Translations under genes and position numbers: made by a program
Assembly (NCBI GenBank): GCA_016784965.1
Contig: JADHTQ010000010.1
Location: 1 to 64,000, forward strand
Length of the DNA: 64,000 bases
DNA from: Bacteriovoracaceae bacterium
GTDB taxonomy: Bacteria; Bdellovibrionota; Bacteriovoracia; Bacteriovoracales; Bacteriovoracaceae
Reading direction: 5' to 3'
Shown here: positions 1 to 64,000 of the stretch, piece after piece
Layout: each line of letters starts with the position of its first letter
Position numbering within the stretch: the stretch's first letter is position 1
Notes under the pieces: generated by a model
The model's input: the letters and a program-made list of their open reading frames with translations, nothing else
What the model was told of the DNA's origin: nothing
Databases searched by the model: none

Positions 1-479
1 AGCCTCTTGCCAAAATATTTTACTATTTTCTTCTTGCGCTGGATGTTTATACATGACCCCTCCGCGGTTCAATGCTCATCATGTATAAAGCCTATCTAAG
101 ATTATCTTTTTGAAAAGATGGGGTTTATGGATCGCTTACGTATTTTGCTCTAATATTTATTTTTATTGCTTATGCTGTTACTAAGCAGAAGTGGGTTTTA
201 ATACTTGTGTATATCCTTGACCACATCTTTTTTAATTTTTCTGTGGCAATTAAAACGTATTTCCAAAAGATTGGCGATCCAAAAGACATTGCTCCCTCCA
301 TGGCCGTAGGATTTACGATTAATCATATAGCCGCAGTAATAGTGCCGGTGATTGGTGGAAGTTTATGGTTAATCGATTACAGAATTCCATTTGTTGGGGC
401 AGCAGTATTAAGTCTAATTTCGCTGGTTAGTGTACAATTAATTTTTTCTTGGAGGCCTGTTTTTAACGGGAATACCTAG
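1..479 (+). pseudogene. decayed MFS transporter, C-terminal part
   Basis: The frame ending at 479 encodes hydrophobic transmembrane segments typical of the C-terminal half of a major facilitator permease. Transporter-like sequence such as YFALIFIFIAYAV can be read back to about 114, but the same frame has TGA stops at 54-56 and 111-113. No open start with a ribosome site is visible; the first possible start (GTG at 207) lies inside a membrane segment. The likely reading is a degraded or frameshifted transporter whose 5' part lies outside the window. Its last 42 bases overlap the convergent gene ending at 438. A transporter remnant is fairly clear, but its substrate cannot be told. Confidence 0.55.
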
Positions 480-1274
480 ATCGTTGTCTACATGCCACCG
501 GTCGGCAATAGTCTCGACTTTATCTACTCTATAATTTTCCAAATCACGATCGATAGCATCTAAGCGAAATTTTAATTCTTTTTGGAGAGCAATTTGCTCA
601 TTTTTTTTGGCAAGGAATGAATCTACGGCGCGCTTTTTGGCCCTCTCCAGCTCTAATATTTTTTTATCATAATCAAGTGCAATTCTGACCTTTTGTTGGT
701 CGTAAGTTATCAAGAAATGATTTGTTTGGTTGAGCTGTCGAAAAAAATCTTCTCTTCTTTGTAAAAGTACTGCTCGGTGAATACTGCTCTCTTTGGTTCG
801 TCTGGCAAGAGTTTCAGAGTGGAAATAAAGCATAGCACCTCTTCGAAAATAATCTCTGCGAGTAATGCCAAAGCAAGGTGAAAAATCCTTTACAAAGATG
901 ACAAAATAGCCCCGTTCAGAACTTCTAACATAACCTTCACAAGAGTCGCGATCAAGCATTGAGCCTACTTTGAATGTAAAGGGATCGCCTGTTCTGAAAA
1001 ATTTTACGTTGGTATTTGTAGAGTTTACTTTTAAGACATGAGAAGTGATATCTCGATCAGTCACGCGGCCTATAAACCTTGAGTAGTCTATATTTGGATC
1101 GTAGAAAGAATCAGTAGCTGCAAAGATCCTTTTTTTCTTTTTTGCAGTGGCGCTGTGAGTTATGGTGGGTTGCAGTATTAAGATGAATAGGACAAATATA
1201 GCAGAAGATAGTTGACGTTTGGGATTGTGTCCCCTTATGCTCCTGGCAAGAAAATAATTTTTAATATTGTTCAT
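438..1274 (-). CDS. secreted coiled-coil protein of unknown function
   Basis: This 278-residue protein belongs to no family I recognise. A long basic n-region (to about residue 20) precedes a hydrophobic segment (about 23-38, [13 protein letters not shown]) and a likely signal-peptidase site near THSATA, so it is probably exported. The middle is rich in Arg, Phe and Asp. The last 90 residues (from [16 protein letters not shown]) are strongly charged and predicted coiled coil, suggesting oligomerisation or a partner. No good Shine-Dalgarno precedes the ATG. An extended -10 (TGCTATAAT) ends six bases before it, so the mRNA may be leaderless. It is divergent from transaldolase and overlaps the MFS remnant at its 3' end. 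Confidence 0.7.
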
Positions 1275-1280
1275 ATATTG

Positions 1281-1289
1281 ATTATAGCA
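1281..1289 (-). promoter_or_regulatory. extended -10 promoter, possibly for a leaderless mRNA
   Basis: Read on the minus strand this is TGCTATAAT, a perfect extended -10 element. Only six bases separate it from the ATG at 1274, so a normal start site would fall on the A of the start codon. No Shine-Dalgarno fits between. The element lies in the 32-base gap between two divergent genes. Confidence 0.45.
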
Positions 1290-1306
1290 CCAAAAGGAGG
1301 ATTGTT

Positions 1307-1957
1307 ATGGAAATCTTTTTAGATACAGGCATTGTCGATGAAGTACGTGAGGCATCAATGATGGGTGTTATTGATGGAGTTACCACCAATCCCAGCCTAA
1401 TTGCCAAAAGTGGTAGAGGACAAGATGAAGTGATTAAAGAAATTGCTTCAATCGTTGATGGCCCCATTTCAGCGGAAGTTATTGCTACTGATTGGGAGGG
1501 CATGATTAAAGAGGGTAAAGAGCTAGCAAAGATTCACGATAATGTGGTTATCAAAGTTCCAATGACTGAAGATGGAATCAAGGCCTGCAAATGGTTTAGC
1601 GATAACAATATTAAAACCAACGTAACACTTGTATTTTCTCCAAACCAAGCATTCTTAGCGGCCAAAAATGGGGCGACCTATGTGTCACCATTTGTTGGAA
1701 GGCTAGATGATGTCGGTCATGACGGTATGGCAATAATTGATGAAATCCGGACAGTTTTTGATAATTACGGTTACACTACAAAGATACTGGCCGCTTCCAT
1801 CAGACATAGCACTCATGTTAGAGACTCACTCATGGTAGGCGCAGATGTAGCCACGATACCGTTTAAGGTATTGAAATCATTGTTTAAGCACCCTCTTACA
1901 GATGTTGGGCTTGCAAACTTCATTGCTGATTACAATAAGGCCAACAAGAAAGCTTAG
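1307..1957 (+). CDS. transaldolase / fructose-6-phosphate aldolase-type (TalC/FSA family)
   Basis: At 216 residues this has the length of the short single-domain TalC/FSA transaldolase group. The N-terminus MEIFLDTG, the VTTNPSL motif (residues 25-31) and the Schiff-base lysine K83 in VVIKVPMT are all present, followed by the family motifs [18 protein letters not shown] and ILAASIRH. It should transfer dihydroxyacetone units between sugar phosphates in the cytosolic non-oxidative pentose phosphate pathway. A strong AAGGAGG lies six bases before the ATG. Whether it acts as a transaldolase or as a fructose-6-phosphate aldolase cannot be decided here, but bacteria with a single short gene usually use it as transaldolase. 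Confidence 0.93.
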
Positions 1958-2001
1958 TTATTTGCTCAAGTACTGCAATCGTTTAGCCGATATAGATCGT
2001 T

Positions 2002-2778
2002 ATGAGGATGACGATCGTTGTATTCTATATCATAGCGCTACTTTTTGGTTGTAAAAATCAAGACACCGCAAAATTAAACTTGGGTAATATCGACCCGCAC
2101 GACCTTGCCAATCTTAACCTTCGATGGGGAGATTCTAGAATTAGGAATCTCAGTTTAGCTATATCTGAGGATTTTACCTATGAGGAGCAAGAGTTGATAA
2201 AAGATATGGCGCTCAAGTGGGATGCAGCACTTCCAACGTATAAGGTTTTTAAATTTCCCACAGATGAAGTTGAAAACAAGTTGTATGAAAAACTGGAAGA
2301 TTACTTTCTAAAAGATAAAGAATTTGGAGTTTATAAGGCGTACGATTGGTTTACAAATGTAAGCCACAGAGCATTGGCAATTACCCAATTTTTTTATGTT
2401 AAAAAAAATGATGGCACCCCTTTTGAGTATCTTGAAATAATTCATGCAGACATTATTGTAAATTTTGAGTATTTCAGCTTTTCGGCAGATCCAGATACTA
2501 GGTTTCACTACGATCTACCCTCTGTTATTCTTCATGAGCTGGGACATTTGTTAGGCCTAAAGCATACTGGAGGATCAGCAGATTCAGTTATGGCACCATC
2601 GATGAGTATTTTTGCTGCCCAAAGAGAGCTGTATCCATTAGATCAGGCAATGATAGCTATTAATTACGGTCAAGAATATCTCCCAGATTTTACACCTCAG
2701 GGCAAAAATGAAAAAATTTACAGAGGTGTAATTGAGCTTACGGATGGTGGCCATTGTCGTATAAGTCGTTTACGATAG
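2002..2778 (+). CDS. metzincin-type zinc protease, lipoprotein
   Basis: This 258-residue protein has a signal peptide ending in a lipobox (ALLFGC, Cys17), so it should be a lipid-anchored envelope protein. Residues 178-188 read HELGHLLGLKH, the full metzincin zinc motif (three His ligands and the general-base Glu). SVMAPS (about 195-200) fits the Met-turn. This is typical of the matrixin (M10A-like) fold, and the protein is about the size of one catalytic domain with a short prodomain-like N-terminal stretch. It starts 44 bases after transaldolase and is followed four bases later by pncC, so it is probably co-transcribed. The substrate is unknown; in a predator it could act on prey or its own envelope (inference). 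Confidence 0.85.
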   Translation: MRMTIVVFYIIALLFGCKNQDTAKLNLGNIDPHDLANLNLRWGDSRIRNLSLAISEDFTYEEQELIKDMALKWDAALPTYKVFKFPTDEVENKLYEKLEDYFLKDKEFGVYKAYDWFTNVSHRALAITQFFYVKKNDGTPFEYLEIIHADIIVNFEYFSFSADPDTRFHYDLPSVILHELGHLLGLKHTGGSADSVMAPSMSIFAAQRELYPLDQAMIAINYGQEYLPDFTPQGKNEKIYRGVIELTDGGHCRISRLR

Positions 2779-2782
2779 ATCA

Positions 2783-3328
2783 ATGTATTTAGACCAAAGT
2801 AACTACTCTGGGCAGTTAGTTGACATTGCCTACTCTGCACATATTCCACTGCCAGAATATGTGATAGATCTTTGCAGTCAAAATAATTTAACAATAGGGT
2901 TTGCAGAATCTGCCACTGGTGGACTAATTTCCTCAATGATTACTGATATTGCCGGAAGCTCGCAAGTATTTAATGGGAGCATCGTTTGTTATTCAAATGC
3001 ACTAAAGCATGATCTTCTGGGTGTTTCCTATCCTTTAATAGAAAAATATGGAGTTGTAAGTGTTGAAGTGGCAAAAGCTATGGCCTTGGGAGTTAAAAAA
3101 TGTCTGGATGTAGATATTGCACTGTCTGTAACTGGTCTGGCAGGCCCAGGTGGACCTGGATCTTATGGTCAACCTGTAGGATCTGTCTCCATAGGCTGGG
3201 CCTTAAATGATGGAAGAAATAGAGCTGATTCTTTTTGCTTCAACGGAAAAAGATTAGAATTAAAAAAACAATTTTGTACGACAGTATTTTTAAAAGCCAT
3301 AGAATTATTAATAGGTTATAATGGTTAA
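2783..3328 (+). CDS. pncC: nicotinamide-nucleotide amidohydrolase (CinA C-terminal domain)
   Basis: The 181 residues form a stand-alone CinA C-terminal domain. Signature stretches are FAESATGGL (40-48), with the catalytic serine region, then VVSVEVAKAMA, and VTGLAGPGG before PVGSVSIGW. Members deamidate nicotinamide mononucleotide to nicotinate mononucleotide in the cytosolic NAD salvage/repair route. The N-terminal COG1058 domain found in full CinA is absent, as in PncC/YgaD proteins. The first 20 residues look like an extension. The start lies four bases after the preceding stop, suggesting translational coupling, though no strong ribosome site is visible. Confidence 0.9.
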   Translation: MYLDQSNYSGQLVDIAYSAHIPLPEYVIDLCSQNNLTIGFAESATGGLISSMITDIAGSSQVFNGSIVCYSNALKHDLLGVSYPLIEKYGVVSVEVAKAMALGVKKCLDVDIALSVTGLAGPGGPGSYGQPVGSVSIGWALNDGRNRADSFCFNGKRLELKKQFCTTVFLKAIELLIGYNG

Positions 3329-3345
3329 TCGGAGACTATAAAACT

Positions 3346-4551
3346 GTGGAAAGTACTGCTACACTCATTTTAGCATTCTTTATTATTGCTGCCAAATTTG
3401 TGGTGGTTGGTTGTAAAAAGTTGCGCATGCCCCCAGTTATAGGCCTCATAATGCTAGGATTAACTGCAGGCCATGCAGGCCTTGATCTTGCAAAAACACA
3501 CGATACAATTTTACAAATTGAATCATTCAGTGAAATTGGTGTCATTATTTTATTATTTTTAGTTGGACTTGAAACAGATATCGGCCAACTAAAAAGCATG
3601 GGCAAACATTCACTTTTTATTGCCTGTGCAGGTGTTATAATTCCATTTGTGGCGGGTTTTGGTTTGGCCTATTCTTTCACTGGTCAAGTAGATAGATCTC
3701 TTTTGATGGGCTCTATCCTTACTGCAACTTCTGTAAGTGTTTCAGTTTTAACTTTTTCTGATCTTGGCAGATTGGCCTTTGTTGAGGCTAAGATGGTTAT
3801 AACCTCTGCCATTATAGATGATATTATTGCAATCATTTTACTTTCTGTACTCCTGGGTCTAGTTGGTATTGGCAATCGCTCGTTTGGATTAACTGTGCTC
3901 AACATCAGTGGCTATTTTGTAGCGGCCTTTGTGATTGGAATATTTATTGTTCCTCATTTTATACAACTGGCGGCAAATGGAAAAATCCCCAATATTGTGA
4001 CAGCAGTATCTTTGGGGCTTGTGTTGATCTATGCTTGGACAGCTCACCATGCGGGCCTTGCTTCCATTACCGGTGCATATCTTTGTGGAGTATTTATCGG
4101 CAGAACCAGATATCGCGAAACAGTCATGCATGATTCTGAGGTGATTGGTAATACTTTTTTTATCCCAATCTTTTTCATTGCAATTGGCATGCATATTGAT
4201 ATTTCTAGTGTTACGTTTAGCTATTCCTTCCTTTTATTCTTCACGCTATTTACCTTAGTTGGAATTGTCACTAAGGTCTTTGGTTGTGGATTAGTAGCGA
4301 AGATGTCTGGCCTAAACTGGAGCCGCTCTTTGATTATTGGTGCAGGGATGGTTCCCCGCGGTGAGGTTGCCTTGGTAATAGTTTCTTTGGCATCGGCGAA
4401 TGGAAAAAATTTATTAACTGCTTTAGATAAAGCTAGTGTTATTATATTAATTCTATCGAGTACAATTTTAACACCACTACTAATTAGGTGGGGTTTTTAC
4501 TTTGCTGACAAAGATAAACAGGATGGAAATCAAGTCTGCAATAATGCCTAG
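3346..4551 (+). CDS. CPA2-family cation/proton antiporter
   Basis: A 401-residue integral membrane protein with about 12 hydrophobic segments. It has the monovalent cation:proton antiporter-2 pattern: MPPVIGLIMLGLTAGH near the start, GVIILLFLVGLETD (about 65-78), and the SAIIDDIIAIILLSVL segment (about 150-165) carrying the paired aspartates of the ion site. It has no C-terminal TrkA-N/RCK domain, unlike KefB/KefC. It starts with GTG, 17 bases after pncC. The next gene, 25 bases downstream, encodes a PTS EIIA-like protein that may regulate it (inference). Probable role: Na+ or K+/H+ exchange for pH or volume control. The ion cannot be assigned. Confidence 0.9.
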   Translation: MESTATLILAFFIIAAKFVVVGCKKLRMPPVIGLIMLGLTAGHAGLDLAKTHDTILQIESFSEIGVIILLFLVGLETDIGQLKSMGKHSLFIACAGVIIPFVAGFGLAYSFTGQVDRSLLMGSILTATSVSVSVLTFSDLGRLAFVEAKMVITSAIIDDIIAIILLSVLLGLVGIGNRSFGLTVLNISGYFVAAFVIGIFIVPHFIQLAANGKIPNIVTAVSLGLVLIYAWTAHHAGLASITGAYLCGVFIGRTRYRETVMHDSEVIGNTFFIPIFFIAIGMHIDISSVTFSYSFLLFFTLFTLVGIVTKVFGCGLVAKMSGLNWSRSLIIGAGMVPRGEVALVIVSLASANGKNLLTALDKASVIILILSSTILTPLLIRWGFYFADKDKQDGNQVCNNA

Positions 4552-4576
4552 AGCTTAACAAATAGGAGTACTTCCC

Positions 4577-5407
4577 ATGCTGCAATTATTTCTTAATAAA
4601 AATCTAGTGTACATCAATCCTCCAGTCAAAACGCAAAAAGAGATGTTGGCATTTTTTGCAGAGAAGGCCCTTGCTGAAGGTCACTTAGAAGATAAGGAAA
4701 TTTTTTATGAGGCACTACTAAATCGTGAAAGTAAGTGTTCAAATATTATTGAGGAATTTGTTGCGATTCCACATGCTAGATCTAGTACAGTAAAGCGCCA
4801 GTTTGTGGGAATATGCATTTTTACCGAGTGCTTTCCATATTGTGGTAATCGAAAAAATGAAACTGTAAAAATTGTATTTTGTGTTGGCTCTACAAAAGAA
4901 GAGCCTTCTTACTTGGGCCTATTTGCTGATATTTATAGATTGTTAAACAAAGATAATTTCAAAAAAGAACTTTTGAAGGCCAAAATTCCACCAGATGTGC
5001 TACTGACAATATCTCAGCATAATATTCAAGAGATTGCATCTAAAACAAAACAGCTAGACCGCCATCAAATAGTGCTAATTTTAAATAAAAAGATTGAAAG
5101 CCAAGTACTCTCTTCAATTTTGTTTGAATCCGGGATAAGGTGTTTAACTGAGATTCAATCTGAAAACTATTATTCAAAAAGTTATAAAAAAATACCATTT
5201 TTGTGGTCTGCGTCCAAAGCTATAGTGCGTGAGCAGGAAGTATCTAAAACCATTGTAGGCATTGCTGACAGTGAAAACGCTGTCAATACACTATTTCAAT
5301 TGTTAAAAACAGAAGGTATAGATATGGATGAGCCAGGAATGGGTGCACTCTATATGAGTAAAATTGATACCATATTTGGAGGCATTGATAAAAGCATAGA
5401 CTTTTAA
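4577..5407 (+). CDS. PTS EIIA (fructose/mannitol-type) domain protein
   Basis: Residues 1-145 match the type-2 PTS EIIA fold. LESKEEMLAFFAEKA-like helices are followed by YEALLNRESKCS and IPHARSS, in which His66 is the expected phospho-acceptor. The remaining 130 residues resemble no PTS domain clearly; they contain a repeated I/V-rich pattern (QIVLILNKKIES, KTIVGIADSENA), possibly a small regulatory domain. No EIIB or EIIC gene is nearby, so a regulatory role is more likely than sugar uptake. AGGAGT precedes the ATG. The antiporter directly upstream, in the same direction, suggests phosphorylation-dependent control of cation transport (inference). Confidence 0.8.
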   Translation: MLQLFLNKNLVYINPPVKTQKEMLAFFAEKALAEGHLEDKEIFYEALLNRESKCSNIIEEFVAIPHARSSTVKRQFVGICIFTECFPYCGNRKNETVKIVFCVGSTKEEPSYLGLFADIYRLLNKDNFKKELLKAKIPPDVLLTISQHNIQEIASKTKQLDRHQIVLILNKKIESQVLSSILFESGIRCLTEIQSENYYSKSYKKIPFLWSASKAIVREQEVSKTIVGIADSENAVNTLFQLLKTEGIDMDEPGMGALYMSKIDTIFGGIDKSIDF

Positions 5408-5536
5408 TCTAAGCCTCTCCTCTTTTTTATTATTGCCATTGCTATTTTTTTCACATAGAATCTTATGTCACACAAAGTCATTATTGTGCATAGCGGCCGT
5501 GCAGATTATAATGAACCATAAAATGAGGGGAGATAT

Positions 5537-6757
5537 ATGTTCAAATCTGCTATGAAGCTTATGCTTTTTTCGATTACTTTATTAGTGTTTGTAAGTTGTG
5601 GGAAATTTAAAAAATACAATACACTTCCAAGGGGACGAAGGCCATTTGAGGCCGGAAGTACCAAAACTTTTGAAAAATTATTATCAATGTATGGAAACAT
5701 TACGACTGTTGCAGGTGCTGGCAATGTTAAAGTAGACTGTGATAAGCCAGGTGGGAACAGTTGGAAACTAGAGTATGGTGGTAAGCCTGCTGTGGAGGCG
5801 GAGCTTTCAAGACCACATCATACAATATCTGACGATGAAGGTAACCTCTATATCGCAGATAAGTGTTCAAATGCCGTACATGTTGTAAATAGTAATGGAA
5901 TTATTTCCACCTTTGCAGGTGCTAATGATTTTGCAGAAACTGAGATTATTGGTCCACGATTAAGTTTACCAAATGGCATATGGTTGAGTAAAGATCACGT
6001 TTATATACTAAACTTGGGAAATGGTAGCATTATTCGTGTCGCCAAAGATGATGTTTTAGATTTTAAAGTTCTATTTACAGATCCCTCATTAAGACATGGA
6101 CGAGGACTCTGGGCCAGTGAAGATGGAGAGACCATTTATTATAGTTCTATGGATAAGTTAAAAAGGTGGACCAGAAGCGATGACAAAATAATTTCTTATG
6201 CTGAAGGATTTAAAGAGTTAGGAAATATTGCTGTAAATCCTAAAACCGGTGTGATCTATGCCACTGATAGAGGGGAAATTGATCCAAGTAATGTTAAAAA
6301 AAGACGCTTTAGTAAAGTGTATAAAATTAATCCATCAACACCACCTATCAATGTTGCGGGCAAAGAAGTTGCTGGAAGTGGTAAAAGAAGTAATGGAAAA
6401 AGCGGCGATAATGCACTAAGCATTGGCCTTGATGAAGTAAGAGGAATCTGGTTTCATCCCCTTGGCGGATATTTTTTAGCAACCCATAGAGGCTCAGATA
6501 TCTGGTATGTTGATATTGATAATAAGATGTATTTATTTTTAGAAGGATATCGCAAATCTCCTCCACATAATGAAGATGGTAGACATTTTCGAGAAAACTT
6601 TGGAAGGTCAACTGATACAAATAGAATATTGGGTCAAAAAGTGGCAGAAATTCGTGCAATTTCCATTGATGATAATCTCAATATTTACATCACGGCAAAT
6701 GACGCCGGTGTTATTAGAAAGATTGAATGTGTTAAAGATTGTGGTATAAATAAGTAA
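5537..6757 (+). CDS. NHL-like beta-propeller lipoprotein
   Basis: A 406-residue exported protein with lipobox VFVSC (Cys21). Repeats such as ITTVAGAGN, LYIADKCSNAVHVV, ISTFAGAND, LPNGIWLSKDHVYILN and IRAISIDDNLNIYITA have the NHL/SMP-30-like six-bladed propeller pattern of short strands with the GNLYIAD consensus. Propellers of this type usually bind proteins or ligands rather than catalyse. A GGGGAG ribosome site precedes the ATG. The 129-base gap upstream separates it from the EIIA gene, so it likely has its own promoter. Function beyond an envelope propeller is unknown. Confidence 0.8.
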   Translation: MFKSAMKLMLFSITLLVFVSCGKFKKYNTLPRGRRPFEAGSTKTFEKLLSMYGNITTVAGAGNVKVDCDKPGGNSWKLEYGGKPAVEAELSRPHHTISDDEGNLYIADKCSNAVHVVNSNGIISTFAGANDFAETEIIGPRLSLPNGIWLSKDHVYILNLGNGSIIRVAKDDVLDFKVLFTDPSLRHGRGLWASEDGETIYYSSMDKLKRWTRSDDKIISYAEGFKELGNIAVNPKTGVIYATDRGEIDPSNVKKRRFSKVYKINPSTPPINVAGKEVAGSGKRSNGKSGDNALSIGLDEVRGIWFHPLGGYFLATHRGSDIWYVDIDNKMYLFLEGYRKSPPHNEDGRHFRENFGRSTDTNRILGQKVAEIRAISIDDNLNIYITANDAGVIRKIECVKDCGINK

Positions 6758-6799
6758 TATTACTTTATTAACAATTTTAAATTCATTAGCGAGTACATC

Positions 6800-8455
6800 A
6801 TGGAAAAGATTTGGTACAAAAGCTATCGGGAAGATTTGCATAAAGAGATTGATCCAACAATTTATAACTCAATAGCAGAAATATTTAAGCAAAATTGTGA
6901 AAAATATAAAGAGCTGCCTGCATTTCATAACCTTGGTAAGACAATTACCTATGGCGAGTTGGAAATTCTCTCTAAAAAATTCGCCTCATATTTACAAAAT
7001 AATTTAGGGTTAAAGCAAAATGCTCGAGTTGCAATTATGCTTCCCAATGTTTTACAGTACCCAGTAGCACTATTTGGTATTATATCTGCCGGTATGACTG
7101 TGGTGAACGTAAATCCCATGTACTCAGCACGAGAGCTAGAGCATCAGCTTAACGATTCAGGTGCTGAGAGTATTGTGATCTTGTCAAATTCAGCGAATGT
7201 TCTAGAAAAGATTATTAAAAATACGGGTGTGAAAAACGTTATTATAACCGATGTAGGTGACCTGCTGAGCTTTCCTAAGTCTATGATTGTTAACTTCTTA
7301 CTAAGGTATATAAAAAAACTTGTTCCCAAATATAGCTTACCTGAAGCGGTCACTTTTAAAAATGTCTTAGGGCTAGGTAGAGAAGAAGAGTTTAAGACCC
7401 CTGTGATAAAGCGAGAAGATACTGCTTTTTTACAGTATACTGGTGGAACTACAGGTGTTGCAAAAGGAGCAGAGCTCACTCACGGAAACATTATTTCAAA
7501 TATCTTACAGGCAAAGGAATGGATTAAGCCAAGTATTGTAGAAAGAGAAGAGATCATTATAACTCCACTGCCGCTGTACCACATTTTCTCTTTGACTGCT
7601 AATTTATTTACATACACATCAATTGGTGGTTTGGTGGTGCTGATAACTGACCCAAGAAACATTAAGGGATTTGTTGGAGAACTGAAAAAATGGAAATTTA
7701 CTGCACTCACTGGTGTTAATACTTTGTTTAATAAGTTAGTTGCTGACCCAGATTTTGCCCAAGTTGACTTTAGTGCTTTTCGGCTGGCCCTAGGCGGCGG
7801 AATGGCAGTACAACAAGATGTTGCACAAAAATGGAAGCAAGTGACGGGTATACCATTAATTGAAGCCTATGGACTATCAGAAACGTCTCCGGCCGTATGC
7901 TTAAACCCTTTGGACTTGAAAGAATATAACGGTTCAATTGGACTGCCCATTTCGTCTACTATCCTATCAATAAGAAACGATGAAGGTAAAGAGGTGCCAA
8001 TAGGTGAGGCTGGAGAGTTATGTGTCCAGGGCCCTCAGGTTATGAAAGGATATTGGAAACGGCCTGATGAGACCAAAAAAGTTATGACTGAAGATGGCTT
8101 TTTTAAAACTGGAGATATTGCAATCATCAACGATGATGGATATGTCAAATTAGTTGACCGCAAAAAAGATATGGTGATTGTCTCTGGTTTTAATGTTTAT
8201 CCAAATGAAGTCGAAGATGTTGTCTGCAAGCATGAAAAAGTTTTTGAATCAGCAGTAGTCGGGGTACCAGATAAAAACAGCGGAGAAGCGGTTAAGTTAT
8301 TTGTAGTTAAAAAAGATGAGAGTTTAACTCAAGAGGAACTCAAAGAGTATTGTAAAAAAAATCTTGCGGCTTATAAAAGGCCTAGAATTATTGAGTTTCG
8401 GCCAGATCTTCCCAAATCAAATGTGGGTAAAATTCTTCGCAAGGAATTGAGGTAG
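6800..8455 (+). CDS. fadD: long-chain fatty acid-CoA ligase
   Basis: The 551 residues cover the whole adenylate-forming fold. The phosphate-binding loop YTGGTTGVAKG is near residue 213, followed by AYGLSETSP, the TGDIAIINDDGY motif, the fatty-acyl ligase signature DRKKDMVIVSGFNVYPNEVE, and the C-terminal catalytic lysine in PKSNVGKILRK. It activates long-chain fatty acids with ATP and CoA at the inner membrane, either for beta-oxidation or for recycling lipids into phospholipid. In a predator this would suit use of prey lipids (inference). It stands 42 bases after the lipoprotein gene. Other fad genes are not in the window. Confidence 0.93.
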   Translation: MEKIWYKSYREDLHKEIDPTIYNSIAEIFKQNCEKYKELPAFHNLGKTITYGELEILSKKFASYLQNNLGLKQNARVAIMLPNVLQYPVALFGIISAGMTVVNVNPMYSARELEHQLNDSGAESIVILSNSANVLEKIIKNTGVKNVIITDVGDLLSFPKSMIVNFLLRYIKKLVPKYSLPEAVTFKNVLGLGREEEFKTPVIKREDTAFLQYTGGTTGVAKGAELTHGNIISNILQAKEWIKPSIVEREEIIITPLPLYHIFSLTANLFTYTSIGGLVVLITDPRNIKGFVGELKKWKFTALTGVNTLFNKLVADPDFAQVDFSAFRLALGGGMAVQQDVAQKWKQVTGIPLIEAYGLSETSPAVCLNPLDLKEYNGSIGLPISSTILSIRNDEGKEVPIGEAGELCVQGPQVMKGYWKRPDETKKVMTEDGFFKTGDIAIINDDGYVKLVDRKKDMVIVSGFNVYPNEVEDVVCKHEKVFESAVVGVPDKNSGEAVKLFVVKKDESLTQEELKEYCKKNLAAYKRPRIIEFRPDLPKSNVGKILRKELR

Positions 8456-8464
8456 TACCCAAGT

Positions 8465-8947
8465 TTAATAATCATCTCCGGTTTCACGAACATGTACTCG
8501 GGGCCTTGTATCATCATTTACAATATAACTGGCAATTACTTCAGCGATGATAATCTCGTGATCTCCTGGGATTGTTTTTGATACATATTTACAGTCCAAT
8601 ACAGACTTGACGTTTTCTAAAATTATTCCACCATCATCAGATACTTTATGATTTAACTTTATAAAGGGGTTATCATCTTCGCTATACCCGCGTACAAAAT
8701 GTTGTAAAAAATCGGACTCATTCTCTCCAACAATATTCACCGAAAATGTTTCACCTGAGATAATATCTTGGTAGCCAGACCTGGACGGTTTTATAGCTAC
8801 TGCAATCAAAAGAGGTTTAAAAGAGATCTGCTGTAGCCAGCTTGCTAAGTATCCATCAATGCTGCCAGACTTTGTGTTTTTGGCACAGACCACAAATAGG
8901 CCAGAGGGAATGTGACCAACAGGTATAACCTTGTCGACTTTTCTCAT
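8465..8947 (-). CDS. flavin reductase-like FMN-binding domain protein
   Basis: The 160 residues form one flavin-reductase-like split barrel: VIPVGHIPSGLFVVCA at the N-terminus, SWLQQISFKPLLIAVAIKPS with the flavin-binding region, and FSVNIVGENESDFLQHF. Such proteins bind FMN and either reduce it with NAD(P)H for a partner mono-oxygenase or act in redox metabolism. No partner oxygenase is adjacent. The Shine-Dalgarno on the minus strand is GGGAG. The gene converges with fadD, leaving a 9-base gap between the stop codons. Confidence 0.85.
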   Translation of the reverse strand: MRKVDKVIPVGHIPSGLFVVCAKNTKSGSIDGYLASWLQQISFKPLLIAVAIKPSRSGYQDIISGETFSVNIVGENESDFLQHFVRGYSEDDNPFIKLNHKVSDDGGIILENVKSVLDCKYVSKTIPGDHEIIIAEVIASYIVNDDTRPRVHVRETGDDY

Positions 8948-9065
8948 CGGTTTTCTCCCAAATGTTAAATATTTTAATAAAACTTTTATATACTGCTTTG
9001 ATACACTTTGTTAAACTTTTAGTCTACATTTTACTTACAAACTTTTTAAAGCAAAGGGAGTTCTT

Positions 9066-9608
9066 ATGAAATTGTTAATATCGATAACAATAATGTTTTT
9101 AAGTTTAGGCCTTATGGCAAAAGAGCCTGGATTTTCAACTGGAAATACTTTTACAAGAACTCAATTAGATGGCTATGTTACAGTTAGGTGTCAAGGGAAC
9201 TCAGAAGGTCATCGCTGTAGAGAGGTTTTGTGGAGCCCAGCAGTTTATGCATACTTTGAAATGGAGCCAGGAGTAGATGCGGATAAAGTAATCTTAAATG
9301 CCATTCATGAAGATGGATCAACCCGCGATAAAAAGTCAAAATTTAAAAAAGATATCGGAAGAAGTAAAAAAAGATTTAATCTTGGTGTTTGGTCTTTATT
9401 TCAAAGACCTCTGTTAGAGGGTGGAAAAAACATTATTGAATACACTTTATTAAAGCGCAAAAAGGTAGTTCTTACTGGATCATTTGAAGTTTATGTACGC
9501 ACAGCTGAAGGTAGATATTGTGATTCAGAATATCGCTATTTCAATGATTGCAGTAGTTCTCAGGTAGTTTGTCGCGACTATTTTCGCCGCCATAATTACT
9601 GTAGGTAG
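9066..9608 (+). CDS. secreted protein with Cys-rich C-terminus
   Basis: A 180-residue protein with a clear signal peptide (MKLLISITIMFLSLGLMA, then KEPG). The body is probably beta-rich. It carries two Cys near residues 40-50 (RCQGNSEGHRCRE) and four more in the last 30 residues (YCDSEYRYFNDCSSSQVVC, then YCR), suggesting disulfides in the periplasm. AAAGGGAG precedes the ATG, and the 118-base upstream gap has room for a promoter. No family is recognised. It is convergent with the next gene, with 3 bases between them. Confidence 0.7.
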   Translation: MKLLISITIMFLSLGLMAKEPGFSTGNTFTRTQLDGYVTVRCQGNSEGHRCREVLWSPAVYAYFEMEPGVDADKVILNAIHEDGSTRDKKSKFKKDIGRSKKRFNLGVWSLFQRPLLEGGKNIIEYTLLKRKKVVLTGSFEVYVRTAEGRYCDSEYRYFNDCSSSQVVCRDYFRRHNYCR

Positions 9609-9611
9609 ACG

Positions 9612-10136
9612 TTAAAGTATTCTATCGGACAGAATATGTAGTAGATCAGCAATAAAAACACCGATAAGGGCACTTATTGACCAAGCTTTGTGAGTTGTAA
9701 CAAAACTTGCAAAGCTTTCTAAAAAGTACTTAGAAGTCTCTGTCGTCTGTACACTGACTTGCATAAAATCCAAGTTACTAAAAAATCCTGAAGTGATAAA
9801 TTTCCAACTCATAAAGTACAAAAATAGTACTATGTAAAAAAAAATGATTACAGCTATCATTCTGGTTACAGTACCAAACAGAGTATGAGAAACTCCTCGG
9901 TGTTTAAAAAAAGGTGCATAACAAATACGCAGTGGAAGGGTTAAAATGCCTTTGAAGGAGAGGATTTTGCTTTGATTTATAATGTCTGCATCGGGATTAA
10001 ACCATCTTGTTGCAACAGCATAACAGGTGCAGCCTATAATGATTGTTGAAACATTGGGGTAAAAAAAATATCCAAAAATGGCCAGTGGAATCAGTAGGGT
10101 GAAATTTATCTTTATATGAACTTTACTCTTTGGCAT
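9612..10136 (-). CDS. metal-binding membrane protein (DUF2227/YdjM-like)
   Basis: A 174-residue protein with four or five hydrophobic segments. The motifs TRWFNPDADI and RGVSHTLFGT place Asp and His residues at membrane edges, as in the DUF2227 and YdjM/DUF457 'membrane-bound metal-dependent hydrolase' families; the last segment contains DLLHILSD. Enzyme activity has not been shown for most relatives. I place the start at the ATG at 10136 (AGAGATAAAG upstream). A TTG nine codons earlier is possible but has no better site. Confidence 0.7.
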   Translation of the reverse strand: MPKSKVHIKINFTLLIPLAIFGYFFYPNVSTIIIGCTCYAVATRWFNPDADIINQSKILSFKGILTLPLRICYAPFFKHRGVSHTLFGTVTRMIAVIIFFYIVLFLYFMSWKFITSGFFSNLDFMQVSVQTTETSKYFLESFASFVTTHKAWSISALIGVFIADLLHILSDRIL

Positions 10137-10197
10137 CTTTATCTCTGAATTAGAATGCCTCAATTAAATTGACTTTTCAAGTGGATAAAACTTAAAT

Positions 10198-10980
10198 TTA
10201 TGGGTGCTTGCTTTTTGTCCAGTAGTACTTAAACAGGTCCATGAAATAACCGTTATAATAGTTATTGTCACTGAGTCCGATGGCATGTTCGATGCTACTT
10301 CTATCAAGGCTAAAGCGGTCTGCATTGGTAACAATTAAAATGGCATTGCGATCAGGTGTCATCTCTAACATGCTATTGTACCACTGTCTTTCGGTAAGAG
10401 GTTTGTCAAAAACAGGGTCGATGGCCCACCATCCTTTTTTATCTGACTTAATGATAGTGGTTACATGAAATCCCCACTCACCTTGCTCATTTCTTTCCAC
10501 GTAGTCCCAGAGCTTTAAATCAGCTCTTTGGTGGGGCTTTAGGTCGCCGATAACCCAAAGTTTCAAAACTCTATTTTGATCAACGCCGCGCTGCGCTGCC
10601 TCCATGTTTACTGCTACTGCACGCCCAAAACAGAAGCCATTTTCACAATTTGGGTCATACTTTTTTAAAGCACCAAGCCCTGCGACAGGGTTTTGGGCCA
10701 CATTATCATAGATTAATTGCGCTGTTTCTTTAGAGATTCCCTCCAAGTTGTTTGGATGGGACATGAATGGAGTATTTGCAATCATATCTTTTAACAGAGC
10801 ATTATTTCTGTCTCGAGTGACCTTTGGAGGGAATTCTGTTACTAGCCACAAATTGTCCATTGATGCAGTAACAAAGCGGTTAAGAGGGGCAAAGCAAGCT
10901 GAATCAAAATCTGGTTGTGTAGCGAATGAATTAATTTGAATCGCAAAACAAATTGTAAATAGTAAAATACGTGCTGTCAT
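10198..10980 (-). CDS. exported protein-glutaminase-like (papain-fold deamidase) enzyme
   Basis: The 260 residues begin with a signal peptide (ILLFTICFAIQINSFA). The core has NGFCFGRAVAVNME (Cys117), WGFHVTTIIKSD (His172) and WWAIDPVFDKPLTERQW (Asp188). This order and context (FCFGRA, GxHV, then a strand ending in IDP with a downstream P-T-x-x-x-W) match the Cys-His-Asp triad of bacterial protein-glutamine deamidases (protein glutaminase family). Such enzymes convert side-chain Gln to Glu in proteins. Cys112 could form a disulfide. The protein is exported, so its target would be envelope or prey protein (inference). A transglutaminase or papain-like protease is the alternative. The family match is from motif memory, not a search. 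Confidence 0.55.
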   Translation of the reverse strand: MTARILLFTICFAIQINSFATQPDFDSACFAPLNRFVTASMDNLWLVTEFPPKVTRDRNNALLKDMIANTPFMSHPNNLEGISKETAQLIYDNVAQNPVAGLGALKKYDPNCENGFCFGRAVAVNMEAAQRGVDQNRVLKLWVIGDLKPHQRADLKLWDYVERNEQGEWGFHVTTIIKSDKKGWWAIDPVFDKPLTERQWYNSMLEMTPDRNAILIVTNADRFSLDRSSIEHAIGLSDNNYYNGYFMDLFKYYWTKSKHP

Positions 10981-11147
10981 AACAAATGCCTTTCATAAGT
11001 TTGTAAATAATTTAACTAAAGGCAGAGATAGCAAAAATGTAGATGAAAAGATTGAAAATAAATAGGGCTAAGTAATAATTACATAGGAGTTGTAGGAATA
11101 AAGTAGCTAGTGTATAGGTCATTTTTTATCTTTATTTGGGTTTGTAA

Positions 11148-12557
11148 ATGAATAATGCATTCATTGTTATTTTAATTGTTTGTTTAGGGTCTTGCGGTAT
11201 TTTTGCAGCTGAGACAGTATCACTAAAAAAGCAATCTTCTATTGTTGGAGTACTGGGTGATCTTGAAGGGAATTGGGAGAGATTTGAAGACTTTCTTCGA
11301 AATGGAGATATCTTTGAAATGGATGCCAAAGGCGAAATAACATTAAAACCCGGAAGGAAGTTTGTTTTTTTAGGAGACGCAGTTGATCGAGGAAAAGGTA
11401 GTCTCAAAGTTGTAGAAACACTGGTGCAACTAAAGGAGAAATACCCCGATGATGTGACCATTATTCTAGGTAATCACGATATCACTAAAATGAGAATTCT
11501 TGATGAGCTCTCTGATGAGAAAATGGCCGAAGTACCCAAAGCCATGTATGGATATGTTCGACAGATGATGAAAAGAAGAGGTCGCACTATTACACAGAGC
11601 CAGTTTGAAAGACACTTGCCACAATTTAACACTAAAGTGAACAGATTAAAATGGCTTCTGGCTCAAACCATGGGAGCACCAAAGGCATTTGAACTCCGTA
11701 AGATGGAGCTTAAAAAACTAAATCCAGCAGAGCTTCTTATCGAAGATGAATTGGTAGTTTTAAGCTATATTGACGAGCTATCTGAAGGTGGCAATTTTAG
11801 AAAGTTTTTATCATATGGCCAGCTGGCAGCGGTTGTCGATAACACACTTTATACTCATGGAGCGATAACAAAACAAAATTATGGGCATATTCCAGGACGT
11901 AGCGAGACAATTATTGATTTAAATCAATGGATAAAAGAGCTAAATGGGTGGTTTAAAAGTGAAGTTCACAAATGGCAGCGAGGGGCTAGCGCGACTCATC
12001 TTTTGAAGTATGTAACACCTAATTCTTCTGATTATTCAAATAATGAATCAGTCACATTTGCTCGCTTTTTTGATAACAAGGGTAATTATAAACAACTGCC
12101 CGAAGCAATAATCCGTTCACTTAAAAAGTATATAGCAAGAATTGTCGTTGGACATACACCTATTGGTGAAGTACCAGTACTAATTAGAGAGGATGGAATA
12201 GAGCTATTGGCCGCAGATACATCTGGAGCTAAAAATCCAGCAATGAACTCCAAAATACTAATACAAGAGCAAGTTGTTTCACTAGAAAAACAGATGCCCA
12301 ATGGACGTAAGTTTCAGATGGTTGCAAGACTAGGAGATAACGAATCGCCATTTGGAAAACTTGCAACAAATGATTTTAGAATAATTGGAACTTTGGATAA
12401 TGATTCCTACTTGCTGCATAATAACGTTAACAGATATGAAGAATATGTTAATATATACAAAAAAGTTTCACCACCTGATTTACAATTTAAAAAAACTGCA
12501 CAAGCTTCTTTGAGCAAGCAGGTGGGCTGTGTACATGCGGCTTCAGCGCTGTTGTAA
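11148..12557 (+). CDS. exported PPP-like metallophosphoesterase
   Basis: The 469 residues carry a calcineurin-like phosphoesterase. Motifs in order are GDLEGN (37-42), GDAVDRG (76-82), GNHD (108-111), THG (about 240) and GHTP (about 334). This is the PPP Ser/Thr phosphatase pattern. In the first motif the usual metal-ligand His of GDxHG is Glu40, an unusual change. The N-terminus is a signal peptide; LGSC (Cys16) could be a lipobox, or cleavage could fall after IFAA. A helical insert lies between motifs 3 and 4. Export of a PPP-type enzyme suggests extracytoplasmic substrates. It begins the plus-strand block ahead of the ATP-grasp gene. Confidence 0.8.
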   Translation: MNNAFIVILIVCLGSCGIFAAETVSLKKQSSIVGVLGDLEGNWERFEDFLRNGDIFEMDAKGEITLKPGRKFVFLGDAVDRGKGSLKVVETLVQLKEKYPDDVTIILGNHDITKMRILDELSDEKMAEVPKAMYGYVRQMMKRRGRTITQSQFERHLPQFNTKVNRLKWLLAQTMGAPKAFELRKMELKKLNPAELLIEDELVVLSYIDELSEGGNFRKFLSYGQLAAVVDNTLYTHGAITKQNYGHIPGRSETIIDLNQWIKELNGWFKSEVHKWQRGASATHLLKYVTPNSSDYSNNESVTFARFFDNKGNYKQLPEAIIRSLKKYIARIVVGHTPIGEVPVLIREDGIELLAADTSGAKNPAMNSKILIQEQVVSLEKQMPNGRKFQMVARLGDNESPFGKLATNDFRIIGTLDNDSYLLHNNVNRYEEYVNIYKKVSPPDLQFKKTAQASLSKQVGCVHAASALL

Positions 12558-12693
12558 ATGTTTTGTTAACTACCTTAATATAAATTTTACATGCACAATT
12601 TTTTTACTTGTTCATCCGTAATCGATTAGCTAGAACCACCCCACAATTTTAAAAATATCTTAAGGATTAAACAGGTTTTTGCTGGGGTTTTTT

Positions 12694-15318
12694 ATGAAGT
12701 CAAGATTAGTCGTAATCATTTTATTTGTTGTCAATTTATTCATTACTACAAATTTAACTCATGCTTCTGTGATATGTGCCAGAGGTGCTAGTAGTATAGT
12801 TTCGGGATCAACGAGCACCCAGAGAGTTAGTTACAAAGAACTTGTCACCTCCCCGTATAAGCTAAGATTAAAGGCACCAGATGGCAGAGAAGTAGAATTA
12901 AGTTCTGCCAATTACCTTTTAAACAATGATGGTTCGGCAAAAGCATACATTAAAGATTTTGTTGCAGGTCTTTTAACAAGAAGCCCACAACAAAATCAAA
13001 CACTCTTTCAAAAGATGGCCAAAGAGCATGGCCTTCGCGAGATGACTTTTAAAGTTAAAGATAAAACGACCGGTAAATACGATAAAATCTTCACTGTTTC
13101 ATTTAATGGTGTGGCACCGATTACAAAACAATATTACGATGAATTAATTGGCTCTACCGCTCCAATGATGCAAGCAATGAGGGATTTATTACAAAGAATT
13201 TACTCAAGTAATGCACCTACGGCCCAAAACCTTGGGATTGCTGGTCTTCCAAAGGATGTACAAGACCTCTTTTTAAGAGTCATAAATGAAACTATTTATC
13301 TAGAGAAAAAACTTCGCGATCCAAGGATGAAAGATTATCCCTTCCTCCCCGTTGCAGGGTTTGACGCTGCTGTTGGTAACCTCGATAAAATGAAGCCTGT
13401 TTTTTATGAAGTAAATGACTCTACTCCCAGTGGGCTCTCAAACCAGATCCAATTGATGGATGTGTTCCGTCAACAAGCACCAGAATTGTTTAGCAAAATT
13501 GAAGGGCAGATACCTGCAGACAAAACATTTAAATTATTAAAAGCGGCAATTGATGATAATGCAAAAGCTTGGACTGGAAGATCTGATGGCATCTCAGTTG
13601 TTATCTCTCCGGGAATTTTCAATGGTGCACACCCCGATGTTGCCTCTATCGCTCAGTTTTCAGGAATGCCTCTAGTAAGGGTTCAAGATTTATATACAGA
13701 TGTTGCAGGCAACATTCGCTTAAATATTGGTAAAAATAAAGATAACCCAGTTGTTACAGGTGTCTATAATAGGATGGAGACATCTTTTTTGCTGCAGTCA
13801 AATAAGCGAGGTGTTCCACTTATTAGCCCATACTATGAGGATAATGTGGAAGTAGGAAGACGCCTAGGGGTAGATTTACGTCCTGGAGTAATTTATCGAT
13901 TTAAATATGATGCCCAAGAAGAAATTATTGGAGTAGAGCTAGATGCACAGGGGCGACCATTGTTGGAAGAAACTTTTGAAAAGATGGGAGTTGATCCACA
14001 AAGACCCAGCAGCACTCCCGGTGAATTGATCGATGCGGTATTAGACAAGAAACTTTTTGTTAGTAATGTCGGTGGACGCGTTTTAGATGATAAGAGACTT
14101 TTTCAAGCAATGGCAGAGCATATTGCACCAAAGTATGTAAAAGATGGAAGGGCGGTTGCTGGACCTCCACGGACACTTAAAAGAGATGAATACGAGGCAT
14201 TTTATAAAAGTGATAATTTAAAAGGTTACGTAGTTAAAGCACCTGATATGTCAGGAGGAGACGGAATTTATCTCATGGTAAATTTAACTCCCCAAAAACA
14301 ACAAGAAGTTGTTAAGATGGTACAACTTAATCCTGATCGTTATATCATACAAGAGTTTGCAGATGTATCTGTAATTACAAGACCAGAAGTTAGTCAGTCT
14401 GGTGAGGTTGTAATGGGCACCGGTGCCTTAGATTGGAGAGTATTTCCTGTACAGTTTGCTGATGGGACGGTAGATGCTGGGACGAACTCACTTTTAATCA
14501 GAACTGCAGGTGAAGGCAGTGCTTCTACTAACACCTCACAAGGTGGTGGATATGGGTTGGGACTTGTTCTTGAGGAGTTGCCAAGCAATAAAAACTTAGG
14601 TCGCAAATCGATGATTCCAAATGCAAAGAAACACTCGTATGTTGGTATGTCAAGGCAGAATGAAGTTTCAGAATTTGTTGAGCAATTAAACTTTCTTACA
14701 GATATGACTGCTCCTGGTAATAATGTGAAAGTGTTAAAAGAAACAGTTGAAACGCTAGTAAATTTAAACAGAAGTGTGATGGACCTATTTGGAAGAGACC
14801 TTTCCTACTTCATGACAGTCAGTAGAAACTTCCAAGATGGTCAATTAACTCGTCAGGAATATCATCAGCAAATTTTAGACTTTAGATCAAAGTTGCAAAA
14901 AGGAGATTTTGCGGTTGATGGTCTAGATGCAAGAGTTAAAAGTACATTGGCAAAATATAAGAGCGTAGATTATGTGACATTTTCGCGCATTCAAAGAGAA
15001 AATGTACAGGCCTTTGCCAAACAAGTAAACTTTTTCGATGAGCTGACTCAGGCAAATAATGAAATAGAGATTTTAGACACAACTTTTGGCTACTACTTTG
15101 ATCTTGCAAAAAACATGGTAGGCCTTGTAGATCAAAAGACACTTGATGCATTTGAAAGTGCCATCACAGGATACCAAAGTGGACAACTCTCAAGGCAAAC
15201 CCTACGCCTAGAAGTTTTACGTTTGAGAAAAGCATTGAGGACACAAGACTACAGTGTTGAGGGCCTAGATCAGTTGATGAGTCAAACTTTAAAGTTAAAA
15301 AAAAAACACCTTTTTTAG
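12694..15318 (+). CDS. exported circularly permuted ATP-grasp protein, zero-frame product
   Basis: I start at the ATG at 12694, which gives the signal peptide MKSRLVVIILFVVNLFI; a TTG at 12679 would add five residues. The product has 874 residues. The body matches the circularly permuted ATP-grasp (type 2, DUF404/407-like) group: EVNDSTPSGLSN, VVISPGIFNGAHPD, KAPDMSGGDGIYLM, ALDWRVFPVQ and NTSQGGGYG. Relatives are thought to be peptide or amide ligases and are often found with transglutaminase-like and alpha-E genes. Two about-65-residue helical repeats follow (about 692-757 and 801-870), each with GQL-RQ and V-GLD. The frame stops just after a run of ten A, and a second module continues in the -1 frame. 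ATP-grasp fold: confident; export: likely; reaction: unknown. Confidence 0.75.
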   Translation: MKSRLVVIILFVVNLFITTNLTHASVICARGASSIVSGSTSTQRVSYKELVTSPYKLRLKAPDGREVELSSANYLLNNDGSAKAYIKDFVAGLLTRSPQQNQTLFQKMAKEHGLREMTFKVKDKTTGKYDKIFTVSFNGVAPITKQYYDELIGSTAPMMQAMRDLLQRIYSSNAPTAQNLGIAGLPKDVQDLFLRVINETIYLEKKLRDPRMKDYPFLPVAGFDAAVGNLDKMKPVFYEVNDSTPSGLSNQIQLMDVFRQQAPELFSKIEGQIPADKTFKLLKAAIDDNAKAWTGRSDGISVVISPGIFNGAHPDVASIAQFSGMPLVRVQDLYTDVAGNIRLNIGKNKDNPVVTGVYNRMETSFLLQSNKRGVPLISPYYEDNVEVGRRLGVDLRPGVIYRFKYDAQEEIIGVELDAQGRPLLEETFEKMGVDPQRPSSTPGELIDAVLDKKLFVSNVGGRVLDDKRLFQAMAEHIAPKYVKDGRAVAGPPRTLKRDEYEAFYKSDNLKGYVVKAPDMSGGDGIYLMVNLTPQKQQEVVKMVQLNPDRYIIQEFADVSVITRPEVSQSGEVVMGTGALDWRVFPVQFADGTVDAGTNSLLIRTAGEGSASTNTSQGGGYGLGLVLEELPSNKNLGRKSMIPNAKKHSYVGMSRQNEVSEFVEQLNFLTDMTAPGNNVKVLKETVETLVNLNRSVMDLFGRDLSYFMTVSRNFQDGQLTRQEYHQQILDFRSKLQKGDFAVDGLDARVKSTLAKYKSVDYVTFSRIQRENVQAFAKQVNFFDELTQANNEIEILDTTFGYYFDLAKNMVGLVDQKTLDAFESAITGYQSGQLSRQTLRLEVLRLRKALRTQDYSVEGLDQLMSQTLKLKKKHLF
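15297..15306 (+). promoter_or_regulatory. A10 slippery tract at the frame change
   Basis: Ten consecutive A, read in the zero frame as the last base of TTA followed by three AAA codons. They lie exactly where the ATP-grasp gene changes frame, and the zero frame ends at TAG 15316-15318. A -1 ribosomal slip, or RNA polymerase adding one A, joins both frames. No downstream hairpin was found. Confidence 0.5.
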
Positions 15319-16181
15319 ATAGAACAAGCCGCTCATTCATTGCTGCCAACTTTGATACGGTAGCTACCTCAACACCACTGCCCAACCGTGAACTTCTAAG
15401 AGAAGGCATCGCCAGTGGCAACCCATATAAACTTTATGAAGTAGCAACACTTGAGGTCGTAAATAATAAATTTGCAGCAGAGATTCTTACGGAGTTAAAA
15501 GGATTTAAAGGTGAGATTAGAACTGCAGTCATTGAAACACCATCAACGTCAAGCTTGTTTAAAAATGGTATATCAAGCTTTAGAGTGACTGAAGATGGAA
15601 GACCCATAATTACAATTGATAAAACAAACACAAACCTTTACTCCTCACTTGCACACGAATATGAACACTTTAAGTATTGGAAACAGTGGGTGTTAAAATA
15701 TCAAAACTTAGGTGAGGATTTATCTTCAGCTAAAAGACTTGCAAACTATAAGGTTTTTGAAACAGACAAGCGTTTTATTTCTGAACAACTGGCAGTAGAA
15801 GCAGAAATTAGAATGGATATGAGTCTCTCCAAATCATTCTTAAAAGACAAAGTAACCATTCGATCCATTGAAGAGTCATTTGATGACGGCCTCTACTCAA
15901 GACGTCTATACCCCTACAGTGAAGCTATACGCGATATTTTACACAAAGAAAAATGGAGTAGCACACCAATAGATTGGACTCTACTTAAAAAATATCTAGA
16001 TGAATCCATAGCATATGTCAAAGAACATTCCGATGAAGAGCTAGATGCCCAAGCTGTATTTTCTAGAATATGCACACCAAGCAGAGAAGATCAATTCAGG
16101 ACAGATCAAACATTTGATCGCCTCAAACAAATATATAACTGGCACACCACTGCATCAGTCATGATCAACCAACAACAATAA
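15306..16181 (+). CDS. zincin-like C-terminal module in the -1 frame of the ATP-grasp gene
   Basis: From 15306 the -1 frame is open to 16181 and continues the repeat region without a visible start: TPFLDRTSRSFIAANFDTV and onward. The first possible start codon (TTG at 15555) has no ribosome site and lies in the middle of clearly coding sequence. About 115 residues in, LAHEYEHFKYW holds an HExxH zinc motif (codons 15654-15668). Glutamates in EQLAVEAEIRMD about 50 residues later could give a third ligand, as in gluzincins. Expressed through -1 slippage on the A10 tract, the joined protein would have about 1162 residues. A true frameshift mutation or homopolymer read error would look the same. 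Confidence 0.6.
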   Translation, partial: TPFLDRTSRSFIAANFDTVATSTPLPNRELLREGIASGNPYKLYEVATLEVVNNKFAAEILTELKGFKGEIRTAVIETPSTSSLFKNGISSFRVTEDGRPIITIDKTNTNLYSSLAHEYEHFKYWKQWVLKYQNLGEDLSSAKRLANYKVFETDKRFISEQLAVEAEIRMDMSLSKSFLKDKVTIRSIEESFDDGLYSRRLYPYSEAIRDILHKEKWSSTPIDWTLLKKYLDESIAYVKEHSDEELDAQAVFSRICTPSREDQFRTDQTFDRLKQIYNWHTTASVMINQQQ

Positions 16182-16538
16182 TTTCTCCTAAAAGGTTCTA
16201 AAAGGTTCCAGGTTCCTAAAAGGGACGCATAGCGTCCCCTTTAGGAACCTGGAACCTTTTCCGAACCTTTTCCATTTAGGAACCTGTAACCTTTTCCCAG
16301 CATATACATTAATTTGTGCATTAGAGTTTTAACCATTGGCCTCTCCAAATGAAATAAAATTCATAAGATGAATATAAAAAAATCTAATCAAGGCATTTAA
16401 CGCAATTTTTGAGCTATGGATTTAATATGCAAGAGAGCATTTTGGCACATTTAATTTCAATATATTGGACCAAGATGTTTTGATTACTTTTTAACTTAAA
16501 TGTATAAATAGTTGTTATATGTAAAATATTAGACAGGT
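16182..16538. other. non-coding stretch with palindromic repeat
   Basis: This 357-base gap between convergent genes holds a long palindrome with flanking partial copies in its first 120 bases (entered separately). From about 16301 to 16538 the DNA is very AT-rich, and I see no gene, promoter or structured element in it. Confidence 0.7.
16188..16299. repeat. 29-bp-arm palindrome with GGTTCC partial copies
   Basis: Arms 16200-16228 and 16232-16260 are inverted copies (28 of 29 positions) around a 3-base loop. They start AAAAGGTTCCAGGTTCC and meet at GGGACGC/GCGTCCC. The AAAAGGTT motif is also present left of the arm (16190-16197), and AACCTTTTCC recurs right of it (16264-16273 and 16288-16297), with a further TTTAGGAACCTGTAACC copy. 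It could end transcription from both sides, but the design (nested arms with repeated outer units) resembles a REP/MITE-like mobile palindrome. Confidence 0.7.
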
Positions 16539-17726
16539 CTAGGGTGAAGGAAATAATCTTTGATGAAAAAATTTATGAATATTTCTAAAATTTATAACAG
16601 AGCAATTATCTAGCGAAGATATTTCTTCATCTCCCGAATAGACAATAGTTCCTTCTTTTACTCGTTCTCCTCCCCACTTTTGAAGTAACTTAATTGTTTT
16701 ACAAAATTGTGGAGAGTATGTAGATGAAGACTTTATTTCAACCGGAAATAAATAACTTGAATTTGTAAATATAAGGTCAACTTCATTTCCTGTATTGTCT
16801 CGGAAAAAATAAAGGTTATGATCTAGGCCTTTATTAAATTGATGCTTTATGAATTCAAGAACGACTAAGTTTTCAAACAATTGCCCACGAAGTGGATCTC
16901 TAGAAAGTTGGTTTAAGTCATTAATGCCAAGTAGGTAAGTGGCAAGACCTGGGTCGACGAAATATATTTTAGGTGATTTTACAATTCGTTTATTAAAGTT
17001 GTTAAAATAAGGTGTGATTTTAAAAATGATAAATGTTGTCTCTAAAACAGACAGCCAATGCTTTACGGTGTGGTTTGAAACTCCAAGCTCATTACCGATA
17101 GATGTTGCATTGAGAAGTTGTCCAACTCTTGCTGCTACCATTTTCATAAAACGTTGAAATAGATCCAAATCCTTAATGTTTAGCACCTGTCTTAAATCTT
17201 TTTCAATGTATGTCTCTAGGTAATTTCTGTAAGCTTTGGTAGGATTTTGCTTTTTATCATAAATACGTGGAAAGCCTCCTTTGTAAAGATAGTTATTTGT
17301 ATCTTTATATTCAATAGACACCTTAGATAGTTCGTTAATAGAAAATGGCAGCAGCTTTAAAATGGCGGTTCGACCAGCAAGAGATTGAGCAACATTTTCA
17401 ATCATTGTTAGTTGGTTGCTTCCAGTTAGAATAAACTGTCCTTCCTTGTTTTGCTCATCAACTAAAACTTGTATATACGATAGGAGTGTTGGTACTCTTT
17501 GAATCTCATCAAAAATTGCTCCATTTTTGTATTTCTCTAAAAAGCTGTTTGGATCACTTTGTGCCATTAACCTAACATCCGGCTTTTCCAAGTTAACATA
17601 GGCAAGTTTAGGAAAGCTGTGTCTTGCCAGTGTAGTCTTGCCAGACTGTCTAGGCCCCGTGATTGTAACTATTGGATATTCCTTAAACATCTGCTTGAGC
17701 TCAGACTCAAGATTACGTGGAATCAT
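16539..17726 (-). CDS. AAA-type ATPase with DUF4143 C-terminal domain
   Basis: At 395 residues this has the common AAA_14-DUF4143 layout. Walker A is GPRQSGKTT (24-32), Walker B is AIFDEIQRVP (about 90-99), and sensor-1 is FILTGSNQL. The C-terminal half has a winged-helix stretch (LLNATSIGNELGVSNHTVKHW) and a nuclease-like PD-(D/E)xK pattern (NEVDLIF, then FPVEIKSS). Such ATPases are widespread accessory genes of unclear function, often gained by transfer and linked to mobile DNA or defence. AAGGAG lies before the ATG. The palindromic repeat at its 3' side supports an accessory island. Confidence 0.88.
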   Translation of the reverse strand: MIPRNLESELKQMFKEYPIVTITGPRQSGKTTLARHSFPKLAYVNLEKPDVRLMAQSDPNSFLEKYKNGAIFDEIQRVPTLLSYIQVLVDEQNKEGQFILTGSNQLTMIENVAQSLAGRTAILKLLPFSINELSKVSIEYKDTNNYLYKGGFPRIYDKKQNPTKAYRNYLETYIEKDLRQVLNIKDLDLFQRFMKMVAARVGQLLNATSIGNELGVSNHTVKHWLSVLETTFIIFKITPYFNNFNKRIVKSPKIYFVDPGLATYLLGINDLNQLSRDPLRGQLFENLVVLEFIKHQFNKGLDHNLYFFRDNTGNEVDLIFTNSSYLFPVEIKSSSTYSPQFCKTIKLLQKWGGERVKEGTIVYSGDEEISSLDNCSVINFRNIHKFFHQRLFPSP

Positions 17727-17810
17727 AATAAACTCCTTTACATAATGGAAGTATAACTTCCAATTTGTAAGGTCGCAACCATGAAAATTATCCGTAATAG
17801 TGGTAACTTG

Positions 17811-18068
17811 CTATGAGATGATATTGAGAAGTCTTGATACATCAGATTTTTTGGCCAGAGGAAATCTTTCACCCTCTGAAGGATTATCCACAATTTTCCA
17901 ATCTCTTTGTTTTTCCTTAGGCACAACTTTGTCAGTATTTTTTACGATTTGTTTATTGATCTTGGAAATTTCATCTGCTTTCTGGGCCACTTCGGCCCTT
18001 AAGTTTTTAATTTCACTCAAGATAGACTTATTGACTTTAGATATGGCCCCAACTGTATAGACTGACAC
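17811..18068 (-). CDS. small coiled-coil protein
   Basis: An 85-residue protein starting at GTG with an excellent Shine-Dalgarno (GGAGGT, 6 bases upstream), which is the main reason to accept this strand over the overlapping plus-strand frame. Residues 10-45 form heptad-like coiled coil (VNKSILSEIKNLRAEVAQK), and the tail is Lys/Asp-rich with RFPLAKKSDVSRLL. No membrane segment or known family. It lies 84 bases upstream of the DUF4143 ATPase on the same strand and could be in one transcript with it. Confidence 0.6.
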   Translation of the reverse strand: MSVYTVGAISKVNKSILSEIKNLRAEVAQKADEISKINKQIVKNTDKVVPKEKQRDWKIVDNPSEGERFPLAKKSDVSRLLNIIS

Positions 18069-18172
18069 GGTAGTACCTCCAGATACAAAAACTACACTAA
18101 TAAGCTTATCGGGCGAGAATTAAAATACTTGAGGCAAGGACTCGGGCTTAATGTAAGCTTGGAACTATTATC

Positions 18173-19942
18173 TTGAAAAAGAGTAAACCGCCATTATCAT
18201 ATAAAACTATGAAAAATCTAATCAACTCACTACCATTCATTTTCATTTTTTGGTTTTTACTATTTTTAAATACTGTGACCTATGGATCTGACACTCCAAT
18301 TTTTAGCTCTAAATCGGTGTTTCATCCGGTCGTATCTAAAAATGGAATGGTCTCTTCTCAGCAGAGCTTAGCGAGTCTTGAAGGGCTGAAAGTACTAAAA
18401 AATGGGGGAAATGCCATCGATGCTGCAGTTACTATGGCATTTACTTTAGCAGTAACTTTGCCCAGGGCCGGCAATCTCGGCGGTGGCGGTTTTATGCTCG
18501 TCTATTTGGCCAAAAAAGATGAAGTACTTGCCATCGATTATCGAGAGAAAGCACCACTTAAAGCTGATAAAGATATGTTTTTAAATGATGAAGGCGAGGT
18601 TGATAAGCAACTTTCGCGCTCTTCATTTTTGGCAGTAGGGGTTCCAGGAACCGTGGCAGGTATGGCACTTGCCTTAAAAAGATACGGGAGCATTTCATTA
18701 AAACGGGCCCTTGCACCGGCCATAAGCTATGCAAAACAAGGTTTTATTGTCGACAATGATTTAGCAGGCTCTCTAAAAAGTGCTTTCAAAGAGATGTCAA
18801 AAGATGAGGCTTCTTTTAAAGTTTTTTATAAACCTGATGGCAGCTTTTATAAAGCAGGAGATCGGTTATATCAGAGACAACTTGGCAGGACCTTGCAAGG
18901 TCTGGCAATAAACGGTGCACGTGAGTTTTATCAGGGATGGATAGCGAGGTTAATTGTAAAGAGTATGAAAAAAAATGGGGGAATTATTACTCTGGCCGAT
19001 TTAGAGCAGTATTCTCCTAAAATCAGAATGCCAATTCACGGAAACTACCGTGGTTTTGAGATCTATAGCATGTCTCCACCTAGCTCTGGTGGTATACACA
19101 TTATTCAGATGCTTAATATGTTAGAAAATTATCCCAAGGGATTTTGGGGGCACAACTCTGCCAAGACTATCCATTTGATGGCCGAGGTAATGAAACGTGC
19201 CTATGCTGATAGATCGAAATACTTAGGGGATGTGGATTTTGTACCAGTCCCAGTAAGTGGCCTTACTTCCAAAAAGTATGGCAAACAACTTTTGAAATTG
19301 ATTAACTTGAAAAAATCAACTCCCAGTCAAAAAATTTCTCCGGCCAATCCTCTTCCCTATGAGAGCAATGAAACCACTCATTTTTCAGTTGTTGATAAGT
19401 TTGGCAACGCAGTTTCTAACACCTATACTCTCAACTTTTCATATGGGGCCAAAAAAATGGTTCCTGGAACTGGCATTTTACTAAATAATCAAATGGATGA
19501 CTTTTCTGCAAAGCCTGGAGTGGCCAACGCTTACGGATTGATTGGTGGTAAGCTCAATGCGATTGAAGCCAAAAAGCGGATGTTAAGTTCCATGTCGCCT
19601 ACCATCGTGATTAAAGATAAAAAGGCCTTTTTAGTTACGGGAAGTCCTGGTGGAAGCAGAATTATTACGACTACCCTTCAGCTGTTATTAAATGTCATTG
19701 ATCATGATATGAATATTGCAGAAGCAACAAATGCTTTTAGGATTCATCACCAATGGTTTCCAGATGAGCTTAGGGTTGAGAAGGGACTTGGAGTTGATAC
19801 CATAGAAATCTTAAAAACTTTCGGTCATAAAGTGGAAGTTAAAAATGCTATGGGTAGCACTCAAAGTATTATGTATAAGGATGGCTTTTTATATGGCTCT
19901 TCAGATCCAAGACGTGCAGGTGCACAAACTATAGGCCATTAA
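18173..19942 (+). CDS. ggt: gamma-glutamyltransferase
   Basis: The 589 residues (from a TTG start) align throughout with Ggt. The autoprocessing nucleophile is Thr401 in NETTHFSVVD. GSPGGSRIITT and LNNQMDDFSAKPG are the glutamate-binding stretches, and AGNLGGGGFM lies in the large subunit. An N-terminal hydrophobic segment (LPFIFIFWFLLFLN) should send it to the periplasm. There it cleaves glutathione and transfers gamma-glutamyl groups after self-cleavage into two subunits. An ATG at 18209 is an alternative start and would make a more typical signal peptide. Its 3' end overlaps the convergent KAS III-like gene by 4 bases. Confidence 0.95.
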   Translation: MKKSKPPLSYKTMKNLINSLPFIFIFWFLLFLNTVTYGSDTPIFSSKSVFHPVVSKNGMVSSQQSLASLEGLKVLKNGGNAIDAAVTMAFTLAVTLPRAGNLGGGGFMLVYLAKKDEVLAIDYREKAPLKADKDMFLNDEGEVDKQLSRSSFLAVGVPGTVAGMALALKRYGSISLKRALAPAISYAKQGFIVDNDLAGSLKSAFKEMSKDEASFKVFYKPDGSFYKAGDRLYQRQLGRTLQGLAINGAREFYQGWIARLIVKSMKKNGGIITLADLEQYSPKIRMPIHGNYRGFEIYSMSPPSSGGIHIIQMLNMLENYPKGFWGHNSAKTIHLMAEVMKRAYADRSKYLGDVDFVPVPVSGLTSKKYGKQLLKLINLKKSTPSQKISPANPLPYESNETTHFSVVDKFGNAVSNTYTLNFSYGAKKMVPGTGILLNNQMDDFSAKPGVANAYGLIGGKLNAIEAKKRMLSSMSPTIVIKDKKAFLVTGSPGGSRIITTTLQLLLNVIDHDMNIAEATNAFRIHHQWFPDELRVEKGLGVDTIEILKTFGHKVEVKNAMGSTQSIMYKDGFLYGSSDPRRAGAQTIGH

Positions 19943-20964
19943 GAAATTTTTGTGAGACATATTCCGGCCCACGATAATCCTCCGCCCACTGCGTGTATAA
20001 CAAGGTTATCTCCAACTGCATACTTATGATCTGGGCGATTTATCCACTGCCAGTAATTGATAAAGACTGTCGGGCAGCCCATATTTCCATAATCTTTAAA
20101 GTTTAAAGCAATGGCTTCATCCGGGATATTTTGACTTTTGGCAAATAGTTTATTTTTGGTTCCATCCACCTGGTGAGCAATATAGTGGTTTATTTGGTCT
20201 CCTGAAACACCGGAGAGCTCCAGAAGTTCTTTAAGTGAGTTTTGCCAATAAAATGCCATTTTCTCCAAAGCATCACTTTTATCATCAAATGAAAAAACAT
20301 AGTCATCTGGATTATAATTGTTAATATCCACAGGATAGGTTCCTTTGACCAAGATGCTTCTGAAGTATTTGGGATCTGTTCCGTGGACAATTCCTCTTAC
20401 CTGCCAGTCATTAGAGGCCCGAAGGATCATGGCACATGCTCCATCACCAGTTGCAGCTGACATTTGCAGGGCATGTGGATTTGCAAACTTGGTCAGTGTT
20501 TCAGTACATACTAAAACCCCAGTTTTTGCCCCGAGATTAAACCAGTCTAGGGCCTGCATAAGACCCAAAACCCCTGTTGAACATCCAGACTTTATATCCC
20601 AACAGCTGGCATTTTTAAAACCTAAGTCCCCTGATAAAAGTGCACTAGTGCACACCGATGGCATGGGATTTGAGATTCCTGCTAAAATGACAAATTCTGC
20701 TTCTTCTAAAATAGAGGGGTTTTCTTTGATTAATTTCTCCAGGGCCTCCTGGGCCAAATGTGTAGAATGTACGTTTGGTGGGCTATGGTAGCGCCTGTGT
20801 ATTCCCATTTTTTTGGCAATAAATTGAATCAGCCTCTCATCACTTTTGCCGTCTCTGGCCATCTTTAAGATATCTTCATTGTAAACAGGGTTAAGTTTGT
20901 CAAAATCACAGGTGGTGATTTTGTCTATTGTGATACCTGTTTTATATTGTTTTCCCTTAATCAT
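19939..20964 (-). CDS. KAS III-like (FabH-type) ketoacyl synthase
   Basis: I start at the ATG at 20964 (GAGG upstream), giving 341 residues; the upstream extension to 21102 would run into the rex promoter region. The thiolase-fold triad is intact: Cys128 in DIKSGCSTG, His264 in YIAHQVDG, Asn294 in YGNMGCPT. FabH enzymes condense acyl-CoA with malonyl-ACP; relatives make branched chains, olefins or secondary metabolites. The sequence is clearly divergent from housekeeping FabH (for example HQVDGTKN in place of HQAN), and no acyl carrier protein or fab genes lie nearby, so the substrate is open. Confidence 0.85.
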   Translation of the reverse strand: MIKGKQYKTGITIDKITTCDFDKLNPVYNEDILKMARDGKSDERLIQFIAKKMGIHRRYHSPPNVHSTHLAQEALEKLIKENPSILEEAEFVILAGISNPMPSVCTSALLSGDLGFKNASCWDIKSGCSTGVLGLMQALDWFNLGAKTGVLVCTETLTKFANPHALQMSAATGDGACAMILRASNDWQVRGIVHGTDPKYFRSILVKGTYPVDINNYNPDDYVFSFDDKSDALEKMAFYWQNSLKELLELSGVSGDQINHYIAHQVDGTKNKLFAKSQNIPDEAIALNFKDYGNMGCPTVFINYWQWINRPDHKYAVGDNLVIHAVGGGLSWAGICLTKIS

Positions 20965-21079
20965 GGCAGACCTCACTTTATAAGTAATACTAATTACGTA
21001 CATTGTAGCAATATAAAGTATATCATTAAATGAAATATTGCATTGTGAATTAGAATACACTGTGATATAAATTTGCGCT

Positions 21080-21700
21080 ATGAGTACAAAAATACCACCC
21101 AAAGTTGTAGAGAGATTACTTTTATATCGCCAGATATTAAGAAGAATACAAAATACTGGCGGTGAGTTTATATTTTCTCATGAATTAGCATCAATTGCTC
21201 GGGCTTCATCTGCCCAAGTTCGCAGAGATCTTATGATGCTAAAGCACTCAGGAACTCCCCAACGCGGCTATAATATTCGGATGATCTTGGATGAGATTGG
21301 TTCTATCGTAGACACCAAAGATGGTCAGAATGTAGCTTTGGTTGGTGTTGGTAACCTTGGACGTGCCATTATTTCTTATTTTTCCACTAGAAAGCCAAAA
21401 TTAAAAGTGATTGCCGCCTTTGATGTAGATGAACAATTGATTGGAACCGAAATTTATGGTTGCCCCTGCCATCACATCACCGATCTTGGTGATATCGCCA
21501 AAGAAGAAAATATCAGAGTTGGGATTATTGCTGTACCAGGTAAGATTGCCCAAGACGTTGCTGATATTCTAGTTGAAGCTGGTGTTAATGGGGTAGTTAA
21601 TTTTGCTCCACAAAGGATTCATGTACCTTCAGATGTCTTTTTGGAAAACGTAGATATTACGATAGCTATTGAAAAAGCTGCCTATTTTGCCATAAAGTAA
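21080..21700 (+). CDS. rex: redox-sensing transcriptional repressor Rex
   Basis: The 206 residues have the Rex order. The N-terminal winged helix carries PPKVVERLLLYRQIL, then SSAQVRRDLMML as recognition helix. A Rossmann fold follows with GVGNLGRAI (the NAD(H) site), FDVDEQLIG, VPGKIAQDVAD and GVVNFAP. It senses the NADH/NAD+ ratio and represses fermentation or respiratory genes in the cytosol. It is divergent from the KAS III-like gene. The shared 115-base intergenic contains TTGTGAATT at 21043, half of the Rex operator consensus, so autoregulation or control of the neighbour is possible. Confidence 0.96.
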   Translation: MSTKIPPKVVERLLLYRQILRRIQNTGGEFIFSHELASIARASSAQVRRDLMMLKHSGTPQRGYNIRMILDEIGSIVDTKDGQNVALVGVGNLGRAIISYFSTRKPKLKVIAAFDVDEQLIGTEIYGCPCHHITDLGDIAKEENIRVGIIAVPGKIAQDVADILVEAGVNGVVNFAPQRIHVPSDVFLENVDITIAIEKAAYFAIK

Positions 21701-21707
21701 CCAATTT

Positions 21708-22223
21708 TTAAGTATCTTCACCCATGACAATAAACTTGTACTGTTGAAAACCCGCGGCGGCGCAGGTATACATCAGTTTTTTGATATAGCTATATTTGAG
21801 AGATTTATCTATAACAAAATTAATTCTTCCGGTGAACTTTTGTGCCTCTGGAGAAGACTTTTGAACCTGCTTGATGACCTCTTTTCTTTTAACTAATTCG
21901 TTGTATAGAGAAATTATCCTTCTTCTGCCATGATCATAAACTTTTGGAGGTAAGTTTTTAGTATCTAGGATTACTTTATCTTCAACCCAAATCTTTGAAG
22001 GTGACACCTGAACGATGATACCCGAAGTATTGATCGATGATGAAGCCGAAATGGGAAGGGTAACCCCTTGAGGTATATTGATAAAAATCCCAGATGAGTT
22101 ATAACTTTTTAGAAGAAAAACTAACATTATTACCAAAATGTCTAGCAGGGAGGTGATATCAAGCTCCATTGCCCCCTTGTTTCTTCTTCGACCTCGGTGT
22201 CTAATTGAACGTTGTAAACGCAT
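21708..22223 (-). CDS. ExbD/TolR-family protein 2
   Basis: A 171-residue ExbD/TolR-type subunit with a basic N-terminus, one transmembrane helix (ITSLLDILVIMLVFLLKSY) and a periplasmic domain. Asp28 is the proton-carrying residue of the helix. It is third in the exbB-exbD-exbD order on the minus strand and starts 8 bases after the first exbD. A TolQ-like protein with two TolR-like partners is the arrangement of the Agl gliding motors of Myxococcus (AglR/Q/S), also found in Bdellovibrio. Energising Tol-Pal or TonB is the alternative. Confidence 0.85.
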   Translation of the reverse strand: MRLQRSIRHRGRRRNKGAMELDITSLLDILVIMLVFLLKSYNSSGIFINIPQGVTLPISASSSINTSGIIVQVSPSKIWVEDKVILDTKNLPPKVYDHGRRRIISLYNELVKRKEVIKQVQKSSPEAQKFTGRINFVIDKSLKYSYIKKLMYTCAAAGFQQYKFIVMGEDT

Positions 22224-22231
22224 AATTTTTC

Positions 22232-22762
22232 CTAACTTCCAATGTTTCCAAAGACAATCTTGCTAAAAAGGTCTTTTATTCGAACATCGAGACCATCTTT
22301 GTCTTTTTGATAAATCGCTTCGTCAGTATTACTTAGAGTGCGAACGCTATCCATAACCTTTACTAGCTCTTCATATTTAATATCTACGATGGGTTCAACA
22401 ATAATACTTTTTTCTCTGACGTGTCTTTTTTTAAGTTTAATAAGGTAGTCGTGCAGAGACAAAAGGTCATATTGTCCATTTATCATGCGACCAAACCGCT
22501 TAACATAGGTGCTTGGAACTCCAGTGTAGACTTTTATATCGTTGGCAGTTAGCTTTAGCGTCAATGCCAGTGGTGGTTTTTTGCTCTTAGGTGGTGGCTG
22601 ATTTGAAACGATAGGTATATCACTTGAGATTTCAAATATTTTAGTAAAGTTTGCTGACATCAAAAGAAAGAAAATGAAAATAAATACAGCATCTAAAATG
22701 GGTATCAGATTGGGGGCCGATATTTTATGTTTCTTTTTCTTTCTGCTTGGTACCCGGTACAT
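22232..22762 (-). CDS. ExbD/TolR-family protein 1
   Basis: The 176-residue protein has a Lys-rich start (VPSRKKKKHK), then APNLIPILDAVFIFIFFLL, in which Asp24 is the expected proton-translocating residue, and a periplasmic region. It is the middle gene of the exbB-exbD-exbD cassette, 3 bases after exbB and 8 bases before the second ExbD gene. The periplasmic parts of the two ExbD proteins differ, suggesting a heteromeric stator. Confidence 0.85.
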   Translation of the reverse strand: MYRVPSRKKKKHKISAPNLIPILDAVFIFIFFLLMSANFTKIFEISSDIPIVSNQPPPKSKKPPLALTLKLTANDIKVYTGVPSTYVKRFGRMINGQYDLLSLHDYLIKLKKRHVREKSIIVEPIVDIKYEELVKVMDSVRTLSNTDEAIYQKDKDGLDVRIKDLFSKIVFGNIGS

Positions 22763-22765
22763 GTT

Positions 22766-23425
22766 CTAACCATCCTTGTTTTTTCTAGTACCAATTAAAT
22801 CCATTAATTTGACTGAAAACTCATCTATCTCGTTGACGATCTTTTCTGCCTTGCCGGATAAGTAGGTGTGTAGCACCATAATGGTAATTGCTGATAGTAG
22901 ACCCAAATAGGTTGTATTCATCGCTTTTGAAATCCCTAAGCTTAGAAGTTGTGCTTTTTGGGCAGGATCGGCCGATGAAACTGCTGCAAATGATTGGATC
23001 AGCCCTTGAATTGTTCCAAGCAGTCCAAACAAAGTGGATATGGTGGCAAATAACTGTAAATAATTAAGCCTTGCCTCTAGTTTTGGTATTACTTCAAGTG
23101 CAGTAGCATCAATAGCATTTTGTATTTGATCGGGAGATGAAGTGGAGCGTTTTAGACCACTTTTTAGAACTCTTGGCAGTGAGGCCAAAGTACCCGAGCA
23201 AGTTCTAATTGCACCCTGAATGTCATTTGATAGGATGTACCGCTGCAGTTCATTCATAAATGATGGGCCATCAATATCAAAGCGAAAAGATAATTTAATG
23301 AAACGCTCTAGCGAAATAGCAACTCCGAGGGCCCAGATTAAAAGTATAATCCACATAAATACTCCACCTTCTTGTAAAAAGGCAGCGAGTGAATTGACGA
23401 CTGAGACTACTTGTGTTCCTTCCAT
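22766..23425 (-). CDS. MotA/TolQ/ExbB proton-channel protein
   Basis: A 219-residue inner-membrane protein with three hydrophobic segments (FMWIILLIWALGVAIS, LFATISTLFGLLGTIQGLI, MNTTYLGLLSAITIMVLH). It has the ExbB/TolQ signature region GTIQGLIQSFAAVS and a large cytoplasmic loop. It forms the proton channel with the two ExbD-like proteins encoded directly downstream, converting proton-motive force into mechanical work. Motor of gliding is the favoured role from the gene set; TonB energisation is possible, though no tonB is adjacent. Confidence 0.9.
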   Translation of the reverse strand: MEGTQVVSVVNSLAAFLQEGGVFMWIILLIWALGVAISLERFIKLSFRFDIDGPSFMNELQRYILSNDIQGAIRTCSGTLASLPRVLKSGLKRSTSSPDQIQNAIDATALEVIPKLEARLNYLQLFATISTLFGLLGTIQGLIQSFAAVSSADPAQKAQLLSLGISKAMNTTYLGLLSAITIMVLHTYLSGKAEKIVNEIDEFSVKLMDLIGTRKNKDG

Positions 23426-23526
23426 GGATTAATTCCTTGTTAGATAAATAAACTATAAACCTATAATAATAATTGTAGTGGAAAATGGGTATAAGATATG
23501 ATTTTTATTACATAGGAACTTCTTTC

Positions 23527-24102
23527 CTACCCCTGAAATAGATTTTTCTCAATGCACTCAATAATAATGTGGATTAGTTTAATATGAACTTCTTGTATTC
23601 GGTCTGAAGTGGGCCATGGAACGATTAGAGGATAATCAACTAGATTTTTTAATTTTCCACCATCGTTGCCAAGAAGCCCTACAACTTTCATCTGTTTTGT
23701 TTTGGCTGCCTTTGCTGCAGCAATTACATTGGGTGAATTTCCGCTGGTCGAGATCAAAAGCAGCGCATCCCCTGTTTTTGCAACTCCTTCGATGTAACGA
23801 GAAAAAATGTACTCGTACCCGTAATCATTTGCAGTACAGCTGATATGACATGGATCACTGATACTAATTGCAGACAAAGGGCGACGATCTTGCTTGAATC
23901 TGCCAGTTAGCTCCTCAGCAAAATGCATGGCATCCGCCATTGAACCACCATTGCCGCAACTAAAAATGGAGCCATCTTGCTTTAAAACTTCTGTAAAACA
24001 AGAGACTACTTCGCCAATAACTTCAATATTGCTTTGGTTGCCCATGAAGTTATCCAATACATTCTTTGCGTCAGTAAATGATTTTAAAATGTGGTCAGTC
24101 AT
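23527..24102 (-). CDS. gmhA: phosphoheptose isomerase
   Basis: The 191 residues form one SIS domain with family motifs GSIFSCGNGGSMADAMHFAEE, GRFKQDRRPL, ISTSGNSPN and HIIIECIE. GmhA converts sedoheptulose 7-phosphate to D-glycero-D-manno-heptose 7-phosphate, the first step of the ADP-heptose route for lipopolysaccharide inner core, which marks the host as Gram-negative. It lies 25 bases after trxA on the same strand and so is probably co-transcribed with it. Confidence 0.94.
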   Translation of the reverse strand: MTDHILKSFTDAKNVLDNFMGNQSNIEVIGEVVSCFTEVLKQDGSIFSCGNGGSMADAMHFAEELTGRFKQDRRPLSAISISDPCHISCTANDYGYEYIFSRYIEGVAKTGDALLLISTSGNSPNVIAAAKAAKTKQMKVVGLLGNDGGKLKNLVDYPLIVPWPTSDRIQEVHIKLIHIIIECIEKNLFQG

Positions 24103-24127
24103 ATATCTATAAATTGTCAGGGGGAAC

Positions 24128-24451
24128 CTATAAAAGCCCTTCGAGCGTATTTACAATTTCCGCTTTTGGTTGTGCTCCAACTAAAGTTTTTGTAGCTTCG
24201 CCACCTTTGAAAAATATCATAGTTGGAATTCCACGGATGCCAAACTGTTGTGCTAAATCGTTATTTTCATCAACATTAACTTTCACTATGGAAACTTTGT
24301 CTCCCAACTCACCAGCTATTTCTTCTAGAATAGGGGTTAAGGAACGACAAGGACCACACCACTCAGCCCAGAAATCGACCAGCACAGGCTTATCAGATTT
24401 TTTCACTTCTGTATCAAAATTCGCTTTGGTAATCTCTGTCAATGTACCCAT
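24128..24451 (-). CDS. trxA: thioredoxin
   Basis: A 107-residue classical thioredoxin with the active site WCGPC (Cys32/Cys35), the buried Asp in VDFWAEWC, and the cis-proline loop GIRGIPTMIFF. There is no signal peptide, so it acts in the cytosol as a disulfide reductant with thioredoxin reductase. AAGGAGA precedes the ATG. It begins the minus-strand trxA-gmhA unit. The 236-base gap upstream, shared with the divergent RDD gene, likely holds its promoter; I could not fix -35/-10 boxes there. Confidence 0.96.
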   Translation of the reverse strand: MGTLTEITKANFDTEVKKSDKPVLVDFWAEWCGPCRSLTPILEEIAGELGDKVSIVKVNVDENNDLAQQFGIRGIPTMIFFKGGEATKTLVGAQPKAEIVNTLEGLL

Positions 24452-24671
24452 TTTTTTCTCCTTACTTTGAGGGTATGTAAATCATATATGAAATGATCGC
24501 TAGATTATATTTTTTTAAGACAGCACTCGCAAGCGTTTTTATATAATTTCACATAATGGTGCCCAGCGTCTTCGGTGAAAAATATTCCACCTTACTCGAC
24601 TTATAACGTTGCTATAGAATTAATTCTATGTAATTATCCTGTGGACACTAACCATGAGCTTGTTGATGCTA

Positions 24672-24684
24672 GCGCCGGAGGCGC
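24672..24684 (+). promoter_or_regulatory. ribosome site inside a GC-only hairpin
   Basis: GCGCC and GGCGC pair perfectly around a GGA loop. The best Shine-Dalgarno (GGAGG, 24677-24681) lies in the loop and 3' arm, three bases before the ATG at 24688. In such AT-rich DNA a GC-only stem here could lower translation of the RDD gene. Confidence 0.35.
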
Positions 24685-24687
24685 GTA

Positions 24688-25212
24688 ATGAAGCATAGAA
24701 AATACTTTTTGAGATCGCCAATTCGCACAGCGAAAATAACGCGCTTGATTGCAAAGGCAGTCGATCTGTTGATTGTCGGTACTTTGGGAATATTGCTATA
24801 TCCGCTCGGAATTATTTTGGGCATATTATATATGGTAGTTTGTGACTCTCTTCAAAAAGGCCAGTCCATTGGAAAAAAGTTTGTTGGCATGGCAGTAATA
24901 TCTTTAGAAGATGGAACTCCTTGTTCAATTAAACAGTCTGCAATAAGAAACATGCCAATTATTATCCCACTTGCATTTGCTATCTTTCCCATATGGGGCT
25001 GGATTTTTGCTGCCTTAATAGGGGCACCACTGATTTTGATGGAAGTATATTTACTATTTTCTCTGGATTCTGGGTATCGCCTTGGTGACGTTATGGCAGA
25101 CACCTCAGTTATGGCCAATGACGGCAAAGGGAATGTGATTACCACCAAGCCATCAACTAGTTGGTTTACTCGAACTACACAAAATTTTTCCGCAAAAAAT
25201 GTGACAAAATAA
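24688..25212 (+). CDS. RDD-family membrane protein
   Basis: A 174-residue RDD-domain protein. The Arg-Asp-Asp features are seen as RLIAKAVDLLIVG and the later KGQSIGKKFVGMAVI, followed by SAIRNMPIIIP. Three hydrophobic segments follow the usual RDD order. Some relatives are Na+/H+ antiporters or toxin-related transport proteins; most are of unknown function. It is 16 bases upstream of polA and probably in one transcript with it. Confidence 0.85.
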   Translation: MKHRKYFLRSPIRTAKITRLIAKAVDLLIVGTLGILLYPLGIILGILYMVVCDSLQKGQSIGKKFVGMAVISLEDGTPCSIKQSAIRNMPIIIPLAFAIFPIWGWIFAALIGAPLILMEVYLLFSLDSGYRLGDVMADTSVMANDGKGNVITTKPSTSWFTRTTQNFSAKNVTK

Positions 25213-25228
25213 TTTATATTGGAGGTGC

Positions 25229-27961
25229 ATGTTGCACAAACGCCTTATAGTTGTCGATCTAAGTGGATTTATCTTTCGTGCATTCTATGCGATCAGACCA
25301 CTTCACTCCCCTGAAGGGGCACCTGTCAATGCAGTTCATGGTGTATTATCCATGCTACTTAAGTTACTCAGCTCATATAGGCCGACTCATATTTTAATGG
25401 CAAAAGACAGTCGTGATAAAGTCAACTTTAGAAAGCAAATATATGATGGGTATAAAGCAAACAGACAAGCAATGCCGGAGGATTTGATTCCTCAATTCGA
25501 TCTTATTGATAACATGTTGACCAAGATGCGCTTTCCCAGCGTCACTATGCCAGGATATGAAGCAGATGATGTTATCGGCAGTGTCGTCAAACAATTTACA
25601 GACGACTTTGAGGAGATATTAATAGCCTCTGGTGACAAAGACCTCATGCAGTTTGTTGATGATAAAGTTAAGATGCTTGATACCATGAAAGATAAATTAT
25701 ATGGTCGACAAGAAGTTTTTGAGAAGATGGGGGTGTGGCCAGAGCAGATTGTAGACTATCTATCAATTTTAGGTGACTCTTCCGATAACATTCCGGGGAT
25801 GAAGGGCATTGGAGCGAAGGGAGCGTCTAAACTGTTAGGGGAGCATGGCACTTTACAAAAATGTATCGAGCTAAAAGAAACCTATACTTCCAAGAGATTA
25901 AAAAATGCCTTCTTAAACTTTACCGAAGATGCCATTCTCTCTAAAAAGTTAGTTGAAATTATTATAGACCTCGATTTGGGCGTGAATGTTGATGATGTCG
26001 CATATTCATTTTCCCCATCGTCAGAATTAATCGAGTTTCTAACCACGTTAGGATTTAGGTCAACTGTTAAAAAGATTAAAGAGATTTCCTATATAGACCA
26101 TCAATGCACTCAACAAGAGGAAGAACCAAACTCTGCTGCTTTGATGTTAAGCCATAAAGTGGTTAGCTCACAGGAGGAGTTTAAAAGTCTCTTAAACTCA
26201 GTAGAACAGAGTCAATTGATTGCTTTGCACTTTGAGTATGACAGTAGAGTTATATACAAGCGCAAAATAATTTCGATTTCTCTAAGCTTTGATGGAACAA
26301 ACACTTTCTATCTGCCATTTCTCCATCAGGGAGATCTGTTAAGTACTGATGGCAATCTAGCTGAAAAAAATTTATTAGAACTATTTACAGCACTTGAAAG
26401 TGGTGACAAAGAGGTGGTCTTAGCTGATTCAAACAAGGAGTATCTCTATACTTTGATCAATGAGATCCCATTTAACATGAAAGTGTTTGATGTTACACTG
26501 GCCCATTATGTTGTAGATTCAGATGGGTCCCATGCTCTACCTTATCTGGCAAATAAGTATTTTGAATACAACCTAATGGAACTTCCAAAATCAACAACTC
26601 CAATTACGAGTCTTAGTATAGGTGAGGCAAGTACTTTTGCCGGTGATCGATCAGCAATACTTTTTCTTTTAAAAGAGATACTTGCAACACAGTTAACTAA
26701 GCTTGGCCTTGAAAAAATTTATAATGAAGTTGATCTTCCCCTAATTCCAGTTTTGGCCAGAATGGAAAAAGTTGGAATTATGATTAATCATAATTACCTA
26801 AAAAGTTTAGAAGATGAATTTGCAGCAGAATTAAAGTTAATTGAAGAAGAGATTGAAGGGATACTTCAGGCGCTGCCCAATGTAAATGAGATAAACATGC
26901 CCGTTAATCTCAAGTCTCCCAAACAGCTAAGTGATCTTTTTTTTAATAAGCTCAATTTTCCCACCATCAAAAAAACAAAAACAGGCTACTCGACGGACTC
27001 AGAGGTTTTAGAAGAATTGGTATCAAGAGAAGTTGGTCCGATCCCAGCACTTATTTTAAAGTACCGCGAGCTAGATAAGCTGCTGTCTACTTATGTGCTA
27101 ACGCTTCCCAAGTTAGTAAATTCGGTCTCAGGCCGCATTCATACTAGCTTTAGTCTACATACTGCAGCAACAGGACGACTATCCTCACTTGAACCTAATT
27201 TACAAAATATTCCAGTCAGGTCTCAAAATGGCAGAAGAATCCGCAAAGGATTTATTGCCAATCCTGGGTGGCTTTTGCTCTCTGCTGACTATTCGCAAAT
27301 TGAGCTGCGGCTTTTGGCCCATTTTTCACAAGATAAAACAATGGTCGACTCGTTTAATAATGATGAAGATATTCACTCTCAAACAGCTTCAGAAGTTTTA
27401 GGTATTCCTCTGGACCAAGTTACAAGTGATGAGCGCTCTATGGCAAAAGCGGTAAATTTTGGTTTGATGTATGGCCAGTCATCATTTGGGTTGGCAAAAA
27501 CGCTGCGTATTAAGCAAGGGGAAGCAAAAGATTATATTACCAAATACTTTATGAAGTTTCATGCTGTTAAGGCTTACATAGACTCATTAAAAGAGCTATG
27601 TGCAGAGCGTGGTCATAGTGAGACTCTACATGGTAGAAAACGCTTTTTACCAAATATTAGGTCGAGCAATCGCAATATTAAGGCATTAGCAGAACGCATG
27701 GCCATTAATAGCCCTATTCAGGGTACGGCAGCAGATATCTTAAAAATTGCTATGACACAAATAGATAAAGATATTATTGATAAAAAGTTACTCTCTAGAA
27801 TACTTCTTCAAGTTCACGATGAGCTAATTTTGGAGGTACCTGAAAAAGAAATAAGTATTATCAAAGAGTTAGTCCGAACTAGAATGGAAAATGTAGTCTC
27901 TCTTTGTATCCCCTTGAAGGTGGATATGGGCATAGGAGTCAACTGGTTTTGCCTAAAGTAG
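25229..27961 (+). CDS. polA: DNA polymerase I
   Basis: The 910 residues hold all three Pol I modules. The 5' nuclease (about 1-290) is marked by GYKANRQAMP, GYEADDVIG and DSSDNIPGMKGIG. The 3'-5' exonuclease-like middle (about 305-500) seems inactive: the expected DTE motif reads HFEYD, and the other aspartate motifs are not recognisable. The polymerase (about 520-910) has motif A SADYSQIELR (near 685), motif B KAVNFGLMYGQ (near 741) and motif C VHDELILEV (near 863). It fills gaps and removes RNA primers, with proofreading probably lost as in many non-enteric Pol I enzymes. GGAGG precedes the ATG. Confidence 0.97.
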   Translation: MLHKRLIVVDLSGFIFRAFYAIRPLHSPEGAPVNAVHGVLSMLLKLLSSYRPTHILMAKDSRDKVNFRKQIYDGYKANRQAMPEDLIPQFDLIDNMLTKMRFPSVTMPGYEADDVIGSVVKQFTDDFEEILIASGDKDLMQFVDDKVKMLDTMKDKLYGRQEVFEKMGVWPEQIVDYLSILGDSSDNIPGMKGIGAKGASKLLGEHGTLQKCIELKETYTSKRLKNAFLNFTEDAILSKKLVEIIIDLDLGVNVDDVAYSFSPSSELIEFLTTLGFRSTVKKIKEISYIDHQCTQQEEEPNSAALMLSHKVVSSQEEFKSLLNSVEQSQLIALHFEYDSRVIYKRKIISISLSFDGTNTFYLPFLHQGDLLSTDGNLAEKNLLELFTALESGDKEVVLADSNKEYLYTLINEIPFNMKVFDVTLAHYVVDSDGSHALPYLANKYFEYNLMELPKSTTPITSLSIGEASTFAGDRSAILFLLKEILATQLTKLGLEKIYNEVDLPLIPVLARMEKVGIMINHNYLKSLEDEFAAELKLIEEEIEGILQALPNVNEINMPVNLKSPKQLSDLFFNKLNFPTIKKTKTGYSTDSEVLEELVSREVGPIPALILKYRELDKLLSTYVLTLPKLVNSVSGRIHTSFSLHTAATGRLSSLEPNLQNIPVRSQNGRRIRKGFIANPGWLLLSADYSQIELRLLAHFSQDKTMVDSFNNDEDIHSQTASEVLGIPLDQVTSDERSMAKAVNFGLMYGQSSFGLAKTLRIKQGEAKDYITKYFMKFHAVKAYIDSLKELCAERGHSETLHGRKRFLPNIRSSNRNIKALAERMAINSPIQGTAADILKIAMTQIDKDIIDKKLLSRILLQVHDELILEVPEKEISIIKELVRTRMENVVSLCIPLKVDMGIGVNWFCLK

Positions 27962-27983
27962 AACATTTTTCACCTTAGCACCC

Positions 27984-28011
27984 TTGACATTGAAGGTATC
28001 AACACTATGTT
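27984..28011 (+). promoter_or_regulatory. sigma-70-type promoter of groES-groEL
   Basis: TTGACA (27984-27989) and TATGTT (28006-28011) are separated by 16 bases, 69 bases upstream of groES. I found no CIRCE inverted repeat (TTAGCACTC/GAGTGCTAA), though TTAGCACCC at 27975 resembles one half-site without a partner. Confidence 0.5.
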
Positions 28012-28079
28012 GTTATGGCTGTTATTTTTAATTTATAGCTAAACCACTTTTTGTGAGCACAACCTAATAGGAGGATCGT

Positions 28080-28367
28080 ATGCAAGTTAGACCATTACAA
28101 GATAGAGTTCTTGTGAAGAGAGTTGATGAAGAGACAAAGACTACAGGTGGAATCATTATTCCAGATAGTCACAAAGAAAGACCGGCCCAAGGTGAGGTAG
28201 TTGCAGTAGGCTCAGGTCGCAAAAGAGATGATGGAAGCACCATCGCACTAGATGTTCGTGAAGGCGACAAAATCCTTTTCGGCAAATATGCAGGGACTGA
28301 AGTCAAGCTTGATGGGGTTGAATTCCTAATCATGAAAGAAGACGATATCCTTGGAGTTTTACAGTAA
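28080..28367 (+). CDS. groS: co-chaperonin GroES
   Basis: The 95 residues are a complete Gro[18 protein letters not shown] at the start, the mobile loop [10 protein letters not shown], and [14 protein letters not shown]. It forms the heptameric lid of GroEL and is needed for folding in the cytosol. AGGAGGATC lies before the ATG. It starts the two-gene operon with groEL, 39 bases ahead of it. Confidence 0.97.
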
Positions 28368-28391
28368 TTTTAAAAAATAATTAATATTTAA

Positions 28392-30056
<1,665 letters not shown>

Positions 30057-30103
30057 GTTGTTTTTAATTTACAACTGATTTTATAAAATACACTTTTAAA
30101 ATT

Positions 30104-30127
30104 GAGAGGGCCTAAATTGGCCCTCTC
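30104..30127. terminator. bidirectional terminator after groEL
   Basis: A GAGAGGGCC stem pairs with GGCCCTCTC around a 6-base loop (TAAATT), a 9-bp perfect stem, between the convergent groEL and EEP genes. The DNA is T-rich on the plus side (GTTTATTT) and AT-rich on the other, so it can serve both. Confidence 0.8.
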
Positions 30128-30133
30128 GTTTAT

Positions 30134-31828
30134 TTAGATTCTGCGATCATCATCTTTTATATTAGTACGGCAATTCATATATATCGGAACATGATCGCTT
30201 AGGACCTCTTTAAACACTTTAAAGTAGGTCATTTTATCTTCTTGAGACCGAAAAACCCTTTGTTCTAGCTCCTTGAGTTCAGCATCTAATCCCGCATTGT
30301 CTAGGACAAGTACATTTCGTTTTACTGTTTTTTGTTCAATATATTTGGCGCGATACTCTTTTGCAGCGGCTTTCATTTTGCGCGCTACTGCCACACGCCC
30401 AGTTTGACCAACATCTTTGATAATGAAATATTTATCAATTACATCTTGAGCAATGTCGTCTGTATACCAATTAAATCTATGTGCAAAAAACTCGTCATTA
30501 AAATTTCGGCATTCTCTTAAGCTTTTGCGGTCCACTAAAAAGTGATCGTAATTAGAAACAAAACCAAAGGTCTGTTGTGCTTTTTGCCCAAAACGTTGTA
30601 GAGACACCGTCGTAGGCTCATCAACTAAAATCTCTTTGTCGGGGAAATCTTTTAAAAGAGAACTCCAAAATCTATTTTTAATCTCCAAATTAAAATCACC
30701 TGCTAAAATTACATCCTTTTCACCATACTCCTGTCTTAGGCGATCGATAAATTCGAGGATCACTTTTGTCTCGGCAAACCTTGCATAATTACTTTTATTA
30801 ATACCGATACCCAGCCTGCTGTAGCTTGTTGCCGCAAATGATTTATTTAACAAATTTGATCTAAGTTCTGGATCAAGTGGAGAGTTAAATACTACATGGG
30901 TAGCAAGAAGGGTAAAATCAAACTTGCCACTTTCAAAGTTGGCCATAAAAGGTCTGCGCGAAAAAACATCTCTGGCATCTTTTCCCAGAAATGCTCTAGA
31001 AAAATTGGGCAGACAAGCAAACGGTGATCCTTGAAAGTAAGTTTTATTTGCTCGGCAATACTGGTTAATAAAAGGTCTTACAATTTTTGCCCGATAAAAA
31101 TATCCGACAAATTCTTTGACGTCAGTCTCTTTTGCGGCTTCGGCCCTGGGTGAAAGAAGAAGTGCCCAGCTTTTATCAAGTTTTCGCAACTTCTGTAAAA
31201 TATGTAAGTAACCAGGCAAGCGGTAAAGGTCAGGTGCCTCTTTTAAATCACTTTTTAATATAGCTAATTTTTCCTGGGCAGCACTTAACTGTCTTTTTAC
31301 ACTACTAGTTTGTCTTTTTGCCTTCAGCTTATCAATTTTGCCCTCTTGTTTGTTGATTAAAGTGTCTCCTCTGCTGATAAAGGACACCAGGGCATTATTG
31401 TGGGCCAAATCTTTGCCAATAACGGGCAGCAGCTCAAGTGCGGCAACGAGGTCCCATTTGTTGATAATTTTGGCAACGATTTGAAAATCTTTAAACTTGG
31501 TTTTGCGCATTCCGGGGTGAAGAAGGTTGAAACTGGCAATTTTCACCTGTTTTGCATCAATGGCATCTGTTTTTGAATAGAAATCTTTATATGCCTTTGA
31601 ATTATAGTGAGAATAATTATATGCGCACTTGATCTCAAAATCTTTTTCCAGCATATACTTATTAATTTGTAAGCACTGTTGCCGATACCGCCGAACCTGC
31701 ATGGGCAGTGCATTTACTTCTTCCTCAGAAGAAGAAGGAGAGCGATCAGTCTTATCTATATGGGAACAGGATATGTTGACCACTATAAGTGTAAAGATCA
31801 AAAAAATGTTTAAAGCTTTAAAGAACAT
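30134..31828 (-). CDS. endonuclease/exonuclease/phosphatase-fold lipoprotein
   Basis: The 564 residues begin with a signal peptide and lipobox NISC (Cys21). The EEP fold is shown by VKIASFNLLHPG, the ALELLP region (Glu), VILAGDFNLE (the GDFN motif), NYDHFLVD and SDHVP near the C-terminus. Such enzymes cut phosphodiester bonds in nucleic acids or phospholipid headgroups. About 90 residues of charged coiled coil are inserted after the first motif (near LKAKRQTSSVKRQLSAAQEK). Being exported, it may degrade prey DNA or lipid (inference). It is divergent from the phospholipase-D-type gene. Confidence 0.85.
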   Translation of the reverse strand: MFFKALNIFLIFTLIVVNISCSHIDKTDRSPSSSEEEVNALPMQVRRYRQQCLQINKYMLEKDFEIKCAYNYSHYNSKAYKDFYSKTDAIDAKQVKIASFNLLHPGMRKTKFKDFQIVAKIINKWDLVAALELLPVIGKDLAHNNALVSFISRGDTLINKQEGKIDKLKAKRQTSSVKRQLSAAQEKLAILKSDLKEAPDLYRLPGYLHILQKLRKLDKSWALLLSPRAEAAKETDVKEFVGYFYRAKIVRPFINQYCRANKTYFQGSPFACLPNFSRAFLGKDARDVFSRRPFMANFESGKFDFTLLATHVVFNSPLDPELRSNLLNKSFAATSYSRLGIGINKSNYARFAETKVILEFIDRLRQEYGEKDVILAGDFNLEIKNRFWSSLLKDFPDKEILVDEPTTVSLQRFGQKAQQTFGFVSNYDHFLVDRKSLRECRNFNDEFFAHRFNWYTDDIAQDVIDKYFIIKDVGQTGRVAVARKMKAAAKEYRAKYIEQKTVKRNVLVLDNAGLDAELKELEQRVFRSQEDKMTYFKVFKEVLSDHVPIYMNCRTNIKDDDRRI

Positions 31829-32067
31829 ACATTCTCCCCTAACAATTTATAGATACCATCAATTAAAATCATACTTGCTTTTTTAAGGTTATTAAGTAGG
31901 GAATGATTTACCAGGTCAATGTTTAAAGATATCAGCTATATAGAAGCGACAGAGTTGGTAATATTTACTAATAAGCGATTGTGTTGTTGATAAATTTTAA
32001 AAATACTCTATAAATAGTATGCGTTTTGTTAACAGCAATATCAATATTTATAAGAAGAGGACACGTC

Positions 32068-33618
32068 ATGACAAAATATGTTTTAGTACTTCTGCTGCTC
32101 CTTAAGAGTTTTTTGACCTTAGCATTTGCCGATGAGGTGTATCCGAAGGCATATTTTTCTCCACATCAAGGAGAAATTGCATTCTCAAAAATGTATGGAC
32201 TTATCTCTAATGCCCGAGAATATGCACATATCACAATTTATAGCTGGAGTGACTCTAACCTGGATAAGGCCATTTCGGCGGCACTTGCAAATAATGTTAA
32301 AGTAAGAGTGGTACTTCATAGACCTCTTGCCAAAAAGAGCTACATTTTAAGTAAGGTTAAAAAACTAGAGGCAAAAGGGGCAGAATTTAAAATTGCATTT
32401 CAAAATATGCACGAAAAGTTTGTCTTAGTTGATGATGAGTACCTGATAAACTCCAGCGCCAATATGTCCAGAGGAGCAAAAAGTCGCTATAGCGAAAGCT
32501 TTATTTTTCACAAACGTCTTTGTGATATTGCAGATCCTAACTGCCCAGAAGATCCACTAAATGACATTGTAGAGGATTTTAAACATGAATTTGCAATTAT
32601 GTGGAATAGTAGCAAGGACATTGTAACTCATGGTGAACAGAACGCATTACCTCTTGGCTCCTATACTAAAATAGTAGATGGTCAAGTCCTCAATTTACCT
32701 CGTTACATACCAGCTCCAGACGACAGCATTTCATTATTTTCAAGTTCTATGAACTGGACAGTACAACCTAATAAACCTGAGTCTAGCAGGTTTAAGAAGG
32801 GACAATACATCAAGATGAAAAGAAGAGGGGGTTTAGTAAGAAACCAAACCTGGCTGATAAGAGATGAGTTAATTAGGTCAATTGATAACGCTAAATGCTC
32901 TGTTCATCTATCCCTAAATCACTTTAATATCAGGGCAATCTCAGATGCACTTATAAAAGCTGTGTTGCGAGGTGTGGAAGTGAAATTAGCGGTTGATAAT
33001 CAAGAGTTTAAGTCAAGACCAAATAATAAAGAGATGACCCCACAATTTGTTAAAGATTGGAAGTTAATACCTGGGCATGAGAGTAAAATACCTCCAGTTC
33101 GCGTAAAGTTTTATAGTCACCAGCCATCACCAAGGCATTGGTATCTCAACCATCACAAATTTATCCTTGTTGACTTTAAGCCACTCGATAATAGCTGTGA
33201 AGTAAGTGACCCTCACTTGTTATCTGGATCGTACAATTTATCACGTACTGCTGAACAAAAGCAGTTTGATAACCTTGTTCTTTATCGGGGGATAAAGTAT
33301 GTCAATTTGTACCAGCAATTTAAAGATGAGTTTGATGGCCTTTGGTTTTTAAATCGAGATGAGTCGGATAGACCAAAAGCAGAAATTTTGGATAAGTTTT
33401 ATAAAACCTTCGAGGGATCCTACAGAATTCACTTAAAAACCCCAATCTCTTTAAACTGGAACGAAATTACACAGGTTAAAAGTAAGATCAAACTATTAGC
33501 CGATGGCATATTTCAAGGATTATTTAGAAAGCGGGACTGTACTTATTATGATCCAGATAACAAGTTATTTCAAGTGTTTGACGTTAGGTCAAGGCAACTG
33601 GTAGAGTGTCCTTTTTAG
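32068..33618 (+). CDS. secreted phospholipase D-family protein
   Basis: The 516 residues (ATG at 32068 with AGAGG upstream; a TTG at 32026 is less likely) begin with a signal peptide (YVLVLLLLLKSFLTLAFA). Two HKD motifs are present: HEKFVLVDDEYLINSSANMS in the first half and HHKFILVD with a later GSYNLS in the second. This is the two-lobed PLD fold of phospholipases, cardiolipin synthases and nucleases. With no membrane segments and an export signal, a secreted phospholipase or nuclease fits best. It is divergent from the EEP gene, with 239 bases between, so the two may share regulation. Confidence 0.88.
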   Translation: MTKYVLVLLLLLKSFLTLAFADEVYPKAYFSPHQGEIAFSKMYGLISNAREYAHITIYSWSDSNLDKAISAALANNVKVRVVLHRPLAKKSYILSKVKKLEAKGAEFKIAFQNMHEKFVLVDDEYLINSSANMSRGAKSRYSESFIFHKRLCDIADPNCPEDPLNDIVEDFKHEFAIMWNSSKDIVTHGEQNALPLGSYTKIVDGQVLNLPRYIPAPDDSISLFSSSMNWTVQPNKPESSRFKKGQYIKMKRRGGLVRNQTWLIRDELIRSIDNAKCSVHLSLNHFNIRAISDALIKAVLRGVEVKLAVDNQEFKSRPNNKEMTPQFVKDWKLIPGHESKIPPVRVKFYSHQPSPRHWYLNHHKFILVDFKPLDNSCEVSDPHLLSGSYNLSRTAEQKQFDNLVLYRGIKYVNLYQQFKDEFDGLWFLNRDESDRPKAEILDKFYKTFEGSYRIHLKTPISLNWNEITQVKSKIKLLADGIFQGLFRKRDCTYYDPDNKLFQVFDVRSRQLVECPF

Positions 33619-33653
33619 AATAAAAAAAACTTTTATTTAAAAACAAAGTATTT

Positions 33654-33685
33654 GAAGTATACTATACCCCAGTATAGTATACTTC
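33654..33685. promoter_or_regulatory. operator palindrome of the dmeR-dmeF operon
   Basis: A perfect palindrome: 14-base arms (GAAGTATACTATAC and its complement) around a CCCA centre. AT-rich arms around a C/G tract are what CsoR/RcnR/DmeR repressors bind. It ends 26 bases before the repressor start codon and overlaps the likely promoter. Confidence 0.75.
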
Positions 33686-33711
33686 GGATTATTAATTTAG
33701 GAGTGAAGCTG

Positions 33712-33990
33712 ATGTCACATGTATTTGAGAATAAAAAGAAGATTGTTGCACGACTACGGCGAATTAAAGGTCAATTAGAAGCTGTAGAGAGAAGTTTAGA
33801 AGCAGGAGATGATTGTTTTTTAGTTCTGCAGACATTATCTGCTTGTCGCGGTGGAATGAATGGCCTAATGGGTGAGTTGCTAGAGGGGCATGTTAAAGAG
33901 CATATTGTTAAAAATACTCAAAAGCCAACTTCTTCTCAAGATAAGGCAGCATTATCTTTAGTAAAACTGCTAAAAACCTATTGGAAATAA
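33712..33990 (+). CDS. dmeR: Ni/Co-type CsoR/RcnR-family repressor
   Basis: A 92-residue all-helical repressor (start ATG at 33712 with TAGGAG; a longer ORF from 33652 would begin within the operator). It carries His3, Cys35, His60 and His64, the same set that binds nickel and cobalt in RcnR. RLRRIKGQLEAVERSLE is the family helix-1 motif. It should repress its own operon through the palindrome at 33654 and release it on binding Ni(II) or Co(II). The cation exporter 13 bases downstream completes a dmeRF-type metal resistance operon. Confidence 0.85.
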   Translation: MSHVFENKKKIVARLRRIKGQLEAVERSLEAGDDCFLVLQTLSACRGGMNGLMGELLEGHVKEHIVKNTQKPTSSQDKAALSLVKLLKTYWK

Positions 33991-34003
33991 AGGAACTATC
34001 GCC

Positions 34004-34912
34004 ATGAACCAACCACAGCAACAATGTTTACAACATCAGCATAACTATCTTCAAGAAGATGCCACAATTGCCAGAAATGAAAAAAATACGTTTTATGTTG
34101 TTGCACTCACCTCGATCATGATGGTAGTGGAAATTGTGACAGGATACATGACGGGTTCAATGGCCCTTCTTGCTGATGGATGGCATATGGCAACCCATGC
34201 AGGGGCCCTAACCATTAGCTTAGTGGCCTACAAGTTAGCAAAATCTCATAAGATGAATAAACATTTTACCTTTGGGGCGGGAAAATTTATTCCCCTTGGT
34301 GGCTACACCAGTGCAATTGTTTTGGCCTTGGTCTCGTTAATTATGGCCTTTGAATCAATATTGAGGTTGCGCTCTCCTCAAGCCATTCAATTCAATGAAG
34401 CTATAATGGTAGCTACTATTGGTCTTTTAGTTAATATCCTAAGTGCATTTATATTATCAGGTAAGCATGAACATCACGATCTGCACTCACATGACTCCAA
34501 TTTAAAAAGTGCTTATATCCATGTAATTGCCGATGCTCTTACATCTGTTCTTGCAATTGTGGCCTTAATTTTTGGTAAGTTTTACGATGCTGTATGGCTA
34601 GACCCTGCTATGGGATTAGTTGGCTCGGTCTTGATATTAAAGTGGGCCTATAATTTATGTAAGGAAACGGGATGGGAATTATTAGATGGTCATGCCAAAA
34701 CTATTGATCATGATGAGGTAAAAAAATCCCTAGAGCAAGATGGTACTCATGTTCATGATATCCATATCTGGAGAATAGCCCCCAGTGCCCATGCATGCGA
34801 GATATCTGTGGCAACAACTGCGCTTAAGGGATCAACTTATTATAAAAACAATTTAAATCAAAAGTTTCAAATACATCATATAAACGTTGAAGAATGTTTG
34901 TACACACCATGA
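34004..34912 (+). CDS. dmeF: cation diffusion facilitator (DmeF-like Ni/Co exporter)
   Basis: The 302-residue CDF transporter has six hydrophobic segments. TM2 carries ALLADGWHMATHA with Asp/His metal ligands, TM5 carries HVIADALTSVLA, and a His-rich cytosolic loop (GKHEHHDLHSHD) joins them. The C-terminal cytosolic domain ends in HINVEECLYTP. The WHM-TH pattern and the linked repressor fit DmeF, which exports Co2+ and Ni2+ in exchange for protons at the inner membrane. Zinc cannot be excluded. Confidence 0.88.
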   Translation: MNQPQQQCLQHQHNYLQEDATIARNEKNTFYVVALTSIMMVVEIVTGYMTGSMALLADGWHMATHAGALTISLVAYKLAKSHKMNKHFTFGAGKFIPLGGYTSAIVLALVSLIMAFESILRLRSPQAIQFNEAIMVATIGLLVNILSAFILSGKHEHHDLHSHDSNLKSAYIHVIADALTSVLAIVALIFGKFYDAVWLDPAMGLVGSVLILKWAYNLCKETGWELLDGHAKTIDHDEVKKSLEQDGTHVHDIHIWRIAPSAHACEISVATTALKGSTYYKNNLNQKFQIHHINVEECLYTP

Positions 34913-34915
34913 TAT

Positions 34916-34949
34916 AAAAAAAGGCCCTATGTTTGAAGGGCCCTTTTTT
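34916..34949 (+). terminator. terminator after dmeF
   Basis: GGCCCT pairs with AGGGCC around an 8-base loop, preceded by a run of seven A and followed by six T. It is a standard intrinsic terminator usable from both sides; the gene to the right points toward it. Confidence 0.85.
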
Positions 34950-34999
34950 AAAGTTAAACTATGAGAGAACCTAAGTAGGATGTTACGGCATACAAGCTA

Positions 35000-37900
35000 C
35001 TAGATTGCAGGTAAAATGGGGAGAACCTGCTCATATCGCTTAACTAAAACCTCAAGTTTTTCGTCCAGGAAATTCTTTAAGATCTCCAATTTCATGTCAT
35101 AAACAATTTTTACTTCAATCGGTGCATCATCAGGAACTTGACCTAAGTTTTCTACGACAGAAATTAATTCGGCCAGACCTTCAATGCCAAGCTGTTGAGC
35201 TACAAATGTCTTTTTACCTATTTCTTCTCCCAGCATTCCGATTAAATCAGCTTCAGTAAACAGGTTGCCAGCAGCGTTAAGCGATAGAAGCTGTTTTAAT
35301 AAACCAACATCGACAGTGGCAGCAATTCTTTGTTCGTCTGTGAAATCTTCAGGCAAAGATCTATCTTTAAGGATTTTCTTTAGTAGTTCTTTATCCATAG
35401 TCTTTAAAAGATTTAAATAATGAACAGAATTTATCATTTCATAGGCGACACTGTTTTCATCAATAGAGCCATAGACGTATTCTCCAATGTTGTGCTTGGA
35501 AATATCTTCGTTAGCTATCCCATCGGCGATGTCTCTTTTTAAGACACCCATGAAATTTACAAATTCTCTTGATACATTCTCATACGTACTATCATCGGTT
35601 TTGGCGTACTTATTTGCCATGTATAAAACTGCCTTAACCAGTGGCGTGGATCCATTGTAAGAAAGTCCAAAATATTTTTTAATCCATCCGACGTACTGAA
35701 CAGGTATTTGTTCATCAACAGTAATTGAATAGTTTGCAAGAAACTGACTGCCATCTTTTTTAGTAAAGGGGATGGGGTTAGACAATTTACTGCCCATAGT
35801 AACGTGGCTGATGTAATTAAATAACTGTTGTTTGACTTCTGTGATTTCAGCAAAGCTACCCATAATAGCTTCAGTACTATTACTTGATTGGCGTGTGGTT
35901 AGTGTTCGCATAGCAAGTAATTTATCAACCCAGGTGCCTAGTACTGCTCGATCTTGAATATACTTAAATCTTGGGTTTGTATCTTTAAAGCCTCGTAAGA
36001 ATTTACCTGTTTCACCCAAAACATACAGGCCTGGAGCATCCGGTTTTCTAGGATCTATTTTTGCAAGTTCTGCTTTTACTGCAGGATCAAAACAGCTCGT
36101 GGGTACATAATCTATTTCATACTTAACATCATTGTAGATTGTCTGTAGTGGTCTAAATTCTTTAATCGATGGTGGCGTAGGTCCTGCATCTGGCGCAGGG
36201 ATTTCAGCTACGGCACAGATGTGATCTGGCATTTTAAGAACATCTATAAAAAATTGACCAGCAAGTTTGGCCGAATCTCTTCTATCATTGATCATGGTAC
36301 AAAGATCTGGGTATTGGGCCATATCTGCAGGCCCACAACCTTGCTCCATCAACTCTTGACCAAACATAGAAGCAAAGGTCTCAAAGTCTTCAAAAATCAT
36401 TCTTAGAGATTTGAAATTTCTATAAATCCGACTAGCGTAAGAACCGATATGCATGGCACTGAATTCATTTCGACCATTTCTGAAGTTTCGGTATTTATAG
36501 GCATTTTCATATTGTTTGATGGCATACTGTGTGATTTCTACCAATGTTGTCCCTTCATCAAAAGGATTACATTTAGCACTTAGACCAGCATTTCCATCAG
36601 TACAAAAGTCATATGGCTTCATTTTAAAATTACTGTCTTGTTCTAAGTCAGTTAGAGTCGTATCTATTTTTTTGTATCCTCCACTTATGGCTTCAACTTC
36701 CCTGGCGTAAGCAAAGCGAAGAGCGGCAATATCATATTTACCAAGAACAGTTAACTCATTAAGCTCTGAAAAAGAGTAATCCATTATCGAACTATAGGCC
36801 GGAGCTGCGTGAAGACCAAGTGCATGAGCTTCTGCTTCAGAGTAGAAGTTTTTCTTATCTGTAGAGCCTGTGAAGTTATGTCTTAGACCTAAGTTGTGAC
36901 CTAGCTCATGGGTTAGTGTTGCAGAGTAAGTATATGGAGTTATTAAATCGATTGCTGCTTTTTGCTGCTCATCGGTTAAAGTGGCCCAACGCTTAAATGT
37001 TCCATCACTATTTAACACTCCAGGTATGTCTCTAGTTCCAGGAATGTAGGCCTTACCGAAGTTATTGGTAATACTAAATGCTTCTGTAGTTAAAATGTTA
37101 TGTTTTGCATATTGCAACAATTCCTTGTCATGTTTTGAAATTAAATCCTCATCGAGCTCGTCATGACTATGGTTATGGTCAGGACTTATGTATGTATGTA
37201 ATTGCTCGTTTGTTTTGTGAACTGCCTCTTCAAACCTTTGCTCAACATTATCAAGCTCTTCTAATGAAGGTCTCTCTCCAATAGTAAGGTTTGCAAGGTG
37301 AGCAGCATTGCCAGCGGCTCCTGTATATGATGCGGCTTCTGCTGTGGTTGGTATAACTACTGCGTTTGCATCTGCTGCAGCTGCGGTAGCTGCAGCTGCC
37401 TCTGCTGCGGCTGTTGCCGCGGCGCTTGCTTCTGCCGCTGCCTGCGCTTGTGCAACTGCTGCTGCTTGCGCCTCTGCTGTTGCTTGTGCCTGTGCTGTAG
37501 CTGCTGCTTCTGCCTCTGCTGCAGCCTGTGCTTCTGCTGCGATAGCTGCAGCCTGTTGTGCCGCTGCTTCTGCTGCATCTGCTGCCTGTTGTGCAGCTGC
37601 GATGGCGGCTGCATTTGCGGCGGCGGCTTCCTCTGCTGCGGCGGCTGCCGCGGTACTTGCAGCTGCTGCTGCCTGTGCTTCTGCGGCTGCGGCAGCATCG
37701 GCTTCTGCGGCTGCGGCTGCGGCTTCTGCGGCTGCTGCGGCTGCGTCTTCTGCCTGTTGTGCAGCTGCGATAGAGGCTGCATTGGCTTGGGCGGCAGCAA
37801 GTGCAGCTTCTTCATTTGCAGCGGCGGTAGCTGCTGCTTGTGCTGCTTGTGCTGCGGCTGTGGCATTGGCGGCTTCTGCTGCATTTGCAGCTTCAGATGC

Positions 37901-40900
37901 TTGTGCTTCTGCGGCGATAGCTGCTGCATTTGCCTCTTGTGCGGCAGAAGCTTCTGCCTCTGCGGTGGCGGCTGTTGCGGCAGCTTCTTCGGCTTCTAGG
38001 GCAGCTGCTGCGGCAGCTTCTGCTGCTTGTGCTGCTTCTGCCTCTGCTTCTATGGCCGCTGCGATTATAGCTTGCCTGTCGGCTTCCTTTTTCTTGTCAA
38101 CACTTAAGTCAACCATATTTTCCCAAACTCTTCGGGTCATACTGATCAAGCTACCGGAGTACATGTTGACATGCGCTTGTACGATTTCACCGGTTCTGGG
38201 ATTTGTAACAGATGGGCCATAGCCCAATAAACCACTATGGGATGGATCATCGAGTAAAACAATCATGTTGTTTGTTAGGTCACCAGGGTTTTTGCCAGCG
38301 GGTTCTTTTAGTTCAAGTCTTAGATTAGTGTTGGCCCTTGCGAGCGAATCATTGATTTCGTTGAATACCCTGTAAGTAGCTTCTTTAAGTAACTTATTTT
38401 TTGCTTTGTTAAAGGTGTCACTTAAGTAGTATACAATCTTACCATTTTTGGGGTTCCAGCGATTAAGAAAGAATTTTACATCAGTTCTGCTGGGATCATA
38501 GTTGATACCTAGTTTTTCTTTTTGATTTTTGAAAAAACCAAAATCATCATGTTCTGTCACAGGGTAATCTACAGTCTCGTAATTGGGTGATATAACATCA
38601 TTTAACCTTACAAGAGAGTAAGAGTATTGCATTTTAAAACTACCCTCTTCAAGGTCGTTAAACTGACCTTCGGTGTAGCCATGTATAAAGCCATCTAGAC
38701 TCACACTGTAGGTCTTTTCAATTTGGATATTAATCATACCCTTTTTAATAGTGTATCCAACCACTTTAGTGTTGCGATGAGATATACCTGGACCTGAGAT
38801 ATTATAAAATTCAATTTCATTGAGTTCATGAATTTGAAGCCTTTCAACTTGAGGAATAAAGTATCTTTTTTGCGACCATGATATTTCTCTATCTTCTTGA
38901 TCGCCATTAACACACTCTTGGTTTCGATCCTCTTTACACTTATAATCTACATATCTTCCAGGGATTGTTAAGATAGGTTGAATATTAATATTGTTATCTT
39001 GAAACCGTTCATCTTCATCAAGAGCATAAACATCAATTCCATCCTTTGATGGCCTAATCTTTACGATTTTTTCCTGACCTTGAAAGAATTGATAAGCAGA
39101 GCTTAAAAATCTAGGAGCACCCAATGTAGATGGTACGTAGAGGTATTCGGCTTCAAAGTCATAATCATTATTTAGTGCTGTTAGCTCTTCATCTACAAAC
39201 TTGATGTGCTGACCAATTCTGTAAGTTTTAAGCTCAGAGTGAACGCTTATTTTAAGCAGTTTACTATCTCTGCTATCAACAGCAGTATCCATATCGGTAT
39301 AGATCTGTTCAACACTATCAATAATTGTCATTTTAAGGCCTACAAATTTAACCCCTAGGTTATACTCTGGTCTAAAAACACAATCTTCATCTAGATCCAT
39401 TTGCATTTTTTCTTTCATAGAAGCTGAGCAATTAAAAATTCTTGGATCTTTTGGTACTTTGGTAAGTGCTGCAAGCTCTAAGTCACTGAGATCAGCTTTT
39501 TTAACTGCACGAAATACCACCATTTGGTTACCAATAAGCTTAGTGTAAAGAAATTCAGAGTCAGCCAGATCTCTTAATGCATAGTGGTTAGTAAATAATT
39601 CTTTAAATTTTGCCATCTTCCAAAGTTGATTGTGAACTCTGCCTTTGGCAAAGATGTATTCAGAGTAAAACTTGTAATCAATATTTGGATCAGTAAAAGC
39701 ACGATCAACAAATAGAAGGTTTTGTCCAATTTGATATTCATGAATCATAGACTTAACATTTATCTGCAAAAATGTACTGGCCTTTTTGTAAGCATCTTCA
39801 GCAAGCTTGAAAGAAATTTTTTCGTCATCTTCATCAACATTCATTTTCAACTGAACGTGTCTAACATCCAAGGCAAATTCTGGTCTAAATACACAGTTGC
39901 CATTGCTTAAAAGCTCAAGTTCTAATGCCTCTTGTTCACTACAAGGAAAAATCCTAGGATCTGCTGGTTGGTAGTTTAAGGCCATACTTTCAATTGGAGT
40001 AAGCTCACTACTTTTTACCGCCTTTAAAAAGTAAAGTTTATCACCATACACTTTAATTCGGGCATAATCGTCATCTTTAAAAGATAGCATTAGATAATAG
40101 TTATTGGGGAAAATTGTTTTTAACTTAGCTATTGACCAAAGTTCGTTATTTAATTTTGCTTTATCAAATACATACTCTGAATAGTAGTTGTAATCATGTT
40201 TTGGATCATTTAGTACATCATCTATAAAGAAAATATCTTCGCTAATTTTATCTTTTTTAACAAGTGATGTGGTATTAATTTTAAGCAACTGACTAGTTTT
40301 TCTATCGGCATTTTCATCTAATTCGATTGCTGCTAATTGCTGTCCATGATCGTTTTGTGACTTAATTCCTACATGGGTTACAGGTAAAGAATATTCTGGC
40401 TTAAAAATACAACCTTCAGTTTCTGAAAGTCCCACTAATCTTCTTTCATGATCGCTACAGGCAAAAAACCTTGGATCAGAATGTGATTTTTGTGAGGCGA
40501 TATTTTCTAAGTAGGTAAGTGTTTCTAGGGCAACAGGTTTTAAAACATATATTTTATCTCCAAAGATTTTGGTTCTGATTAAATCTTGGTCTTCTAGGGT
40601 GTTGTTTAATACTAAGGAGTTAGAGAATACTTTCTTAAAAGAAGCTGCTGTCCAAAGTTTATTGTTGATTTTAGCTTTACTAAAAACTGTCTTGTTAAAT
40701 TCATCGTCCATTCCAGGAAGTCCACCCAGGGATCTACCTGCTGCTAAAGCAGTAATTTTTACGTGAGTTGCTTCAAACTTATCTTTTGTCTTATAAAGGA
40801 TAGTTCTGGTTTTTTCTCCCATGTCATTTTTATCATTTTCTAAGATCCCATAACTTTCAACTTTGTATTGAAAGATGGGGACTTGGGTAGTTTGCTCATT

Positions 40901-41326
40901 ATTCATGGCCTTCATGTGACTTGAAAAATTGTGGCTTGCAACATTTACTGATGCTACAAGATACTCCTTGGTTAACTTCATAGTAACTTCGAAGCGCTCC
41001 CCAGCTCTTCTTGACTCAAGCTTTAGATCTTTGAAGTAGGGTGCTAAAGCTTTAGGACCAGAAATGAATTTCACTGCGCGGAATTCATTTTCATTCAGTG
41101 CAATAATATCACTGCCTTCAGCTTCTTTTAACATTGACACTCCATCTCCAACTGATTCCAAAATAATTTTTTGGTCAAAAGTGGACATGTCATGAACATT
41201 GTTTTGGATATCTTCAGAAACCTTTTCAGGAATTTCTTTGGCACATCCCACAAGTAGCAATGCTCCCAAAACAACTAAGTTTAGAAACATTTTAAAGTTC
41301 ATGTTCTTTGGTGCTAAATAATTCAT
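35000..41326 (-). CDS. giant metzincin-like lipoprotein with Ala-rich insertion
   Basis: I start at the ATG at 41326 (AAGGGGAG upstream), giving 2108 residues; the lipobox is VLGALLLVGC (Cys28). Three about-185-residue repeats (from about 200 to 780) each hold LWxxAKFKxxF, DPRIFxCS and CVFRPE, with one Cys pair per repeat. The catalytic core then follows: ARANTNLRLEL, NPRTGEIVQAHVNMYSG, and at 1473-1483 HELGHNLGLRH with Met-turn YSSIMDYS. It resembles the DUF4953/5117-type zinc metalloproteases. Between the GEIVQAH strand and the zinc helix sit about 240 residues that are almost all Ala, Glu and Gln. It is co-oriented with the upstream barrel gene. Substrate unknown; probably a surface-anchored protease. 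Confidence 0.85.
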   Translation of the reverse strand: MNYLAPKNMNFKMFLNLVVLGALLLVGCAKEIPEKVSEDIQNNVHDMSTFDQKIILESVGDGVSMLKEAEGSDIIALNENEFRAVKFISGPKALAPYFKDLKLESRRAGERFEVTMKLTKEYLVASVNVASHNFSSHMKAMNNEQTTQVPIFQYKVESYGILENDKNDMGEKTRTILYKTKDKFEATHVKITALAAGRSLGGLPGMDDEFNKTVFSKAKINNKLWTAASFKKVFSNSLVLNNTLEDQDLIRTKIFGDKIYVLKPVALETLTYLENIASQKSHSDPRFFACSDHERRLVGLSETEGCIFKPEYSLPVTHVGIKSQNDHGQQLAAIELDENADRKTSQLLKINTTSLVKKDKISEDIFFIDDVLNDPKHDYNYYSEYVFDKAKLNNELWSIAKLKTIFPNNYYLMLSFKDDDYARIKVYGDKLYFLKAVKSSELTPIESMALNYQPADPRIFPCSEQEALELELLSNGNCVFRPEFALDVRHVQLKMNVDEDDEKISFKLAEDAYKKASTFLQINVKSMIHEYQIGQNLLFVDRAFTDPNIDYKFYSEYIFAKGRVHNQLWKMAKFKELFTNHYALRDLADSEFLYTKLIGNQMVVFRAVKKADLSDLELAALTKVPKDPRIFNCSASMKEKMQMDLDEDCVFRPEYNLGVKFVGLKMTIIDSVEQIYTDMDTAVDSRDSKLLKISVHSELKTYRIGQHIKFVDEELTALNNDYDFEAEYLYVPSTLGAPRFLSSAYQFFQGQEKIVKIRPSKDGIDVYALDEDERFQDNNINIQPILTIPGRYVDYKCKEDRNQECVNGDQEDREISWSQKRYFIPQVERLQIHELNEIEFYNISGPGISHRNTKVVGYTIKKGMINIQIEKTYSVSLDGFIHGYTEGQFNDLEEGSFKMQYSYSLVRLNDVISPNYETVDYPVTEHDDFGFFKNQKEKLGINYDPSRTDVKFFLNRWNPKNGKIVYYLSDTFNKAKNKLLKEATYRVFNEINDSLARANTNLRLELKEPAGKNPGDLTNNMIVLLDDPSHSGLLGYGPSVTNPRTGEIVQAHVNMYSGSLISMTRRVWENMVDLSVDKKKEADRQAIIAAAIEAEAEAAQAAEAAAAAALEAEEAAATAATAEAEASAAQEANAAAIAAEAQASEAANAAEAANATAAAQAAQAAATAAANEEAALAAAQANAASIAAAQQAEDAAAAAAEAAAAAAEADAAAAAEAQAAAAASTAAAAAAEEAAAANAAAIAAAQQAADAAEAAAQQAAAIAAEAQAAAEAEAAATAQAQATAEAQAAAVAQAQAAAEASAAATAAAEAAAATAAAADANAVVIPTTAEAASYTGAAGNAAHLANLTIGERPSLEELDNVEQRFEEAVHKTNEQLHTYISPDHNHSHDELDEDLISKHDKELLQYAKHNILTTEAFSITNNFGKAYIPGTRDIPGVLNSDGTFKRWATLTDEQQKAAIDLITPYTYSATLTHELGHNLGLRHNFTGSTDKKNFYSEAEAHALGLHAAPAYSSIMDYSFSELNELTVLGKYDIAALRFAYAREVEAISGGYKKIDTTLTDLEQDSNFKMKPYDFCTDGNAGLSAKCNPFDEGTTLVEITQYAIKQYENAYKYRNFRNGRNEFSAMHIGSYASRIYRNFKSLRMIFEDFETFASMFGQELMEQGCGPADMAQYPDLCTMINDRRDSAKLAGQFFIDVLKMPDHICAVAEIPAPDAGPTPPSIKEFRPLQTIYNDVKYEIDYVPTSCFDPAVKAELAKIDPRKPDAPGLYVLGETGKFLRGFKDTNPRFKYIQDRAVLGTWVDKLLAMRTLTTRQSSNSTEAIMGSFAEITEVKQQLFNYISHVTMGSKLSNPIPFTKKDGSQFLANYSITVDEQIPVQYVGWIKKYFGLSYNGSTPLVKAVLYMANKYAKTDDSTYENVSREFVNFMGVLKRDIADGIANEDISKHNIGEYVYGSIDENSVAYEMINSVHYLNLLKTMDKELLKKILKDRSLPEDFTDEQRIAATVDVGLLKQLLSLNAAGNLFTEADLIGMLGEEIGKKTFVAQQLGIEGLAELISVVENLGQVPDDAPIEVKIVYDMKLEILKNFLDEKLEVLVKRYEQVLPILPAI
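37350..38080 (-). repeat. Ala/Glu/Gln-rich low-complexity coding repeat
   Basis: About 243 codons of nearly uninterrupted Ala with regularly spaced Glu, Gln, Asn and Ser, written mostly with GCN, GAA and CAA codons. Periodic AAxAEA units suggest a long single alpha-helix or coiled coil. The DNA is visibly GC-richer and repetitive, which creates long false frames on all other registers. Confidence 0.9.
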
Positions 41327-41355
41327 GCTCGTATCTCCCCTTAATATAATAAACA

Positions 41356-42198
41356 TCACAAAGCATAACTAAGTGATAAATAAACTGTAGATGTTCTTGG
41401 ATTAATAAATTTTACTGCGGATTCTACTCCATCAGAGGCCAGCGCTGATCCAGAGTTATAGTGACCAAGTGCCATGCCAAATGCGTCAGTAACATCGTAG
41501 GATATTGACTGATCAAATGAGAAACCATCTTTTGAGTCTCCTGAAAAAGTCCAAGACCGAGAGTAAATATTATCAAGTGAAATCGAGAATTTTTTTAAAA
41601 AACTGTAGCTAATTATGAGTCGATTGCCAAAGGTGAATTGGTCATTCGACGCCCCAGACAATGCTACTTCATATCTATAAAATGCGACTTTCCCATAAGG
41701 CCTGTAAGTGATAGAAAGACCTGGAGTAATAAACTTTGTCATATCAAAAGTAAAGGTGGGCGCGATAGTTATCTTGCTTAGCATTTTTTTGTTATCCCTA
41801 GAGTTTTCGCTAAGAGGTATAATCGCTGCAGCCAAGCCACTAAAGGTTATGAAGTCGGCAAATTTTGTAAAAACCTTTGCAATACTTAATGAAGCGTCAT
41901 TAAGCGTTAATTTTTTTTCTCCCATGAGGTTTTTTGACACGGCCATATATAAGCCAAGCTTGGCATCGATGGGTAATTTGTATTTATATGAAAGCTCAAA
42001 GTCATTACTGAGACTGTGATCCACGTCTGTGACCTTGTGTAGGCTAGAACCTAGGGTACTAATTAATAGAAGTGAAAACCTTTTTTCCTCTTCTTCTTTT
42101 ACGGTTGTAGTGGTTGCTTTTGCGTTTTGGATATTGTTGAGATTTAAAATGATTGCCGAAAAAATAGTTATTAAGGTAATTGTAAAAACTTTATTCAT
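41356..42198 (-). CDS. outer-membrane beta-barrel-like protein
   Basis: A 280-residue protein with a signal peptide (MNKVFTITLITIFSAIIL, then a site near NAKA). Alternating short strands rich in aromatic and Ser/Thr residues (YRYEVALSGASNDQFTFGNRLII, for example) end in YLSLSYAL, typical of small outer-membrane barrels. No family was recognised. It starts the unit that continues 29 bases later with the giant metzincin, and may help anchor or export it (inference). AGAGGAATGAG precedes the ATG. Confidence 0.65.
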   Translation of the reverse strand: MNKVFTITLITIFSAIILNLNNIQNAKATTTTVKEEEEKRFSLLLISTLGSSLHKVTDVDHSLSNDFELSYKYKLPIDAKLGLYMAVSKNLMGEKKLTLNDASLSIAKVFTKFADFITFSGLAAAIIPLSENSRDNKKMLSKITIAPTFTFDMTKFITPGLSITYRPYGKVAFYRYEVALSGASNDQFTFGNRLIISYSFLKKFSISLDNIYSRSWTFSGDSKDGFSFDQSISYDVTDAFGMALGHYNSGSALASDGVESAVKFINPRTSTVYLSLSYAL

Positions 42199-42258
42199 CT
42201 CATTCCTCTTGTTAAGACCATTTGGAACGTACTCCCCACATGAAGGTGTGCAAACGAT

Positions 42259-42397
42259 GTGCCGTTATTTTACTACGCTTTTAGAGGCATAATGGCACTA
42301 TAGGCTGAAAATTTTACAGGGAGTCAAACACGACGCGGGACGCAATGCACCGGCATTAGTGGCCTTTTGCCCGACTGCCTGCGTCATATTTTTTTTT
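42259..42397 (+). ncRNA. candidate structured RNA with U-tract terminator
   Basis: In the 290-base gap between divergent genes, a 10-bp stem (42259-42268 with 42289-42298, one G-U pair) is followed by a GC-rich patch. There, GACGC (42332) closes with GCGTC (42381) around inner hairpins AATGC/GCATT (42344-42357) and GGC/GCC (42361-42371), followed at once by nine T (42389-42397). A GC-rich folded element ending in a T run is the classic profile of a small RNA or leader attenuator. No homology to a known RNA family is claimed. Confidence 0.35.
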
Positions 42398-42488
42398 AAA
42401 AAAAATAATGCCTAATGCATATTTGTTGTGATAGTTAGGTTGATTTTAATCAAGAGGCCAATTGATTCTCTTTTGAAGGAGAGTATAA

Positions 42489-44114
42489 ATGTTAAGTCGC
42501 TACCCCTTATTAGCAGTCGTTACATTCGTAACGTTACTGTCAAGTGCTTCCTGGGCCTTTATAACAAATCCTTATGATGAAATATACATAAGCACAATTC
42601 CCTTAAACTCTAAAGAATATAAAGTTTCATTAAAACCTTCACTCTTTAAAAATGGGCTCAAATCCATTGATGAATATCGGGAAGTGATTGAAGGTATTTT
42701 AAGTCCGGGGCAGCTTGTCAAATCTTATATTGGAAAAAAACGCGATGAGAAAAAAACGAGGCTTGTTAGTTTTTATGATACTGCTGGCAGCTGTATTTTA
42801 AAAAACAATGGCTTTTCGCTTCGTGATAGAAATGCCGTTGAGGTAGGAGAGCGTTGGGCCAGTATAAAGTACAGAAGTAAAGACATTGAGGAGTCTGGAG
42901 ATCGAAGTGTTGATGATGCGCAAAAAAAAGGGATCCAAAAATTCGAAGAAGATTTGGTTGGTGTTGATAGTATTTACTCACATTCAAATAAGTTAAAAGT
43001 TGCCAAGGATATAAGCCTGGAGCATGAGGCATTAAAAATTTTTCCCTCACTTAGAAGGTCTGGCCTTTCTCCCTCTCACCGCTTAGTAAAGGTAGGTAAT
43101 TATACAGCTCATGAATTTAATTATGTGTTGGGTGAGATACGAGTTGATACAAGGTATAAAAAAGGTGTTAAAAAAACAAAAAAATTCAAAAAATTATCAC
43201 TGAGAAAGTTGGAGCTTACTTTGTGGTTTTTGCCAAATAAATCAGACCCAATAATTGCAGAAATTACTTGGAAGATCAAAGACGAATCGGGACAGTATAA
43301 TAAGGAGACCTTGCGTAGTGCCAATAATCTCTTTAACAAACTAAAGGCCATGAAAAAGTGGGTGGATCCCAACCCCGAACCCAAAACACTTATGATTTAT
43401 GCTCATTCTGCGGGTTTTTGCAGCTCAGCAGCAATGCGTGCTTCCAAAACTGATATCACCATCTTAAGTTATTTAGAAAAATTAAAGATAAATAAACTGG
43501 GACATGCTCATGTGTCGGTTGAAGTTTTACTAAAGGGGGCCAGCAACGAAGAAATCCTTCTTCCTCTAAATTTTAGAGAAGCAAAAAATGTCAAAGGTAC
43601 TGTTCCTATTTGGCCAGTTAAAATAAATGGCACTTGGTATTTTTCAATACAAGTTAAGGGAAAAAATCGATTTACGTATGAATATGATGTTTTTCGCTAC
43701 CTCGATTGGAGAGTCGGATTGGACCTGGATGGATTTCCAAATCCTACTGTAGGACAATTTGAAAATGTTCGGGTGAAATATAAATTTACCAATACAAGTG
43801 TTCATAAAATTAATAACTACAGATTACAAGTGAGAGTACCAGATGGGTACGCCATCAGCAGGGTTGTCGGCGTTGCTCCAAAAAAGTTAAGAAAAGTAGA
43901 CCTAGATAGATTTGTTCTAGTCAAAGGTGGGATAGATGTAGGTTACGCACAAAATGAGGCCAAAGATGACACCCAGGCCTTTAGCTTATCTACTGGTAAG
44001 TATGCCGGAGTTACTTTTTATATGAAGCCTGCAAAGCGGGGATATTTAATTTTTATTGTAGGACTGCTCCTTTGCCTTGGCTGGCTAATTTTCTATCGAG
44101 ATATCTTAAAATAA
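42489..44114 (+). CDS. exported CYTH-like protein with C-terminal membrane anchor
   Basis: The 541 residues have a signal peptide (LLAVVTFVTLLSSASWA), then about 270 residues that recall the CYTH triphosphate-tunnel fold (EYKVSLKPSLF, SFYDTAGSCIL, GFSLRDR, SIKYRSKDIE, KFEEDL). A beta-sandwich-like region follows (GFPNPTVGQFENVRVKYKF), and a C-terminal membrane helix (YLIFIVGLLLCLGWLIFY) anchors it. The CYTH link is a weak motif impression; the catalytic ExExK motif is not clear. GAAGGAGAG precedes the ATG. The next gene begins 15 bases on. Confidence 0.6.
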   Translation: MLSRYPLLAVVTFVTLLSSASWAFITNPYDEIYISTIPLNSKEYKVSLKPSLFKNGLKSIDEYREVIEGILSPGQLVKSYIGKKRDEKKTRLVSFYDTAGSCILKNNGFSLRDRNAVEVGERWASIKYRSKDIEESGDRSVDDAQKKGIQKFEEDLVGVDSIYSHSNKLKVAKDISLEHEALKIFPSLRRSGLSPSHRLVKVGNYTAHEFNYVLGEIRVDTRYKKGVKKTKKFKKLSLRKLELTLWFLPNKSDPIIAEITWKIKDESGQYNKETLRSANNLFNKLKAMKKWVDPNPEPKTLMIYAHSAGFCSSAAMRASKTDITILSYLEKLKINKLGHAHVSVEVLLKGASNEEILLPLNFREAKNVKGTVPIWPVKINGTWYFSIQVKGKNRFTYEYDVFRYLDWRVGLDLDGFPNPTVGQFENVRVKYKFTNTSVHKINNYRLQVRVPDGYAISRVVGVAPKKLRKVDLDRFVLVKGGIDVGYAQNEAKDDTQAFSLSTGKYAGVTFYMKPAKRGYLIFIVGLLLCLGWLIFYRDILK

Positions 44115-44129
44115 AACCTGGAGTTTTAT

Positions 44130-44669
44130 ATGAAAAAGAGATTGATTATTTTTATGGTTTTTTGTTGTTTTGGAGCATCAACTGTCTTTGGTGCCCTTTT
44201 GTCGACTAAGGAAGCAAAAGTAGCAGTAGCTGTTTGTGAAAAAAGTGCTCCTGGTTTTAAGGCGACAAAGAGCAAACAAGATAGTGTTATTTTTAAAGTA
44301 AAAATGAAAAAGGCCAAGAGTTCTGTTAAGTGTAAAGTTAAAATAAACATTGATGAAGGCATAACTGTTGACTATGTAAAACTTAAACCTTCTAAAGCGA
44401 CAGGTTACAAAAAGCAAACTCTACCAGATGGTTCCAAAGCAAAAAAGAAACTGTCTGAACTTTCTGACGTGGCAAAACAAGCTTGTATTAAAACGTCGAA
44501 AGGATTTTTAGTTAATAAGTTTAAAAAAGATAGTTTTACCTATAAAGTTTCACTTAAAAAAGGCAAAGAGAAAATTAAGTGTAAAGTCAGACTAAATAAG
44601 GATTTAGGTACAAAATATGTAAAACACAAAACCAAAAAAAGTAAAAAGTATATCGAGGTAAAATTATGA
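44130..44669 (+). CDS. secreted Lys-rich protein with duplicated unit
   Basis: A 179-residue protein with a signal peptide (LIIFMVFCCFGASTVFGA). The mature part is very basic and consists of two copies of one about-60-residue unit: VCEKSAPGF/ACIKTSKGF, then DSVIFKVKMKKAK/DSFTYKVSLKKGK, then KCKVKIN/KCKVRLN. Each copy has one conserved Cys pair. Function unknown; a basic repeat protein could bind acidic polymers. Its end overlaps the next start by 4 bases (ATGA), indicating coupling. Confidence 0.7.
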   Translation: MKKRLIIFMVFCCFGASTVFGALLSTKEAKVAVAVCEKSAPGFKATKSKQDSVIFKVKMKKAKSSVKCKVKINIDEGITVDYVKLKPSKATGYKKQTLPDGSKAKKKLSELSDVAKQACIKTSKGFLVNKFKKDSFTYKVSLKKGKEKIKCKVRLNKDLGTKYVKHKTKKSKKYIEVKL

Positions 44670-46201
44670 GTGGTACACAGACAGTTTCAGATCCTCTCGA
44701 TATCTCTAACTTTAGTTTAGCAGATCTGCCACCTAAAAAAGTAACTGATGCCGAAAAGTGGATGAAATATGTGGGGTTTGTTTTAGGTATTGTGGTGTTT
44801 TTGGCAATCTACTATATGCCCAAGCCCGATGGATTAACTATGTCGGGGCAAACTGTTTTGGCCTTATTTGCCTTGGCCTTAGTTTACTGGGTAACAGAAC
44901 CAATTCCCACTTATTTAACGTCTCTAGTGGTAATGATTCTTTTAGTCGTTTTAAATGGTTGGAGTGAAAAGCATGTAATGGGTGTGTTGGGTTATGATGT
45001 CATCTGGCTGAATATGACCTCTTTTATCCTTAGTGCTGGTCTTTTGCATTCCGGAATCGCTAAAAGAGTAGCAATTTTTATGATTAGCAAGTTTGGCCAT
45101 ACAGATCTGGGAGTTTTGGCATCCTTTTTATTTATGCATATGGTTTTGGCCGCTATGGTGCCATCGCCTGTTGCTAGAGTGGCGATGCTTCTGCCACTTA
45201 TGTTGATGGCCTCTGCGATATATGGCTCGACACGAGAAAATCCCAATAAGTTTGCAAAAATTTTATTTCTACAGAACATCCATGGAGTAAATGGTTGGAC
45301 TTCAGCATATCTTACAGGTGCCAATGCTCATATCTTAGCGGTGGTCATGATCACTAGTATGGTAGGGGAGCCCGTCTATTATTCAGACTGGCTAATTGCA
45401 GCTTTCCCGGTTGCGGGCGTTGCTCTTATCATTGACTGGTATTTGGGACCGCTTTTATTTAAGTTGGCCCCAGAAGAAAAAATCCCCCAACTAAAAGGTG
45501 GTATGGAGCGCTTAGAACAAGAGCGAGCAAAGCTTGGTCCCATGACCCTCGTGGAAAAGAAGGCATTGGGATTTTTTGTAATTGTAATTTTTCTTTGGGC
45601 CACAGACCGGATACATATGCCCACTATTGGATTTGAAATATCTGCTTCTATGACAGCTTTAATCGGAGCAGTGTTAATGCTTTTGCCGAAGGTTGGGATT
45701 ATTGATTGGGGCAAAACAAATATACCATGGCATCTTTTACTATTTAGTGCAGGGGCTTATGCATGTGGTTTTGGTTTAAATGACACAAGGGCGGCACAGT
45801 GGGCGGTTGGATCTTTGTTTGAGGCAGTAGGCCTCGCACCTGGAGTAAATTTTTGGGTAGTATACTCCATCGTTATTTTTGTAAATATGTTTAGCCACCT
45901 CTTTTTTACATCTAAAACGATGAGAACATTAATTTTTATACCATTTATAGTTACCATGGCCCAAACATTAGGATTTAGTCCTCTATCACTGGCCCTACCA
46001 GCAGCATTTACGATTAGTTGGGTTATAGGGCTTCCCATTTCGGGAAAACCCAATGTACTGCTGTTTGGTACAGGACAATTTTCTGCAATAGACTGTGCAA
46101 AATACGGATTGACGATGACCTTTATTGTTAGCTGTCTTTTAATTGCAGCAGGATTTACTTGGTTTGCATTTTTAGGGATTACACCTGCTTTTTGGAGATA
46201 G
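44666..46201 (+). CDS. SLC13/DASS-family anion symporter
   Basis: A 511-residue inner-membrane protein with at least ten hydrophobic segments. Family-like stretches are ALFALALVYWVTEPIPTYL, NMTSFILSAGLLHSGIAKRVA, VPSPVARVAMLLPL and GLPISGKPNVLLFGTG. These sit where DASS proteins have their two anion-binding motifs, but the SNT motif is replaced (VPSPVA). Likely substrates are di/tricarboxylates or sulfate. It overlaps the previous gene by 4 bases, and a porin follows 25 bases on, which fits an uptake route across both membranes (inference). Confidence 0.82.
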   Translation: MSGTQTVSDPLDISNFSLADLPPKKVTDAEKWMKYVGFVLGIVVFLAIYYMPKPDGLTMSGQTVLALFALALVYWVTEPIPTYLTSLVVMILLVVLNGWSEKHVMGVLGYDVIWLNMTSFILSAGLLHSGIAKRVAIFMISKFGHTDLGVLASFLFMHMVLAAMVPSPVARVAMLLPLMLMASAIYGSTRENPNKFAKILFLQNIHGVNGWTSAYLTGANAHILAVVMITSMVGEPVYYSDWLIAAFPVAGVALIIDWYLGPLLFKLAPEEKIPQLKGGMERLEQERAKLGPMTLVEKKALGFFVIVIFLWATDRIHMPTIGFEISASMTALIGAVLMLLPKVGIIDWGKTNIPWHLLLFSAGAYACGFGLNDTRAAQWAVGSLFEAVGLAPGVNFWVVYSIVIFVNMFSHLFFTSKTMRTLIFIPFIVTMAQTLGFSPLSLALPAAFTISWVIGLPISGKPNVLLFGTGQFSAIDCAKYGLTMTFIVSCLLIAAGFTWFAFLGITPAFWR

Positions 46202-46226
46202 CATCTATACTTATCAAGGAGTACTT

Positions 46227-47408
46227 ATGAAGAAGAGTTCAAATAGAATTATTGCGACGTTATTACTTTTATTGTCAACGCCACTTTTTGCTGGCAACGA
46301 ACACAAGCTAGGGATGAGTTTGTATTTAGATATGGTTAAAATTGGCGATAACAAAGAAAATATCAAAGGTGGAATAGAGTCAAGAAAAGCTCTAATAGCT
46401 CTTGAGTCAAAATATGGTGATGATTGGGAAACAGAGCTAGGATTTGATATTAAAGGTAAAGATAAACTTTCAATTAAAGATGCTTGGGTATCATATGCTG
46501 GCCTTGGCAAGACAATTATTAAATTTGGTAATCATAAAGTTCCCTTTGGTCTCGATTGTGTTACTAGCTCAAAGTCAGCGACATTTATGGAATTATCAAT
46601 GGCCAGTGAATTTTGTCCCGGAAGAAAAGTTGGACTCAGTGTTAATGCTTGGGATGGTAGATGGTGGACATTCCATGGAGGTCTTTTTGGAGATAGTGTT
46701 GGAAATGGACCTGAAGGGGAAGATCCCGATAAAAAAGCATATGAAAACATAAAAGCACCAAACTTTAATGAAGAGCTAACTGTTGCCGGACGTTTAACAG
46801 TAAGACCCATTATGAGCGATAATATGATCTTTCACCTTGGTTTTTCCGGGTTTTTTACTGACCCTCCCAATTATGGTGTTGCTGAGTTAGATAAAATTGA
46901 TTTTGAAGCACCTCCCGAAATTAACCTTCACGCTAAAGAGTTAATTGGAGATGACATTGAAAATGTATCAAATTTTTCTGGATTATCATTTGACGCGGTG
47001 TTTGTCTGGAAACAACTATCCTTTCAAGGAGAATACTTCATTATTAATGTAGATCAAAGAGCAACAGATTTAGACCCCAAACTTTCTGGCTACTTTGCCC
47101 AAGCGAGTTATTTTGTTACAGGGGAGTCAAAAAAATATAAGAAAAGAACTTCAAAGTATGGCGGAGCTTCAAGACCAAATCGTTCATGGGGTGCCCTTGA
47201 GGTGGCGGTGCGCTATAGTTTGATGGACTTAAATGACTTTGATGCCAATATTGCTCATGGAAAGGAAAAGAATATTACTTTCGGTCTTAATTGGCATGTC
47301 AACAAGAGAGCAAAAGTGCTATACAACTTCGTTACTGCCATTACAGATGAGCATGCAGGTGATGATAAGTTCACAATTCATGGGGTGCGAGTACAGTATA
47401 CATTTTAA
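46227..47408 (+). CDS. outer-membrane porin (OprP/OprO-like)
   Basis: The 393 residues have a signal peptide (IIATLLLLLSTPLFAG) and many short amphipathic strands, with GFDIKGKDKLSIKDAWVSY, IKFGNHKVPFGLD and ending in IHGVRVQYTF with a C-terminal Phe, the standard barrel-assembly signal. The DAWVSY...G..KVPFG pattern is typical of phosphate-selective-type porins. It is downstream of the SLC13 transporter and probably supplies its substrate. AAGGAG precedes the ATG. Confidence 0.8.
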   Translation: MKKSSNRIIATLLLLLSTPLFAGNEHKLGMSLYLDMVKIGDNKENIKGGIESRKALIALESKYGDDWETELGFDIKGKDKLSIKDAWVSYAGLGKTIIKFGNHKVPFGLDCVTSSKSATFMELSMASEFCPGRKVGLSVNAWDGRWWTFHGGLFGDSVGNGPEGEDPDKKAYENIKAPNFNEELTVAGRLTVRPIMSDNMIFHLGFSGFFTDPPNYGVAELDKIDFEAPPEINLHAKELIGDDIENVSNFSGLSFDAVFVWKQLSFQGEYFIINVDQRATDLDPKLSGYFAQASYFVTGESKKYKKRTSKYGGASRPNRSWGALEVAVRYSLMDLNDFDANIAHGKEKNITFGLNWHVNKRAKVLYNFVTAITDEHAGDDKFTIHGVRVQYTF

Positions 47409-47506
47409 AAAGCGCCTATAACGCAAGTTTGATGTTTACAAATTATAATATGTTAATTAAGATGCCCTCTCGTTTAATTAATAACGTTCAATAAAGGGGA
47501 TTAATA

Positions 47507-49075
47507 ATGTCTGCACCAACTGATACTTATTACCGAGGACTTGAAGGAGTTATTGCGGCAGAATCCAAGATTTGCTACGTAGATGGAATAAAGGGAGAGT
47601 TATTTTATCGAGGACATGAAATTAGTGGCATTATAAACAATCCCAATCTTCACTACGAAGAAGTGGCCCTGCTTTTGTTGTGTGGAGGGATGGCCGGCAA
47701 AGAAAAAGTTGATAGCTTTAAGGCCAAACTACTCAAATATCGAAAATTTAATAATCGAATATCAGATATAATAAAAGACTTCGCAGTTGACACTCACCCG
47801 ATGAAAGTGATGCAAGCTTGTACTGCTGCTTTGGGTGGAATTTGGGATAACAAAGATGGTGATGATGCCAATGAAATTTTTTTGGCTTACATATCTCAGT
47901 TTCCCTTAATTATTGCAGCCTATTGGAGATATTCAAATAGACAAGAAATCATTGCTCCAAACCTTAAGTTGAGCTTTTCTGGTAACTTCTTATACATGTT
48001 ACTAGGTAAAATCCCCTCTCAAGAGCATATAGAGGCCTTTGACAATGCCCTAATTCTTCATATGGAACACGGCTTTAATGCCAGTACTTTTACTGGACGA
48101 GTAATTGCTTCATCTATGGCAACAGTTAGTTCATCTTTATCAGGTGCTTTGGGTTCTTTGACTGGACCTCTTCATGGCGGCGCCAATGAACGTGTGCTGG
48201 AGATGGTGGAAAAGATTGGAAGTGTAGATAATGTTAAGAATTTTCTCGATGATTTGATTGATAATGGCGGTAAAGTGATGGGTATGGGTCACAGAGTATA
48301 CCGCGTTAAAGATCCACGAGCAAAATTACTGCAAGATATTATCAAAACATTAGATGTTGAAGATAAGAGGGTTAAAGAAAGGCTTGATATTTTAAATGAA
48401 GTTGACTCTTATTTTTCTCATAAAATGGAATTAAAGAATAAGCAAATTTATCCAAACGTAGATTTTTATTCTGGAACACTTTTAAGTATTTTGGGAATTG
48501 ATCCTCTACTTTTTACCCCAATATTCGCTCTTGCAAGAGTTGTCGGGTGGTGTGCACACATCAGAGAACAGTGGCAGGACAATAGAATATTTAGACCCAA
48601 GTGTCGGTATGTAGGTGCTGTTAATTTGAAAATGGGTGAGCAAGATGTTGAGTATGATCAACTCAAACCAAGTAAGAAAAAAGTAATGATTATCGATGAT
48701 GATCCAGATATTGTTGAGGCCATGCAGATTCCACTCGAGGCCAATGGTTTTAAAGTAACTTCCAGCAACACTGTTGCAAATGCTGTGGAGTTCATCACTG
48801 AAGAGGAGCCAGACATTGTGCTTTTGGATGTTTCGTTTCCTGAAAACCATACTGCTGGATTTGATGTATGTTATGAAGTAAGAGAACATCAAGGAATCAA
48901 ACACATTCCCATCGTAATACTTTCTGCGATTAGAGAAAAATTTGGTCTACCATTTACAATTAGCGGTCAAACTCGCACAAACAGGGCAATACCCGTTGTT
49001 CCGGCAGATAGGTTGCTTGAAAAACCTCTAAATCCTGAGGCGCTACTTACAGTTATCGACGAGTTAATCGGCTGA
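47507..49075 (+). CDS. citrate synthase fused to a response-regulator receiver domain
   Basis: Residues 1-385 are a complete citrate synthase, with the catalytic His223 (PLHGGA), His262 (MGHRVY) and Asp319 (NVDFYSG). Residues 391-522 are a full receiver domain: acidic pocket D397-D399 in MIIDDDPD, phospho-acceptor Asp441 in VLLDVSFPE, Ser473 and Lys506 in LLEKPLN. It condenses acetyl-CoA and oxaloacetate in the cytosol. The receiver suggests control of TCA entry by phosphorylation. A GAF histidine kinase gene follows in the same direction after 108 bases and is a natural partner (inference). AAAGGGG precedes the ATG. Both parts are in one uninterrupted frame. Confidence 0.93.
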   Translation: MSAPTDTYYRGLEGVIAAESKICYVDGIKGELFYRGHEISGIINNPNLHYEEVALLLLCGGMAGKEKVDSFKAKLLKYRKFNNRISDIIKDFAVDTHPMKVMQACTAALGGIWDNKDGDDANEIFLAYISQFPLIIAAYWRYSNRQEIIAPNLKLSFSGNFLYMLLGKIPSQEHIEAFDNALILHMEHGFNASTFTGRVIASSMATVSSSLSGALGSLTGPLHGGANERVLEMVEKIGSVDNVKNFLDDLIDNGGKVMGMGHRVYRVKDPRAKLLQDIIKTLDVEDKRVKERLDILNEVDSYFSHKMELKNKQIYPNVDFYSGTLLSILGIDPLLFTPIFALARVVGWCAHIREQWQDNRIFRPKCRYVGAVNLKMGEQDVEYDQLKPSKKKVMIIDDDPDIVEAMQIPLEANGFKVTSSNTVANAVEFITEEEPDIVLLDVSFPENHTAGFDVCYEVREHQGIKHIPIVILSAIREKFGLPFTISGQTRTNRAIPVVPADRLLEKPLNPEALLTVIDELIG

Positions 49076-49183
49076 TTTTTTTAAATTGTGTCAATAACTT
49101 ATAGTTTCCATAAAGATCCAATAACTTTTTTAGTGTAAATTTGTCTATAAAAGATACTGTTTGCTATTGTGGGGATGGCGCAT

Positions 49184-50473
49184 ATGAAAAGTAGCAATTC
49201 GTTGGAACTTAATCCAAAAAGCAAAAAAGAGTGTGGTTTACAAAGGGTTTTGCATCAAGTTTTGCAAGTGTCTCTTGAGGACCTACCACTACAGGAGCTA
49301 TTGAGCAAAGCCCTAGATGCAATTTTTAATGTTTCGTTTATGCCGATAAAAAACCAAGGGGCGATTTTTTTAGTTGACGAAAAATCAAATTCCTTAACTT
49401 TAGCGGCTAACCAACACCTACCTGATCACTTGATAAAAAGGTGTGCATCGGTCCCATTTGGTCAATGCATTTGTGGTAAAGCAGCACGGGATAAAAAAGT
49501 TCTTTATAGTGGAGAGTATAATAGTTTACACACTATTCAAGATACATTTTCCCAAAGTCACAAGCACTACAGTGTACCTATAATCTATAAGGGTACGGTC
49601 ACAGGTATTTTAAATGTATATCTAAAAAGCACTCATGAAAAAAATGAATTCGAGGTTGATTTTCTATCGGCAGTTGCCAACGTATTGGCCGGAATTATTG
49701 AGAGAAAGAAAGTTGAAGGTAAACTTAAGGGCTATGTTTTGGCACTAGAGCAGGCCAAAGATAATGCTGAAACGGCAAGTAACGCTAAATCTGATTTTCT
49801 ATCTCGTATGAGTCATGAATTGAGGACTCCGCTCAACTCAATTTTAGGGTTTGGACAACTTTTAAATGAAGATGATTCACTGCCGCTTGTAATGCAAAAA
49901 CAATATGTGGACTATATTTTAAAAAGTGGTGAGTTACTGCTATGTCTAATTGATGAGATGTTAGATCTTGCCAAAATTGAATTTGGCAGTATCAATATGA
50001 CGATAAAAGAGATCTCCCTAGATGGAATTATTAAGGAATGTTTGTCAATGACAGACCTTAGTTCCAAGAAACATAAAGTTACAGTAGAAACAGATATCGA
50101 AGTCGGGCGTTATGTGTTGAAGGTAGACTATGTATGTATAAAGTAAATAATATGCAACCTAGTAGGTAATGCTATCAAATTTAATCACAGTGGTGGCAGT
50201 GTAAAAATTAGCCTGGGTGAGTCTAAAACTGCTGATATGTTACTTATAAATATTACAGACACTGGCGTGGGAATAGACGAAAATAAGTTAGGGAATATTT
50301 TTAAACCGTTTGTGCGAATTAAAGGGATGCGCTCAAATCTTGCAGGTACGGGAGTTGGTCTTACCATTACTGAAAAGTTAGTGACTGCAATGGGTGGAAA
50401 AATAGGTGTTTCCTCTGTGCTTGGTGTGGGCAGTACTTTTTCGGTTGAGTTGCCAGGGGGTACAGTTAACTAG
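49184..50473 (+). pseudogene. GAF-domain sensor histidine kinase with one in-frame stop
   Basis: I start at the ATG at 49184 (GGGGAT eight bases upstream; GTG at 49169 is also open). A GAF domain (about 20-180) has VPFGQCICG. A coiled linker leads to the H-box FLSRMSHELRTPLN (His211) and helices of the dimer domain. At 50144-50146 TAA replaces the expected conserved Gln in IK-(Q)-IICNLVGNAIKFN. The same frame then continues through the N-box, DTGVGI, GTGVGL and GSTFSVELP to 50473. A single C-to-T change (CAA to TAA) explains this. It may be a fresh nonsense mutation, a read error or a read-through stop. Upstream of the stop, 320 residues lack the ATPase domain. Confidence 0.85.
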
Positions 50474-51477
50474 GGGACTTCTTCTGTTGCAAATTCATAT
50501 GGTGTTTTTGTAAACTCAATGGCATACAAAAACACTTCATTACTATTTTGGACACGCACAACTCTTCCCTCAAAGTTAGAAAACCCAGGACCATCTTCAC
50601 CAATTTGGCCTGAAATGATGTCATTTTCTGATAGAACTTTGTTACCTGGGTTTATAATATCAAAAATTAGCATGCCAAATTCACTATAGTTTTTTGTTTC
50701 AAATTGCAGTAAAGTGCTGTTGACGGTTATGTAAACTGGTACACTACCTTCAAAGCGAATAGATCTTCTGGTTGCAGATCTTAGATCTTTTAAATATACA
50801 TGTTTTCTCTGACTCAACTTTGCAACACTGAAATATTGCTTTTGAGGTAGCTGTAATGCTGTTAGTTTGTTATCAAAAAAACAGGCAGTATCGATGTTTA
50901 TTCTTTGATCATCTTCGAATATATCTTCCATGGGAGTGTGACCATGTATAATTGTTTTACTCCACTTGTACTCGCTTTCAAAAAAAGGCTCTCTAATCCA
51001 CAGTAGGGTCGTTTTATGCTCATCTAGCTGACTTTTAATATCATCTAAGGGTAGATCTGGAAGGCCTGCATGTACAAAAAAATAGTCATCCGTTTCATAG
51101 GTGAGTTGTAGGGATTTATAAAACGCTAGGTGCTCTGGTGGAATTTTAAAGCGGTCACTGACACTTTTGTAGCTTTCTAAAGTAGCTCCTCCACCATTGT
51201 AGATAAATAAACCAGCTTCTTCACCAGACTCATCTTCTAAAAAATCCAGCAACATCTGCTCATGGTTTCCCATTAGGGTAATAACTTTGAAATATTTTTT
51301 TAATTCTAAAATCGTATCAATAACCTCGGATGATTGAGGTCCACGATCTATGTAATCGCCTAAAAATACTAAGGTTGAATTATCTTCAAGCGGCAATTTA
51401 TTAATTAATAGTCTTAATTCTGAAGCCATTCCATGAATATCTGAAAAGACAAAAATGGAGTCATTTGATTCTTTCAT
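50470..51477 (-). CDS. PPP-family phosphatase fused to a PilZ domain
   Basis: Residues 1-215 are a PPP-type phosphoesterase: SDIHG (D13, H15), GDYIDRG (40-46), GNHE (70-73), VHAG (His136) and HGHTP (178-182). Residues 228-325 fit PilZ: RRSIR (R237xxxR241) and NYSEFG (263-268), the paired c-di-GMP motifs, in a beta-barrel-like context. No signal peptide, so cytosolic. It may dephosphorylate proteins or dinucleotides under c-di-GMP control (inference). Its stop overlaps that of the sensor kinase gene by 4 bases. Alternative: ApaH-type activity with a structural C-terminal domain. Confidence 0.8.
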   Translation of the reverse strand: MKESNDSIFVFSDIHGMASELRLLINKLPLEDNSTLVFLGDYIDRGPQSSEVIDTILELKKYFKVITLMGNHEQMLLDFLEDESGEEAGLFIYNGGGATLESYKSVSDRFKIPPEHLAFYKSLQLTYETDDYFFVHAGLPDLPLDDIKSQLDEHKTTLLWIREPFFESEYKWSKTIIHGHTPMEDIFEDDQRINIDTACFFDNKLTALQLPQKQYFSVAKLSQRKHVYLKDLRSATRRSIRFEGSVPVYITVNSTLLQFETKNYSEFGMLIFDIINPGNKVLSENDIISGQIGEDGPGFSNFEGRVVRVQNSNEVFLYAIEFTKTPYEFATEEVP

Positions 51478-51585
51478 AATATTAAATATAATACAGATGT
51501 GTAGTTACACCAAGTTAAATTGTAAAAACCATTTAAAACTTGAGCCAATCTTCCGATAAGAATAGTTGTTTGGTGGAGGTATTTT

Positions 51586-53928
51586 GTGGATTGGAAAAAA
51601 ATTACAACGGTAGCTATGTCCATTGCTATCATAGCTGTGTTGTTACTGTTTTCAAGAGGTAACAAGTTAGATGAGCCACATACTCGTCTTTCAAAAAGGC
51701 TCATAGAGAAAAAATTAACAAAAATCCGCAAAAGGCCTGTTTTACTTGATAAATTGCATACCCGAGCACTTTTAAAGGATTTAGCAAAAAACCATTTTAA
51801 AAGGGGCTATGCTGGTAAGGCCAAAAGCCTAATTTACTCAAAAGTTACTCCTGTCGAGCAGACAAAAACAAGAAGTGTGGCAAGCTTAAGTTATCCCAAA
51901 TTGGAAAAAATGGATCATTTAGGCCTTACTCGCTCTAATCAGTTAATGTTAAAAAAAATTGCAAAAAAACCAAACAGGAGATACCTAAGAGAAAGAGGTG
52001 ATATCTACCAGCGACTGAGAGCAGACCCCAAAACACCAAAGGGTAAGGGGATTGCTTTAATGGGTGTCAATGAAGATCATGGTGTGCCAATATTTTATAC
52101 TACCAAAAACCTTGATGCTGCAAAAACCATCAGCTTAGATAAACTACAAAATGAAACTTTTAGCATACCAAACCTACAGATGAATGGTGAAGGTATTATA
52201 AACTTGGGGTTGTGGGACGAGGGGAAAGTAATAGATCATACTGAATTTCAGACGACTAGCGGCAGAAGCTTAATTCTTGATGAGGATAATGATGAAGATA
52301 TTGTTAGTGATCATGCAACACACGTTGCGGGGACGATGGTTTCTTTAGGAAAAGATCCAGATGCCAGAGGTGTTGCATCGGGAGCACTTTTGAGTGTGTA
52401 TGATTGGTATGATAGTACTGCTGAAATGGCCGATGCTGCTTCAAATGGATTGCTAGTATCTAACCACTCCTACGCATTGGCAGCAGGTTGGCAGTATGAT
52501 GATATGTGGACGTGGTATGGCTCTGTAAATATCAGCGAGACTGAAGATTGGAAGTTTGGATTTTACTATACATACAGTCAAGATATTGATGAAGTAATGT
52601 ATTATGCTCCAAACTATCTAAGTGTAATCGCAGCGGGCAATGATCGCAATGAAGGTCCCCTTGCAGGTACTACTCATGAGTATTATGACAGTAGTAGTTA
52701 TACATGGAAAGAAAGTACTACAGCGAGGTCAAAAGATGGAAGAAGTTATGGTGGAGATAAGGGGTATGATACTCTAAGTCCCTTTGCAGTTTCAAAGAAT
52801 GCTCTGACAGTTGGGGCTGTCTATGATGTTACAGCAGGATATTCAACAAGTGAAGATGTCCGGCTACTAAGCTATAGTTCCATGGGGCCCACAGATGATG
52901 GGCGCATAAAACCAGATGTGGTGGCAAATGGAGCTGGACTATTTTCAACATCGATAAAAGAGGGAAGAACTAATTATTATGAAAGCATGAGTGGAACTTC
53001 CATGGCAACTCCAACTGTTGCGGGTGCTGCAATTTTACTGCAAAAGCTATATAAAAGTTATAATGGAGACCGCTCGGCTTTATCTTCAACAATTAAAGCG
53101 GCCATTATTCACTCTGCTGATCCAGCTGGCCGCAACCTTGGCCCCGATTATAGTTATGGGTGGGGCCTGGTAAATATTCACAAGGCAGCTTTAATAATTT
53201 CCCAAGATGCAGGAAGTGGAGATTATATTATTCAGGACATCTTAGAAAATTATACGGCCAGAACGTATGGAGGGTTAATTGCAAATGGTGATCCCATAAA
53301 AGTAACTATGGTCTGGATTGATACTCCTGGAAATCCCCCATCTAACTCTTTAAATCCAAGTACACCAATGTTAGTAAACGACATGGATATTGTTTTAACA
53401 AGAAGTGACGGTACAAAATCGTATCCTTGGAAGCTGGACTTAAGTAACCCTACTGCAGCAGCAAGCAGAGACCAAACAGGAAATCACGTTGATAATGTGG
53501 AGATGATTGAAGTGGATGCTACTGCTGGTAGCGTTTATACTTTGCGAGTTTCTCACACCAACACCTTAGCAGGTGGAAGACAACCATATTCTATAATCTT
53601 GCAGGGATTTGATTTTGCCACTGAAGAGTCAGAAAACAATGATGAACCAGGTAATACACAACCCCCTGGCGGACAACCTATAAGTGGAGGTGGTTCTGAT
53701 TTCAATTGGTCTCCTCCAAGGTATAATAAACCACCGTCACAATCAGATCCTTTATATGGAGCTGACGGTAGCAATAAGAAGCAATATCTTAGTGGTTCGT
53801 GTGCTACTATTACCACTTCAGGTGGCGATGATGATGACAATTTCCCAGGAACATTCTTATTGCAAATTGCGATAGGGTTTTGCCTAATTCTTTTGATTAG
53901 ATATATTCTATTAAGGGCACATCAATAA
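51586..53928 (+). CDS. membrane-anchored subtilisin-like serine protease
   Basis: The 780 residues (GTG start with GGAGG) carry a complete S8 triad: Asp211 (LWDEG), His243 (DHATHVAGT), Asn352 (AAGNDRN, oxyanion) and Ser472 (GTSMATP). An N-terminal hydrophobic segment (VAMSIAIIAVLLLF) is a signal or anchor, and residues 30-195 form a prodomain-like region. A beta-sandwich (about 545-690) follows, then a Gly/Pro/Ser linker and a C-terminal membrane helix (LQIAIGFCLILLIRYILL). It probably faces the periplasm or surface, tethered at one or both ends. Its last 32 bases overlap the convergent CheA-like gene. Confidence 0.93.
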   Translation: MDWKKITTVAMSIAIIAVLLLFSRGNKLDEPHTRLSKRLIEKKLTKIRKRPVLLDKLHTRALLKDLAKNHFKRGYAGKAKSLIYSKVTPVEQTKTRSVASLSYPKLEKMDHLGLTRSNQLMLKKIAKKPNRRYLRERGDIYQRLRADPKTPKGKGIALMGVNEDHGVPIFYTTKNLDAAKTISLDKLQNETFSIPNLQMNGEGIINLGLWDEGKVIDHTEFQTTSGRSLILDEDNDEDIVSDHATHVAGTMVSLGKDPDARGVASGALLSVYDWYDSTAEMADAASNGLLVSNHSYALAAGWQYDDMWTWYGSVNISETEDWKFGFYYTYSQDIDEVMYYAPNYLSVIAAGNDRNEGPLAGTTHEYYDSSSYTWKESTTARSKDGRSYGGDKGYDTLSPFAVSKNALTVGAVYDVTAGYSTSEDVRLLSYSSMGPTDDGRIKPDVVANGAGLFSTSIKEGRTNYYESMSGTSMATPTVAGAAILLQKLYKSYNGDRSALSSTIKAAIIHSADPAGRNLGPDYSYGWGLVNIHKAALIISQDAGSGDYIIQDILENYTARTYGGLIANGDPIKVTMVWIDTPGNPPSNSLNPSTPMLVNDMDIVLTRSDGTKSYPWKLDLSNPTAAASRDQTGNHVDNVEMIEVDATAGSVYTLRVSHTNTLAGGRQPYSIILQGFDFATEESENNDEPGNTQPPGGQPISGGGSDFNWSPPRYNKPPSQSDPLYGADGSNKKQYLSGSCATITTSGGDDDDNFPGTFLLQIAIGFCLILLIRYILLRAHQ

Positions 53929-56290
53929 CTACTCTTGTACCACGTGAGGCATCGGACATAATTGAAGTACGACCACCTAGCTCTTCAGATGCAACTTTAA
54001 TAGCATTTAGGCCAATATTGGCGCCAGTTAAGTCGATGATTCCTGCTTTTGTTGAAAAACCTGAGTCTAAGACATGTTGAATAATCTCTTCATCATTTTC
54101 TTGCGCTACTATATCAGCAAGTCCGATTGACTCCATGTTTTTACGAATTGCATTGGCAGGTATTCCTTTACCGTCATCAGCAATAATAATATTTAAGGCT
54201 TGCTTTTTTTTGTTGCGGGCTATCGAGACAATAATTCTGATTAGGCCTTCTTCTGGTTTATTTGCACTTGTTCTTATATCAGGAGCTTCTATTCCATAAA
54301 AGAGCGCAAACCTTAAGGCATAGGTGAATGAATAAAAAAGATCATAGTAAAATTCGCCAACTAATCGGGTGTTTCCCCCTTCAATCTTTAGAGGTAAAAC
54401 TTTTTTACCAAGCTCGTGGGCAGTATCTTGAATTAAAGCATTATAGTGCTTCAGATAAAATTCAGCAGGCATTGCATATATATTGTCGACATATGAGTTA
54501 ATAATATTTGGAACTATTTTTTGCTTTCGCATTTCAAAATAAAAGTCTCGTATATTAACCGAGGACACACTTTGATGATAATCAAGGTCTTTCCATGCAT
54601 AAACGTTAATATAGTTGTGGTTTTCTTGAATGAATTTGTCTATTGCGGCCTCAATCTTGCGAGTAGCCTTGATGATACTTATGTAATGTTTTTTGACATC
54701 ACCATCAGGTTTAGATGCAATTGCAGTGAAATGTTTTAAGCAGGCTTGGAGGTATTGTTGTAAATCTTGCAATGAAAAAAAACTTGCATTTTGGTAAAGC
54801 TGCTCGAACTCTGTTAAAAAAACTTTCGTTTGAACTTCTATATTTGCAAAAAAGTCGTCTTTCATTTTCAACATGGAAAAGAAATAATTTACATCAGTAA
54901 GAAAATTATAAAAACAAAACTTATTATCAAGAATGGTTTTTATTTGCTCAGAATTTGTATTGTTGCCATCAGAGCTAGGTGGTTGAGTTTTGTCTTTTGA
55001 AGTTTTATTGAGACCGTCAAGTTGGATTGACTGCAGTGTAAATTGCTCCATTTTTTGTTCAGCTTTATTTTTTAACTCAGTATAGTCTTGTTTTAATTTT
55101 GTTATATCAAGATTTAGACTGTCTATTTGCTTTTGTCTATCGGACACTTCATCTTGTAATTTTTTAATAGAGTTGTTGTACTCCTGGTTGTCGCCATTAA
55201 AGTTAGCAATTTTGTCATCTTTGCCTTTAATTTCCGCCCTTAGCTTCATAACAATATCATCTTTCATTTCGATTTCGCTATTTAGCTCTTCTATCTCTGT
55301 ATCTTTGCTGCTCAACTCTTCTGACATATCCATTTGTTTTTTAGCGATACTAACAGGTGCTTTTGATTGCTCTAGCATTGACTCTAATATTTTTTTGTCT
55401 GAGTTACTTTTGTCTTGAGCTGATGATGGGATCTGTTTATTCATGATTATTGCAATTCCAAATGACAGCGCTAATAGACCGCAAAACACTAGAATAAATT
55501 TGAACTTGAGAGACTCGCCTGCTAACTGCAAAGTGTTTTGGCCGATAAACGACACGGCCTTGATATCGAAAATGTTTGTATTACTGTGTGCAAAGTTACC
55601 AAATTCATTATGGAGTGTGCTTTGGGAGCCACTTTTTGCTATGGTTGCAAGAACTGACTTAAGCAGTTTTTCTTTTGTGCTAAAATAGTCATCGGCCATA
55701 ATCACCTTGTTATTTTTTACAAAAAAGGTCTTGTAAATGTTTACGGGATTTGGGTCTATGAACAAGTTTTCAATGAATAGTAGAACTTCTATTATTTCAT
55801 TTTCATCGGGGGTTGTGCGATAGAGGGCCAATACATTTTTTGTTCTACGTTGTATTTTTATATCACCGGAAGTAAGACCTACAAAGTCAGCACGGAGGTG
55901 CACTGTATCTTTTCCAATAAGCTTCTTTTTCTTTTTTTTAACTAATTCTGAAACGACAAAATACTTATCTTTGTCGTTATTTATCATTACCCTCATTCTC
56001 AAAATAGACGGAATCTGCTTAAACAGATCTTTTGCTTCTTTAGAAAAGCTACCTGTTTTTTTACTAAAACCAGCAGCTAAACTAGCTATGTTAAAATTGG
56101 TTGATAAAATAGTTTGCTCGAATATGTGAGCCGTTTGTTTTGCCGATGACACCAGCGCATGGGAAATAAATGAATTCTGGTTTCTTGACATCGTGCTATT
56201 TACGATGGGTAAAATAACACACATCCCCAAAAAAGGGATTAATATAACAATAAGAAAAAGTTGATACTTCCAATGTAACTTTTTAAGCAT
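53897..56290 (-). CDS. CheA-like membrane protein with degenerate ATP site
   Basis: The 797 residues have a membrane helix (about 11-30), an extracytoplasmic domain (about 35-255), a second helix (FKFILVFCGLLALSFGIAII), a long coiled coil (about 300-440), a helical domain, and a C-terminal GHKL ATPase. The latter has ADDGKGIPANAIRKNMESIG and GFSTKAG-DLTGANIGLN, close to CheA. Where CheA has its Asn-bearing N-box (HLLRNAVDHGIE), this reads SFTYALRFALFYGIE, lacking the Mg-binding Asn. No H-box is seen. It is either a sensor that binds but does not hydrolyse ATP or a pseudokinase scaffold. It is divergent from the next gene. Confidence 0.75.
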   Translation of the reverse strand: MLKKLHWKYQLFLIVILIPFLGMCVILPIVNSTMSRNQNSFISHALVSSAKQTAHIFEQTILSTNFNIASLAAGFSKKTGSFSKEAKDLFKQIPSILRMRVMINNDKDKYFVVSELVKKKKKKLIGKDTVHLRADFVGLTSGDIKIQRRTKNVLALYRTTPDENEIIEVLLFIENLFIDPNPVNIYKTFFVKNNKVIMADDYFSTKEKLLKSVLATIAKSGSQSTLHNEFGNFAHSNTNIFDIKAVSFIGQNTLQLAGESLKFKFILVFCGLLALSFGIAIIMNKQIPSSAQDKSNSDKKILESMLEQSKAPVSIAKKQMDMSEELSSKDTEIEELNSEIEMKDDIVMKLRAEIKGKDDKIANFNGDNQEYNNSIKKLQDEVSDRQKQIDSLNLDITKLKQDYTELKNKAEQKMEQFTLQSIQLDGLNKTSKDKTQPPSSDGNNTNSEQIKTILDNKFCFYNFLTDVNYFFSMLKMKDDFFANIEVQTKVFLTEFEQLYQNASFFSLQDLQQYLQACLKHFTAIASKPDGDVKKHYISIIKATRKIEAAIDKFIQENHNYINVYAWKDLDYHQSVSSVNIRDFYFEMRKQKIVPNIINSYVDNIYAMPAEFYLKHYNALIQDTAHELGKKVLPLKIEGGNTRLVGEFYYDLFYSFTYALRFALFYGIEAPDIRTSANKPEEGLIRIIVSIARNKKKQALNIIIADDGKGIPANAIRKNMESIGLADIVAQENDEEIIQHVLDSGFSTKAGIIDLTGANIGLNAIKVASEELGGRTSIMSDASRGTRVVIDVPLIEYI

Positions 56291-56339
56291 TGCCTTTATT
56301 TTTGCAGATGTTTATCTACTAATAGTTTACCATAGATAT

Positions 56340-57086
56340 ATGCAATTAAAAAATCTATCAGTTATAGATAAGAGATACTTAGGCCTTTCTACACTTGTTG
56401 TTTTGCTCGTCTCTATCCTCCTGCTAGCAGAACAGTTACTTTTTAGTGAATTCTATGATTTTACAGATGCCATCTCATCACGTCGAGTAAAGGTTGCTGT
56501 CCAGTTACCTTCAATTAGATTCTTTGGAGATAAAAGGGATGTCCCTCGTAAGAAGATTGTAAAACTTCATGTACCAAAGGCCAAGCCGAAAGATAAAAAA
56601 GCTACAGTACCAGAAATCAAAACAGCACCGGTGGTTGTGCCAAAACCAGCTCCAGTAGTGGAGCCGACTGCCGAGCCGGCAGTGATGCCAGATGCTCCTT
56701 TGCAAATACCTCCACAGCAGAACTTGACGATGGTGCCCTACGGCTTAGAAGCGACTTCAAATGGTATGGCAGTAATGAGTTCTGTTAGTTTAGAAAATAT
56801 ATCAGTTGGGAAGGAATTTATTTTTCTAAAGGGTGAGAAGATGTCGCCAATTACATTTGGTTGGGAGCCAATTGAGTCTGCTTACAGATACGTTATCGAA
56901 ATAAGTACCGATAGTGGTTTTAAAAGGATTGTCATTCGCAAAAAGCTAAAACAAAATCTATTTGTTTTGAAGCCAAAACGCTATCTTAACAAGAGGCTGT
57001 TTTGGAGGGTCAGGTCTATGAGTAGATCTAAAAAGTCTGCATGGTCAAAAAAGAAAACTATTAAGCTAAAAAGTGTAGATTTGTAG
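56340..57086 (+). CDS. membrane protein with Pro-rich linker and Fn3-like domain
   Basis: A 248-residue protein with one N-terminal transmembrane helix (LGLSTLVVLLVSILLLAEQLL), a Pro/Lys-rich linker (about 78-130, VVVPKPAPVVEPTAEPA), and a C-terminal beta domain with FGWEPIESAYRYVIEIS and FWRVRSMS, as in fibronectin-III-like modules. The layout (anchor, Pro-rich span, small domain) is TonB-like in shape only. It is divergent from the CheA-like gene, with a 49-base gap, and may be co-regulated with it. Function unknown. Confidence 0.7.
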   Translation: MQLKNLSVIDKRYLGLSTLVVLLVSILLLAEQLLFSEFYDFTDAISSRRVKVAVQLPSIRFFGDKRDVPRKKIVKLHVPKAKPKDKKATVPEIKTAPVVVPKPAPVVEPTAEPAVMPDAPLQIPPQQNLTMVPYGLEATSNGMAVMSSVSLENISVGKEFIFLKGEKMSPITFGWEPIESAYRYVIEISTDSGFKRIVIRKKLKQNLFVLKPKRYLNKRLFWRVRSMSRSKKSAWSKKKTIKLKSVDL

Positions 57087-57208
57087 TCGATTCGTAATTA
57101 TTTAACACACGGAAGCACATATTAGAGAAAAGTAATTAAATGTAAGAATTTAAACCTGTAAATCTCGTCTTTAGTTTGACATATTTGCTCTGTTACTTCA
57201 ACAAAGGT

Positions 57209-58111
57209 ATGATTTTGCTAGTTACTCGGACTATGTTCTTATTTATTACTGTTTCTTACTTTCTAATAAACTCTCAGCATGCATTTAGTTTTACAATTCC
57301 AAAAGTAATTTATGGAACTGATAATCGGATGGAAGTTGCAAAGTATGACAACTCAACGTTCCAGGAGTTTGCAAGATCAACTGCTGGTATGATTGAGCGC
57401 GAAAACTTAATTCTGCAAGATGATGGTACTTACACAATTAAGGCCAAAACACTAGGCCAGGCAATGAACTTGTGCCCACAAGAGCTCTTTAGAGACCAAT
57501 TGACTGCAGTTAATTGCTCTGGATTCCTAGTGGCACCAGATATCTTAATTACTGCAGGTCACTGCGTTAACGCTTACGATTTCTGTAGCAGCCAAAAGTG
57601 GATTTTTGATTTTGTAAAGGGAGTTACCTCTCTAAACAAAGACAGCATTTATGGCTGTAAAGAAGTACTACACAAGGAACAAAGTGCAATAACTAAGGCC
57701 GACTATGCAATTGTGAGGCTTGATCGACCAGTGCTTGATCGCTCGCCACTTGAGTTTAGAACTGAAGGTACAATCAGCCAGGATGAGCAAGTGGTTCTTG
57801 CGGGACATCCTTCGGGATTACCCACCAAGATAACAGATAATGCTGCTGTGCGCTCGATAACAGGTGATGTTTATTTTACGGTAAATATTGATAGCTTTGC
57901 TGGAAACTCTGGTTCTCCAATTTTTAACAAAGAAACTGGAGTTGTTGAAGGGATCTTGGTCCGCGGTGAGCAAGATTATGCATACAAACCTGCAGAGTCA
58001 TGTGTTACTGTAAATGTGTGTAAAGAAGATGAGTGTCGTGGTGAAGACGTAACCAATATCACGTTTATTAGCAGTAAAATTCTAGAACTGCTCCAGCCTG
58101 AGGGCCGATAG
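57209..58111 (+). CDS. secreted trypsin-like serine protease (S1)
   Basis: The protease has the full chymotrypsin-fold triad: TAGHC (His), KADYAIVRLD (Asp) and FAGNSGSP (Ser). Paired Cys surround the active His, and further Cys lie at the C-terminal side (CVTVNVCKEDEC). It resembles V8/S1B-type bacterial proteases. I start at the ATG at 57209 for a signal peptide with a charged n-region; the frame is open from a TTG at 57176, and an ATG at 57233 is also possible. None has a good Shine-Dalgarno. Its last 30 bases overlap the convergent double-RDD gene. Confidence 0.87.
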   Translation: MILLVTRTMFLFITVSYFLINSQHAFSFTIPKVIYGTDNRMEVAKYDNSTFQEFARSTAGMIERENLILQDDGTYTIKAKTLGQAMNLCPQELFRDQLTAVNCSGFLVAPDILITAGHCVNAYDFCSSQKWIFDFVKGVTSLNKDSIYGCKEVLHKEQSAITKADYAIVRLDRPVLDRSPLEFRTEGTISQDEQVVLAGHPSGLPTKITDNAAVRSITGDVYFTVNIDSFAGNSGSPIFNKETGVVEGILVRGEQDYAYKPAESCVTVNVCKEDECRGEDVTNITFISSKILELLQPEGR

Positions 58112-60364
58112 TTTCTTTTTCAACTCTTTTAATTCGTTTAAAAATTTCCTGCTATGCTTTGAGCCGGGTTTACTAGCAGCACTGATGTGACCTTTTATAA
58201 CATTTGTGAGCAAATTAAATAGCGTCCCATCTCTTTTATCAACATTCAATTTGATTTTATCAATAATATATTCTTCCATCCACATCCTGTATTTTGCAGG
58301 TAAATGGCCGCCATTATAAAAGTCAAAGACGTGATACATATTGAAATCTTCCAAGGTTTCTGGCAATTGCATAATATCTTTGTATTCAAATAGCCACTCT
58401 ACATTGCTGCCAAAAACATGCTTAAATATGTCAATTTTATCTTTTTGAGCAACAGCGTCTTTGGCTTGCCACCTAAAAGAATATGTACCTCCCCACCAAC
58501 TAGTTAGTGGTATAAAGTAGTCTTTGGAGCTAAATTCATTTTCCTTTACCAACGCATCGGGATTAGGCTTAACTGCAACTTGCAAAATTTTATGTTCTTG
58601 CATCTTAAACAGTTTGATACCCTCAATGATCTCATCTTTTTCTACGAAAAACTTTAGGAGATAATTTCTTATTTTGACGTAACTTTCAAGAAAAGGGCCA
58701 TGTTGAATAATGTGTAGAGGAGATGTTTGTAATCCTAGCTCAAGTGAACTTTGGACAACATCAAGGAGCTCCATTTTGAGAGGTTTACTCATGTGAGCAC
58801 TAGACAGTTTTTTTGTTTTTTTATCTGTCTCTACAAATTTCTCTCGTGGGGGTAGTTTGAGATTTTGCCCAATGAATTTAGTGGCATTGGGAAATTTGTA
58901 CTTAAAAAGCAAATCGCTTGAGTTTCCTATCCGAAATAGTTTTGGCAAGTCAATTCTAAAAGTATGATCAAATTGGCACAAGACATGCTTTTTCATATTA
59001 TAGAACCAAAGCTGTGGCTTGGGCATGTCATCTTTTGCTGTTGTGTTTGAAGCACTAGGAAGTAGTACATATGAAGTGATGTGTTCAGGCAATTGAATTT
59101 TGCTTGAGTAGTTAAAAGAATTACTATATGACCTATTCGTCTTTATTTTTCGTAACTGTTTTTTAGTTAGCTTATATGGTTTTATTAAACTAACTTGAAG
59201 GCCATTAATATATTTAGGATTGAGGGTCAGCGGGGCAAATAAAACCATGATTATAAAAAATGGGATAGCTAAAACAACTCCCAGTAAGAACAAAGGATTT
59301 CTTGAGCGCGTTAGGGTTGTAAAAGTCATTATTTCTTTTATAGTTCTTTTTTTAAGTAAAGATGGCAGGTCGAAGATAACAAATGGAGACACAATGGCTG
59401 TCAGGATGACTCGTATTAATCCTGCCAACCTAACACCTATGAAGCTGCCATTTGCATGAATTCCAACGGCGAGTTGTGAAATAGTGACCCCAAAAAGTAG
59501 AGTTGAAATTAGTGAATACAGCAGCAGTAACACTACAATGTTAAATACAAAAGGAGATATTAGGTCCGGTATTTCAGAGATTAAAGGGGTAAAATACTTG
59601 CTTATGGAGCTAGTAGTTTGTTTGGAAAAGCGACCGACAGTGGTTTCTATAAATTTCCACGAAAGAACAGCAAAAGGGTAAACATACACTTTAAAACTAA
59701 AGAAAAACTGTTTGTGTAATTCGCTACTATACTTTTGAAAAGATGCAAAAGTTTTTAGGAAGTAGTACAAACAATATGTTAAAGAAATATCTCCCATCAG
59801 GGCATAAAAGCGCAGTAATCCATGAACAGGAATACAGTTTCCAGCTTTTAGTTTATCTAAGATACCACCCACTGACTGTAAAACGGTCAAGGTCATGATC
59901 TCTTTGAGAGTCCGGCGCGTAAACAAGCATGGAAGGTCAAACATTAAAAAGGGACCGAGAATAACTGCTAGAAGGGATCTAAATATACCCATAATTCTGA
60001 TTAAAAAAGGATTGCCTTTTACTCTTATACCAAACATAAATTGAGAGAGTGATACTCCTACAATTAAATTAGAAACAATTTGAAAAGTTATGTATAAGGC
60101 CATTGATGGTATGAAAACATTTAGCAATAGTGGTAATTGCTTCATCATGCTTGGCTCTAAGATGGGTTTAAGATGGATTAGAATTTTGTTGTTAATTTGA
60201 GTCGCATAGTTTTTTAAAAAAGCTAAACGCAAAAATTCTTTGTGTAAGACCACTGCTATGGTTATGTCACATAATAAAGCAACAAACCTTTGAAGAGGTC
60301 CAGCAATTACAATACTAGCTGTAACTTTTTTTGGCTTTGTTTTAGCACCGAGCTTAGCTTTCAA
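58082..60364 (-). CDS. double RDD-like membrane protein with large cytosolic domain
   Basis: The 760 residues contain two related RDD-like membrane modules (about 20-170 and 180-360). Each has a VSLSQFMFGIRVKGN / VTISQLAVGIHANGS stretch, then FRSLLAVILGPFLMFDLP / IRVILTAIVSPFVIFDLP and RRTLKEIMTLT / KRTIKEIMTFT. This is an obvious internal duplication. The C-terminal half (about 400-760) is hydrophilic and has no known domain. The protein may be a transporter-like scaffold. Upstream, on the opposite strand, are the GYF-like and ParA genes. Confidence 0.7.
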   Translation of the reverse strand: MKAKLGAKTKPKKVTASIVIAGPLQRFVALLCDITIAVVLHKEFLRLAFLKNYATQINNKILIHLKPILEPSMMKQLPLLLNVFIPSMALYITFQIVSNLIVGVSLSQFMFGIRVKGNPFLIRIMGIFRSLLAVILGPFLMFDLPCLFTRRTLKEIMTLTVLQSVGGILDKLKAGNCIPVHGLLRFYALMGDISLTYCLYYFLKTFASFQKYSSELHKQFFFSFKVYVYPFAVLSWKFIETTVGRFSKQTTSSISKYFTPLISEIPDLISPFVFNIVVLLLLYSLISTLLFGVTISQLAVGIHANGSFIGVRLAGLIRVILTAIVSPFVIFDLPSLLKKRTIKEIMTFTTLTRSRNPLFLLGVVLAIPFFIIMVLFAPLTLNPKYINGLQVSLIKPYKLTKKQLRKIKTNRSYSNSFNYSSKIQLPEHITSYVLLPSASNTTAKDDMPKPQLWFYNMKKHVLCQFDHTFRIDLPKLFRIGNSSDLLFKYKFPNATKFIGQNLKLPPREKFVETDKKTKKLSSAHMSKPLKMELLDVVQSSLELGLQTSPLHIIQHGPFLESYVKIRNYLLKFFVEKDEIIEGIKLFKMQEHKILQVAVKPNPDALVKENEFSSKDYFIPLTSWWGGTYSFRWQAKDAVAQKDKIDIFKHVFGSNVEWLFEYKDIMQLPETLEDFNMYHVFDFYNGGHLPAKYRMWMEEYIIDKIKLNVDKRDGTLFNLLTNVIKGHISAASKPGSKHSRKFLNELKELKKKLSALRLEQF

Positions 60365-60457
60365 GGACTTCTCTGCTTTTTGTTAATAATTGCACTTAAC
60401 CGTTTTTCATAATATACTATACGATGATAGCAAACAAACGAATTGAAAACCATAGAA

Positions 60458-60772
60458 ATGAATAAAAATTGGTTAATACGGAAGCAGGATTTTACAATTA
60501 GTGGACCTGTATCTAAAGAAAAAATTCTTGAGTTAAGGGATAAAAAACTTTTGAGTCCTGATGATGAGTTATGTAGTGGTAACGGTTTTTGGTTTTTTGT
60601 AAAGGAAAATAGATTTTTTACAGATTATATAGAGCAAGATAATGTTCAGGTTTTTGATCCCATTCAAGATGCTCAGAATAAACTTACAGAAGTACAAAAG
60701 AATGAAATAATTGTTAGAAAGAAAAAGAAAAAAAAGAAGAAAAAAAAGAAAAAAGATAAAGATATTGAGTAG
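60458..60772 (+). CDS. GYF-like small protein with poly-Lys tail
   Basis: I take the ATG at 60458 (104 residues); a TTG at 60443 is open too. Residues 4-50 follow the GYF_2 pattern: W-L-I-R ... ISGPVSKEKILELRDKKLLSPDDE ... GFWFFV, a domain that binds proline-rich peptides. The tail is a run of 12 Lys, encoded by an A-rich tract (about 60719-60760) where slippage could occur. Similar GYF domains occur in predatory bacteria in envelope and motility proteins. It lies 28 bases ahead of the ParA gene in the same direction. Confidence 0.65.
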   Translation: MNKNWLIRKQDFTISGPVSKEKILELRDKKLLSPDDELCSGNGFWFFVKENRFFTDYIEQDNVQVFDPIQDAQNKLTEVQKNEIIVRKKKKKKKKKKKKDKDIE

Positions 60773-60800
60773 AGTGAAAAATATCATTTAAGGAGATCAG

Positions 60801-61928
60801 ATGTCCCAAAATTATTTCTCTGTAAAGAAGCTTTGTGAGATATTTGGTGGATCACACCTCAAATCAGAGTTATTGAATCTAGAGAAGAGTGGAAAAATTA
60901 ATCCTTCCAAGAAGTTTCGATCAGGAGCAATTTTAAAAAGAGGTTGGCCACTGGAAGATGTACCCTCCATAGGAGAGCACCTGGGATTTATGAAAAGCTT
61001 TAATAAGCCAGTTGCCCTAGCAGTATTTACTACCAAAGGTGGTGTTTTAAAGAGTACGATGGCCCTAAATATTGCAAGGATGGCTGCTCTTCATAATATT
61101 AAGACGTGCGTAGTTGGTCTTGATATTCAGGGCGATATCACCACTGCTTTAGGCCATGAAAATGACGTAGATGACTGTGATAATTTGGATGAGATTATTG
61201 AAAAACTTAATCGAACAAAGGGGCTTGCAGATCTTTTTCACAATCATGTTCGCTTGGAAGATATAATTAAAAGCACAGATATTCCCACGCTATCTTTGAT
61301 TCCAGAAACTCCTGAACTGGTGGCCTTAAATGATTCCTTAAATAATATGAACCGAAGAGAATATTGGCTCCAAGAAAAAATCGTAAGTAAACTAAAGGGA
61401 TACTTTGATTTAATTGTTATGGACTGTTCCCCCAACTGGAATAAACTTACCACAAATGCCCTGGTAGCATGTGATGTGCTAATTTCCCCACTGGAGTGCA
61501 AAATTAATAACTTCAGAAACTTCAAGGTCTTCAAGCTTTTTATTAAAGAATTTAAAGATGAAATGCATTTGGACTTTGAAAATATTTTTATTCCCACAAA
61601 ATATTGTGCAAATAGAAAGCTTGGCATGGAGATAAAAAATTGGTATCAGGTAAACGTATCTGGATGCACCTCTAGTGGCTTCAAAGAAAGTGTTATAAGT
61701 GAGGAGGCCTGTGCGCTGCACAAGGCGGTTCTGGAACATGCACCTTCAAAAAGTACTTCTAAGGAAATGAGAGAGCTTTTAATTGAAATTGGTGCCAGGG
61801 TAGATAGTTGCCTTGAGAGTGAAACAACACAAGAGCAAACAGAGCAATCATACCAATGGGATTATGACTATCATTTATCAAAAGGTTTAAGGCAAGAAGA
61901 TGGCGCTAAGTTTAAAAGAAGTTTCTAA
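60801..61928 (+). CDS. ParA-type ATPase with N-terminal DNA-binding-like region
   Basis: The 375 residues begin with a MerR-like helix-turn-helix region (YFSVKKLCEIFGG and on to about 65). The deviant Walker A is KGGVLKST (79-86), the A' motif is LDIQGD (107-112), and Walker B is LIVMDCSPN. Type Ia plasmid ParA proteins share this layout (DNA-binding N-terminus and KGGVxKT with a non-Gly residue before the Lys). It could segregate a replicon or position a cell structure. AAGGAG precedes the ATG. The next gene overlaps it by 29 bases. Confidence 0.82.
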   Translation: MSQNYFSVKKLCEIFGGSHLKSELLNLEKSGKINPSKKFRSGAILKRGWPLEDVPSIGEHLGFMKSFNKPVALAVFTTKGGVLKSTMALNIARMAALHNIKTCVVGLDIQGDITTALGHENDVDDCDNLDEIIEKLNRTKGLADLFHNHVRLEDIIKSTDIPTLSLIPETPELVALNDSLNNMNRREYWLQEKIVSKLKGYFDLIVMDCSPNWNKLTTNALVACDVLISPLECKINNFRNFKVFKLFIKEFKDEMHLDFENIFIPTKYCANRKLGMEIKNWYQVNVSGCTSSGFKESVISEEACALHKAVLEHAPSKSTSKEMRELLIEIGARVDSCLESETTQEQTEQSYQWDYDYHLSKGLRQEDGAKFKRSF

Positions 61929-62256
61929 GTCAAGCAGCAATAGCGGCGGTCTGGGCGGAGAGGAGTTTGATAAAAAACGAATATTAAGACCTTGGGAAGG
62001 GGTCGAAAAATTAGGGTTGCAAACAAGAACTATCCAGGCGCGCGAGGCAGTTATAAACGCACAACAAATCCAAAGCAGAAATAACGAATTGATAGATAAG
62101 CTAAAGGATAACCTGCAAGAAACGTTTCATATCAAAAAGAATATAGATCTAAGCAATCATGACTTAGGTGAGGTCAATGTGGCGGACCATAGCCGTACTA
62201 GCCCTGAAAAAGTTGCAGGCTTGTTAAGGCTTTTAAAGAGCTTCTTTGCAAGCTAA
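61900..62256 (+). CDS. small ParA-partner-like protein
   Basis: This 118-residue protein starts inside the end of the ParA gene (29-base overlap). It has a Ser/Gly-rich start, a Lys/Arg-rich middle (RTIQAREAVINAQQIQSRNNEL) and a helical tail. ParA operons usually pair with a ParB or small centromere-binding protein, and the position fits, but no HTH or ParB motif can be recognised. An adaptor controlling ParA is the alternative. Confidence 0.6.
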   Translation: MALSLKEVSKSSSNSGGLGGEEFDKKRILRPWEGVEKLGLQTRTIQAREAVINAQQIQSRNNELIDKLKDNLQETFHIKKNIDLSNHDLGEVNVADHSRTSPEKVAGLLRLLKSFFAS

Positions 62257-62267
62257 GGCGCAAAAAA

Positions 62268-62287
62268 GGCCCTCAATCAAGAGGGCC
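62268..62287 (-). terminator. terminator of the first tandem lipoprotein
   Basis: GGCCCTC pairs with GAGGGCC around AATCAA. Read on the minus strand it is followed by six T, so it ends transcription of the lipoprotein gene at 62329-63093; the plus-strand side lacks a T run. Confidence 0.8.
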
Positions 62288-62328
62288 CATAAGATATTAC
62301 AATAATTTCTTAAAAAAAGTGAGTCTAA

Positions 62329-63093
62329 TTACTCGTCGGTTCCTACAAATACTTTTGCAAGTACTTTGTGAGCTTTTTCAGCTGTCATACCATACTGTCC
62401 AGCAGCTTTAGAAACGAGGCTGTCATACTCAGCGCTATCACCTTGTACATTTTTAATATAAGCTTGTTCGACACCTTGTACAGTTGCATTTTCGTCACCT
62501 GTAATGGCCTTAGCAAACTGATCAGCATCTTGCATAGATTTGTTATCAAACTTATTCCATGCGTTAATTAGACCGGCCATTTGCATAGCTTTAGGAGCAG
62601 ATAACTCATATTGATTTTGTAAAACTGCAGCTTTAGCAGCAACAGCACCTTTTTCACTAACAGCAGCAGCTGCAAGAAGGTCTTTTGATCCATTGGCAGT
62701 TTGCTCAAACATGAACTCACCAGCGAAGCTACCACCAGGATTGTTAAAATAAGCGTCACCGTAATAAACCGTTTCGCCAAGACCTGTATCCCACTCATAA
62801 TCATGAATGTAAACTTCTTGGTATTCAGCATAATCTGCATAATCAAGCCAATCATCTCCAACTAAGTAGTTTTTGACGTCATAGGCCATATAACCATAAT
62901 CTACACTCCATACGACTACGAATCCTTCTGTAAGAGTATCTCTTTTTTCAATCCAAAAATAGTCATTAGATTCATCATTAAGTAGATCTACAAATTCTTG
63001 AACGCGGTCAACTGGAGTTCCTCCACCGCCGCCGCCGCATGACGCTAGGATAAGTGATGTAAGTAGCATAATTGCAAGTGTTAAGTTTTTCAT
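62329..63093 (-). CDS. secreted lipoprotein, tandem paralogue A
   Basis: I start at the ATG at 63093 (AGGAGA upstream; an ORF from 63171 lacks a site). This gives 254 residues with lipobox ILASC, then six Gly. The mature part has VDRVQEFVDLLNDES, DTLTEGFVVVWS, DYADYAEYQEVYIHDYE, then helices rich in Ala (KAHKVLAKVFVG at the end). The next gene is a clear paralogue (over half identical in the shared part). No family known; the acidic Tyr/Asp-rich first half and Ala-rich second half suggest two domains. Lipoprotein status is seen directly. Confidence 0.75.
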   Translation of the reverse strand: MKNLTLAIMLLTSLILASCGGGGGGTPVDRVQEFVDLLNDESNDYFWIEKRDTLTEGFVVVWSVDYGYMAYDVKNYLVGDDWLDYADYAEYQEVYIHDYEWDTGLGETVYYGDAYFNNPGGSFAGEFMFEQTANGSKDLLAAAAVSEKGAVAAKAAVLQNQYELSAPKAMQMAGLINAWNKFDNKSMQDADQFAKAITGDENATVQGVEQAYIKNVQGDSAEYDSLVSKAAGQYGMTAEKAHKVLAKVFVGTDE

Positions 63094-63237
63094 TTTGTTG
63101 TCTCCTAAATTGGGTTGTGAAATTGTTCGTTGTGTCGTAGGTCTACTTCGATTCATTGTATTGTTCAACAAAAATAGTATATATTGTAATAATTAAACAC
63201 GCGTCGCGTTATATACGTGAATAAAGTTCATTATGCA

Positions 63238-63265
63238 AAGGCCCTCTTTTTATAAAGAGGGCCTT
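63238..63265 (-). terminator. terminator of the second tandem lipoprotein
   Basis: AAGGCCCTCTTT pairs with AAAGAGGGCCTT around a 4-base loop (12 bp), just downstream of the paralogue at 63305. It has the same GGCCCTC core as the terminator at 62268. Confidence 0.75.
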
Positions 63266-63304
63266 CTTAAATACTTATAATAAGGTGAGAATATTAGCGA
63301 ACTT

Positions 63305-64000
63305 TTAAAGGTCACCCACAAATACTTTAGACAGTACCCTGTGAGCTTTTTCTGCGGTCATATTATATTGAGTAGCAGCTTGTGAGACGAGGCTTTCCAT
63401 AGCAGAGCTATCACCTTGTAAGTTTTGAGTATAAGCTTTCATAATACCATTTACGGTCGCATCTTCATCACCAGTAATTGCTACAGCAAAACTATCAGCA
63501 TCTCCCATCGATTTTGCTCCAAATTGGTTCCAAGCATAACTTAGACCAGCAATTTTTACGGCATCTGGAGCAGATAGCTCAAACTTATTTTGTAAAACTG
63601 CAGCTTGAGCAGCGATAGCGCCCTTTTCGCTTGCAGCAGCAGCAGATAGAAGATCTTTTGATCCGCCAGCAGTTTGTTCAAACATGAATTCTCCAGCATA
63701 AGTGCCCGCACTGTCATTTTGATATGCATCGCCGTAATACACAAACTCTGTTAAGTCTGTATCATACTCAAAATCATGAATGAATACTTCTTGATATTCA
63801 GCAAAGTCTGCATAATCCAACCACTCATCTCCAACTAGGTAGTTGTTAATATCATATGCCATATAACCATGGTCTGCACTCCATACAACTACAAAACCTT
63901 CAGTTAATGTATCGCGTTTTTCAACATTAAAATATGCACTTGATTCGTCATTGAGTAAATCTACAAATGCTTGAATTCGGTCAACAGGTTGGCCACCACC
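63305..64000 (-). CDS. secreted lipoprotein, tandem paralogue B (5' end outside window)
   Basis: The frame is open to the end of the window and so incomplete. It matches paralogue A along its visible length: VDRIQAFVDLLNDES, EKRDTLTEGFVVVWSADHGYMAYD, DYADFAEYQEVFIHDFEYD, GSKDLLSAAAASEKGA and KAHRVLSKVFVG. The GGGQ preceding VDR corresponds to the poly-Gly after the lipobox of A, so only the signal peptide and start are missing. Tandem duplication is likely. Function unknown. Confidence 0.8.
   Translation of the reverse strand, partial: GGGQPVDRIQAFVDLLNDESSAYFNVEKRDTLTEGFVVVWSADHGYMAYDINNYLVGDEWLDYADFAEYQEVFIHDFEYDTDLTEFVYYGDAYQNDSAGTYAGEFMFEQTAGGSKDLLSAAAASEKGAIAAQAAVLQNKFELSAPDAVKIAGLSYAWNQFGAKSMGDADSFAVAITGDEDATVNGIMKAYTQNLQGDSSAMESLVSQAATQYNMTAEKAHRVLSKVFVGDL

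Follow-up and report, generated by a model that had tools for sequence, protein, structure and literature searches.

The locus and its frame change

The window, by which we mean the whole stretch of 64,000 nucleotides that was analysed, has a G+C content of 37.6% and belongs to an assembly of 4.59 Mb in 126 contigs. The features of the locus are collected in Table 1. The zero-frame open reading frame starts at 12679, where a TTG is listed, has an ATG at 12694 and closes with a TAG at 15316–15318, and it is followed in the -1 frame by a module with an HExxH motif that reaches its stop codon at 16179–16181. The run of ten A is flanked by T and C and its length is exactly ten. No other A10 occurs on either strand of the window, and the gene at 12694–16181 has no other run of A or T of at least seven.

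Table 1. Coordinates of the features at the ATP-grasp/HExxH locus (positions in the window)
Feature	Position	Strand	Remarks
Zero-frame ORF, circularly permuted ATP-grasp, exported-looking	12694–15318	+	PF14403, PF04174
Duplicated segment, first copy, ~85 residues	14728–14980	+	Ends approximate
Duplicated segment, second copy, extending to the A10	15067–15306	+	Ends approximate; no counterpart in six relatives
Run of ten A	15297–15306	+	Frame-change point; coding signal switches frame here
-1-frame continuation, HExxH module, C-terminal QQQ	15306–16181	+	Aligned with six relatives, 15 invariant columns
HEYEH motif	15654–15668	+	Module residues H117, E118 and H121 unchanged in 7/7

The original prediction had placed a change from the zero frame to the -1 frame at this run, and this observation was confirmed, the coding signal moving from one frame to the other in sliding windows at about 15220–15310. 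The zero frame does end shortly after the run, with nine bases between the run and the TAG. Likewise, the -1 frame is open over a long distance, 291 residues from 15306 to the stop, and it opens at 15261, upstream of the run. The earliest ATG, GTG or TTG in this frame is a TTG at 15555, 249 bases into the HExxH module. The two frames are open together only at 15261–15318, an overlap of 58 bases, and a frame change away from the A10 was rejected for this reason. The T6 directly before the stop could be a minor slip site.

The -1 part is undecayed, with no internal stop, typical codon use and GC3, a conserved HExxH and a C-terminal QQ. Its codon score was 0.157, compared to 0.185 for the zero-frame part and 0.113–0.278 for 24 other ORFs in the window, and its GC3 was 0.296 versus 0.295 for the zero-frame part. 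The other two same-strand frames of 15306–16178 contain 19 and 36 stops. A scan for promoters and terminators gave counts at or below those of shuffled sequences. A palindromic repeat lies directly 3′ of the gene at 16190–16271; contigs C108, C21, C16, C6, C27, C48 and C104 carry related copies. Near the locus, a protein encoded on the minus strand at 10198–10980 matched Gln_deamidase_2 (PF18626, 30.7 bits, cut-off 25).

The ATP-grasp part and the HExxH module

The zero-frame protein matched PF14403 with 77.3 bits (cut-off 32) and PF04174 with 55.4 bits (cut-off 23.1), thus above both curated cut-offs, and it matched 3n6x, a putative glutathionylspermidine synthase, with an E value of 1.6e-10. 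In this it resembles the circularly permuted ATP-grasp proteins. It differs from them in being joined to an HExxH module and in having an N-terminus that looks, by eye, like a signal peptide, which is an odd thing to find ahead of a fold that uses ATP. The region upstream of the A10 also carries a tandem duplication of about 85 residues, with a local score of 92 against 53 for the best of 2000 shuffles, and the alignment showed that this duplication is absent from all six closer relatives described below.

The HEYEH motif that the original prediction had placed in the -1 frame was confirmed. The HExxH is invariant in all seven aligned sequences (the window gene and six relatives), as are E160 and E167 of the module, for which any roles are putative, and six of the seven modules end in QQ. 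An AlphaFold2 model made with seven sequences had a mean pLDDT of 74.9, with most ten-residue blocks between residues 91 and 170 above 90. A Foldseek search with the model of the module gave nothing at E ≤ 0.001. With VIA-align, 191 of 994 chains reached Z ≥ 2 and none reached Z ≥ 8; the rows with HExxH or zincin proteins had Z values of about 5–5.6, which is under the trusted level. No Pfam family matched the module above its cut-off, and no NCBIfam model fitted either the ATP-grasp part or the module. It is plausible that the module is a zinc peptidase.

Relatives encode both modules in a single frame

A profile scan of the genome collection, made with an alignment, found nine loci, and a query with the single protein found none. 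All nine are in metagenome-assembled genomes assigned to Bacteriovoracaceae, Bdellovibrionales, Bdellovibrionia, Oligoflexia, Silvanigrellales or Deltaproteobacteria. Every closer relative in which both modules are complete (6/6) encodes the ATP-grasp part and the HExxH module in one frame of 1071–1379 codons, with the motifs HEFQH, HELAH, HEFGH, HEHGH, HEFGH and HEREH. Left out of this count were L059 and L061 (cut at contig end) and L060, which has no HExxH; L054 with G083:C30 and L057 with G025:C9 were each counted once. In the full alignment, the -1 part of the window gene matched the C-terminal parts of the six relatives, and identity to them was 33–44% before the junction and 23–28% after it. 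Seven more distant relatives (L015/L035, L016, L017, L018, L019, L025 and L024, the last cut on its 5′ side) combine an ATP-grasp match with an HExxH in a single open frame, the motif being located by eye. Among the 17 loci of this distant set, L022, L023, L026 and L027 were set aside as fragments or different proteins.

Because the relatives encode both modules in a single frame, we regard 12694–16181 as one gene, of which the ATP-grasp and HExxH pieces are the two halves, and the earlier suggestion that the two frames belong together was upheld, as was the -1 relation between them. The alternative that there are two separate genes, the second of which begins by re-initiation, could draw on the overlap between the first stop and the second opening, and it is extremely unlikely given that the first usual start is the TTG deep inside the module and that the relatives make one protein. 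A separate downstream gene was rejected on the same two grounds.

The longest run of A or T in the gene of the six closer relatives is seven, and four of the six have no run of seven or more. Since all six are single-frame and none has a run longer than seven, neither the run nor the break is conserved. From this comparison the break is private to this assembly at the distance covered, which lies beyond the genus: the 58 other genomes compared and the 24 of 129 genomes listed included no member of the same genus. A single frame in relatives had been named beforehand as the observation that would speak against programmed slippage, and it is what we found, although the run was wholly absent rather than changed in length.

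Signals for ribosomal slippage

Programmed -1 ribosomal frameshifting would use the heptamer A_AAA_AAA, which is present within the run in the correct phase. Folds downstream of the A10 were no better than those of shuffled sequences (z -0.38, 0.24 and 1.06), a fold that included the A10 was likewise not above shuffles (z 0.33), and by eye no Shine-Dalgarno-like site was seen directly upstream of the run. With a slip site in phase, but with neither a stimulatory structure nor an upstream site of this kind, and with no conservation, ribosomal frameshifting is very unlikely. Programmed slippage, the explanation that the original prediction put first, was not supported: the run and the break were found in 0/6 closer relatives and no RNA structure exceeded the shuffles.

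Long A-runs elsewhere in the assembly

Exact counts on both strands of the whole assembly gave 219 A9, 18 A10 including the one in this gene, and 7 runs of at least 11. In the window, runs of three to six A decreased about 0.42-fold with each additional A, compared to a ratio of 0.08 from A9 to A10 in the genome, so that runs of at least ten seem to be avoided. The observation is of the same kind as that of Baranov et al. (PMC1088944), who find that runs prone to slippage are selected against, in many genomes starting at a length of nine, and who name hypermutability as a second cause.

We also measured how often runs within long open frames coincide with a frame switch. All 25 runs of at least ten and 83 of the 219 A9 were sampled, and the A6–A9 runs were those found in stretches chosen mostly around runs of nine or more. 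Runs outside long open frames were excluded from the rates, namely 390 A6, 150 A7, 37 A8, 39 A9 and 16 of the 25 runs of at least ten, among them an A10 shortly after an apparent start (L051) and an A19 that is apparently in frame (L095). The A19 (~1502–1520 of L095, contig C38) lies in the Walker-like start of an AAA-ATPase-like gene, as judged by eye, and an A13 (~1502–1514 of L098, contig C103) is apparently in frame in a gene that, again by eye, is DsbD-like.

Switches were seen at 1/369 A6, 1/165 A7, 0/66 A8, 1/44 A9 and 3/9 runs of at least ten. The rate at runs of at least ten was higher than at A6–A9 (3/9 versus 3/644, Fisher p 3.6e-5) and higher than at A8–A9 alone (3/9 versus 1/110, Fisher p 0.0012). 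Together with the single frame in the relatives, this enrichment strengthened a mutation or a homopolymer error, which the original prediction had listed as an alternative. The switches at A6 (L044, -1), A7 (L130, +1) and A9 (L140, +1) mean either that a switch can arise without a long run or that part of the counted switches are neighbouring genes.

The three switches at runs of at least ten, all -1, are in this gene, at an A11 (L099) and at another A10 (L048). L099 (1134–2224; contig C108, run at 22647) is an M23-like peptidase gene, labelled by eye, that is broken -1 at its A11. Its open frame has 244 aa; each of the 11 best relatives with loci has a single frame, of 357–400 aa, and identity to them is 56–64%. 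In L048 (C95:41219–41230, minus strand), frames of 399 and 429 codons are joined by a -1 switch at the A10. That a conserved M23 gene is broken in this assembly alone, and at a long run, points to a cause that affects long runs in general, be it DNA slippage, a mixture of strains or an error of assembly, rather than to a purpose specific to the ATP-grasp gene. Long runs are not always wrong, however, since five or six others of at least ten inside genes are in frame.

In the phase-variation alternative, replication slippage in the A10 toggles the HExxH module within the population. The product looks exported, by eye, runs of at least ten are often out of frame in this genome, and most phase-variable genes encode environment-exposed proteins according to PMC3711429. 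One allele was seen, in one assembly, and the run is missing in the relatives, which leaves phase variation quite improbable; it differs from a recent indel solely in being selected and reversible.

A recent or artefactual indel as the preferred interpretation

We consider a recent indel, or an assembly or consensus error, in a hypermutable A10 to be the best explanation, with a probability of about 0.8, as opposed to a conserved and selected frameshift switch. A single gene at 12694–16181, encoding a circularly permuted ATP-grasp protein with a C-terminal HExxH, would have been put out of frame at the A10 by an indel that is either a real recent mutation, possibly variable in the population, or an error of assembly or consensus. 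Its recent or artefactual nature is what we infer. Should the assembled DNA be wrong or mixed, the gene in the cell would be an ordinary one with a single frame. Should it be right, most translation would end at 15318, so that the ATP-grasp protein would lack the HExxH module, and RNA-polymerase slippage at the A10 may add a minor share of full-length product. Runs as long as ten A are liable to slippage of DNA polymerase as well as to transcriptional slippage, and by analogy with known cases some full-length product through transcriptional slippage is plausible. Indels and their bypass both increase with repeat length (PMC3812077); for this reason, a broken gene and a rescued one cannot be told apart by sequence alone.

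The case resembles the unclustered transitions of Antonov et al. (PMC3711429), in that the homologues are single-frame and the transition is not shared; transitions absent from the homologues are ascribed there mainly to indels or sequencing errors. It differs from them in the very long A-run, at which bypass by slippage is likelier than for an average indel.

Programmed transcriptional slippage at the A10, in which RNA polymerase produces mRNAs that differ in their count of A, would give a short ATP-grasp product and a long product that includes the HExxH module, both of them useful. The closest parallel is tssM1 of Citrobacter rodentium (PMC4256274), a gene that, like this one, is broken off soon after a long run of A (A11 in tssM1, A10 here), with the downstream frame retained and no ribosomal stimulators. 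The A11 of tssM1 gives 20–25% slippage, so the run here is long enough, the stop follows soon after it, and the -1 frame is fully retained. The scarcity of runs of at least ten fits a slippage-prone polymerase as well as it fits mutation, and selected slippage rescue would also yield three breaks of one direction; three -1 breaks are too few to tell contraction bias from slippage rescue. For tssM1, however, both products and their ratio were shown to be important, while the gene here is known from its DNA. Unlike tssM1, the run is missing in the relatives, where 0/6 have the run or the break, and the same kind of break occurs in two unrelated genes of this genome, which makes programmed transcriptional slippage quite unlikely.

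Another parallel is Blochmannia (PMC3017870), in which eight genes are off-frame at poly(A) tracts; there, as here, several conserved and otherwise undecayed genes of one genome are off-frame at A-runs. The Blochmannia genomes are reduced, very AT-rich and full of runs of nine or more A, whereas the genome here is of ordinary size, with 37.6% G+C in the window and few runs of at least ten, and rescue is hypothetical. A broader proposal, that at least three genes of this genome, whose lineage is related at family level to a Bacteriovoracaceae genome, are broken -1 at runs of ten or more A and rescued by one-correction slippage of RNA polymerase, with both forms made and used at this locus, is unlikely. 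If the DNA is right and several genes are rescued in this way, the poly(A) rescue of insect endosymbionts would be extended to an ordinary-size, predator-related genome.

For annotation, the preferred reading of a recent or artefactual indel means that the two ORFs are best annotated as a single gene and that A-runs of at least ten in this assembly are not safe ground for calling genes broken.

The ATP-grasp/HExxH fusion family

Literature searches on slippage in Bdellovibrio and Bacteriovorax, and on ATP-grasp proteins with a metallopeptidase, found nothing on this gene. The window gene groups with L054, L055, L056, L057, L058, L062 and L035 in an ATP-grasp/HExxH fusion family that looks exported by eye. 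Its members often end in QQ and occur in Bdellovibrionota-type genomes, and this uncharacterised family is perhaps more interesting than the break at the A10.

Follow-up and report, generated by a model that had tools for sequence, protein, structure and literature searches.

The usual outputs of two-component systems are transcription, motility, and second messengers, and several response regulators, such as CheB, PleD, RpfG, and PorX, have enzymatic output domains. As for citrate synthases, solved dimers carry the C-terminal arm at the interface between subunits, close to the active site. Proteins that join a receiver to an enzyme are known; as far as the literature shows, a central carbon enzyme as the output is undescribed. 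Our search, which most subscription papers lay outside, found no paper on a citrate synthase-receiver fusion. One co-occurrence met in the literature, in Geobacter metallireducens (PMC2700814), proved unrelated on inspection.

The window analyzed here, a 64,000-nucleotide stretch of DNA from a Bacteriovoracaceae bacterium (genome G000), encodes such a protein. The original prediction was of a citrate synthase fused in one uninterrupted frame to a receiver domain, and this was borne out: a single ORF runs on the plus strand from an ATG at 47507 to a TGA ending at 49075, encodes 522 amino acids, and contains both Pfam domains. A purine-rich ribosome-binding site (AAAGGGG) lies immediately 5′ of the ATG, and third-position G+C is similar in the citrate synthase and receiver halves. 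The key residues named in the prediction (H223, H262, D319, D441, and K506) are all present at those numbers. The fusion gene, its parts, and its plus-strand neighbors are as follows.

44666..46201 (+), DASS-type sodium/anion (di- or tricarboxylate-like) transporter (PF00939, E = 1.9e-69)
46227..47408 (+), Porin_O_P outer-membrane porin, the upstream neighbor (PF07396, E = 9.1e-43)
47507..49075 (+), citrate synthase-receiver fusion gene, 522 aa (single ORF, Pfam, homologous 517-aa fusion in L001)
47537..48601 (+), citrate synthase domain, aa 11 to 365, with catalytic H223, H262, and D319 (PF00285, alignment to solved structures, residues, fold)
48635..48676 (+), linker, aa 377 to 390, where citrate synthases usually have a C-terminal YxxIExR tail (alignment A1, pLDDT)
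48677..49072 (+), receiver domain, aa 391 to 522, with D397/D398, D441, S473, and K506 (PF00072, residues, alignment, model)
49169..50146 (+), GAF and HisKA part of a histidine kinase gene that an in-frame TAA cuts short, probably not the partner (Pfam GAF_2 and HisKA, sequence, subfamily tree)
50147..50473 (+), HATPase_c part of the same kinase, in the same frame past the stop (PF02518, E = 4e-24, translation)

The first half of the protein matches Pfam Citrate_synt over the full length of the model (aa 11 to 365; model positions 1 to 357 of 357; E = 6e-116; 387.8 bits versus a cutoff of 27), and its motifs LHMEHGFNAST, GHRVYRVKDPRA, and NRIFRP align with those of 8RJK. AlphaFold modeled the 522-aa fusion with a mean pLDDT of 85.5 and predicted the citrate synthase fold confidently; with this model, Foldseek retrieved citrate synthases from the PDB at a target TM score of about 0.9. 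This half is a predicted type-II-like citrate synthase. Oxaloacetate and acetyl-CoA are its likely substrates, an assignment short of certain because none of the NCBIfam citrate synthase equivalogs listed scored above its cutoff (the best reached 374.6 versus 502 and 368.8 versus 421.3).

The second half matches Pfam Response_reg (aa 393 to 478; E = 1.7e-14; 54.4 bits versus a cutoff of 30.2) and has the five receiver strands in the AlphaFold model. It keeps the acidic pocket D397/D398, within an acidic run at 397 to 399, the phosphoacceptor D441, S473, and K506; an acidic pair, phosphoacceptor Asp, Ser/Thr, and Lys are common to the receivers of the window, L001, G019, and G029 in our alignment. 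It has a long β3-α3 loop and an insert that replaces α4; the α4 region (476 to 496), site of the insert in this receiver type, is poorly predicted. The best-scoring NCBIfam receiver model is NF045717 (DVU0259 type), at 63 bits versus a cutoff of 160, which places the window receiver outside that family as defined.

The same architecture occurs in a second, independent genome, the metagenome-assembled genome Gpa_5 (L001/G143), which rules out misassembly as the source of the window fusion. This 517-aa protein is 54 to 55% identical to the window protein over its length and came from a scan of 84,980 species genomes with exact peptide patterns, whose reach is limited to close relatives; phyla beyond the two discussed here were sampled by that scan alone. 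The genome grouping used here puts G143 in another phylum than the window, as no genome in its phylum group bears a window-phylum handle. Fusions were found in 1 of 369 genomes of the window phylum and 1 of 80 of the G143 phylum, and nowhere else among these 449 genomes; searches of plasmids (no locus spans 80% of the query) and of viral contigs found none. With so few examples and a canonical GltA encoded elsewhere in G000, the fusion might be a chance or neutral event that leaves citrate synthase to function normally, with a receiver that serves no purpose. We consider this very improbable: the two fused receivers are only 45% identical, yet both keep the catalytic residues, and the same receiver/kinase subfamily adjoins citrate synthase in unfused form as well.

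The unfused form is clearest in G019 (L054), from the same family as the window, where a TPR gene, a citrate synthase gene, and, 5 nt further on, a single-domain receiver gene are found with a convergent membrane histidine kinase gene. This citrate synthase is the closest outside the fusions (57 to 58% identical), and the receiver is 45% identical to that of the window. The G019 synthase and receiver are in different reading frames (7692 and 8834 are out of register), so losing a stop codon would not by itself fuse them. In G029, a TPR-receiver-kinase operon (homologous TPR gene, 45% identity; receiver, 47%) is divergent from icd, encoding NADP-isocitrate dehydrogenase, and a canonical gltA. 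In G143 itself, the ATG of a histidine kinase gene lies 1 nt downstream of the fusion stop codon.

Trees group the citrate synthases of G000, G143, and G019 in one clade (support 100/99), the receivers of G019, G029, G143, and the window in another (88/86), and the kinases of G019, G029, and G143 in a third, the ATHELKAPFAAIQSY subfamily (97/98). This membrane kinase subfamily (about 40% identity or more) has three members in the 449 genomes, each adjoining a citrate synthase gene; the link between citrate synthase and this receiver/kinase pair is therefore conserved, although the fusion is rare. Two distant kinase relatives (33% identity) in G444 and G445 also pass E = 1e-50; the one in G444, whose flank was read, adjoins a receiver gene and an NADH-quinone oxidoreductase gene. 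No citrate synthase gene was present in the stretches read around receivers of another clade (G000 C59, G039, G041, and G029 C42). The fusion architecture is related to the cluster of separate citrate synthase, single-domain receiver, and ATHELKAPFAAIQSY membrane kinase genes. The grouping of the G000 and G143 citrate synthases has support of 53/13, and the trees do not settle which of G000, G143, and G019 is basal; possible histories are a single fusion followed by fission or transfer, or two fusion events.

The predicted sensor kinase gene does lie next to the fusion, but an in-frame TAA (50144 to 50146) splits it (49169 to 50473) between HisKA and HATPase, leaving the ATPase domain beyond the stop; both halves are otherwise intact, and the gene is a recent pseudogene, or else the TAA is a sequencing error. 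That this GAF-HisKA kinase is the true partner, by readthrough or because the gene is whole in the living population and the TAA reflects a sequencing error or recent mutation, fits its position, adjoining and on the same strand, with the frame kept on both sides of a single TAA and a HATPase domain that is still well formed. It is nevertheless quite improbable: besides the loss of the ATPase domain to the stop, the kinase falls outside the ATHELKAPFAAIQSY clade that neighbors these receivers (100/98, though on a long branch) and is not conserved beside the G143 fusion or the G019 gene pair. The proposed partnership is thus not supported; the relatives use a different, membrane-bound kinase. 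On the opposite strand, the gene for a calcineurin-like phosphoesterase with a PilZ-like domain at its C terminus (50470 to 51477, minus strand) has its end directly against that of the broken kinase.

The G000 assembly encodes no membrane kinase belonging to the ATHELKAPFAAIQSY subfamily. The genome has two receivers of this broad type and two kinases of matching type, one on C59, paired with its own receiver, and an orphan on C19 that has a Rossmann-like N terminus and lies beside molybdenum-cofactor genes. By elimination among the G000 kinases of the right type, the C19 orphan is a candidate partner of the fusion, albeit a weak one, because its phosphoacceptor helix resembles that of the C59 kinase; it may serve the C59 receiver instead. 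Histidine kinases with a Rossmann-like nucleotide-binding N terminus (GAGxGG), paired with such receivers or orphan, were also seen at L060 (7124 to 8320), L053 (5980 to 7143), and L085 (5992 to 7173); these may sense NAD(H) or something like it.

Besides the fusion, G000 has two further citrate synthases, three in all: a canonical GltA on C56 (TIGR01798, 733.9 bits versus 485), beside phosphotransacylase/acyl kinase-like genes, and a PrpC-like enzyme on C15, within a prpBCD-like cluster. Since the canonical GltA and PrpC are also encoded, the fused enzyme is an accessory isozyme. The description of the window protein as a central metabolic enzyme needs qualifying to that extent. Upstream of the fusion, the DASS transporter, whose PDB relatives are DASS dicarboxylate/citrate transporters, is separated from the porin by 25 nt, and the porin from the fusion by 98 nt with no terminator-like site on the plus strand in the gap; a shared operon is plausible. 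Neither L054 nor L055 has the transporter and porin beside citrate synthase. Farther upstream (35000 to 41359, minus strand), the window encodes a 2,119-aa protein, predicted to be lipoprotein-like, that contains a zinc-metalloprotease-like motif (HELGHNLGLRH) and a long repeat stretch rich in alanine and glutamate.

We lean toward reading the fused protein as an accessory isozyme of citrate synthase regulated by its own receiver. A histidine kinase other than the broken neighbor would phosphorylate D441, and because the receiver is carried on the C-terminal arm, which in solved enzymes lies close to the active site where the subunits meet, phosphorylation would most likely shift the activity or oligomeric state of the isozyme. 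The enzyme would then probably be switched directly by a sensor, and control would proceed without a transcription step. Linker residues 382 to 388 are low confidence or disordered (pLDDT < 50), which would also fit domains that are only loosely held together. Alternatively, the receiver might have no effect on catalysis, serving instead to dock citrate synthase onto a kinase complex or other partner, or the protein might be a phosphate sink that reports on the enzyme to the kinase. Besides the disordered linker, two observations suit this idea: most receivers of this type are single-domain proteins, found beside kinases and redox enzymes, that must act through protein contacts, and receiver and synthase are separate in G019. 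We regard it as rather unlikely, however, since direct control suits equally well or better both the attachment of the receiver to the arm near the dimer interface and the adjacency seen in several genomes.

Receivers of the same broad type turned up in other settings. At L082 (1459 to 2544; G440, C14), the redox repressor Rex, with its DNA-binding and CoA/NAD-binding domains, is fused to a C-terminal receiver, a second case of a receiver joined to a redox-related protein. Reading of translations placed other such receivers beside genes for [FeFe] hydrogenase, Rex and a NuoE-like protein, hyp hydrogenase maturation, and NADH-quinone oxidoreductase (L068, L081, L086, and L067). These neighborhoods suggest a general role for receivers of this type in redox and energy metabolism. 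On a broader and more tentative reading, which may well be right but which we stop short of calling probable, these genes represent a conserved, sparsely distributed two-component system with citrate synthase as its direct output, in which a fused or separate receiver would switch carbon entry to the citrate branch without transcription, and related receivers, one of them fused to Rex, may do likewise for other redox and energy proteins.

Direct phosphocontrol of the entry enzyme of the citric acid cycle, if true, would be a new type of two-component output, and one easily assayed, with enzyme and receiver on one polypeptide and with acetyl phosphate and the standard DTNB assay as tools. The separate-gene and icd-gltA-linked versions open the hypothesis to testing in several species and point to direct contact as the way in which this subfamily's single-domain receivers control enzymes.

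Compared with type II citrate synthases of the small bacterial/archaeal form (closest solved structures, Synechococcus elongatus 8RJK/8AN1 and Metallosphaera 6ABX), the fusion has the same complete domain and fold and shares the catalytic His-His-Asp and the oxaloacetate-binding motifs, but the linker and receiver stand in place of the C-terminal tail. Features shared with the DVU0259-type single-domain receivers (NF045717) are, in the relatives examined, a long β3-α3 loop (LDVxFPENxxAGF) and an insert before the EKP lysine; the window receiver differs from them in being fused to an enzyme. The unfused G019/L054 cluster belongs to the same citrate synthase and receiver clades as the window, with the genes adjacent but separate, and includes a TPR protein and a membrane kinase, both of which the window locus lacks. 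Like CheB, PleD, RpfG, and PorX, the window protein joins a receiver, with its phosphorylation residues present, to an enzyme; unlike them, it has a C-terminal receiver, and its output enzyme belongs to central carbon metabolism, not to signaling.
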